Assembly (NCBI GenBank): GCA_016929655.1
Contig: JAFGIJ010000193.1
Location: forward strand, 1-35,261
DNA length: 35,261 nt
Direction of reading: 5' to 3'
Source of the DNA: Clostridia bacterium
Lineage (GTDB): Bacteria > Bacillota > Clostridia > DUPQ01
In this document: piece by piece, positions 1-35,261 of the stretch
Layout of the letters: every line of letters begins with the position of its first letter
How positions within the stretch are numbered: the stretch's first letter is position 1
Position numbers and translations under genes: made by a program
Notes under the pieces: model-generated
What the model was told of the DNA's origin: nothing
What the model saw: the letters and a program-made list of their open reading frames with translations, nothing else
Databases searched by the model: none

Positions 1-111
1 ATACATAATGAGACTTTTCAAATAGAAAACAAGCTATTGGAAATATGCACAGCCCAAATATTTCACAAATTCAATTAAAATGATAAAATATATCAGGAAA
101 GCGGTGATAAA

Positions 112-573
112 ATGAATGAATTCATGAAACTGGCGATTGATGAAGCACGAAAAGGTGTAGCTGGCGGACACGGTGGGCCTTTTGGAGCAGTTATCGTCAA
201 AGATGGTGAAGTCATTGCCTCTGCTCATAACATGGTTTTGGTCAACAATGACCCGTCTGCCCATGCAGAGGTTCAGGCCATTCGCAAAGCCTGTGAAAAA
301 CTGGGAAAACCCATGATTCCGGAATGTGAGATTTATACAAGCTGCGAACCTTGTCCCATGTGTCTGTCTGCAATATTGTGGGCCCGGATTCCGACTGTCT
401 ATTATGGATGTACCAAAGAAGATGCTGAAAACATTGGATTCATGGATGCTTTCATATATGATGTTCTTGAGGGGAAAAACACAGGAACTCTAAAAAAGAT
501 AAGACTTGATCGTGATGATTGCCTTTCAGTCATGGATGAGTGGGAGCACAATGAAAATCACGGGACTTACTAA
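112..573 (+). CDS. guaD: Guanine deaminase (cytidine deaminase-fold)
   Basis: A 153-residue zinc deaminase of the CMP/dCMP deaminase superfamily. The zinc site is visible as HAE (His and catalytic Glu, near residue 52) and PCPMC (two Cys ligands, near residue 82). The N-terminal GGPFGAVIVKDG, the NDPSAHAEVQAIRKAC block and the FMDAFIYD segment match Bacillus-type guanine deaminase much better than tRNA adenosine deaminase TadA. The expected reaction is guanine to xanthine plus ammonia in the cytoplasm, as purine salvage or nitrogen supply. The start follows a GGTGAT-type ribosome site; a second Met at residue 5 is possible. The upstream 111 bases are AT-rich, with a TAAAAT at 76-81 that could be a -10 box but no convincing -35. 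The next gene follows after 26 bases, so read-through is likely. The substrate is inferred from similarity. Confidence 0.85.
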   Translation: MNEFMKLAIDEARKGVAGGHGGPFGAVIVKDGEVIASAHNMVLVNNDPSAHAEVQAIRKACEKLGKPMIPECEIYTSCEPCPMCLSAILWARIPTVYYGCTKEDAENIGFMDAFIYDVLEGKNTGTLKKIRLDRDDCLSVMDEWEHNENHGTY

Positions 574-599
574 ATAGTTAGATAAACAGGGGGATTGAA

Positions 600-3422
600 A
601 TGAAAAAGTTCTTTTTGCTTTTTTTATCGATGATTACAACCTTATCTCTTCTTAGCGGATGCATTACAAAAGCAATATCAGATCAGGAAGATATAGTGTA
701 CATTCAGGTCGCTGGTCCCTTCTATACATCGTCCAACCCTTCTTTGGGCAAACAGGAACGGCTCTTCCTCAGAGAAAGAGAGAAAACAGTTGCCAAAATT
801 GTAGGAATGGTAGATAAAGCCACCACCAGCATGTTCAAGGCCACTGATGGTTTTATAAAATTTGAAGATAACCTCCTAGATGCACTGAAAAAAGATGAGC
901 CTGATTCTGACTCAACGATTGCAACCGATAAAATACTTAATGGAATTGCCGCCTATCATTCTCTTTTGGATGCGCACGAAGCCGAAATCAAGGAATATGA
1001 CAAGACAAAAACCACAAACAGCGCAACCATGGCGATCATCGAGCATTATAAGCTGGAGTCGGCAGTTAAATTGTATGTCCTTCAAAACCAATACCTCGAG
1101 TGGTTGAAAACCGCTTCAGCTGTTACATCATCCACTGTTTCAAGGTCAAATGAAAGGCGAGCCAATAAACTACTTGGCACATCAGCATCCATCTTCGCAG
1201 GTAAAATCTACAACAATATGGTTGAAGCAGACATTCAGCTAAATGGAGCACTGAGCCTCTATGATGCTCTCATGTCCATGGACTATTATGCTTCATTCAT
1301 ATATCTTGAAGAGGCAGGGCAGACAATTGAAGATATTAGACAAGGGAAAACAGATTCAAACGAACCCGATTCGACAATTGAATTTTTGGACAAGGCCATC
1401 AAAGATGCAATCAAATCCCTGGAAGCACCTGAAAACCTCAAGCCTATTCCTGATATATCTGCAGGTAATTTGTTCATAACACATGTAATGGCAGAAGAAA
1501 ACCAGCTTCCTGACCTTGGTCTCTTATCTGATTCAATGGAATATTACAGGGATGCCCCTATAGAAGATTCAACCAACTATCCTACAGAAGATCAGGCGGA
1601 GGAAAACTTTGCAATAGATTTGGCGGACAAAACCAACATGGCATCTGAATCAAGTAATCCAGGTGCAATTGTTTCAGAATCATTTGCTGAGGCAGTACCT
1701 GCAACCGATATAACCACCGACATTCGGGCAACAAACAGAATAAGAAGCATAGGTATAATAAAACTGGGTCAGCTGGCTGTCAGAGGAGCTATGCTCTGGG
1801 ATATAAATGATGCATATTCCATGGCAGTCAGCAGGATATCCAGCTTGATTGCAGGTGGAAGGAATATATCCCAGGAAGCATCTGAAAATGCAATCAATCT
1901 TATTAAAACTGAGCTTAATGACCTTATTGGCGAAAGCCGGGAGGATTTCCTGAATGCATTATTGCGTCATTCAGCTGAGGAAACATTCCAAATATTCGAA
2001 GCCTGGAGAGATGACATCGGAAACCTGAACGAGCATGAATTCACCCGCGAAGACCTTGAAAATTTTCTTGTAAGACTTGGTTATGAAGTTGATGTACCGG
2101 AAACCAAACCCGATGACGCACCGACAGCAACATCAACTCCGACTGCACATCCATCGGCATCAACGATTCCTCCGGCACCTTCACCAACCCCGACTCCTGC
2201 CGAAACAGACAGTCCGGATGATCCTGAAGAATATCCCGATGAATCATATGCTGTCTTCAATATTGCAGCCACCTATGATACATTGATGAACCTGTCCAAT
2301 CGCCTTACAAATGAAAACATTTTGTCAATCATATACGGGTGGGCTGATCCGATTGATTACCAAAGCCTTCAACGGGAAGACAAACCCGATGGTGAAGGTG
2401 GCATAAGAGGATGGAGATATCTTGATTCTTCGGGAAGCCCTTATGGATGGGAAGTAACCGGCTACAGCGAAAACATTGAATATATATATCACTTCCCCAA
2501 AAACATGGAATCATCAATGAAGATTATCCGATATGGAAACCTTGAAGAAAGCGCCTTTTTCCAGATTGAGACTGAGGACAAAACATCCGGCAGAAAAACT
2601 GCCATAAGGTTCAATGAAGATCCGCAGTTTGCCGGCGACAGCATAACATACATATATGAAACCGAAAATGGAATAAAAGATGGTCTCAATACCACCAGGT
2701 ATAACAGCAACCCGACATTTGAGTTATATATTAATGGCAATGTCTATGAATCCCATACATTCCTGAATGGAAATCTCATCCGAGAGGTGATCACATCCTA
2801 CGAAGGGTCTTCGGTCATAGAGCACACAAAACTTTTCTATGAAAGCGGAGTACTGCGACAGGAAACATATGAGCAGGATGGAGAAAAGTTCGGAACCTAT
2901 ACATCATTCAATAAAGAAGGTGTTCTGGTTCTGAGCATCGGTTACAAGGATGGAAGATATGACGGTGAATACAAAAGCTTCTTTGATGACGGAACCCTCC
3001 GGGATCTTACAACATACAAGGATGGAGAAAAGGACGGTCCGGCCACCGGTTACTACAGCAATGACGGGCACCCCCTTGAATACACCGGAAGCTATGAAGG
3101 CAATGAGAAAGACGGCAGATGGGAAACCTATACTGCTGAAGGCCTTCCAAAAACAATAATAGAATACAAATCAGGTCTTGCCGACGGTGAATACAAGAGT
3201 TTTGCAACAGGCAGCTCCTCTGCTTCATCAATTCATGTATTCGGACAACATTCAGAAGGCATGAAAGTCGGAGAATGGTTATATGGATACAATAACGAAG
3301 GATGGGTTGAAAAGGTTTATTATGAAAATGACATAAAGGTGTGGATGGAAAAGGCCGACAGCAATATCAGGACATATTATAAGCCGGATGGTTCCGTAGA
3401 CCATACAGAAACCAAACCATGA
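600..3422 (+). CDS. Large lipoprotein with C-terminal MORN-type (YwqK-like) repeats
   Basis: A 940-residue secreted lipoprotein. Residues 1-21 form a signal peptide ending in the lipobox LLSGC, so Cys21 should be lipidated and the protein anchored outside the membrane. The next ~470 residues are mostly helical and not recognised. A Thr/Pro/Ser-rich linker follows (about residues 505-545, with PSPTPTPAE), a typical flexible spacer. The C-terminal third holds repeats of the form G-x-Y-x-S-F-x-x-x-G-x-L (for example DGEYKSFFDDGTL and DGEYKSF), which fit the MORN_2/YwqK antitoxin-like repeat family. The start follows GGGGGATTGAA. The DUF6144-like gene begins 9 bases after the stop behind GAGGAGG, so the two are probably co-transcribed. 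No enzymatic function can be assigned; the repeats usually act as scaffold or binding surfaces. Confidence 0.75.
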   Translation: MKKFFLLFLSMITTLSLLSGCITKAISDQEDIVYIQVAGPFYTSSNPSLGKQERLFLREREKTVAKIVGMVDKATTSMFKATDGFIKFEDNLLDALKKDEPDSDSTIATDKILNGIAAYHSLLDAHEAEIKEYDKTKTTNSATMAIIEHYKLESAVKLYVLQNQYLEWLKTASAVTSSTVSRSNERRANKLLGTSASIFAGKIYNNMVEADIQLNGALSLYDALMSMDYYASFIYLEEAGQTIEDIRQGKTDSNEPDSTIEFLDKAIKDAIKSLEAPENLKPIPDISAGNLFITHVMAEENQLPDLGLLSDSMEYYRDAPIEDSTNYPTEDQAEENFAIDLADKTNMASESSNPGAIVSESFAEAVPATDITTDIRATNRIRSIGIIKLGQLAVRGAMLWDINDAYSMAVSRISSLIAGGRNISQEASENAINLIKTELNDLIGESREDFLNALLRHSAEETFQIFEAWRDDIGNLNEHEFTREDLENFLVRLGYEVDVPETKPDDAPTATSTPTAHPSASTIPPAPSPTPTPAETDSPDDPEEYPDESYAVFNIAATYDTLMNLSNRLTNENILSIIYGWADPIDYQSLQREDKPDGEGGIRGWRYLDSSGSPYGWEVTGYSENIEYIYHFPKNMESSMKIIRYGNLEESAFFQIETEDKTSGRKTAIRFNEDPQFAGDSITYIYETENGIKDGLNTTRYNSNPTFELYINGNVYESHTFLNGNLIREVITSYEGSSVIEHTKLFYESGVLRQETYEQDGEKFGTYTSFNKEGVLVLSIGYKDGRYDGEYKSFFDDGTLRDLTTYKDGEKDGPATGYYSNDGHPLEYTGSYEGNEKDGRWETYTAEGLPKTIIEYKSGLADGEYKSFATGSSSASSIHVFGQHSEGMKVGEWLYGYNNEGWVEKVYYENDIKVWMEKADSNIRTYYKPDGSVDHTETKP

Positions 3423-3431
3423 GGAGGAAAC

Positions 3432-4397
3432 ATGAAGGAATCATTGCTCAGGGATTTATATAAAAACCGCGGTTACAAAGAAAAGGATATCGACAATGCT
3501 GTCGGTTATGTCAGGGACATGGAAACCCGTCTTGATGTTGACAATGCAACAGTTGAATCAATCAAGGAATATATAAAAGAACTCATGGCAGAAGGCAATA
3601 ACACAGCACCTGTATTTCTTGCACTGGCCCGTTATTTTTATCTGATTGACAATCATGCGGTTTATATCTATTTCACCAAGTTGTTCGGTGGTCTGGGAGT
3701 CATGGAAAATATTAGGAAACGACTTGAATTCCATACGGACGGTAAAACTGCTGATGGGGTTTTTGGTGACCTTGAATCTCCTCCTCTTGGAGCTTCGCCT
3801 GAGGATATTCCCGAATTTACCGAGAAGGTGATGAAAAGACTGAAATCATCATTGTCACCTGCCTTGTACAGAAAAGTTCTGGCTGGAAACAATCATGGAG
3901 TTCCTGAAGAAGCCATGCTGGATGAAAAAAAGTTCTTTGAAGAATCAGCAGACCTGGAAACATATCTTAAGGAAAGGCATGCAAGAAAAGTTGCAGAGTT
4001 GCAGCTATACTGCGATGAAAAGAAGGTCTGGTTTGAACAGGAAATAACCCAGGGGGTAGTTGATTATGTTGCATCAAATCAAGAAATACTATCGGCGGTA
4101 AGAAATGGAAACAAGTTATATGTAACTAAAATACCTTTTGATGGAATAAATTTTCTTTCCAATGAGGATCCTGTTCTTAAAAGCTATTACGCCTGCCATT
4201 GCCCTTTTGCCCGGGAAAGAATACTGGATGAATCAAAAAGCAATGTGGATTCAGACTGGTGTTACTGCAGCGGAGGTTTTGCAAAGTTTCCCTTTGAAGT
4301 AATATTCGGTGAGGAACTCGAAGTTGAGATGCTTGATTCAGCACTAAAAGGCGATCCTGTCTGCCGTTTTGCCATCACCCTTCCATTGGGATTATAA
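3432..4397 (+). CDS. Cys-rich protein resembling DUF6144
   Basis: A 321-residue soluble protein of unknown function, with no signal peptide or membrane segment. The N-terminal ~100 residues are helical. The C-terminal region contains clustered cysteines: CHCPFARERI near residue 255, then WCYCSGGFAKFPFEVIFGE near 277, and DPVCRFAITLP at the very end. This pattern fits my recollection of the DUF6144 family (Cys-x-Cys-Pro, then Cys-x-Cys-Ser-x-Gly, then Cys-Arg-Phe), but the name is from memory and unverified. The cysteines could bind a metal or a thiol-reactive ligand. It is translated from a strong GAGGAGG site 9 bases after the lipoprotein gene, so the two probably form an operon. The gene ends just before the tandem 12-bp repeat at 4408. 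Confidence 0.6.
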   Translation: MKESLLRDLYKNRGYKEKDIDNAVGYVRDMETRLDVDNATVESIKEYIKELMAEGNNTAPVFLALARYFYLIDNHAVYIYFTKLFGGLGVMENIRKRLEFHTDGKTADGVFGDLESPPLGASPEDIPEFTEKVMKRLKSSLSPALYRKVLAGNNHGVPEEAMLDEKKFFEESADLETYLKERHARKVAELQLYCDEKKVWFEQEITQGVVDYVASNQEILSAVRNGNKLYVTKIPFDGINFLSNEDPVLKSYYACHCPFARERILDESKSNVDSDWCYCSGGFAKFPFEVIFGEELEVEMLDSALKGDPVCRFAITLPLGL

Positions 4398-4407
4398 CAA
4401 ATATTTT

Positions 4408-4455
4408 GACCAATCATCCGACCAATCATCCGACCAATCATCCGACCAATCATCC
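4408..4455. repeat. Four tandem copies of GACCAATCATCC
   Basis: Four perfect head-to-tail copies of the 12-mer GACCAATCATCC occupy 4408-4419, 4420-4431, 4432-4443 and 4444-4455. The last copy is also the left arm of the first hairpin of the adjacent terminator-like element. The period of 12 keeps any reading frame open, which explains a spurious minus-strand frame with repeated RMIG. Confidence 0.95.
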
Positions 4456-4500
4456 TTGGGATGATTGGTTGGGTGCAATCACCCCTGGGATGGTTGCACC
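4444..4500. terminator. Double-hairpin intergenic element between convergent genes
   Basis: Two adjacent hairpins lie between the convergent genes ending at 4397 (+) and 4518 (-). The first pairs ACCAATCATCC (4445-4455) with GGATGATTGGT (4459-4469) around TTG. The second pairs GGTGCAATCA (4472-4481) with TGGTTGCACC (4491-4500), with one G-T pair and a further CC/GG pairing above a mismatch. Neither side has a long T-run, so a role as bidirectional terminator is likely from position but not certain. Twenty-eight bases of the first hairpin recur exactly after hydA (about 13720-13747). Confidence 0.65.
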
Positions 4501-4517
4501 TCAAAAAAGGTGGAATC

Positions 4518-5315
4518 TTACATCCTGGTGATTATCAGGTTCCCGGATTCATATCTTTTCAGTCCGAACATATACAAGCCAAATGCAAACAATGCATAGG
4601 CAGCAGATACTCCGAATAACAACAGCAGTGTTCCCCAGGAGAAATTATAAACCAACCTAAGCGGAATATGGGTTATAAACCCTATGGGCAGCGCAGTCAT
4701 TATGAGTGCCTTTACAGGTCCTTTGAATATAGTCTCCGGATAAATCGAAAATGTAATTGTGAACTCCCATAGGGTTCTTCCCACAGTTTCCATGTTCCCG
4801 AAGTAAAATGTAAGGGAATGGCCTGCAACAGCTATTGATGTTACCAACAATGCAGCTGTAAATATGCTTATACTGAACATAACCCACATCATACCGCTTG
4901 CTTTAATCAATATCATAAGAATTATTCCATAAAGAAAATCACCCCATGCCGTTGCAGACATTCTGGCTGAAATAGAATTTATAAGCGGGTTCTTCGGCTG
5001 CAGCAGGTATGTATCAAGTTCTCCGGTCATTATCATTCCGGATATGCGGTTCATGTTTGCAAAGAATACATGGGATAACCCAAAACCAGTTGAGGCAACG
5101 GCCCACAGGAACATTACATCCTTGAATCCATATCCCCCGATCCCACCGCCGAGTTTATCAAAGAGCACCCACCAAAAGAATGCAAAGCTTGCATTGTTCA
5201 AGGCCATACCAAACACCTGTACAATGAAACTGGTCCTGTATTCAGCAAGAGCAGACAAATTGAAAGTGAAATACTTAAATATCAGTTTTATATGTTTTTT
5301 AACCTCCGTGAACAT
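4518..5315 (-). CDS. ABC-2-type transporter permease (COG3694-like)
   Basis: A 265-residue integral membrane protein with about six hydrophobic segments, of the ABC2_membrane_6 type (COG3694) by its overall pattern (N-terminal YRTSFIVQV, central GELDTYLLQPKNPL). It is the third gene of the operon ATPase - permease - permease and overlaps the previous gene by 17 bases. The start is placed at 5315 behind GGGGGGTG, about 10 bases away; that ribosome site lies inside the preceding gene. Families with this layout (COG4586/COG4587/COG3694) are predicted exporters with one ATPase and two different permeases; the substrate is unknown. The gene sits downstream of the ykkC-family riboswitch and should share its control. 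Confidence 0.85.
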   Translation of the reverse strand: MFTEVKKHIKLIFKYFTFNLSALAEYRTSFIVQVFGMALNNASFAFFWWVLFDKLGGGIGGYGFKDVMFLWAVASTGFGLSHVFFANMNRISGMIMTGELDTYLLQPKNPLINSISARMSATAWGDFLYGIILMILIKASGMMWVMFSISIFTAALLVTSIAVAGHSLTFYFGNMETVGRTLWEFTITFSIYPETIFKGPVKALIMTALPIGFITHIPLRLVYNFSWGTLLLLFGVSAAYALFAFGLYMFGLKRYESGNLIITRM

Positions 5316-6081
5316 TTACTTTTTTCACCCCCCTCGAAAATACGAAATGTGCCAGCGAAATTGCTATTATGCACCAGATTATCTGCAATGGCAGAATCTG
5401 CATTGCATATTCAAATGAAAAATCCACAACCATCTTTGCCGGGCCCCATGTTATCAGTGAAAATGGCAGATACCGTAAAATCCCCTGTGCCCAGAGTGGA
5501 AGAAACTCTATTGGAATCAGCATTCCAAATACAAACAACAGTTTTTGATATATGAAATAAAAGGGTGAATTTTCTTCGAAATAGAAAGCAAGCAGACCAA
5601 GACTCATCAAGAAGAAAAAGTTCATTGATATGGATAGTACAAATGACAGAATTATGAACGGTATTGCTGCTGCATTGAAACCCGGCAACGGACCTACAAA
5701 AATAAGCCCCAGCACAATTGCCATCAGTGTGAACACCGAAGCACTGAATGTCATATTCCCCAGAGTGCTTGCAAATTGCTTATAAATATAATTCCATGGT
5801 CTTATAAGCTCATAGGCTATCGATCCTGATTTTACTTCCTGATTCATGACTCCGAAAATCCCTGCACCACTGCAAAATACAACAAGTTCAGTCATACAGA
5901 CATACCATACCATTTGGGTAAGGTTGTAACCGGCTATCTCATTGCCTGTGTAAACCATTCTCCAAAGACTGAAGAAGACAAAGATGAACACAAAATAGAA
6001 TATCATCCGCCCGGTAACATCAGCTCTGTAAACAAGGGCATTCTTTATACTTATTCCTGCCAATGACAGATACTTTTTCAT
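5299..6081 (-). CDS. ABC-2-type transporter permease (COG4587-like)
   Basis: A 260-residue membrane protein with six predicted hydrophobic segments and the conserved SIAYELIRPWNYIYKQF loop, which parallels the GELDTYLLQPKNPL loop of its partner permease. It starts 15 bases after the ATPase stop behind a GGGGACAGGGACA stretch and overlaps the next permease gene by 17 bases, which suggests translational coupling. Together the two permeases should form a heterodimeric channel driven by the ATPase encoded just upstream. The cargo cannot be read from the sequence. Confidence 0.85.
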   Translation of the reverse strand: MKKYLSLAGISIKNALVYRADVTGRMIFYFVFIFVFFSLWRMVYTGNEIAGYNLTQMVWYVCMTELVVFCSGAGIFGVMNQEVKSGSIAYELIRPWNYIYKQFASTLGNMTFSASVFTLMAIVLGLIFVGPLPGFNAAAIPFIILSFVLSISMNFFFLMSLGLLAFYFEENSPFYFIYQKLLFVFGMLIPIEFLPLWAQGILRYLPFSLITWGPAKMVVDFSFEYAMQILPLQIIWCIIAISLAHFVFSRGVKKVNVHGG

Positions 6082-6096
6082 TGTCCCTGTCCCCTT

Positions 6097-7071
6097 TCAT
6101 ATTTTTGTATATATTGCTGCTATTATCTCCTCCATTGGAGGTTCTTCAATGGTTATGTCTGCTATGGTTTCAGAATCAAGTCCTGCAATTACTTTGCCTA
6201 TTGCAGCGATTCTGGTATCAACTGAAAATTTGGCTGCATACGGAGTGTTCTTGATTATGGTCACACCTTCGGTTTCATTCAGTGATGTTTCACAATTGAA
6301 TTTGAGTGACACCACTTTCTTGTTCAGATAGTCATACTTCATCTTCTTGACTGACATATCAACGGCTACCGTACCATGATCAATGACTATGGCTCTTCTG
6401 CAGAGGTTCTCAACATCTCCTGCATCATGGCTTGTAAGAAATACAGTTACTCCTTCTTCCTTGTTAAGTCTTTTGATCAAGTCCCTTATTTTATGCTTTA
6501 CTACGACATCAAGCCCTATGGTTGGCTCATCAAGGAACAGTATCTTAGGTCCGTGAAGCAGGGATGCAGCAAATTCACACCGCACCCTTTGGCCAAGGGA
6601 AAGTTTTCTGACGGGACTGTCAAGGAATTCCTCCAGCTCAAGGAGTTCGGTCAACCTGGCCAGTCTTCTTTCATAATCACTTTTCTCTATTTCATAAACA
6701 CTTGAGAGCAACCGAAAGCTATCAAGGGGCGGCAGGTGGAAACTGAGCTGTGATTTCTGGCCAAACACTGCTCCAATTTGATACGACAGTTTTTTTCTGT
6801 CCCTAACCGGATTGAAACCAAGTACTTCGGCCTGTCCGCTTGTGGGATGCAGGATTCCCGTCAGCATTTTGATGGTTGTTGATTTTCCTGCTCCATTTGG
6901 ACCGATGAATGCAAGCATTTCACCTTCCTCGACTGAAAAACTGACATTCTTCACGGCTTCAACTTCCTTGTATTCAGGTTTGATCAAGGATTTGAAAGTG
7001 CTTTTAAATCCTTCACCCTTAATCTTTACCTTATATGTCTTTGAAAGTCCATCAAGTTTTATTGCAGTCAT
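6097..7071 (-). CDS. ABC transporter ATP-binding protein (COG4586-like)
   Basis: A 324-residue ATPase of an ABC-2 export system. It shows Walker A GPNGAGKST (about residue 58), a Q-loop GAVFGQKSQLSFHLPP, the signature LSLGQR in place of LSGGQ (typical of this COG4586-like group), Walker B ILFLDEPTIGLD and the switch His in LTSHD. The C-terminal ~90 residues form the extra domain seen in NatA/CcmA-like ATPases. The start follows GGGGGAGGG. It is the first gene of the exporter operon. Its ~190-base 5' leader contains a ykkC-family riboswitch and an intrinsic terminator, so transcription into this gene is probably ligand-controlled. Confidence 0.9.
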   Translation of the reverse strand: MTAIKLDGLSKTYKVKIKGEGFKSTFKSLIKPEYKEVEAVKNVSFSVEEGEMLAFIGPNGAGKSTTIKMLTGILHPTSGQAEVLGFNPVRDRKKLSYQIGAVFGQKSQLSFHLPPLDSFRLLSSVYEIEKSDYERRLARLTELLELEEFLDSPVRKLSLGQRVRCEFAASLLHGPKILFLDEPTIGLDVVVKHKIRDLIKRLNKEEGVTVFLTSHDAGDVENLCRRAIVIDHGTVAVDMSVKKMKYDYLNKKVVSLKFNCETSLNETEGVTIIKNTPYAAKFSVDTRIAAIGKVIAGLDSETIADITIEEPPMEEIIAAIYTKI

Positions 7072-7094
7072 TTTTCCCTCCCCCTTGCAAGTAT

Positions 7095-7151
7095 ATAAAA
7101 ATACCCGGACCGGTTCCTGATATAATTATATCAAGGACTCCGAACCCGGGT
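7095..7151 (-). terminator. Riboswitch-controlled intrinsic terminator
   Basis: On the minus strand ACCCGGGTTC (7151-7142) can pair with GAACCGGTCCGGGT (7116-7103). A perfect 16-base palindrome, TGATATAATTATATCA, caps the hairpin (about 7117-7132), and ATTTTTATATA follows the stem. The left arm shares the CCCGGG segment with the 3' part of the riboswitch aptamer, so aptamer folding and terminator folding should exclude each other. It ends about 25 bases before the ATPase start. Confidence 0.75.
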
Positions 7152-7236
7152 TTTTATCCCAATGGTCGTGTAGCTTTCGCCTGCACCGCTCGGACCTGAC
7201 CGTCAAATGACGCGGAACCCAAAGGCACACTCCTTT
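7142..7236 (-). promoter_or_regulatory. ykkC-family riboswitch aptamer (probably subtype 2, ppGpp/PRPP-like)
   Basis: Read on the minus strand, the leader contains in order GGGTTCCGC, a CGTC-ATTT-GACG hairpin, GGTCAGGTCCGAGCGG, a GTG-CA-GGC-GAAA-GCT-A-CAC hairpin, and TTGGGATAAAAACCCGGG. This order and these words match the ykkC consensus as I know it (GGGUUCCGC, GGUCCGAG, hairpin ending in ACAC, GGGAUAAAAGCCCGGG). A 5' hairpin AAAGG-AGTGTG-CCTTT (7236-7221) resembles the additional P0 helix of the ppGpp and PRPP subtypes rather than the guanidine-I type. It controls the ABC exporter operon. The family call is strong; the ligand is not settled by eye. Confidence 0.87.
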
Positions 7237-7267
7237 TATTCATTTACTGTATAAAGTATTGTTTCGG

Positions 7268-7297
7268 ATTCTAACAGAAGCAGCCTTTGTTTGTCAA
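7268..7297 (-). promoter_or_regulatory. Promoter of the riboswitch-exporter operon
   Basis: On the minus strand a perfect -35 TTGACA (7297-7292) is followed after 18 bases by TAGAAT (7273-7268). A TG one base upstream of the -10 makes it an extended -10 (TGTTAGAAT). The predicted transcription start near 7261 gives a leader of about 190 bases containing the whole riboswitch. Confidence 0.8.
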
Positions 7298-7358
7298 CAC
7301 CTTTCTGTTACCGACAGGTAAAAATATTATCCCCTGATACTATTCATCCAGTTTTGAT

Positions 7359-8678
7359 TTATCGAAAATCCCTGTCTATGACTCTTGCTGCCTTCAGAAA
7401 ATCATATTCAGGTTCAATGTTCCTAAGCCCATATTTTATATAAATATAGTCATGGGTCAACCTTCCGTAAAATTCATTTTCAATATTACGCGCTTTTTCA
7501 ATTTCTTTTAATATTTCCATTGGTGTACAGCTTCTGTCAGCATTATCACAGACTCTGTACAGACGTTCCAGCATAAATCCATAAAGGTACTTAATTTTTT
7601 CTGATGTTGTCCGTTTTTCTGCAAGCCCCTTCTTTGTATATGTATAATCGGATTTTCTTATAACATGTAGTTTAGTTTTATCAAAGTAGGTTTCTTCTTC
7701 ATATTCCTCGTTTTCAAATCTATGGCTTCTCAATCTATTGTTTCTTTCAAATTTTATTGTCAAAAGGTACTTGATCAGCATTATAATACCTAAGATACAT
7801 GTACCGGCTAATATTACTCCTATAAAAATAAATATGATTATTGCAATAATAGAAATTTCTTCCTGTGGGATATTAGCAATTTCACTTTCTTCGGCAGTAC
7901 CAATGAACTCCATACTGTACATCCACTCCGTAAACTTGCTTGCAATATAGTACAATGAAGAAAAGACAGATGCTGCCCATCTATACAAAAATGTGCAGTA
8001 ACGGCTTATAACGATTATAAAGATACCAATGCCTGTCAACCCAATAACTGTTTTTGTATTAAGGCCAAAAATGCTTTTGGCATCCTTAACATTTATGTCT
8101 TTCTGACTAAAAATCCTTTTATATAAGTTTAATCTGCTCAAAGCAAGTATGCTTGTGAAAACAAATATGAACATCAGTCCCCAAATAACTCCCTTTGTTG
8201 TTTGGTCATTGGAAGTAGCCAGGAAGATAGTACCCATTGCCAAAGGAGCAAGACCGCTTAGGGATAGTTTTTTTGTGATTCCATAAGTATAGTCATATAA
8301 GCCCACAATCAAGCCAAGTAAATATAAACCACTGTTGTATGCGGAAATATACAGGCCAACAGTTTCGAATATCAAGATATTGAATTCATATGACACTGGG
8401 AAAATCAATAACACCGTAAAGACAAAATACTGTTCACCTAAACGAATATCACCGTTTTCATCATATTTAATCAACTTTATTTTTTTTCTGCAAAAATTGA
8501 CAGCAATTCTTCCGGCCAATATCCCTGCAAGTAAAAACCCTAGAAAATTGACTGTAGGAAAGAATACACTTTTATTCGGGTTCATTGATAACAAGATGGC
8601 ATAATATAAACCACCATAACTGCTTGTTACAAGAAGTGCATTTAAAAATCTATTAAAAGTATCGAATTTATCTCTCAA
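7359..8678 (-). CDS. Multi-pass membrane protein with C-terminal DUF4129-like domain
   Basis: A 439-residue protein with about seven or eight hydrophobic segments in residues 12-310, followed by a ~120-residue cytoplasmic tail. The tail has the pattern KIKYLYGFMLERLYR ... CTPMEILKEIEKAR ... FYGRLTHDYIYIKYG, which fits the DUF4129 domain commonly found at the C-terminus of transglutaminase-associated membrane proteins. No transglutaminase catalytic domain is present and no transglutaminase gene lies nearby. The start is a TTG codon at 8678 behind AAGGGGGGAAC. A possible promoter on the minus strand is TTGTGA-18-TATTCT in the 240-base AT-rich spacer (8679-8918) shared with the divergent lipoprotein gene. 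The function is unknown. Confidence 0.7.
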   Translation of the reverse strand: MRDKFDTFNRFLNALLVTSSYGGLYYAILLSMNPNKSVFFPTVNFLGFLLAGILAGRIAVNFCRKKIKLIKYDENGDIRLGEQYFVFTVLLIFPVSYEFNILIFETVGLYISAYNSGLYLLGLIVGLYDYTYGITKKLSLSGLAPLAMGTIFLATSNDQTTKGVIWGLMFIFVFTSILALSRLNLYKRIFSQKDINVKDAKSIFGLNTKTVIGLTGIGIFIIVISRYCTFLYRWAASVFSSLYYIASKFTEWMYSMEFIGTAEESEIANIPQEEISIIAIIIFIFIGVILAGTCILGIIMLIKYLLTIKFERNNRLRSHRFENEEYEEETYFDKTKLHVIRKSDYTYTKKGLAEKRTTSEKIKYLYGFMLERLYRVCDNADRSCTPMEILKEIEKARNIENEFYGRLTHDYIYIKYGLRNIEPEYDFLKAARVIDRDFR

Positions 8679-8918
8679 GTTCCCCCCTTATAGAATTAAT
8701 CCATTTAATATCCTCTTTATCCCTGTTTTGAGAACATGCACAAATCAATAATATCACTGCTTTATGTTAGAATATTTACAGTACAATAATATTCACAAAT
8801 TGTTTACATTTTAATGTTTTAAAATTTTTTGCCATTATATATTGTTCTTCTTCGGGATTTATGGAACTTTTCAATACAAATTTCGTTATATATACATAAC
8901 AATAAAAGGAGAACACGA

Positions 8919-9869
8919 ATGAAAACCAGCAAACTTATCATCACGACACTTATAGCAATTACATCATTATCTTTGCTTCTGGCAGGATGCGGACAGGATG
9001 ATTCAGAAATTACAGCACCACCATCAAATATACCCGGTGCATCAACCGAAAGCACTTCACCTGCACCAAGCAACGGTATAACAGTCAACAAAATTGAATT
9101 TGAAGAGATTACTGAGGACGACCTTGATGTTGAAATGGCAAATCTGATTAATGACATGGCACTGGAAGGCGGTTTCTATTACTGGGTTGATTCCGAAGGA
9201 ACATATACCGTTTTTATAGGGCTTGGAGAAAGACCTACTTCAGGATACGAAATCAAAGTTCTTTCAGTGGAAGACAATGAGGGAAAAACCAATATAACAG
9301 TTGAGGAAACCAAGCCTGCTGAAGATGATATGGTAGCACAGGTCATCACCTATCCATACACTGTCGTTCAAATGAAGGGTATCACCAACAACTTTAATAT
9401 CACTGATACCAAGGGAACAGAATTCGCTGCAATAGAATTAGAAAATCTTGCAAGGCACATGGTTGTATGCATATATCAGGGTCTGATTGATAATACAAGC
9501 ATTGAAACCACCCTCGATGGAGAACCTGTAGTCTTCAGGAATAACCAAATGGCATCAAAGGTGGATGGGATTGATGAAGGAACTTTGGTGACTATAATTT
9601 ACACTACCAACGATGAAGGTCAGATGATACTTGAAAGTATAGTTGAGGTTGAAGTTGATTCCGAGACCATTGATGCAACAGGAATCTATCAGGGACTTAT
9701 TGATGGAAACAGCATTGAGGTACTGGTTGATGGTGTCTATATGGCACTAAGGAATACCGAAGTTGAAACCATGACTGAAGGTCTGAAAAAGGATGATTCA
9801 GTTGAGATTAAGTATACTGTTTCATCAGAAGATCAGTTCCTGCTTATAAGTATCGGCCCTTCCAAATGA
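8919..9869 (+). CDS. Lipoprotein with PrcB C-terminal-like domain and a duplicated module
   Basis: A 316-residue lipoprotein. The start at 8919 is chosen over an in-frame ATG at 8829 because it follows AAAAGGAGAACACGA and directly begins a signal peptide (MKTSKLIITTLIAITSLSLL) with lipobox LLAGC. Residues ~75-150 contain FIGLGERPTSGYEIKVLSVE and a later VITYPYTVVQMKG, which fits the PrcB C-terminal domain (a protease-complex-associated fold). Two ~60-residue repeats then follow, each opening with IYQGLID-x-x-SIE, so an internal duplication has occurred. The protein probably sits on the outer face of the membrane. It is monocistronic, with a clean terminator at 9905. Confidence 0.72.
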   Translation: MKTSKLIITTLIAITSLSLLLAGCGQDDSEITAPPSNIPGASTESTSPAPSNGITVNKIEFEEITEDDLDVEMANLINDMALEGGFYYWVDSEGTYTVFIGLGERPTSGYEIKVLSVEDNEGKTNITVEETKPAEDDMVAQVITYPYTVVQMKGITNNFNITDTKGTEFAAIELENLARHMVVCIYQGLIDNTSIETTLDGEPVVFRNNQMASKVDGIDEGTLVTIIYTTNDEGQMILESIVEVEVDSETIDATGIYQGLIDGNSIEVLVDGVYMALRNTEVETMTEGLKKDDSVEIKYTVSSEDQFLLISIGPSK

Positions 9870-9904
9870 CCACTAATGCATTTTGATCAATAATTGATTT
9901 TACC

Positions 9905-9930
9905 AACCCACCATGATGGTGGGTTTTTGT
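9905..9930 (+). terminator. Intrinsic terminator after the PrcB-like lipoprotein
   Basis: AACCCACC (9905-9912) pairs with GGTGGGTT (9918-9925) around a five-base loop and is followed by a T-rich run TTTTTGTTTG. It lies 36 bases after the stop codon of the lipoprotein gene. Confidence 0.9.
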
Positions 9931-9993
9931 TTGTCATTGAATATATTCAATTATCCTATTTATTATTACCTGGCACCACCATTCAGTACCAAT

Positions 9994-10011
9994 TTGTTAA
10001 TTAAATAACAC
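9994..10011. promoter_or_regulatory. Rex-like operator upstream of hydCBA
   Basis: TTGTTAATTAAATAACAC matches the Rex consensus TTGTTAA-N4-TTAACAA at 12 of 14 defined positions. It sits seven bases upstream of the -35 box of the hydrogenase promoter. Rex senses the NADH/NAD+ ratio and represses fermentative genes; NADH-linked hydrogenases are known Rex targets in clostridia. The rex gene itself is not in the window. Confidence 0.7.
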
Positions 10012-10017
10012 AAACCA

Positions 10018-10046
10018 TTGAACCACTGTCTTTGCAGGTGTAGAAT
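10018..10046 (+). promoter_or_regulatory. Promoter of the hydCBA operon
   Basis: TTGAAC (10018-10023), a 17-base spacer and TAGAAT (10041-10046) form a good sigma-70/SigA-type promoter. The predicted start near 10053 leaves a 5' leader of about 185 bases before hydC. Confidence 0.75.
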
Positions 10047-10052
10047 AAGAAC

Positions 10053-10138
10053 GTCAAAAGATTAACGAAGGGCACTGAAGCTTTTGACCGACTCATCTCA
10101 TTTAAAGCCAGGCTTTTGGGCATCCATTAACGAGGGGC
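10053..10138 (+). other. Structured 5' leader with a repeated ATTAACGARGGGC motif
   Basis: The first part of the hyd leader folds as GTCAAAAG (10053-10060) against CTTTTGAC (10081-10088). The loop opens with ATTAACGAAGGGC (10061-10073). A second hairpin pairs AAAGCC (10104-10109) with GGGCTTT, and its 3' arm begins in ATTAACGAGGGGC (10126-10138). The two 13-mers differ at one base and are 65 bases apart. I do not recognise a known riboswitch. From 10139 to the hydC ribosome site I see nothing further. Confidence 0.5.
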
Positions 10139-10237
10139 TTTCATACGTGGCATAAAAGAACATACAGTGGAAAAATATTTAGCTAATTTGGCAAGGTAAT
10201 TTTTGGCAACTGAATTTTCATTTATGGAGGTAGAAAC

Positions 10238-10702
10238 ATGCAAGTCAAAGACGCCCTGGATAAGTATGGCCGTTCTCCCGATAAACTGATCGGGGCCATG
10301 CTGGCATATCAGAACAGTACACCCTGCAACTATCTGACCGAAGATGACATCAGGGAATTTGCAAAGGAAACCGGACTGCCCGAGAGCAGAGTTCACAGTG
10401 TTGCTTCATTTTATTCATTGCTGTCAACCAAACCACGGGGAAAATACATCGTGCAGGTCTGCTATGATGTACCCTGCTATGTTAATGACTCTTTGAACCT
10501 GGTAAAGGAACTGGAACGTATGCTCAAGGCAAAAATGGGTGAAACAACGGAAGATGGATTATTCACCCTTGAGTATTCAAGCTGTCTTGGCTGCTGCGAT
10601 AAAGCACCGGCTATGCAGATTGGTGAAAACCTGTACGGTAGTTTAACCAAGGAGAAACTCTCAGATATATTAACTGAGTACAGGAGGAAACGACATGAGT
10701 GA
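10238..10702 (+). CDS. hydC: NADH-dependent [FeFe] hydrogenase, NuoE-like [2Fe-2S] subunit
   Basis: A 154-residue thioredoxin-fold [2Fe-2S] protein of the NuoE/HydC/HndA family. The four cluster cysteines are seen as VCYDVPC (near residues 79-84) and CLGCC (near residue 120). The N-terminal SVASFYSLLSTKPRGKY is diagnostic of the family. It passes electrons between NADH:FMN in HydB and the hydrogenase subunit HydA. The start follows GGAGGTAGAAAC. The gene overlaps hydB by 8 bases, and the hydB ribosome site AGGAGG lies inside its last codons, so the two are translationally coupled. It is the first gene of the Rex-linked hyd operon. HydE/F/G maturases are not in the window. Confidence 0.9.
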   Translation: MQVKDALDKYGRSPDKLIGAMLAYQNSTPCNYLTEDDIREFAKETGLPESRVHSVASFYSLLSTKPRGKYIVQVCYDVPCYVNDSLNLVKELERMLKAKMGETTEDGLFTLEYSSCLGCCDKAPAMQIGENLYGSLTKEKLSDILTEYRRKRHE

Positions 10703-11966
10703 ATTAATTTACAGACTTTTAACGAAAAATTTCAATCAAATCGACCCCGGTTCTATAGATGATTATGTTACAAGGGGTGGGTACTTGTCTTTGAAAAAAG
10801 CTTTGAAAATGAAAGACATGGAAATCATTGATGAAATCAAAGCATCCGGTCTTAAAGGAAGAGGCGGAGCTGCATTTCCCACGGGGTTGAAGATGGAAGC
10901 CGTGAAAATGGCAGAAGGCAGTCCCAAATATATAATATGCAATGCTGATGAAGGCGAACCGGGAAATTTCAAGGACCGTTATCTGATGGAAAATGATCCC
11001 CATCAGGTTATAGAAGGAATGGTTATATGTGCAATAGCCACAGGTATTCGCTTTGGTTATATATTCATCAGAGGTGAGTATGTCAAATCACAAAAAATAA
11101 TGGAAACAGCGTTGGAACAAGCACGTGGAAAGGGGTTCCTTGGAGAAAACATACTCAATACCGGTTTTAATTTTGATATTGATATTTATACCGGAGCAGG
11201 CTCATATGTCTGTGGCGAGGAATTTGCCCTGCTTGTTACAATCGAAGGTAAATCAGGCAGAGCAACATATAAACCACCTTTTCCAACGACCATGGGATTG
11301 TATGATAAACCAACACAAATAAACAATGTGGAAACATTCTGCACAATTCCACACATAATTGAGCTTGGTGGCACTGGCTTTGGTAAAATCGGTACTGCTT
11401 CTTCAAAGGGTACCAAGCTGGTATGTCTCAGCGGGAATGTGAAGCGGCCGGGACTTTACGAAGTGCCTTTTGGAACAACGGTCCGTCAGGTGATTTATGA
11501 CCTTGGCGGTGGTGTTCCAAACAACAGAACCATCAAAATGGTTCAGTTAGGTGGAGCATCGGGACCCATACTTCCAGATGAAATGCTGGATGTAGCCATT
11601 GATTTTGATGAAATGAGAAAAAATGACCTGACATTCGGTTCCGGCGCAATTATTGTCATGGATGAAAGAATCGATGTGCTTGACATTCTAAAAAGAATTG
11701 TACAGTTTTTCCATCATGAATCCTGCGGTAAATGCACCCCCTGCCGTGAAGGACTCACCCAGCTCCTGATATTAATTGATAGATTCATTGAAGGAACTGC
11801 CTCTATGCAGGATCTTTCACTAATGAATATACTGATGGATACAATGACCAACTCATCAATATGTGGTCTTGGTCAGGCAGCTCCAACTGCTGTACGCAAG
11901 GCACTTGAATATTTTCCAGAGGAATTCACATCCAGGATCAGCAACCATGTTGCTGCTGCAATGTGA
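10695..11966 (+). CDS. hydB: NADH-dependent [FeFe] hydrogenase, NuoF-like flavin subunit
   Basis: A 423-residue NuoF homologue that oxidises NADH through FMN. The nucleotide-binding segment GLKGRGGAAFPTGLK, the acidic CNADEGEPGNFKDRYL, the SLBB-like middle part and the C-terminal [4Fe-4S] site CGKCTPCREG (with the fourth Cys in ICGLGQAAP) are all present. The usual GEETALL reads GEEFALL here. The protein is much shorter than HydB of confirmed bifurcating hydrogenases (about 600 residues in Thermotoga and Acetobacterium). It lacks both the N-terminal [2Fe-2S] thioredoxin-like domain and the C-terminal two-[4Fe-4S] ferredoxin domain. This resembles minimal NuoF-type subunits of NADH-dependent hydrogenases, so ferredoxin coupling is uncertain. 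Confidence 0.9.
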   Translation: MSELIYRLLTKNFNQIDPGSIDDYVTRGGYLSLKKALKMKDMEIIDEIKASGLKGRGGAAFPTGLKMEAVKMAEGSPKYIICNADEGEPGNFKDRYLMENDPHQVIEGMVICAIATGIRFGYIFIRGEYVKSQKIMETALEQARGKGFLGENILNTGFNFDIDIYTGAGSYVCGEEFALLVTIEGKSGRATYKPPFPTTMGLYDKPTQINNVETFCTIPHIIELGGTGFGKIGTASSKGTKLVCLSGNVKRPGLYEVPFGTTVRQVIYDLGGGVPNNRTIKMVQLGGASGPILPDEMLDVAIDFDEMRKNDLTFGSGAIIVMDERIDVLDILKRIVQFFHHESCGKCTPCREGLTQLLILIDRFIEGTASMQDLSLMNILMDTMTNSSICGLGQAAPTAVRKALEYFPEEFTSRISNHVAAAM

Positions 11967-11977
11967 GGAGGTTTGAA

Positions 11978-13702
11978 ATGAATATGGTAAATTTAACAAT
12001 AAACAATAGGGCTGTCAGTGTACCGGAAGGAACCTCAATATTGCATGCAGCCAAGGAAACAGGTATCACAATTCCCAACCTTTGCTACCATCCTGATCAG
12101 GAGGTCAAGGCAAACTGCAGGGTGTGTGTTGTAGAGGTTGAAGGAGCGAAGACACTCCAGGCGGCCTGTGCAACTTCTGTAAAAGAAGGAATGGTGGTTC
12201 GCACAAATACAAAGAAGGTAAGGGATTCAAGAAAAGTTGTCATTGAGCTTCTGCTTGCAAACCATGATATGAACTGCCCTTCATGCAGTAAAAACAACCA
12301 CTGTGGTCTGCAGGAAATAGCAGCAAATCTCGGAGTCAGGGAAAGCAGATTCCAAAACGTTCTTGAGGAACAGGAAATTGATACATCAAGCCCTTCAATT
12401 GTCAGAAACCAGAACAAGTGTATCAAGTGCGGACGATGCATTCAGATGTGCAATCAGGTTCAGGGTCTGGCTATCCTTGATTATATTGGGAGAAGTGACA
12501 GTGCCCAGGTCAAACCGGCATTCGGCTGGTATCTTGCTGATGTTGCCTGTGTAGCATGCGGACAGTGCTCAGTGGTGTGCCCCGTTGCAGCCATTACAGA
12601 GAAAGAAGATATTGAACAGGTCTGGGAAGCTATCAACAATCCGAATAAAACCGTTGTGGTTCAGACTGCTCCGGCAGTCAGGGTTTCACTCGGTGAAGAG
12701 TTTGGAATGGAACCCGGTGAGATTGTAACAGGCAAGCTGGTAGCATCACTCAGAACACTTGGATTTGATAAAATATTTGATACAGATTTCACAGCCGACC
12801 TTACTATAATTGAGGAAGGGCATGAACTTCTTCAGAGAATACAAGAAGGTGGAACACTTCCCATGCTTACCTCATGCAGTCCGGGGTGGATTAACTTCAT
12901 AGAACAGTACTATCCTGAATTACTCGCACATGTTTCATCATGTAAATCTCCACAGCAGATGTTCGGTGCACTGGCCAAAGGTTATTATGCCCAGAAAATT
13001 GGTGTTGATCCACAGGATATTTTCAGTGTTTCGATAATGCCGTGCACAGCCAAGAAATTTGAGGCAGACAGAGACGAAATGAGTGTGGATGGAGAAAATC
13101 CCGATGTAGATGTTGTTCTCACCACCCGTGAATTGGCTAAAATGCTTCGACAGGCCGGTGTTGATTTCAACAAGCTGGAGGAAGAGGAGTATGACGCTCC
13201 CTTTGGACTGTCAACAGGAGCAGCTGTTATCTTCGGTGCTACAGGTGGTGTCATGGAGGCTGCGCTTAGAACTGTTTACGAAGTTGTCACAGGCAAAACT
13301 TTGGAGTCACTTGATTTCAAGGCTGTCCGTGGACTCGAAGGTATTAAGGAAGCTGAAGTTGACCTGGATGGAACCATCGTAAAGGTTGCCGTGGCGCATT
13401 CCCTATCAAATGCCAGAAAAGTAATGGAGCTCATAAAAAGCGGAAAAGCAGAATATGCCTTCATTGAAATAATGTGCTGTCCAGGTGGCTGCATCGGTGG
13501 AGGCGGCCAGCCCTTTGGTGGGACAGATGAGCTCAGATTGAAAAGAATCGAAGCAACATACAGAGCTGACACTGAACTACCAATTAGAAAATCCCATGAA
13601 AATCCTGCGATAAAGAAACTGTATGAAGAATTTCTGGGAGAACCTCTTGGTGAAATATCGCACCACCTGCTCCACACCCACTACCACAGCAGAAAACACT
13701 AA
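11978..13702 (+). CDS. hydA: [FeFe] hydrogenase catalytic subunit (M3-type)
   Basis: A 574-residue catalytic subunit making H2. The order of sites is: N-terminal [2Fe-2S] (Cys36, 47, 50, 64), His-Cys [4Fe-4S] (His96, Cys100, 103, 109), two ferredoxin-like [4Fe-4S] clusters (Cys148-158 and 191-201), then the H-cluster domain. H-cluster motifs are L1 TSCSPGW (Cys300), L2 MPCTAKK (Cys356) and L3 MCCPGGCIGGGGQP. The C-terminal small-subunit motif HHLLHTHY is intact. There is no extra C-terminal [2Fe-2S] domain. The start at 11978 is preferred to an in-frame GTG at 11963, because GAGGAGG lies between them six bases before the ATG. L1 has Ser where many enzymes have a second Cys. A terminator follows. 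Confidence 0.93.
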   Translation: MNMVNLTINNRAVSVPEGTSILHAAKETGITIPNLCYHPDQEVKANCRVCVVEVEGAKTLQAACATSVKEGMVVRTNTKKVRDSRKVVIELLLANHDMNCPSCSKNNHCGLQEIAANLGVRESRFQNVLEEQEIDTSSPSIVRNQNKCIKCGRCIQMCNQVQGLAILDYIGRSDSAQVKPAFGWYLADVACVACGQCSVVCPVAAITEKEDIEQVWEAINNPNKTVVVQTAPAVRVSLGEEFGMEPGEIVTGKLVASLRTLGFDKIFDTDFTADLTIIEEGHELLQRIQEGGTLPMLTSCSPGWINFIEQYYPELLAHVSSCKSPQQMFGALAKGYYAQKIGVDPQDIFSVSIMPCTAKKFEADRDEMSVDGENPDVDVVLTTRELAKMLRQAGVDFNKLEEEEYDAPFGLSTGAAVIFGATGGVMEAALRTVYEVVTGKTLESLDFKAVRGLEGIKEAEVDLDGTIVKVAVAHSLSNARKVMELIKSGKAEYAFIEIMCCPGGCIGGGGQPFGGTDELRLKRIEATYRADTELPIRKSHENPAIKKLYEEFLGEPLGEISHHLLHTHYHSRKH

Positions 13703-13753
13703 AAAAAACCCATCATCCAACCAATCATCCTTGGGATGATTGGTTGGTGTTTT
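13701..13753. terminator. Perfect-stem terminator after hydA
   Basis: CCAACCAATCATCC (13717-13730) pairs perfectly over 14 bases with GGATGATTGGTTGG (13734-13747) around TTG. A run of eight A lies upstream and TGTTTT downstream, so it could work in both directions. The core is identical to the hairpin at 4445-4472. Confidence 0.85.
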
Positions 13754-13780
13754 GGGATATTTGGTTGTTACCACTCAGCG

Positions 13781-13807
13781 GTCACGTTATCCGACGGATA
13801 ACATGAC
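13781..13807. promoter_or_regulatory. Palindromic operator before pfkA
   Basis: GTTATCCGACGGATAAC (13786-13802) is a perfect inverted repeat around a single A. It extends outward as GTCA (13781-13784) and TGAC (13804-13807) with one mismatched pair, giving a 27-bp dyad. It covers the -35 region of the pfkA promoter, which suggests a repressor site. The regulator is not identified. Confidence 0.65.
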
Positions 13808-13814
13808 CAGTTTT

Positions 13815-13823
13815 TGGTATAAT
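13815..13823 (+). promoter_or_regulatory. Extended -10 promoter of pfkA
   Basis: TGGTATAAT is a consensus extended -10 element. No good -35 is present at the usual distance (CGGATA, inside the palindrome). The predicted start near 13830 gives a short leader before pfkA. Confidence 0.75.
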
Positions 13824-13849
13824 GGAAGCAGGAATCGAGGTTATTTGAA

Positions 13850-14926
13850 ATGGGTGAAAAGAAAAAAACCATAGGAATTTTGACGAGCGGCGGAGATTGC
13901 CCCGGACTGAATGCAGCTATTCGTGGTGTTGCAAAACCTGCCCTTGAAGTATTCGGCATGAAGGTTTACGGTTTTTCCAATGGATATCGTGGATTGATGG
14001 AAGGTGATGCCAAGGAGTTGTTTCAAAGTGACATGTCCGGAATCCTGACAATAGGTGGCACTATTTTGGGAACGAGCCGGGAATCATTTAAAAAACTTCG
14101 CAAGAGTCCAGAATTAATCCAGAAAATGATTGACAACTATAAAAAATATGAACTTGACTGTCTTGTTGTATTGGGTGGAAATGGTACTCATAAAACAGCC
14201 AATCTACTGAGTAAAAAAGGTTTGAATGTAATTGGATTGCCAAAGACAATAGACAATGACTTATACGGAACAGATTTTACTTTTGGGTTTCATAGTGCCG
14301 TTGACATCGCAACTGGGGTAATTGACCGAATTCACTCAACTGCACAATCCCATGGACGTGTAATGATCATTGAGCTCATGGGCCACGATGCGGGTTGGCT
14401 TACTCTTTATGCGGGTATTGCCGGCGGCGCCGATGTAATCCTGATTCCAGAGCTTCCTTATTCTATTGACAGAGTCATCGAAAAGCTTCACGAAAGAGAA
14501 ACAGAAGGCAAAAAATTCTCAATAGTTGCTGTTGCTGAAGGTGCAATGACAATTGATGAAGCAAAAATGAGCCGCAAGGATTACAAGGAATATATGACTA
14601 ATCTTCCTTACCCATCCATGGGATATAAAGTAGCTGCAGAAATTGCAGCCAAGTCCTCCTTTGAAATACGTGTTACGGTTCCCGGATACCAGCAACGAGG
14701 TGGTCAGCCAAGTCCATATGACAGGGTTCTCGCAACCAAATTCGGAACATATGGTGCAGAAATGATTGCCAATAATGATTATGGTAAAATGGTATCAATA
14801 TCAGGAAATAAACTGACAGCAATACCCCTTTCAGAAGTTGCAGGTAAAGTGAAGCTTGTTCCAAGGAATCATAGTTTGATAAATTCGGGCAGACTCCTGA
14901 ATACAAGCTTTGGTCAACCCAGATAA
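13850..14926 (+). CDS. pfkA: 6-phosphofructokinase, probably ATP-dependent
   Basis: A 358-residue phosphofructokinase that converts fructose 6-phosphate to fructose 1,6-bisphosphate in glycolysis. The N-terminal phosphate loop TSGGDCPGLNAAIRG, the donor-site motif GGNGT (109-113), the catalytic PKTIDND (131-137), the substrate motif ELMGHDAGWL and the late PGYQQRGGQPSPYDR are present. Gly in GGNGT, where PPi-dependent enzymes have Asp, points to ATP. The Lys of PKTIDND occurs both in PPi enzymes and in the mixed ATP group with actinobacterial members. Asn replaces the usual Asp of GGDGS. The start follows AGGAATCGAGG. The stop is one base from the convergent mrpD stop. Confidence 0.88.
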   Translation: MGEKKKTIGILTSGGDCPGLNAAIRGVAKPALEVFGMKVYGFSNGYRGLMEGDAKELFQSDMSGILTIGGTILGTSRESFKKLRKSPELIQKMIDNYKKYELDCLVVLGGNGTHKTANLLSKKGLNVIGLPKTIDNDLYGTDFTFGFHSAVDIATGVIDRIHSTAQSHGRVMIIELMGHDAGWLTLYAGIAGGADVILIPELPYSIDRVIEKLHERETEGKKFSIVAVAEGAMTIDEAKMSRKDYKEYMTNLPYPSMGYKVAAEIAAKSSFEIRVTVPGYQQRGGQPSPYDRVLATKFGTYGAEMIANNDYGKMVSISGNKLTAIPLSEVAGKVKLVPRNHSLINSGRLLNTSFGQPR

Positions 14927-14927
14927 T

Positions 14928-16523
14928 TTACACCAGTAAATATACTGCAGCAACAAGGAATGCGAAAAACCCGGTTATACTCAATGCAATCCCGTTTATT
15001 CCAAGCTCCATGGAAAACCCATTTTGTATGAACTTGGTTTTTTTAAGATACTTAAAATAAAGAAGTTCTCCAAAACCTAAGCTGACAAAGAATATAATCA
15101 TATTCTTCAAGTACTCTACTATGCTGAAATCAATTCGATAATTAAAAATACTGCTTATAAACAAGGGCCCGGCAAATCCCATTGCAAGGCACATTACTCC
15201 CATAATGGTAACTGAAGCTTTTTTCCATATGTCAACACTGATTTTTGCCTCTCCCCTCCCACCTCTGAATATACTTGACAATTTGATGAATGAAATTATT
15301 GTACCGAAATTAATGAGTATTACTTCATACTCAAGAACCCTTCCATGAACACCACTTTCTATCATGAATTTGGAAACACTTCCATTGAATAGAGGTGCTC
15401 CGGTTATCCCAAACATGGCAGCCATCATCATTATGCTGACATATGGCATTCTTCTGAATACACCCCGAATTTTATCTATATTTCTTTCGCCGTATTTATC
15501 AGTAATTATTCCAGCTGTAAGAAAAAGCAGACTCTTAAAAATTGCATGATTGAATAAATGTAATATTCCGCCGAAATATGAGAACTGGCTCCCTGAGGTA
15601 ATACCGACGAGAACCAACCCAAGCTGGCTAATTGTGTGATATGCAAGAATGAGTTTTATATCTTTCTGCGACATGGCAAGTATAAACCCTACAATTCCTG
15701 TAGCTACACCAATTATTAAAAATATTTCATCCAGGTTTATGGCGGGCAAAAACATCTCCCTTAATTTGATAAAATGAAATATGCCTGACTTCACATACAA
15801 TGCAGAAAGTATTACAGAAACTATTGATGGCGCACTGGTCGTTGCATGTGCCTTTGGAAGCCAGCTGAATAGCGGCAGAAACGCACATTTAAGACCAACT
15901 CCCGTAATCAGAAAAGCAAATGGAAGAGCCAGCGATTTAACATCCTGAATCTTGTACATTTTAGAAGTTATTAAATCCATGTTCAAAGTTCCGAAAATCC
16001 TGTATATAAAAGCTATTCCGAAAAGGAAAAAAGTCATTGCAGCAATATTGGTAATAAGATATATCATGCCGTCATACAGGGAACTGCTGTCCTTTTTATA
16101 CATGATGAGTACAGAAACAATTATTGTGGAGACCTCTGTCAGTATATATACATTGAATAAATCCCTCGAAAGAAAAATTGCAATTATAAGAGCCTGAAGT
16201 GTTAGGGAAAAGAATATAAATAGATTATTCATGAACTTTTCCAGTATACCAAACAGGAAGCATACAAAATAAATAAATACCGTCAGTAAAACCAATGCAG
16301 CTGAAAAAGTGTCGCACCTGAGTGTAATGCCGGAAACGGTTGCAAAATTACCAAGAACAATATCGTAAGGTCCATAGAGCTGAACTATTACAAAATTATA
16401 GACAGAAAGTCCCAGAAGAGCAGCCTGAAGGAAAAAGGCAAACCACAAAATCTTCCTGTTCTTTATCAGGTATATTAATATCCCTGCAAATATCGGCACC
16501 AATATGAGTGCATATAGAATCAT
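14928..16523 (-). CDS. mrpD: Mrp/Mbh antiporter subunit D (NuoL/N-like)
   Basis: A 531-residue protein with about 14 membrane segments, of the proton-conducting antiporter family shared with complex I NuoL/M/N. The typical charged residues are visible: Glu in YILTEVSTIIVS, Lys in VGLKCAFLPLFSWLPKAHATTSAPS, and Lys in LFNHAIFKSLLFL. It corresponds to MrpD or MbhH. It is the last gene of an eight-gene minus-strand operon, with its ATG overlapping the mrpC stop as ATGA. Length is slightly above the usual ~500. The gene ends one base from the convergent pfkA with no terminator between them, so the antiporter transcript probably runs antisense into pfkA. Confidence 0.9.
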   Translation of the reverse strand: MILYALILVPIFAGILIYLIKNRKILWFAFFLQAALLGLSVYNFVIVQLYGPYDIVLGNFATVSGITLRCDTFSAALVLLTVFIYFVCFLFGILEKFMNNLFIFFSLTLQALIIAIFLSRDLFNVYILTEVSTIIVSVLIMYKKDSSSLYDGMIYLITNIAAMTFFLFGIAFIYRIFGTLNMDLITSKMYKIQDVKSLALPFAFLITGVGLKCAFLPLFSWLPKAHATTSAPSIVSVILSALYVKSGIFHFIKLREMFLPAINLDEIFLIIGVATGIVGFILAMSQKDIKLILAYHTISQLGLVLVGITSGSQFSYFGGILHLFNHAIFKSLLFLTAGIITDKYGERNIDKIRGVFRRMPYVSIMMMAAMFGITGAPLFNGSVSKFMIESGVHGRVLEYEVILINFGTIISFIKLSSIFRGGRGEAKISVDIWKKASVTIMGVMCLAMGFAGPLFISSIFNYRIDFSIVEYLKNMIIFFVSLGFGELLYFKYLKKTKFIQNGFSMELGINGIALSITGFFAFLVAAVYLLV

Positions 16524-16876
16524 CTTATATCAATTCCCCTTCTGTGCTTCATTGCCTTGGCCCAGTTGGTTGTTCCGAATTTATGGTACATTGCAATAAA
16601 CATTATAAGAGCTACCGCTGTTACGGATATTCCCACAACAATTGCAGTTATGACCAATGCCTGTGGCAGAGGATCTGCTGCAACTGCAACTTCGCCTGTA
16701 AAAATTGGCGGCATACTTTCAGCAGTTCTGTTAACAGAAAGGAAAAACAGAATTACACCCCCACCCATTATTCCAAGTGAAATTATGGTCTTAATGATAT
16801 TTCTCCTGGCACAAAGGCCGTAGACCCCTATAAAGAAAATTATTATCGCTGTGTTTTGTGCATTAATGAAACTAAT
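16520..16876 (-). CDS. mrpC: Mrp/Mbh antiporter subunit C (NuoK-like), ATT start
   Basis: A NuoK-like subunit of 118 residues if translation starts at ATT (16876). An ATG-only reading would start at 16768, give just 82 residues and lose the first membrane segment. The upstream in-frame part (INAQNTAIIIFFIGVYGL, then arginine-rich CARRNIIKTIISLGI) is the expected first helix and loop of MrpC. There is no ATG, GTG or TTG before it. AAGGAGG lies eight bases before ATT, and the ATT overlaps the TAG stop of mrpB (ATTAG). The resulting length matches MrpC (about 113-118). The start codon is inferred; the reading frame and family are clear. Confidence 0.8.
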   Translation of the reverse strand: MSFINAQNTAIIIFFIGVYGLCARRNIIKTIISLGIMGGGVILFFLSVNRTAESMPPIFTGEVAVAADPLPQALVITAIVVGISVTAVALIMFIAMYHKFGTTNWAKAMKHRRGIDIR

Positions 16877-17276
16877 CTTCTTTTCCTCCTTCTATGAATG
16901 CAAATGTATAGAAAATTACGGTAAGCCCGCTTGCAACCTTTATTCCTATAAGTATCCCTATAAGCATATTGTATATACCATTGAAGTAAGGTATAACTTC
17001 CCTGAATCCAAGAAGAATCAGCATGGAAGCCAGTGCTAGTATGAAAACCAATATCAACTTATCTATTTTTTGAATCAGATCCAGTCTTCCCATTTCCCTT
17101 GGGCTCACAAGATAACGGCACATAAATATTGCAACAAGTACTGCTCCGCCCTGGAAACCTCCCCCTGGTTGTGAAATCCCAGTCAAAATTATATACAATC
17201 CAAACAGAATTATAAGTGGGTAAATAAACTGGAGGACATCCTCTAGAATCTCTGAATGATGTCTTTCTTCATACAT
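16872..17276 (-). CDS. mrpB: Mrp/Mbh antiporter subunit B (MnhB domain)
   Basis: A membrane protein of about 134 residues with four hydrophobic segments and the MnhB signature YIILTGISQPGGGFQGGAVL near residue 35. It corresponds to MrpB or MbhF. The start at 17276 is chosen because GGGGGG lies eight bases upstream; in-frame alternatives are ATG at 17282 and a longer version overlapping the previous gene by 71 bases. The last codons (GAAGGAGGAAAAGAAGAT) serve as the ribosome site of mrpC. It belongs to the tightly overlapping antiporter operon. Confidence 0.88.
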   Translation of the reverse strand: MYEERHHSEILEDVLQFIYPLIILFGLYIILTGISQPGGGFQGGAVLVAIFMCRYLVSPREMGRLDLIQKIDKLILVFILALASMLILLGFREVIPYFNGIYNMLIGILIGIKVASGLTVIFYTFAFIEGGKED

Positions 17277-17574
17277 TCTCATCACCCCCCTTTTTCTCAA
17301 TTTCCTTTTCCCAGGGAGCTGCGAAATAGAAAACAACACTTACTGCAGCACCAAGAAGCAACGCTTCAAACAAAGTATCAAATATCCTGTACCTTAAATA
17401 TATTGCAGTAACTGCATTAGGCATCCCGGACTCCTCTGCTGCATTTTCCACATAATAATTGTAGGCAACCGGTTCCATTTTTTCATCAAATATGGTTGAA
17501 AAAATGACCACGAACAAGCAGATTACCATAATGGCTGAAAGAACAATTAATCTCCTTTTTGCATTTTTACTCAT
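17269..17574 (-). CDS. MbhE-like antiporter subunit (MrpA C-terminal equivalent)
   Basis: A 101-residue protein with two membrane segments. The central NAVTAIYLRYRIFDTLFEALLLGAAV is the hallmark of the MbhE domain, which in classical Mrp systems is fused to the C-terminus of MrpA. Here it is a separate gene, as in archaeal Mbh complexes. It overlaps the preceding DUF4040 gene by 8 bases and the following mrpB by 8 bases. The role is structural or ion-translocating within the antiporter membrane arm. Confidence 0.85.
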   Translation of the reverse strand: MSKNAKRRLIVLSAIMVICLFVVIFSTIFDEKMEPVAYNYYVENAAEESGMPNAVTAIYLRYRIFDTLFEALLLGAAVSVVFYFAAPWEKEIEKKGGDENV

Positions 17575-18133
17575 TTTCAGACCATCCTATATGCAATTCT
17601 ATTTCATAACCCAGCTTTCTCAGGTCGTTGAAATTTTCATCAATATATTTTTTCATCTCCTCTATGTGGTAATTCTGCTCCATGCCATATATTGAAAACT
17701 TATTGTTTTTTCTCCTTACGATTATATCCCAGCCGTGATTTTTCATTACCTCCTGAAGACTTTCTGTCGTATACATGATGTGAGCTTCCAAATCCTTGCC
17801 TGAACAGAAATTTTCAATTCTTTCCAATACTGCATTTCGTCTCCTGAACAAATTTGACTGTCTGTATTCATGCCTCATTTCATTTGTGTAGTACACTGTA
17901 AAGGCTTTATATTTCTGCAAAGCGGAAAGGAAGATTATCGTAGCGATGGTACTTCCGATTACCGCTTCAGCAAGGGCAGCATCCGGAGCTCCCAGTAATA
18001 CATATACAAATGCGCTTCCAGCTGAAAAAACTGCAAGATAAACAACCGCACGCCTGAGTTTCGGTGTTTGAACCGACATGAATGCAAAAATAATCAGAGC
18101 AATGTACATAATCTTTTCAACTACCGGCATCAT
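17567..18133 (-). CDS. MbhD-like (DUF4040) antiporter subunit with a C-terminal extension
   Basis: A 188-residue protein. The N-terminal ~80 residues form three membrane segments with FSAGSAFVYVLLGAPDAALAEAVIG, the DUF4040/MbhD signature, equivalent to part of the MrpA C-terminal region. Residues ~85-188 are hydrophilic and not recognised; MbhD proteins are usually only about 90-110 residues long. The extra part contains SGKDLEAHIMYTTES and ends in EIELHIGWSENE. It starts at 18133 with AGGAGG nine bases upstream, inside the end of mrpG. The extension probably forms a cytoplasmic domain of the antiporter. Confidence 0.8.
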   Translation of the reverse strand: MMPVVEKIMYIALIIFAFMSVQTPKLRRAVVYLAVFSAGSAFVYVLLGAPDAALAEAVIGSTIATIIFLSALQKYKAFTVYYTNEMRHEYRQSNLFRRRNAVLERIENFCSGKDLEAHIMYTTESLQEVMKNHGWDIIVRRKNNKFSIYGMEQNYHIEEMKKYIDENFNDLRKLGYEIELHIGWSENE

Positions 18134-18437
18134 TGTTGTCGTCCTCCTCGCTTACCCTGTAGCCTCCCCTGTAGGCAGAACTTGCAATGGCATGGGTGAC
18201 TACCGGATTTATTAGCATAACAATGGCGACTAGTAAAAGTACTTTTAGTGAGAACCAGGTGAAACCCGATCTGATAATCGCACCTGTACATATGGTAATG
18301 AAGCCGACTGTATCAACCTTTGCGCCTATAAGAATCCTTGAATAAAAATCCTTGAATCTGTATATCCCCAGAACTCCCAGTAATACAAATACTATCCCGA
18401 TACCTATTATTATATTACCTACTATTTCACGCATCAT
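18117..18437 (-). CDS. mrpG: Mrp/Mbh antiporter subunit G
   Basis: A 106-residue protein with three hydrophobic segments. The family pattern LLGVLGIYRFKDFYSRILIGAK and the downstream NPVVTHAIASSAYR fit MnhG/MrpG/MbhC. It starts at 18437 behind AGGGGGAGA, overlapping the mrpF stop by 4 bases, and overlaps the next gene by 17 bases. It is the third gene of the antiporter operon. Confidence 0.9.
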   Translation of the reverse strand: MMREIVGNIIIGIGIVFVLLGVLGIYRFKDFYSRILIGAKVDTVGFITICTGAIIRSGFTWFSLKVLLLVAIVMLINPVVTHAIASSAYRGGYRVSEEDDNNDAGS

Positions 18438-18688
18438 ATTCTCCCCCTGTCTCTAACAAATCTGGCAATAAACAGAGTGCTTACAAATCCCAGCAGAGAA
18501 TAGGTAAGAGCTATATCCAGAAGGAAATTTCGGTTAAAAAGAATGGCACACAAAACAAGTATCATTATCAATTTGGCCGAAAGTAAATTGAACCCCAAAA
18601 GTCTGTCCCATATGGTAGGACCAATCAGGATTCTCAACGATGTAATGAATGCGGCTGCAGTCATAATATGTATGAATATGTTAATCAT
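18434..18688 (-). CDS. mrpF: Mrp/Mbh antiporter subunit F
   Basis: An 84-residue protein with three membrane segments. RILIGPTIWDRLLGFNLLSAK is the MrpF/MnhF signature (R-x-x-x-GP-x-x-x-DR). It overlaps mrpE by 8 bases and mrpG by 4 bases. It is equivalent to MbhB. Confidence 0.92.
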   Translation of the reverse strand: MINIFIHIMTAAAFITSLRILIGPTIWDRLLGFNLLSAKLIMILVLCAILFNRNFLLDIALTYSLLGFVSTLFIARFVRDRGRI

Positions 18689-19178
18689 GCTTCGCCGCCT
18701 TTATCAATATTTTTTCAAGGGAACCATTTATGATTTTAGCAGCTTCAACCGGATTATTTGTCTTGCTGTTAAGGCAGAGAACCTTGATCCTCTGACCGAC
18801 CTTTTCAATTGTCACTGTTCCTGGGGTCAGGGTAATTGAGTTTGCCAGCGTTGTTGCAGCCAGACCTTCAGGCACCTTGGTTTCAATGTCTATTATTGAA
18901 GTTCTGCATCTTCCCTTTATAATATCTGGAATCGCATATAGACCTGATTTGAATATTCTAAAAAGAAGTACAATGGCAAAAACGGCAAGCATTGGAATAT
19001 TGAATCGGTATGCACTTGTCAGTTTCTCAGTTGTCAGAAAAATGTTTGCAAACAAAGCTGCTCCTGCACCAAGCAAAAGTCCGGATATAACTGTATACAG
19101 GGAAAGATTTTCGTACAGTATAACCCAAACAATCATTCCGAGTATTCCGAATTCAATATAATACAACAGTTTTTTCAT
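18681..19178 (-). CDS. mrpE: Mrp/Mbh antiporter subunit E
   Basis: A 165-residue subunit with two or three N-terminal membrane segments and a cytoplasmic C-terminal part. EGLAATTLANSITLTPGTVTIE is the MrpE signature. It is the first gene of the antiporter operon (order MrpE, F, G, MbhD-like, MbhE-like, MrpB, C, D), the same order as archaeal MbhA-H. The start at 19178 gives a complete first membrane segment but has no clear ribosome site. The predicted -10 box ends only eight bases before the ATG, so the message may be leaderless. ATG at residue 15 is an alternative start. Confidence 0.88.
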   Translation of the reverse strand: MKKLLYYIEFGILGMIVWVILYENLSLYTVISGLLLGAGAALFANIFLTTEKLTSAYRFNIPMLAVFAIVLLFRIFKSGLYAIPDIIKGRCRTSIIDIETKVPEGLAATTLANSITLTPGTVTIEKVGQRIKVLCLNSKTNNPVEAAKIINGSLEKILIKAAKHD

Positions 19179-19186
19179 TCAATATA

Positions 19187-19215
19187 AGAATACCAAACTT
19201 AAAGGATTCTGAAAA
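19187..19215 (-). promoter_or_regulatory. Possible promoter of the antiporter operon
   Basis: On the minus strand TTTTCA (19215-19210) is followed after 17 bases by TATTCT (19192-19187), with a TGG just before it (extended -10). The -35 matches consensus at 4 of 6. The predicted start falls at or next to the mrpE ATG. Confidence 0.4.
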
Positions 19216-19226
19216 GAAATGTATTT

Positions 19227-20357
19227 CTATGATTTGTTATCCTTTTTCAGGGTTTGGGCTATCAGCTGCATCCTGATATAAGCATATTCGAAAAAGCCCT
19301 GGAAAGCTTTGCAGTAAATGTTCAGGTTTGTTTCAGGATTACGATATCTTCTGCAGCCATCACGGCAGATAAAGAACCATCGGCAGTTCTTGCACTCTTC
19401 ATTTATTTCGTCACCTTTTAAAAGGAATTCTGCCGTTTTAGAGCCATTTATTATATCTTCAAAACTGTTCTCCTGTACATTGCCGATGTATGTTTCATCG
19501 GTAACGTAAAAGTCGCACGGATAAACACCTCCATCAGCCTCTATAACAAACTGGCAGGCACATCTTCCGGACATTCCGCAGGATTCGGGCGGATATCCCA
19601 TTATCATGGCAATCCAGTTGTCAAATGTACGCACAACAGTTATATTTCCTGCCATAACATCATGGTGCCACGCATCGAAGGTTTTCTTTAGAAACGTTTC
19701 ATAATCATCGGATGTCAGCGAAAATTCATGCTGACCCGGTTTTTCATCAGCAGGATCAAGACATGGTATATATTGAACATATCCTATCCCCTTTTTCTTG
19801 AAGAATTCATATACTTGCTCAGGGTATTTTGCTGTTTCTGAGGTTATAACACTGAGAGCATTATATTCAACCTTGAACCGGTCAAAGAGCTTCTTTGCTT
19901 CCATAACCCTGGTAAGACTGGATTCTTCTGTCGCAAAAATTCTGTTTTTGTTATGGACTCTTGAGGGACCGTCAATGGAAAGCCCTACTAAAAATTTATT
20001 TTTGGAAAGGAATTCAGCCCATTCTTCATCAATAACAATTCCGTTTGTCTGAATTGAAAAATTGATTTTAAGATTTTTTGTATTCATTTCGTTTGTTTTG
20101 GTTGTGAAGAATCTGAAAAAATCAATGCCTGCAAGGGTTGGTTCACCGCCTTGAAATGCAAAGGACACGCCTTCTGTTGCATACTCAAAGGCCCTTTCAA
20201 TCAATTTGACTGCAGTTTCCCTTTTCATGAAACCCTTTTCATGAGTCGGATCAGGAACATCAGGTGAATGATAAAAGCAATATCTGCAGCTTAGATTGCA
20301 GTGACCGGACGATGGCTTTATAAGTACATTTATGTTTCGCTTTAGGTTGTTATTCAT
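19227..20357 (-). CDS. Anaerobic sulfatase-maturating enzyme (radical SAM/SPASM)
   Basis: A 376-residue radical SAM enzyme that oxidises the active-site Cys or Ser of sulfatases to formylglycine without oxygen. The SAM cluster motif CNLSCRYC uses Cys20, Cys24 and Cys27. GGEPTL is the SAM-contact motif, and the C-terminal SPASM region contains CGMSGRCACQFVIEADGGVYPC and CKNCRWFFICRDGC for two auxiliary [4Fe-4S] clusters. Its start overlaps the end of the preceding sulfatase by 8 bases, and two Cys-type sulfatases lie directly upstream in the same direction, which makes the assignment to the anSME group firm. Confidence 0.93.
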   Translation of the reverse strand: MNNNLKRNINVLIKPSSGHCNLSCRYCFYHSPDVPDPTHEKGFMKRETAVKLIERAFEYATEGVSFAFQGGEPTLAGIDFFRFFTTKTNEMNTKNLKINFSIQTNGIVIDEEWAEFLSKNKFLVGLSIDGPSRVHNKNRIFATEESSLTRVMEAKKLFDRFKVEYNALSVITSETAKYPEQVYEFFKKKGIGYVQYIPCLDPADEKPGQHEFSLTSDDYETFLKKTFDAWHHDVMAGNITVVRTFDNWIAMIMGYPPESCGMSGRCACQFVIEADGGVYPCDFYVTDETYIGNVQENSFEDIINGSKTAEFLLKGDEINEECKNCRWFFICRDGCRRYRNPETNLNIYCKAFQGFFEYAYIRMQLIAQTLKKDNKS

Positions 20358-21819
20358 TGTCCTGTGCCTCTTCCTTGAGTCCTGCCAGTTCTTTTTTCAA
20401 TTTTTCTCTAATTTCAAAATATTCCGGCTCGTCATATACATTCATTAACTCAGCTGAATCCTTTCCAAGGTCAAAGAGTTCCCATTCCTCCGGAGTCGGA
20501 TTGTCGATGGAACCGGATGTTCCAAGTGCTTCACCATAATAGTAAATCAGTTTATAATCCATGGTCCTGATTCCATAATGTGCAGCAACATTATGGTGTG
20601 CAAGATGCATCCAGTATCTGTAATACATGGACTGTCTCCAGTCATCAACTTTTTTCCCCTCCATAATCGGCATGAAACTTCTGCCCTGCATGAAATCCGG
20701 GCTTTTCATTCCCGCTGTATCCAGAATGGTCTGAGCAAAATCAAGGTTCAGCACCATAGCCTGAGATATTGTTCCGGGCTGGATTTTTGAGGGGTATTTG
20801 ATAATCAGAGGCATCCGAAGGGATTCCTCATACATGAATCGTTTGTCATACCATCCATGGTCACCAAGATAAAAACCCTGGTCAGATGTATAAATAACCA
20901 TTGTATCTTCAGTTAGTCCTTCGCTTTCGAGCCAGTCAAGAATTTCACCTACACTGTCATCAACTGCAGCAACGCATCTAAGATAATCCTTTATATATCT
21001 CTGGTATTTCCATTCCTTTAACGCCCTGTGGCTTTTAAATGTAACTTTTTCCCCTTCCCAGGTTGTATATTCCAATCCGGTAACATCATCGGGAATCGGA
21101 AGTGAATCCATTTTTTCATAGCCATCAGGTATTTGAATTTTTAAATCAAGGGCATTGAAATCCCTCTCCACCCTCATTTTTGCTCGTTTGGCAGCTTCCG
21201 AGCGATTGTCATATTCATCAAAGAATGTATCTGGTAGTGGTATATCTTCATCTTTGTATAAATCCTTGTGTTTATCATCAGAAAGCCATGGTCTGTGGGG
21301 TGCCTTGTGATGACACATAAGCATAAATGGTTTATCCTTATCCCTTCCCTTAAGCCATTCAATGGATTTTTTGGTTATTATGTCAGTTACATATCCGGTA
21401 AATACCTTTCTCTCGCCCATCTCAATCATAAGTGGATCAAAATAATCACCCTGATGTGGAAGAACGTTGTAATAGTCAAACCCGGTTGGATGATGCTTTT
21501 CTCCCTGGCCCAGATGCCATTTGCCTACTATTGCAGTCTGATAACCCCCGCGCTGCATTATCTTCGGAAAATTTTCAAGAGAATTGTCCAGTTTATCACC
21601 CAGGGTCTTTACTCCATTTATATGTGTATGGGTTCCCGTTAGAATAGTTGCTCTGCTGGGTGCACAAATTGAATTTGTACAAAAGCAGTTGTCAAACCTA
21701 ATACCGCCTTCTGCGATCCTGTCCATGTTTGGGGTTCGATTGATTTTGCTTCCATAGCAGCTCATGGCATGGCTGGCATGGTCGTCTGTCATTATGAATA
21801 TTATGTTGGGCTTATTCAT
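20350..21819 (-). CDS. Sulfatase, Cys-type (S1 family)
   Basis: A 489-residue arylsulfatase-type enzyme. The N-terminal FIMTDDH gives metal-binding Asp residues, and CAPSRATILTG holds the formylglycine precursor Cys52 in the standard C-x-P-S-R context. GKWHLG, HHKAPHRPW and YTSDQGFYLGDHGW supply the remaining sulfate and calcium ligands. No signal peptide is visible, so a cytoplasmic location is likely, as in bacteria that desulfate imported oligosaccharides. Insertions in the middle and a C-terminal EEWELFDLGKDSAELMNV are typical of glycan sulfatases. The gene is coupled to the maturase gene by an 8-base overlap. The substrate is unknown. Confidence 0.92.
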   Translation of the reverse strand: MNKPNIIFIMTDDHASHAMSCYGSKINRTPNMDRIAEGGIRFDNCFCTNSICAPSRATILTGTHTHINGVKTLGDKLDNSLENFPKIMQRGGYQTAIVGKWHLGQGEKHHPTGFDYYNVLPHQGDYFDPLMIEMGERKVFTGYVTDIITKKSIEWLKGRDKDKPFMLMCHHKAPHRPWLSDDKHKDLYKDEDIPLPDTFFDEYDNRSEAAKRAKMRVERDFNALDLKIQIPDGYEKMDSLPIPDDVTGLEYTTWEGEKVTFKSHRALKEWKYQRYIKDYLRCVAAVDDSVGEILDWLESEGLTEDTMVIYTSDQGFYLGDHGWYDKRFMYEESLRMPLIIKYPSKIQPGTISQAMVLNLDFAQTILDTAGMKSPDFMQGRSFMPIMEGKKVDDWRQSMYYRYWMHLAHHNVAAHYGIRTMDYKLIYYYGEALGTSGSIDNPTPEEWELFDLGKDSAELMNVYDEPEYFEIREKLKKELAGLKEEAQDNE

Positions 21820-21850
21820 CCTGCTGTCTCCTATACCTTAAAATGTGCAT

Positions 21851-21889
21851 CAATCCCTGGGATTGTGAGCGCTTTGGGCTTATGAGCGC
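21851..21889. repeat. Two small hairpins between the sulfatase genes
   Basis: CAATCC (21851-21856) pairs with GGATTG (21860-21865) around CTG. GCGCT (21869-21873) pairs with AGCGC (21885-21889). TGAGCGC also occurs twice in direct orientation, 17 bases apart. The core CCCTGGGAT resembles the palindromes at 4444-4500 and 13717-13747. There is no T-run, so it may be an mRNA-processing or attenuating element rather than a terminator. Confidence 0.6.
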
Positions 21890-21921
21890 CTTGGATTATG
21901 CGAACAAAAACTATTTCACAT

Positions 21922-23370
21922 TCACGAAGTGTATCCAATTATATCAGGAACTGAGCCTTCCGCATCCTGATATAAGAGGCCTTCATCTTCACTTTTATAT
22001 TCGTCAGGTTTTCTTATTTTTTTGAAATGGTTTTTTTCTACAGCATCACTCTCCTTGCTGTGCTTTAAAACCTCAACTAATTTTTCGCGCATTTCCTTTG
22101 CTTTCTCTCCATATATGATATTCTCAGCCCTGTTATGACACTCCATTGGGTCAGCCTTTTTATCAATAAGCCACTCCTTGTTGTCGGGGGTTGAGTGAAA
22201 ATACTTGTAGTTTTCTTCAACAATCATATACATTCCCTTGTCGCCGGTGTGATATTGGCTGACAATCGATCTGCTATACTCTTCATCATATAGATTAGAC
22301 CCGTCATAACTTTCATCACCCTCTATTCCGGCATAATCAAGGATGGTCGGAACAATGTCAACCAATGAAACAGGTTCTTCACACTTTACCCCCTGCTTGA
22401 TTCCGGGCCATCTGACAATCAATGGAACCCTGACCGCAGGGTCAAGAAATCCCCTTTTACCATAACAATTGAAGTCTCCGAGCATTTCGCCATGGTCGGA
22501 AGTATATATAATCAAGGTATCATCAAATATATTTTCTTCCTTGAGTTTATCAAATATTCTACCGACATTGAAGTCAATGAATGATATACATGCATAATAA
22601 TATGCCTTGATCATTCGCTCAAGTTCCATATCGCGTCCCTTGCTTTTATACTTATAACGGTTTTGTATCCTATTCCAGTAAGTCTGCATGGATTCCGGAT
22701 TTCCCGGCACAAACGGGTAATCCATATCAGGTGACCTATAGAGTTTATTCCATGGCACAGGAACTTCAAATGGAGGATGAGGTTTTATGATTCCACACAT
22801 AAGAAACATAGGTTTTGTTTTATCTCTGTTTTCAATCATTTCTATGCTTCTGTCAGCAGCCCATGTAGTGTGATGGTGCTCTGCCGGAAGCTGTGACGGC
22901 TGTGGGATATAGTACATCTCACTTCTGACTCCATGAACATCCTTGACATAGCCAAACCCCTTATCCATGAGATAATCTTTGTAATCATCCCGTTTTGCTC
23001 CGTTTACCTCCTCGCTTGTATAGCGTTTATCAAACCCCCACAAAGCCATGGTTCCGCCATCTCTGAAATTGAAATGCATCTTGCCGACTCCAAAAGTCTG
23101 GTATCCTGCTTTTTTCAAAGTTTGCATTACACTTTCATTGCCATCGGGCATCATACCATTCTTACTGCATCCGGTGTTGTGGCAATACTTACCTGTGAGT
23201 GTCGAATACCTGGCCGGAACACATACAGGACTTGGAGTATAAGCTTCCTTGAAAGAAGTACCGTCCTTCACAAGAGAATCAAGTACCGGGGTTTTTATTT
23301 TTTTATTTCCGAGCGAGTGAATTGTGTCATATCTTTGCTGATCCGTCATTATCAGTAAAACATTTTTCAT
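21922..23370 (-). CDS. Sulfatase, Cys-type (S1 family)
   Basis: A 482-residue sulfatase starting MKNVLLIMTDQQRYD. Cys50 in SPVCVPARYSTLTG is the formylglycine site; the motif is C-V-P-A-R, a common variant of C-x-P-S-R. GKMHFNF, IIKPHPPFEVP and TSDHGEMLGDFNCYGKRG complete the active site. As in its neighbour there is no signal peptide. The ribosome site AAGGAAAGGTGAT precedes the start. It lies 29 bases after the last pilus-type gene without an evident terminator and is separated from the second sulfatase by 102 bases with hairpins. The two sulfatases differ clearly in sequence and probably cut different positions of the same glycan. Confidence 0.9.
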   Translation of the reverse strand: MKNVLLIMTDQQRYDTIHSLGNKKIKTPVLDSLVKDGTSFKEAYTPSPVCVPARYSTLTGKYCHNTGCSKNGMMPDGNESVMQTLKKAGYQTFGVGKMHFNFRDGGTMALWGFDKRYTSEEVNGAKRDDYKDYLMDKGFGYVKDVHGVRSEMYYIPQPSQLPAEHHHTTWAADRSIEMIENRDKTKPMFLMCGIIKPHPPFEVPVPWNKLYRSPDMDYPFVPGNPESMQTYWNRIQNRYKYKSKGRDMELERMIKAYYYACISFIDFNVGRIFDKLKEENIFDDTLIIYTSDHGEMLGDFNCYGKRGFLDPAVRVPLIVRWPGIKQGVKCEEPVSLVDIVPTILDYAGIEGDESYDGSNLYDEEYSRSIVSQYHTGDKGMYMIVEENYKYFHSTPDNKEWLIDKKADPMECHNRAENIIYGEKAKEMREKLVEVLKHSKESDAVEKNHFKKIRKPDEYKSEDEGLLYQDAEGSVPDIIGYTS

Positions 23371-23399
23371 TTAGAAATCACCTTTCCTTCAAGGGAATG

Positions 23400-24119
23400 T
23401 CAGTCCTTAATAGGATCGGCATATTGAATATCCTCTGAATATCCAAAGGCTTCCTGCCACTCCCTCCATTCAACTATATTATATCGTGAACCACCTGAAA
23501 ACCGGATACCTGATACCTCATTCCCTGATAATTCTAAGGAATATCCAGGAAATTCAATCTCTATGCCAATATCAATATTCTTCTTTGTGCCCTCGTTTTC
23601 CTCACTTACAGTCAGGTTGAATAAAACACCGGCCACTGCCTCATCTTCAATGATGTGTCTGAAAATATCGCTTAAATATTCAAGGCTTGCATCGGGTAAC
23701 CTAGTTTCAATTAACGTTACAGCATGTAATATATACACCGCTTCCATTACTCTTTCAAGATATATTGATCTGGCTGCCTTTGGCAGTAATTCCGTCATAT
23801 TGAGATATACAAGTTTTTGCAGATCATCTGGCAGAACTGTTCCTTCTATCTCCAGAAATTCCTTTTTCTGCATGTATTCAACAGCTTTGACCTCTGCGTC
23901 ATAAAGTATACTGTCCAGTTGTGCAACACTCATCTCTGCCTGTGCTTCAAGCAAATAAAATTCCTTGGTCCAGGCCCCTGCCTTTTCAGTTAGCCTGACT
24001 GTTGCCAATGACGCAGTCAGGGCTGAAAGACCAAAAAGTGTCAATACAACCATCATCAGAATAACCAATACTGATGAAGCGCCCTTTTTATTCATAGGTT
24101 TCTTGAAGAATTCAATCAT
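23400..24119 (-). CDS. PilX-like pilus-associated membrane-anchored protein
   Basis: A protein of about 239 residues. After a short basic N-terminus (FKKPMNKKGASS) comes one hydrophobic helix (VLVILMMVVLTLFGLSALTAS), the layout of PilX-type minor pilins; no canonical GFTLxE site is present. The rest is predicted extracellular, with mixed helix and strand. The start at 24119 is preferred to a longer frame because GGGGG lies seven bases upstream and the overlap with the previous gene is only 8 bases. It is the last gene of the pilus-like cluster. The function is inferred from position and topology. Confidence 0.6.
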   Translation of the reverse strand: MIEFFKKPMNKKGASSVLVILMMVVLTLFGLSALTASLATVRLTEKAGAWTKEFYLLEAQAEMSVAQLDSILYDAEVKAVEYMQKKEFLEIEGTVLPDDLQKLVYLNMTELLPKAARSIYLERVMEAVYILHAVTLIETRLPDASLEYLSDIFRHIIEDEAVAGVLFNLTVSEENEGTKKNIDIGIEIEFPGYSLELSGNEVSGIRFSGGSRYNIVEWREWQEAFGYSEDIQYADPIKD

Positions 24120-24624
24120 TATTGTCCCCCATGTTCCTGTAATAATGGGCAGACTCAACTGATGCAAGCACTTTTTTTCTCTCTATATCCCGCATGCTGA
24201 CTTTTATATCAAATAAAGCAGATGAAACACCCCTTTGATCTTCAGCCACGCCGAAGGCTCCTTTTGTAAACAGTCCTTCTTCACTTGGCACTATTATCGT
24301 TACAAGGATATACCGTGGATTTTCCCATGACTGAACGCCTTTCCAGTTGCTGTCATAATATTGCGTCAAGGTGAAACTTCCATCAAAATCGGGTTCTGAC
24401 AAAATATCCGCCGTCAGCGGTTCATCTTTGGATTTCAATTTCTCCATTTCATTTAGAACATAGACCTGTGCTTTTTCAATATCCAGGTTTTTTTCTCGTA
24501 AATCATCTGCTGAAACAAACAGGCGCAGCATGACTCCACATACCAGACACAGGACTGCCACGGAAATGATGACCTCAACCAGTGTAAACCCACCATTGCT
24601 GCTCTTTGGTTTAAATTTTTTCAT
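24112..24624 (-). CDS. Type IV prepilin-like protein (PilV/GspI type)
   Basis: A protein of about 170 residues with a textbook class III prepilin N-terminus: a basic leader, then GGFTLVEVIISVAVLCLVCG, with cleavage expected after the second Gly and Glu at position +5. The remainder is a globular pilin-like domain. The ATG at 24624 overlaps the preceding stop as ATGA; an in-frame GTG at 24633 is the alternative. It should be processed by a prepilin peptidase, which is not encoded in this window. Confidence 0.85.
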   Translation of the reverse strand: MKKFKPKSSNGGFTLVEVIISVAVLCLVCGVMLRLFVSADDLREKNLDIEKAQVYVLNEMEKLKSKDEPLTADILSEPDFDGSFTLTQYYDSNWKGVQSWENPRYILVTIIVPSEEGLFTKGAFGVAEDQRGVSSALFDIKVSMRDIERKKVLASVESAHYYRNMGDNND

Positions 24625-25124
24625 TCCTGCCACGTCCTGATTCCTATTATCCTTTCCATCTTTTCAATATTGCCGCTGATATCGTAATATACAGTTGCTC
24701 TGAGTATGCCGTCGGACGGCTCCAGGGAAATTTCAAGATCATTGATTTCTACAATAAGTATCCCATCGTCCGGATCTGGATTCCTACCGTCAATAACATA
24801 AATCTCACGAAGTGCCTTTCCATCGTGAAATATATATGTAGACATACCTTCTTCCAGCCCACCATGCCTTATGAGCAGAGCATCTTTTCCGTCAAAGAAA
24901 CCTTCTATATATTCAATGGAGTCTTCCATGTCATTCTGTTTTACCTTCATATTTATATATGATAGAGCCGTACGTGCATTTTGAATGCTGCTGGAATTGC
25001 TGATTATTCTGGAATATGCCACTCTTCCAGAGTTCATGAGAACCACCATGGATGCCAGTACAATAACCATAAGTATGATAACTATAAACGATTCGATTGT
25101 TTTGTTTGTCCTGGTTTTTTTCAT
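24621..25124 (-). CDS. DUF4860-like pilin-related protein
   Basis: A 167-residue protein with a basic N-terminus (MKKTRTNKTIESF) and one hydrophobic helix (IVIILMVIVLASMVVLM), followed by a predicted extracellular domain containing SIQNARTALSYINMKVKQND. This pattern fits DUF4860, found in clostridial pilus clusters. The prepilin cleavage signal is degenerate (no Gly-Phe). It overlaps both neighbours by 4 bases, so production in fixed ratio with them is likely. Confidence 0.7.
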   Translation of the reverse strand: MKKTRTNKTIESFIVIILMVIVLASMVVLMNSGRVAYSRIISNSSSIQNARTALSYINMKVKQNDMEDSIEYIEGFFDGKDALLIRHGGLEEGMSTYIFHDGKALREIYVIDGRNPDPDDGILIVEINDLEISLEPSDGILRATVYYDISGNIEKMERIIGIRTWQE

Positions 25125-25459
25125 TTTTGCTTTCTATCCCTTTTACTGTATACCTCTATATCCGGCATATAATTTGCGGCAAACGCATCAAAATAGTATA
25201 CATAGTTTTCTTCATCAATTATCAAACCGTAATTTTGGGCAAGATATTCTATGGATGGAGGATAACTCCCCTCTGTGGCATAACACCTGACAGCATACTC
25301 TTTGATTGTTGTTTCAATTGATTCTTCCCTGATTTTGCCACTTGTTTTTTTAAGTGAAGGTATAAAAGCCAATATTGATACAGCAAATGCCATGATAACA
25401 ATAAACGAAATCATCTGGATGGCTATGCCGGAATAACTTTTTTTGTTTTTTTCAAACAT
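25121..25459 (-). CDS. Small pilin-like protein
   Basis: A 112-residue protein with an N-terminal hydrophobic helix (SGIAIQMISFIVIMAFAVSIL) and a short exported domain with CYATEGSYPPSIEYLAQNYGL. That motif resembles the GSYP loops of small pseudopilins. There is no canonical GFTLxE site. It begins six bases after pilC and overlaps the DUF4860 gene by 4 bases. A pilus or pseudopilus subunit role is inferred from position. Confidence 0.6.
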   Translation of the reverse strand: MFEKNKKSYSGIAIQMISFIVIMAFAVSILAFIPSLKKTSGKIREESIETTIKEYAVRCYATEGSYPPSIEYLAQNYGLIIDEENYVYYFDAFAANYMPDIEVYSKRDRKQK

Positions 25460-25465
25460 TTAATA

Positions 25466-26518
25466 TCATCCGATGGAATTCAGGATTCCCGTTACGGGAA
25501 GTATGACTGAAATCAATATGAACCCTACCAGCAGTGAGAGCACTATTATCATCAAAGGCTCAAGTACTGATGTCATCCTTTCGAGTTTGTCGTCGGTTTC
25601 CTTTTCCATTATTTCTGCAGCTTTTTCAAGGGTTCTGTCAAGACCTCCGGTTTCCATGGCAACAGAGAAAAGCTTGATCAACAGTTCAGGGAACAGTTTC
25701 AATTTACCAAGGGCAGTTTCAATTCGCTCCCCATGGCTCAGGTCATCTTCCGTCTGTCTTAGCTTTTCAGATATAATGCTGTTGCCTATAATTCCCCGCA
25801 GCATACCAATTGCTATTGTAATGTTTATTCCGCTTTTTATAAGCATAGCGAGATTTCTTGCAAAAACCGCCGCAATGTCAGAGCGATTTATTTTTCTGAA
25901 CCAAGGAAAATGAAGTTTCAGAAAGTCAACGTATTTTCTTCCCCGGTCTGTCACTCTCATGAGCATTATGGCGGCTGCTATAACCGCTATCACAATAATA
26001 ATCCAAATGAAATTGTTGGAAACAAACAGGCCAAAGTTCATTAGCCCCCGTGTCATGGGATTCATATCTCCACCCAGGGAAGTCAAGATATCATTGAACA
26101 TCGGCAGAACATAAAACAGCATCAGCACTATTACAGCCAGCATAAGTGTACCCAATATCAATGGGTAAGACACTGCCGAACGTATTTTCCGGCTGGTTTC
26201 CATTTGTTTTTCAATGGATGCAGCTGTTCTTTCAAGCATTATTGGCAGGTTGCCGCTTAGTTCACCAGCCTGTACCATTTCTACGAACAGCTTGCCAAGC
26301 ACTGCTTCATGGAGTCTGATAGCTTCATGAAAAGAAACTCCCTGGTTAAGCCTATCCGTAACATCCTGGCATATAACATTGATTTTGGGATTACGATTAC
26401 GCTCACTTATGATTGCAAGCCCCTGCTGCATGGGAACATCTGAGTCTGCAACAAGAGACAATTGCCTTGCGAACAGAGCAATTTCTTCCTTTTGCAGTGT
26501 TTTTTTTATAAATGCCAT
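25466..26518 (-). CDS. pilC: Type II secretion/type IV pilus inner-membrane platform protein
   Basis: A 350-residue GspF/PilC protein. Two T2SSF repeats are seen: the first with ARQLSLVADSDVPMQQGLAII and FVEMVQAGELSGNLP, the second with FARNLAMLIKSGINITIAI and LFSVAMETGGLDRTLEKAA. Three membrane segments lie near residues 115-140, 165-190 and 320-345. The N-terminus is about 50 residues shorter than in many PilC proteins. It forms the platform on which PilB/PilT-type ATPases act. It starts 15 bases after pilT. Confidence 0.9.
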   Translation of the reverse strand: MAFIKKTLQKEEIALFARQLSLVADSDVPMQQGLAIISERNRNPKINVICQDVTDRLNQGVSFHEAIRLHEAVLGKLFVEMVQAGELSGNLPIMLERTAASIEKQMETSRKIRSAVSYPLILGTLMLAVIVLMLFYVLPMFNDILTSLGGDMNPMTRGLMNFGLFVSNNFIWIIIVIAVIAAAIMLMRVTDRGRKYVDFLKLHFPWFRKINRSDIAAVFARNLAMLIKSGINITIAIGMLRGIIGNSIISEKLRQTEDDLSHGERIETALGKLKLFPELLIKLFSVAMETGGLDRTLEKAAEIMEKETDDKLERMTSVLEPLMIIVLSLLVGFILISVILPVTGILNSIG

Positions 26519-26533
26519 TTGTTACCCCCTGGA

Positions 26534-27607
26534 TCAACCCATCGCAAGATATCTATCAAAGAGTTGGATATCCTGAGCCTTGATTCTGGCTGCTTCTTCA
26601 GTAATTACTCCATCCTTGCACAACTGTGCAAGATTTCGTTCCAATGATCTCATGCCATCCATCTCACCCGACTGAATAAGATTGTTTATCTGGTAATTTT
26701 TGTTTTCACGAATGAGGTTCCTAACCGCCGGTGTAGCAATCATAACCTCTGATGCCGCTACAAGACCTTTGCCGTCTTTCCTTGGAATCAGCTGCTGCGA
26801 CACTACACCCTCAAGCACAGTAGCCAACTGGCTTCGCGCCTGATTCTGCTGATTGGTCGGAAAGGAGTCAAGTATCCTGTCTATTGATTTCACCGCCCCG
26901 ATGGTATGGAGTGTAGATAAAACAAGATGGCCTGTTTCTGCTGCAGAAAGTGCGATTGAAATTGTCTCAAGATCTCTCATTTCGCCAACCATGATTACAT
27001 CAGGATCTTCACGCAATGACGACCGTAGGGCCGTTGAAAAATCTGCAGCATCTTCTCCAATCTCCCTTTGGGTAATCATGCTCTTATTATGTGAATGCAG
27101 ATACTCAAGGGGGTCCTCAATGGTTATGACGTGATAATAATATTTTCTGTTGATTATATCAATCATACTTGCAAGAGTGGTTGATTTTCCACTGCCGGTG
27201 GCACCTGCCACAAGCACCAGCCCCTTGGTCTTTTTTGTCAGTTCCTTTATTATATCGGGTAGTCCCAGGCTGCTGAATTCGGGGATATCGATTGGAAGAG
27301 CTCTTACAGCTATTGCATATGTTCCTCTTTGCTTATAAATATTGCATCTGAAACGACCGAGTTTCGGAATGGAATATGAAAAATCGATGACCTTGTTCGT
27401 GAAAAGCTTTATTCGGGCTTCTTCATCAAGGTATTCGCCTATCATCAGATTAATATCATCGGGTCTTAATTTTTCAGTATCCTCAACAGGGGTCAGTTTG
27501 GAATTGACCCTTATCAGAGGCTTGCTGCCCGCACAGAGATGCAGGTCAGTTGCACCAAGTTCCATAGTTGTCCTCAGAAGGGCATCAATTGTATTTCTAC
27601 CTTCCAT
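26534..27607 (-). CDS. pilT: Twitching motility ATPase PilT
   Basis: A 357-residue hexameric ATPase. The N-terminal ATDLHLCAGSKPLIRVN, Walker A GATGSGKSTT (about residue 135), the Asp box VITIEDPLEYLH, Walker B with LREDPDVIMVGEMRD, and the His box TGHLVLSTLHT are all present. The motif sequence is that of the retraction ATPase PilT rather than the assembly ATPase PilB; the zinc-binding C-M domain of PilB is absent. It is the first gene of the cluster and has a good promoter upstream, overlapping that of the divergent sialidase-like gene. No pilB is encoded in the window. Confidence 0.92.
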   Translation of the reverse strand: MEGRNTIDALLRTTMELGATDLHLCAGSKPLIRVNSKLTPVEDTEKLRPDDINLMIGEYLDEEARIKLFTNKVIDFSYSIPKLGRFRCNIYKQRGTYAIAVRALPIDIPEFSSLGLPDIIKELTKKTKGLVLVAGATGSGKSTTLASMIDIINRKYYYHVITIEDPLEYLHSHNKSMITQREIGEDAADFSTALRSSLREDPDVIMVGEMRDLETISIALSAAETGHLVLSTLHTIGAVKSIDRILDSFPTNQQNQARSQLATVLEGVVSQQLIPRKDGKGLVAASEVMIATPAVRNLIRENKNYQINNLIQSGEMDGMRSLERNLAQLCKDGVITEEAARIKAQDIQLFDRYLAMG

Positions 27608-27653
27608 TTTTCACCCCCGGGATTTTATTGAAACAGGATTGTTCCACGAATCA

Positions 27654-27682
27654 ATTTTAACACAACGGTATTTTAGTGTCTA
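27654..27682 (-). promoter_or_regulatory. Promoter of the pilT operon
   Basis: On the minus strand TAGACA (27682-27677), a 17-base spacer and TAAAAT (27659-27654) form a SigA-type promoter, with a TG that extends the -10. Its -35 is one base from the -35 of the divergent promoter. Confidence 0.65.
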
Positions 27683-27683
27683 T

Positions 27684-27714
27684 TTGGCAGATACATGGTA
27701 TTAAGTGTTACAAT
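27684..27714 (+). promoter_or_regulatory. Promoter of the sialidase-like gene
   Basis: TTGGCA (27684-27689), a 19-base spacer and TACAAT (27709-27714), with TG one base before the -10. The spacing is long, but the extended -10 can compensate. Confidence 0.5.
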
Positions 27715-27741
27715 TACCATAAACAGGAAGAAGGTGGAAAA

Positions 27742-29277
27742 ATGAACAAGAAATATATAAACTGCACACTTTTGTACGAAGACTCAGTAAACAATATGAA
27801 CAGGGTTGTGAGGCTTGGAGACGGCAGTCTGTTTACTCTTGGGATTATTAAAAGGGATATCAACAATATGGGCAGTTATCCAAAGAGACAATTCATCTTT
27901 TCACGCCGCTCCAATGACGAAGGAATTACATGGAGTCAGCCTGAACCTCTTTTTGAAATTCCTGAAACAAGAAAATTTGTCGGTCTTGGGCAGTTTATGA
28001 TAAGCAGGGAAGGTGTTCTTCATGTCTTTATGTATCGCATATCTGAAAGAAGTTTTGAAAAAAACAGGTTCAGGGGAGATATCCTCCACGCAAGAATGGA
28101 TGACATCGCCGGAACCAACCTGAAGATACAGAAAATAGAGTGCCTTGACAGATATACGGGAGCCCTTAACAATCTTATCCAACTGGATTCGGGCCGTATT
28201 GTTGTACCTTTTTCTACATTGAATGATGAAAACGGAGTATTCCAGTCAAGTACAATATTTTCTGATGACGATGGTATTTCATGGAGTGTATCAAACCAGG
28301 TGGATGTTATAAGTGAGGAAACCGATGTTGAATCCGGTGCTGTTGAACCAGTTGTTGCTGAAGTAGAAGAAAATAAGCTTGTAATGATAATACGAACCGT
28401 ACTCGGAAGTTTCTTTTATTCCATTTCAAAGGACGGTGGTGCAAGCTGGAGCGAATCAAAGAAAAGCAATATCAAGTCATCAAACGCGCCGGCAGTACTT
28501 CAGAAAATGAAAGACGGGAGTATTCTCATTGTCTGGAACAATTGCAATGGCATGCCCATGAGGGGAGTTCGTTACAGCATGGCCAGGCAGTGTCTCCATG
28601 CAGCCGTTTCAGATGACGGATTAAAGACTCTCAGGGGTGTCCGGATGATTGTTTCAAAGACCAAGGGCGATCCCGACGATGTACTCAACTGCTACCCCTT
28701 TTCATCTCCTGCATCCGACAGTGCAGTGTTTATAAGAATGATGACGGTGCAGTCAAAGGATGGTGAAACCTGGCAGGAACCCAATGCCAAGCTTATACTG
28801 CTGGAAACAGATTTTCTCAACGAGACCGGTTTAAACGAAGGCTTCGGAAGCACCTGCATTAAAGCAACAGATGAAAAACCAGGTTATGAATTTAGTAACT
28901 TTTCTTACAGGCAAAAGGGCAGTATAAAAATGTCATACGAAAGTACTGCCGGGGTATCCAAGATTCAATTAATCCTTTCAGATAACTATATTGATGTCTC
29001 CAGCTTTAATCTCAGTAAGGATGATGAACAATACCGGGAATATATAAACGAAAACTACATCAGTGTTCCGGTCGCAATCAAAAGCATGCGGGGAACAATA
29101 AAAATTGAATGGGACAATGAAATAACCATTGATTGTAATGGCGAAATTTTTAAAATGCCAAATGGGTTCTCCGGATTCAATCATCTTGGGATTCTTGTTT
29201 CAGAAGGCGAAATCACTGTAAATGAAATCAGTGAGCAGTCCGAAAAAGCATGGCTTGATACAGGAATAGAATACTAA
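27742..29277 (+). CDS. Sialidase-fold (BNR/Asp-box) protein
   Basis: A 511-residue protein with a predicted six-bladed beta-propeller of the sialidase superfamily. Four Asp-boxes (S-x-D-x-G-x-x-W) are visible: SNDEGITW, SDDDGISW, SKDGGASW and a variant SKDGETW. The C-terminal ~130 residues form an additional beta-rich domain. There is no signal peptide. The start at 27742 follows AAGGTGG and is preferred to an upstream in-frame ATG at 27676 that lies inside the promoter. True sialidases carry an N-terminal Arg and a Tyr/Glu pair, which I cannot place with certainty, so the substrate may be another sugar. The gene is divergent from pilT. Confidence 0.75.
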   Translation: MNKKYINCTLLYEDSVNNMNRVVRLGDGSLFTLGIIKRDINNMGSYPKRQFIFSRRSNDEGITWSQPEPLFEIPETRKFVGLGQFMISREGVLHVFMYRISERSFEKNRFRGDILHARMDDIAGTNLKIQKIECLDRYTGALNNLIQLDSGRIVVPFSTLNDENGVFQSSTIFSDDDGISWSVSNQVDVISEETDVESGAVEPVVAEVEENKLVMIIRTVLGSFFYSISKDGGASWSESKKSNIKSSNAPAVLQKMKDGSILIVWNNCNGMPMRGVRYSMARQCLHAAVSDDGLKTLRGVRMIVSKTKGDPDDVLNCYPFSSPASDSAVFIRMMTVQSKDGETWQEPNAKLILLETDFLNETGLNEGFGSTCIKATDEKPGYEFSNFSYRQKGSIKMSYESTAGVSKIQLILSDNYIDVSSFNLSKDDEQYREYINENYISVPVAIKSMRGTIKIEWDNEITIDCNGEIFKMPNGFSGFNHLGILVSEGEITVNEISEQSEKAWLDTGIEY

Positions 29278-29319
29278 ATTGCAATTCAAACTGATATTAT
29301 TTAAGGATTTTTCTCGAAA

Positions 29320-30915
29320 CTAATCTCCGTAACTGAATCGGGAAGCACCCGGTATCTTTTCATTCTCATTGTTAAGATATTCCTCAACGCCAAGATTTTT
29401 CATTTTGGTAAAATAGTTATCAATGAATTCATCAATCATAATACTATTGTCATTTATAAAATCGTATAGCATATCTCCAAAGAGTTTCTCTGCTTCCTGC
29501 ATTGGAAGATATGGGTTTGACGGGCTTGGTGTCCTATAATTGAAATCATTTTGAATATTCAGATTGATAATTTTCTCATTTCCCAGCGGCACAATACTAG
29601 CCTGTTCAAAAGCCTTGCGAAGATATTGTGAAAACTGTTCTCTTTGAATATTTATTTCTTCATTTTCTTCATCTGAATGATGGGGTGTATAGTACTTATA
29701 GTTACCATCAAACCATCTATCTACAAGACCGACACCATAGTATAACCTAATACCATTGTCATCAATCGGTTCGGAAGTCCATTTGACTTCCTCCTCTGGA
29801 AGCGTTCTGACATATTCATATGATTCATCAAATTCGACAAACCAATCGCTTATCCCATATTTCCCAATAATTCTTCCTTTGTTGGTTGCAAGAAAAGTAT
29901 CGATGAACAAATCCAATGTGCTCTTTGGATCTGATACCCCCAGCGGTACATATAAGTGAGAATTATTATCATTAATGGTATGCTCAACACTGTCCTGTGA
30001 TAAATGTCCCGATATAATGTTATCCTGCATCCGATTGTACATGCCCACATATGTAAATAGATTTCCTTCCTCCCACAATATGTTTCTTGATGTTTCAGGA
30101 TATGAAAATTCTGTCCGAATGATTCCCGAGTCCGACAAATATCTGATTTGTAGTAGAAATTCTTCTAAATCAACATTGATAATCGTATCCTCGAACCGAT
30201 TGGTTTTTTCATTCCAAACAATTATGCCGTATCCGCCAGTATATTGGTCATTTACTATCATTCCGTATGCTTCAATGATATCCCTCAAATTATTCAATAC
30301 AAATCTTCTGTCAGTGTATATGACTGCAAAATCCTCATCGGTTTTATATTTCTCATTCACATCACCAAGAAGCTCGATTAATTCATCCACTGTTTCGGGA
30401 ATTTTATAATTATTTTCAGACATAATCTGATCCGAACAATACCTTCTGTCAAGGGAATATGAAAAACCAAGCGGCAGGTACCATATTATTCCATTTTTAT
30501 CCTTGAGGGCTTCTATAACTGCCGGCGGCAGGGAATTGAATGTCTCGTTCTCTTTCAGGTATTCATTCAAAGGATAAAAACTGTCCTCTCTATGTCCTAT
30601 GCTGTCCAAGGGGTTCCTGTGGTATATCAGCAGACCATCAAGTCCGGCAGGTGAGATGCCTTCGGAAAAGGTATACCTGCCATTTACTATTTCAATATCT
30701 ATTCCGAACTCCTCCATGACAACATCCGGAAATGTCTCAAGAACTATATCCTGCAGTTTCATTCCGTAAATCTTCAGGACAGGCTTCTCGTCTGTAATTT
30801 CAGTTATATAAGATTCAGAAGGATTCTCAATGTCTATGTTTGGTCTGTTTTCTCTATTACAGGACGATAATGGTAAAATGGCTGCAAGTAATAACAGCAT
30901 GATTAATTTTTTCAT
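29320..30915 (-). CDS. Solute-binding-like lipoprotein linked to a two-component system
   Basis: A 531-residue lipoprotein with signal peptide MKKLIMLLLLAAILPLSSC, Cys19 being the lipid site. The mature part resembles family 1 extracellular solute-binding proteins of sugar ABC importers: an N-terminal lobe with PDVVMEEFGIDIEIVNGRY, then WYLPLGFSYSLDRRYCSDQI and IPETVDELIELLGDVNEKY. The start at 30915 is preferred to 30948 because GGAGG lies four bases upstream. No permease or ATPase gene is adjacent; the gene follows a histidine kinase with 29 bases between them. A sensing role, presenting a ligand to the kinase, is an inference. The gene ends 42 bases from the convergent sialidase-like gene. 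Confidence 0.7.
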   Translation of the reverse strand: MKKLIMLLLLAAILPLSSCNRENRPNIDIENPSESYITEITDEKPVLKIYGMKLQDIVLETFPDVVMEEFGIDIEIVNGRYTFSEGISPAGLDGLLIYHRNPLDSIGHREDSFYPLNEYLKENETFNSLPPAVIEALKDKNGIIWYLPLGFSYSLDRRYCSDQIMSENNYKIPETVDELIELLGDVNEKYKTDEDFAVIYTDRRFVLNNLRDIIEAYGMIVNDQYTGGYGIIVWNEKTNRFEDTIINVDLEEFLLQIRYLSDSGIIRTEFSYPETSRNILWEEGNLFTYVGMYNRMQDNIISGHLSQDSVEHTINDNNSHLYVPLGVSDPKSTLDLFIDTFLATNKGRIIGKYGISDWFVEFDESYEYVRTLPEEEVKWTSEPIDDNGIRLYYGVGLVDRWFDGNYKYYTPHHSDEENEEINIQREQFSQYLRKAFEQASIVPLGNEKIINLNIQNDFNYRTPSPSNPYLPMQEAEKLFGDMLYDFINDNSIMIDEFIDNYFTKMKNLGVEEYLNNENEKIPGASRFSYGD

Positions 30916-30944
30916 GATTCCTCCAATAAAATTGATATTTGGGT

Positions 30945-32324
30945 TCATTGTCCGGTTGGCAGGTTTACTTTGAAAGTTGTTCCTGTTTCATCCTTTGTTG
31001 TCACTGTAATTGTTCCCTTATGTTTCAACACTATTTCCCTGGCTATTGATAAACCCAGACCAACACCGACGCTTCGGTCTCTGGAAACATCACCCCTGTA
31101 AAATCGATTGAATATTTTCCCCAGATCTTCTTTTTTGATTCCCGGCCCATAATCCGAAACAGATATAGCTACACAGTCGTTTTCATCATATGCAGAAATT
31201 ATGATTTCAGACTGTTCAGGCGTGTATTTCATGGCGTTGTCAATGAGTATTCTTATGCACTGCTTGATTCGGTTGCAATCCCCATTTAAAACAAGACCTT
31301 CAACAATTTCTTCTTTCAATGTGTGACGGTTTTTATCCAGAATAAGAGTTTCCCTTATGATGTCTGAAAGCACATCAGACAAATTGAAGTAAGTCATTTC
31401 GTATATGATTGTATTGGCATCACTTGAACTTAGAAAGAGAAGACCATTTGTAATTTGTTTCATATTTATTGTTTCTGCTGCTATTGCCTCTATTGATTCA
31501 TCAAGGATTTTTTCATCTGCCTTTCCCCATCTTTTAAGCATATTGGCATAACCGTCAATTATTGAAATTGGAGTCCTCAACTCATGTGATGCATCTGATA
31601 AGAATAAACGCTGTCTGTCATATGCTTGCTGAATCCGATCCAACATATTATTAAAGGTAATACACAAATCCTTAAGCTCATCTTCTACATCATTGACATC
31701 AAGTCGTAGACTCATACTATTTTCATTGATATTCTCCGCAAGAACCGTAAGGTCTTTAATCGGTTTCAATGCTTTTTTGGTCTGCCTGCTTCCATATATC
31801 AGCAATCCGGCCATAGCAGCTGAGTATATGCCTAACAGATATATTATTGTTAAAAAGAAAATGGTTCCAATTGATGTTTCTTTTAAATAATTGCCCATAT
31901 TGAAATTAACAAAAAATATTCCGTTGCCTTCTTCCGGTGGTAAGTCTACTGTTATAAGCATTGTACCGTTCTGAATAAATGACCGGATTCTTGAAGGCAG
32001 ATTGTTGGAAGTTATCTCGTTTCCGGAAGGTATCATCAAGCCAGAGGTTTCTGCATACTTATAAACAGTTTTGTTATAGTACAGGATTCCCTTTGACATT
32101 ATGTGTTCTTCGTAAACCTTTAGAATATATTCTTTGTCAAATTCCTGTGATCTTCTCATCATCGGATAGTAGATACCGGAAAAATCATTCTTTATATCCC
32201 TGAATATATAATGGTTGTATATCATAAGGAAACCAATGAACAATACAAGGAATATGACTGTGATTATTGCTGCATATCTATTGATCAGATTCCTGCTAAG
32301 TGACTTTTTTCTGTTTCTATTCAT
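30945..32324 (-). CDS. Sensor histidine kinase
   Basis: A 459-residue membrane kinase. Two membrane segments (about residues 17-37 and 155-180) enclose an extracellular sensor domain of ~115 residues. A HAMP domain, HisKA with FLSDASHELRTPISII (phosphoacceptor His) and an ATPase domain with DNAMKY, DYGPGI and GVGLGLSIA follow. It is the partner of the OmpR-type regulator encoded just upstream. The start at 32324 gives an 8-base overlap with the regulator gene and a reasonable distance to AAGGG; an ATG at 32333 is possible but too close to that site. The lipoprotein gene follows at once. Confidence 0.92.
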   Translation of the reverse strand: MNRNRKKSLSRNLINRYAAIITVIFLVLFIGFLMIYNHYIFRDIKNDFSGIYYPMMRRSQEFDKEYILKVYEEHIMSKGILYYNKTVYKYAETSGLMIPSGNEITSNNLPSRIRSFIQNGTMLITVDLPPEEGNGIFFVNFNMGNYLKETSIGTIFFLTIIYLLGIYSAAMAGLLIYGSRQTKKALKPIKDLTVLAENINENSMSLRLDVNDVEDELKDLCITFNNMLDRIQQAYDRQRLFLSDASHELRTPISIIDGYANMLKRWGKADEKILDESIEAIAAETINMKQITNGLLFLSSSDANTIIYEMTYFNLSDVLSDIIRETLILDKNRHTLKEEIVEGLVLNGDCNRIKQCIRILIDNAMKYTPEQSEIIISAYDENDCVAISVSDYGPGIKKEDLGKIFNRFYRGDVSRDRSVGVGLGLSIAREIVLKHKGTITVTTKDETGTTFKVNLPTGQ

Positions 32325-33003
32325 CAATCTCATCCCTTCTGATCAAATAGCCAAACCCTCTGGAAGTTTTGATTATTTCAGTACCAAACCGTTGATCAAT
32401 CTTGCTTCTCAGATATGAAATATATACATCAACAATATTTGTTTCACCAAAAAAATCATATCCCCATACGTTTTCAATGATTTCATCCCTGCTTAAAATA
32501 GTTCCTGAATTTTCCAGCAGGAATACAAGTAATTTATACTCTGTTCCGGTTAATTCAATTTGGAAATCTTTGTACATTACACTATGACAGCTTCTGTCGA
32601 CAGTGAGAGGGCCGTTTTTCAGAACTACACCAATTTCCTTGTTTCTATTGCGTCTCCCAATTGATCTTATTCGTGCAAATATCTCCTCTATAGCAAAAGG
32701 TTTTGTAATATAGTCATCAGCACCGGCATCAAGACCAGTTACCTTATCAGAAATGTCATCCTTTGCCGTGAGTATTATTATCGGAATTTCTGATGTTTTC
32801 CTTATTCTTCTGCAAAGCTCAATACCGTTAATTCCGGGAAGCATAATATCCATTATTATTAGATCAAATGATTCCTTCTCTGCTTTTTCAAATCCATTGC
32901 CACCATCGTATGCAATTGAAATATCATAACCCCCGTGTTCAAGCTCCAGTTGAAGGAATCTAACAAGCTTTCTATCATCTTCAACAAGCAATATCTTGTT
33001 CAT
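32317..33003 (-). CDS. OmpR/PhoB-family response regulator
   Basis: A 228-residue regulator. The receiver domain has the acidic pocket VEDD, phosphoacceptor Asp52 in IIMDIMLPG and the conserved Lys in ILTAKDD. The C-terminal winged helix contains ELTGTEYKLLVFLLEN and VDVYISYLRSKID, the recognition region of OmpR-type proteins. It starts one base after the UBA-like gene. It probably binds the tandem 11-bp repeat upstream of the operon (33552-33570), giving autoregulation. Confidence 0.93.
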   Translation of the reverse strand: MNKILLVEDDRKLVRFLQLELEHGGYDISIAYDGGNGFEKAEKESFDLIIMDIMLPGINGIELCRRIRKTSEIPIIILTAKDDISDKVTGLDAGADDYITKPFAIEEIFARIRSIGRRNRNKEIGVVLKNGPLTVDRSCHSVMYKDFQIELTGTEYKLLVFLLENSGTILSRDEIIENVWGYDFFGETNIVDVYISYLRSKIDQRFGTEIIKTSRGFGYLIRRDEIDE

Positions 33004-33004
33004 C

Positions 33005-33496
33005 TCAATCCCTCACTATAATCCTAAGAACACCATCAGTTTCTTCTACTTCGTATTCCTTGTCTTGAGTCATTGTATCTTCTCTGGGTTTCCTTACCAA
33101 ACTAACCGTCCCTTCTTTTTCTCGGTTCGTAATGAGTACTTCCAGATGAAGAATTATAATTACAATGAGAGCTGTCAACACCGCAATTAATAAGTATCTA
33201 AGGATATAGTAATATGAGCTATCTTTAAGTAATAGATAAGCCAGAATTGCCAGAAACCATAAAGGAATACGCAGAAATGTCATTTTCTTTCCCCTGACAA
33301 TAAGCTTGTATTGCACTATTCCATAGAACCATTTCAATACTTTCAAAAACGCCGAGTTGCTTCGCTTAAAGTATGCCTGTATTGCTATATTAGGATCATC
33401 GTTCGATTTTTGAAATAGTTTCTCAGCTTTTTCAAAGTTAATTCCTGTTTTCTTCATTATTAGCTTGATTTGAGAAATTCTATTGGAATCTTCCAT
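33005..33496 (-). CDS. Small membrane protein with UBA-like N-terminus (DUF4342-like)
   Basis: A 163-residue protein. The N-terminal ~45 residues (IKLIMKKTGINFEKAEKLFQKSNDDPNIAIQAYF, given here as two adjoining pieces: IKLIMKKTGINFEKAE and KLFQKSNDDPNIAIQAYF) form a three-helix UBA-like motif as in DUF4342. Two hydrophobic segments follow near residues 75-118, then a charged C-terminal tail ending in DGVLRIIVRD. The start at 33496 follows GGAGGAGACTA and is preferred to a longer frame at 33550. It is the first gene of the operon with the response regulator, kinase and lipoprotein. It may modulate the signalling pathway at the membrane, which is inference from position only. Confidence 0.65.
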   Translation of the reverse strand: MEDSNRISQIKLIMKKTGINFEKAEKLFQKSNDDPNIAIQAYFKRSNSAFLKVLKWFYGIVQYKLIVRGKKMTFLRIPLWFLAILAYLLLKDSSYYYILRYLLIAVLTALIVIIILHLEVLITNREKEGTVSLVRKPREDTMTQDKEYEVEETDGVLRIIVRD

Positions 33497-33527
33497 TAGT
33501 CTCCTCCAAATTTTAGTACAGTTATAT

Positions 33528-33570
33528 TCTATACCAAAAAAATTGACCATACATTAGAATAGCATTAGAA
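33528..33570 (-). promoter_or_regulatory. Operon promoter with tandem 11-bp regulator-binding repeat
   Basis: On the minus strand TTCTAATG occurs twice (33570-33563 and 33559-33552) with an 11-base period, the classical spacing of OmpR/PhoB-family sites. A TATAGA -10 with TGG in front (33533-33528) lies downstream, and the repeat covers the expected -35 position. This is the arrangement of an activator-dependent promoter. Confidence 0.6.
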
Positions 33571-33612
33571 ATGCAATATTACTTACCATATACATCATCT
33601 GTCACGATTTAC

Positions 33613-33647
33613 TTAAATATGCCCTATTGTCATTATAGGATATTTAA
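33613..33647. terminator. Hairpin after the GH78 gene
   Basis: TTAAATAT (33613-33620) pairs with ATATTTAA (33640-33647), and CCTAT (33623-33627) with ATAGG (33635-33639), with a two-base bulge. It lies 14 bases after the GH78 stop. No long T-run follows on the minus strand, so it is a possible but atypical terminator. Confidence 0.45.
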
Positions 33648-33661
33648 ATTTTCCGGACTAA

Positions 33662-35261
33662 TTACAACTTAACTAGATTGAGTTTTCCCTGGTTGTTGTA
33701 AATTGCCTTTATCCTATATCCGTTCACATGGAATGTACACTCAAAATCCCCAAGCTTTTCTATGTACTGTCTGTCGGATTTGAATCCATTCCATCCGGGT
33801 TTTGAAGGTTCAATCCCAAGAAAATCCTCTATGAGCAAAGGTATCGGCGCACTTGCCCACGGGTGACAGAGGCTGGTATTCCATTTATATTCCTTGTCCC
33901 AGACTTCAAAGCAAGTGGTTGCTCCCTGTTTCAGCATGGTCCCCCAGGAGAATCTTTCATCGGATGTAATAAGTTCAAAAGCAAGATTGTGACGATTGTT
34001 TTTACATAGTGCTTTTAGCAGGAAATAAGCAATATATACCCCGCAGTTCAATTTCTTTTTCTCAATCAACTTTATGATTTCAGGAACACTTTCTTCAGGA
34101 GCAACACCAAAATACAAGGGTAGAATATTTGAGTGGAGGGCTGTATGATTGCTTTCCACTGTATCGGTGAAAAGTTTCTTCTCCTTATCATAAAAAGCAT
34201 CAATATATGCGTTGACGGTTCTTTTAGTATCATATTTACTTTTCATTCCAAGGATGTCATATATTTCATCCATAGATTTTAATCCGCAAATATAGAATAT
34301 GTTGGCAACATTATGCGTTCCGGTGGTTTTACCCCTTTCAAGGTTGTACTCATATCCGTCTGAGAAATCATATGGATTCCTGGGCCAGTCGACCAGATGA
34401 AGTTCGTTTGTTATATCGTACAGCAAACCATCCCTGTCATATTGACTGTAATAGTCCATCATGGTTTCGCTGTATGGTAGCATCTCCCTGAGAAATTCAA
34501 TGTCTCCGCTATGCTTGTAATAGAATAGAAGATTCAGCGGGAATTGAAAAGAGTAGTCGACCAGGCTGTTTATGTAGTGATTTAAGGTTGTTGTCTGTAT
34601 TGCCTTGGTATAGTAAGTTGATTCAGCAAATCCCATCAGCGCCCTTTTCATAATTGTCAATTCACCTGTCAGATAAAAATGACTCTGCCCGGTGACTGTC
34701 ATATCTCCGAGGTAAAGGCCTTTTTCTCTGGTAGGGCAGTCTAGGCTGCCTTCCTGGGTCCCTGTCCTGACTCCGTTTTTACATATATTCCATATCCCGT
34801 TATATCTTTCATTTTCTGATGAAAATTCCGTGCTTTTATAATTAAACGGATAGTTCCGTGCAGACATGCGGAGATTTCTCACAGATACACCGTCTGGAAC
34901 TTTGAGTTCGATATACCGGAAAGCCATGTAGTCAAAGTAGTCCGGAGATTCCCATCCCCTGCCCGACAAAGTAAAAGTCTGGCGGTAATAGCAATTGCAT
35001 CTCATGTCAAATCTAGCGTGTCCGTTTTCATCCAATTCCTCGGCGCAGAGAACCTCAATGATATCCCCTTCATTTCCCATGGCTTCAAATACCACATTGC
35101 CTGTATATTCGCAGCCAAGGTCGTAGAGAACCGAATTATCTTCCATAATCTTTGATTCAAAAGGTTCAACTGTATAGAACTGCAGTCTCTTTGAAACCTG
35201 TTTTCTGAATATATGGTCATTGTTTTCTTTTATGGAAGAATTTTCCCATGCTGAATCATCA
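33662..35261 (-). CDS. GH78 alpha-L-rhamnosidase-like protein, 5' end outside the window
   Basis: At least 532 residues of a glycoside hydrolase family 78-type enzyme. The frame stays open from 35146 to the window edge (AWENSSIKENNDHIF and following residues), so the N-terminus is missing and the ATG at 35146 is internal. A beta-sandwich part (YDLGCEYTGNVVFEAMGNEG) precedes the (alpha/alpha)6 barrel. The acid-rich motif DCPTREKGLYLGD corresponds to the GH78 DCPxR-x-E region with the general acid, and GATTCFEVWDKE carries the likely general base Glu. CHPWASAP is also typical. The enzyme would release terminal L-rhamnose. Whether a signal peptide exists cannot be seen. The strongest alternative is a related GH78-like hydrolase of other specificity. 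Confidence 0.8.
   Translation of the reverse strand, partial: DDSAWENSSIKENNDHIFRKQVSKRLQFYTVEPFESKIMEDNSVLYDLGCEYTGNVVFEAMGNEGDIIEVLCAEELDENGHARFDMRCNCYYRQTFTLSGRGWESPDYFDYMAFRYIELKVPDGVSVRNLRMSARNYPFNYKSTEFSSENERYNGIWNICKNGVRTGTQEGSLDCPTREKGLYLGDMTVTGQSHFYLTGELTIMKRALMGFAESTYYTKAIQTTTLNHYINSLVDYSFQFPLNLLFYYKHSGDIEFLREMLPYSETMMDYYSQYDRDGLLYDITNELHLVDWPRNPYDFSDGYEYNLERGKTTGTHNVANIFYICGLKSMDEIYDILGMKSKYDTKRTVNAYIDAFYDKEKKLFTDTVESNHTALHSNILPLYFGVAPEESVPEIIKLIEKKKLNCGVYIAYFLLKALCKNNRHNLAFELITSDERFSWGTMLKQGATTCFEVWDKEYKWNTSLCHPWASAPIPLLIEDFLGIEPSKPGWNGFKSDRQYIEKLGDFECTFHVNGYRIKAIYNNQGKLNLVKL

Follow-up and report, generated by a model that had tools for sequence, protein, structure and literature searches.

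The window analysed here, the whole 35,261-nt stretch of DNA, carries an eight-gene mrp-type operon on the minus strand at positions 14928-19178, with its genes in the order E-F-G-MbhD-MbhE-B-C-D. The genes and their matches to Pfam families and to solved structures are as follows:

18681..19178, minus strand: mrpE (mbhA homologue), 165 aa; PF01899 (MNHE) 2.5e-22; best solved relative MBS chain A, 1.2e-9
18434..18688, minus strand: mrpF (mbhB homologue), 84 aa; PF04066 (MrpF) 7.5e-16; 6cfw_B 8.7e-11
18117..18437, minus strand: mrpG (mbhC homologue), 106 aa; PF03334 (MnhG) 3.8e-21; 6u8y_C 5.6e-11
17567..18133, minus strand: MbhD/DUF4040 subunit (first half of the MrpA C-terminal part), 188 aa; PF13244 (MbhD) 1e-15; profile hits 6u8y_D 1.5e-14 and 6cfw_D 2.9e-10
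17567..17908, minus strand: soluble domain added at the C-terminus of the MbhD subunit (residues 76-188); alpha/beta fold by prediction, conserved in homologues
17269..17574, minus strand: MbhE subunit (second half of the MrpA C-terminal part), 101 aa; 6cfw_E 1.5e-7; MrpA C-terminal parts; PF20501 sub-threshold
16872..17282, minus strand: mrpB (mbhF homologue), ~136 aa; PF04039 (MnhB) 1.6e-14; 6u8y_E 7e-8
16520..16876, minus strand: mrpC (mbhG homologue), ~118 aa; PF00420 (Oxidored_q2) 4.6e-23; 6u8y_G 1.3e-19
14928..16523, minus strand: mrpD (mbhH homologue), 531 aa, the single antiporter-like subunit; PF00361 (Proton_antipo_M) 1.4e-49; 6cfw_H 2.9e-38

All eight subunits lie at the place and on the strand given in an earlier, sequence-only reading of this DNA, and in the gene order of mbhA-H that it described. 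The same reading held that the C-terminal part of MrpA is split over two genes (MbhD and MbhE) and that the NuoL-like MrpA domain is missing, and the Pfam and structure matches bear this out. MbhE scores just under its Pfam cut-off (24 bits against 27) but still hits chain E in the MBH structure as well as C-terminal parts of MrpA, and the mrpE product retains the LTPGT motif. The mrpB reading frame is open as far as a GTG at 17339, and its start is probably at 17282; in mrpC there is no ATG, GTG or TTG ahead of residue ~37, and translation most likely begins at an ATT at 16876-16874, which lies within the mrpB stop and has a GGAGG upstream. No gene for a NuoL-like MrpA or for the hydrogenase module MbhI-N, whose absence had also been noted, was found within the 35,261-nt window, and an Rfam search of the window gave no match. 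The 3' end of pfkA (13850-14926, plus strand) lies one base away from that of mrpD, so HydABC-pfkA and the operon converge, as the first reading had said. A functional link to these neighbors was considered and rejected: HydABC is common only to the same genus and pfkA only to the family, and the neighbors in other families are unrelated. In Alkalibaculum, though, HydABC also lies 1.7 kb upstream.

The MbhD subunit is 188 aa long, compared with ~95 in MBH, because of an added C-terminal domain. This domain of ~110 residues is soluble and is conserved in 40 aligned homologues, and AlphaFold2 models it with a pLDDT of 86 and a pTM of 0.79. It has no significant relative in Pfam, NCBIfam or the PDB sequences and no Foldseek match to a PDB fold at E <= 0.001. 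It is probably cytoplasmic, and it may have a regulatory or sensing role.

Relatives of the operon were found by alignment-based search (a single-protein contig scan gave no confirmed relative). They occur in Clostridia, Spirochaetota and others, including many anaerobes without another pump of this kind, and among them the cultured bacteria Acetobacterium dehalogenans, Alkalibacter mobilis and Acetivibrio alkalicellulosi, and the operon often supplies the only Proton_antipo_M protein of its genome. The order E-F-G-DUF-MbhE-B-C-D is kept in the seed loci except at contig ends, and 46 of the 58 named loci have it uninterrupted, the exceptions being mostly contig ends, overlapping ORFs and fusions. 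None of the 58 has a NuoH, NuoB or NuoD gene within 8 kb, and no fetched relative has a complete mrpA adjoining the operon, an arrangement that the first reading had named as counting against it. In the MrpD phylogeny that it had proposed as a check, the operon-type proteins form one clade (SH-aLRT 100) apart from those of MBH, MBS/Mbx and classical Mrp; an Archaeoglobaceae locus (L122) falls inside this clade.

How does this arrangement compare with the known systems? It is not unique to the source genome; its closest described counterpart is the stand-alone group 3 Mrp of Pyrococcus furiosus (Pf1147-1153, mrpEFGBB'CD; PMC8415708). Going by its published description, the P. furiosus system likewise has a single MrpD, lacks both MrpA and a redox module, and consists of the same subunits, identically ordered; here, in contrast, MbhD and MbhE are separate genes and MbhD has the ~110-aa soluble domain. 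MrpF, with asparagine at the aspartate site in the window operon, may differ as well. The Archaeoglobaceae locus appears to have the P. furiosus-like form of seven genes, MbhD being fused to MbhE. The MBH of P. furiosus (MbhA-N, PDB 6CFW) has the identical A-H order, but the window operon lacks MbhI-N and its MrpD belongs to a separate clade. MBS/Mbx (PDB 6U8Y) and an Mbx-like operon elsewhere in the source genome have the same antiporter subunits, but in Mbx MbhE and MrpB are fused, there is another large antiporter subunit (H'), and the operon also encodes NuoH/B/C/D plus a NuoI-GltD-like fusion, none of which is found here; the NuoH-, NuoB-, NuoC- and NuoD-type subunits that mark the MBH/MBS/Mbx operons are thus absent. 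Group 1/2 Mrp (Bacillus, Anoxybacillus, Dietzia; PDB 7QRU, 6Z16, 7D3U) has subunits B-G and the C-terminal part of MrpA in common with it but differs in gene order, and its MrpA of ~770 aa or more, with a NuoL-like N-terminal part, is found neither in the window operon nor in the genome. Natranaerobius thermophilus was rejected as a bacterial precedent: it is cited in a review for three mrpB genes, whereas the text of the original paper describes only the single-gene antiporter Nt-Nha.

The operon thus has what defines group 3, namely mrpE, F, G, MbhD plus MbhE, B, C and D in order, with neither a NuoL-like MrpA nor linked redox or energy-input genes, and we interpret it, at a probability of roughly 0.77, as a stand-alone, MrpA-less ('group 3') Mrp cation/proton antiporter. 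Judged from its sequence, the complex very likely exchanges Na+ for H+. MrpD keeps E130, K212, K245, H326, K330 and K385 in 21 of 21 seed-set sequences, and E130, K212, K245 and K385 are the proton-path Glu/Lys residues of Mrp (CPA3). MbhD Glu56 (the E706a/E69 site) and MrpG Pro78 (P86g) are conserved, MbhE Asp66 and Glu70 (the D792/E796 sites) are invariant, and conservation in the family extends to the MrpE Pro and MrpB Phe. Two sites are changed. MrpF has Asn34 where all five solved F subunits, and the Mbx F subunit of the source genome, have Asp (D35 in Anoxybacillus), and no family sequence scored has Asp there (Asn in 19/19 seed operons; Asn, Ser or Gly in 58/58 named loci); MrpC has a hydrophobic residue at the H40 site. 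Because of these changes the cation, its affinity or its path could differ. The loss of the MrpF aspartate, along with the domain added to MbhD, could point to a complex of the same build that moves K+ or Ca2+, or that serves as a gated cation channel or sensor instead of an antiporter, and Mrp complexes that move K+ or Ca2+ are known (PMC5703873). The MrpF aspartate has been described as invariably conserved, but it is not a family-defining residue and its replacement by Asn is tolerated in B. subtilis itself (PMC7419157). The MbhD Glu and the MbhE Asp/Glu at the proposed Na+ sites are retained, moreover, and the c-subunits of several operon-bearing genomes have Na+-type ligand patterns, all of which makes a different ion or a channel or sensor function improbable, though less so than the alternatives that follow.

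Could the operon instead be one part of a larger machine whose remaining parts are encoded elsewhere? The source genome, searched by family, has only three PF00361 proteins, and the other two lie within the Mbx-like operon (contigs C165 and C105). Neither a hidden mrpA nor any full mrpA was found in it; since this genome is 89% complete, its lack of MrpA says little by itself, and the argument is carried by the complete relatives. In eight genomes that are at least 96% complete (G047, G072, G074, G117, G168, G188, G295 and G329), the operon's MrpD is the sole PF00361 protein and PF00146 is absent, so that the operon stands alone there with neither a second Proton_antipo_M protein nor a NuoH-type subunit. 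That the complex is an ordinary Mrp built from two loci and needs a distant MrpA- or NuoL-like protein is therefore very improbable; the additional MrpD/NuoL-like genes of G183 and G336 might suggest it, as might the MAG Unc8, reported with MrpEFGBBBCD plus MrpDD (PMC6305446), but those of G183 and G336 are part of a second, complete cluster, which brings its own E-F-G-DUF-MbhE-B-C. Equally improbable, and mostly refuted by the eight genomes, is the idea that these eight genes encode the membrane half of a redox-driven complex with a hydrogenase-like or NuoH-type partner elsewhere: the operon has the mbhA-H order and subunits whose best solved relatives are all in MBH or MBS and not in classical Mrp (MbhD via profile), and homologues of NuoH, NuoB, NuoC and NuoD do lie on other contigs, but these are inside the Mbx-like operon, which has its own E-F-G-D-EB-C-D antiporter genes and whose large subunit has a single Cys at the positions of the hydrogenase CxxC pairs. 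The Mbx/MBS-like genes for which the first reading had proposed a search thus exist in the genome, but they are not orphans; of its two suggestions, the stand-alone Na+/H+ module is supported and the distant redox partner disfavored.

As a stand-alone group 3 antiporter, the complex would exchange Na+ (or another monovalent cation) for H+ and be powered by the two ion gradients alone, with no redox or MrpA module. MrpD would be the only proton-carrying antiporter-like subunit; it would abut MrpC, MbhD and MbhE, and Na+/H+ coupling presumably occurs at MbhD Glu56 and MrpD Glu130. The cation path would be formed by MrpB, E, F and G together with MbhE. With one proton channel instead of two, fewer protons would move per Na+ than in classical Mrp, and exchange is perhaps near electroneutral. 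Its role would be pH and Na+ homeostasis, or the interconversion of Na+ and H+ gradients, in fermenting or acetogenic anaerobes with Rnf-type pumps; RnfD/NqrB-type proteins are present in 18 of the 18 genomes searched, and deletion of the P. furiosus counterpart gave a phenotype in Na+-linked pH homeostasis (PMC8415708).

MrpA has long been held central to such pumps, and that classical Mrp requires it counts against the antiporter reading. More tentatively, and at a little short of even odds, these operons may represent a distinct, widespread minimal-Mrp clade that has just one proton channel, a changed site of cation entry (Asn for Asp in MrpF) and control by the soluble MbhD domain. If true, this clade would be a natural test of whether antiport needs MrpA and of how protons per sodium relate to the number of antiporter subunits. 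The clade-wide change of the MrpF aspartate puts the published Na+ pathway to a specific test. How the transport of protons and of Na+ is divided among the subunits, and what MrpA contributes, matters for complex I too. These questions become testable with a natural Mrp that has just one antiporter-like subunit and occurs in cultured bacteria whose genomes have no other such protein.

The putative antiporter operon consists of eight tightly packed genes, several of whose ends overlap; it and the features discussed with it are as follows:

14928-19178, minus strand: mrpE, mrpF, mrpG, mbhD (DUF4040), mbhE, mrpB, mrpC and mrpD
16870-16890, minus strand: the mrpB/mrpC junction
19227-23370, minus strand: two sulfatase genes and an anaerobic sulfatase maturase gene, upstream

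Seven of the eight genes score above their Pfam cut-offs; MbhE falls slightly below its cut-off and aligns with chain E of MBH (PDB 6CFW) and, in three Mrp structures, with the C-terminal end of MrpA. The gene order is that of mbhA-H, and the best solved relative of each subunit is a chain of MBH or MBS (PDB 6U8Y) rather than of the classical Mrp structures. Neither the NuoL-like part of MrpA nor any of mbhI-N is present. Convergent with it, across a gap of one base, is pfkA, with HydABC beyond, and on the other side only 48 bases separate the end of the maturase gene from mrpE. The expected N-terminus of MrpC is without an ATG, GTG or TTG; an ATT overlaps the mrpB stop (gATTAG), with GGAGG ahead of it at start-codon distance. 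Because each of the family's six genomes (the window and loci L036-L040) keeps SD-ATTAA/ATTAG at this junction, the sequences suggest that mrpC starts at AUU or is stop-coupled. Conservation of the MrpB end may partly account for that of the ATT, and in L036 a GTG also lies close to the start region.

The sequence-only reading had left it between a stand-alone module and one paired with a redox partner encoded elsewhere. In eight relatives' genomes that are 96-100% complete (G047, G072, G074, G117, G168, G188, G295 and G329), the only protein of the antiporter-like family Proton_antipo_M (PF00361) is this operon's MrpD, and none has a NuoH family member; in these genomes the operon is without a complex I- or MBH-type partner and without MrpA. 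Two other genomes, G183 and G336, encode additional antiporter proteins in clusters separate from the eight-gene operon, and G183's other cluster and one of G336's are complete Mrp clusters with their own NuoL-like gene. A second clostridial Mrp type (L188, 1965-9300; L189, 1787-9450) has the order E-F-G-DUF(81 aa)-MbhE-B-C-D-D-NuoL, in which the N-terminal part of MrpA is a gene of its own and a second MrpD is present.

Across the 229 contigs of the window genome, which is 89% complete, there are just three Proton_antipo_M proteins: besides the window MrpD, contig C165 encodes two. MnhE genes number only two. C165 carries mrpE-F-G, DUF4040 in a short form, MbhE fused to MrpB, mrpC, a D of 480 aa, a second antiporter subunit of 609 aa, then NuoH and NuoB, and breaks off within NuoC; contig C105 carries on with NuoC, a NuoD-like subunit of 371 aa and a NuoI-GltD-like fusion of 607 aa, the same order as in MBS/Mbx (L004, C165, 1-7350; L009, C105, 2332-5622). 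At the sites of the hydrogenase CxxC pairs the NuoD-like protein, as read from its sequence, has only single cysteines, and it is therefore not hydrogenase-like. This redox complex is probably of the ferredoxin:NAD(P) type. An antiporter module of its own is part of it, so the window operon is a second such module, independent of the first. Whole or partial Mbx/MBS-like operons also occur in G005, G006, G008 and G009 (L055-L058).

With the MbhD protein as query, relatives turned up in 7 of 11 same-family genomes and 21 of 391 sampled class genomes, a few of the latter being short-domain matches. All seed loci fetched have E-F-G-DUF-MbhE-B-C-D wherever their contigs reach far enough. Named genomes, when scanned, yielded loci, which include most seed loci under other ids, from Acetobacterium, Alkalibacter, Alkalibaculum, Fusibacter, Vallitalea, Petroclostridium, Anaerotalea, Proteocatella, Mobilitalea, Butyricicoccus, Eisenbergiella and Facklamia, and from MAGs of several Spirochaetales, one Thermotogaceae and one Archaeoglobaceae. 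The eight-gene order is uninterrupted in 46 of 58 such loci; the others reflect contig-end cuts, sorting changed by overlapping stop-to-stop frames, or a fused or undetected MbhE. No NuoH, NuoB or NuoD lies within 8 kb of any of the 58.

Several loci vary in other ways. In three lineages (L037, 10598-13880; L046, 5117-8336; L109) the operon differs only by tandem or extra mrpD copies next to it, and one Clostridia MAG has a tandem pair of complete operons (L117, 2652-11000). In gut MAG loci L126, L128, L129, L131 and L136, DUF4040, MbhE and MrpB are apparently one fused protein of ~320 aa, and MrpF there also has Asn or Ser at the site discussed below. In Alkalibaculum sporogenes (L047, 3148-6670), HydABC precedes the operon by ~1.7 kb and runs in the same direction, and a pst-phoU-like phosphate uptake operon precedes it in Alkalibacter-type genomes (L044-L046).

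In a quick-search maximum likelihood tree of 63 proteins, in which the four PDB chains are represented by aligned stretches only, a branch with SH-aLRT 100 separates all 38 MrpD of this type from MBH, MBS/Mbx, Bacillus-type MrpD and NuoL-like proteins; placement among the outer groups has weak support.

MrpD residues E130 (helix 5), K212 (helix 7), K245 (helix 8), H326, K330 and K385 are present in 21/21 seed sequences. On the cation side, where roles of key Mrp residues have been published (PMC7419157, PMC9568556), MbhD Glu56 (E706 of MrpA) is kept, apart from Gln in a single seed sequence and in two of the named loci, as are MbhE Asp66 and Glu70 (D792 and E796), MrpG Pro78, MrpE Pro119 and MrpB Phe45. 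The MrpF Asp (D35) is described as "invariably conserved", and D35L is inactive (PMC7419157); the five F subunits with solved structures all have Asp, as does the Mbx MrpF encoded in the window genome. The seed operons have Asn there (19/19), and of the 58 named loci 54 have Asn, 2 have Ser and 2 have Gly. Changes to Asn are mild in B. subtilis itself (PMC7419157), so the Asn need not mean that function is lost.

The MbhD protein is 188 aa long, versus the ~95 of MBH, and has at residues 76-188 a conserved domain (consensus ILxxIExFCxxxELEPQIIYT...YDLII...YGxxxNY) whose structure is predicted with good confidence (pLDDT 86, pTM 0.79). It matched no Pfam or NCBIfam family over the cut-off and had no significant match among PDB folds. 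A cytoplasmic location is suggested for it by positive residues that lie in the loop following helix 1 and again after helix 3.

Stand-alone Mrp systems defined by the absence of MrpA (group 3) are known from P. furiosus, whose mrpEFGBB'CD has been studied and whose system guards against acidification and uses Na+ (PMC8415708); MrpEFGBBBCD plus MrpDD was described in one bacterial MAG (PMC6305446). Searches of the open-access literature, whose silence is weak evidence, turned up no work on this MrpA-less clade of bacteria or its sole-antiporter genomes, nor on the MrpF change or the extra MbhD domain.

If the complex works like the Mrp complexes of solved structure, MrpD would provide one proton path, joining the cation path where MrpD touches MrpC, MbhD and MbhE, and the cation path would be made with MrpB, E, F and G. 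Because MrpA is absent, leaving one proton path versus two, the exchange ratio would be expected to be lower than with MrpA. All 18 genomes searched have RnfD/NqrB-type proteins, and c-subunits in several of these have what we take to be Na+-ligand-like patterns; given both, a role for the operon as a Na+/H+ exchanger would make physiological sense.
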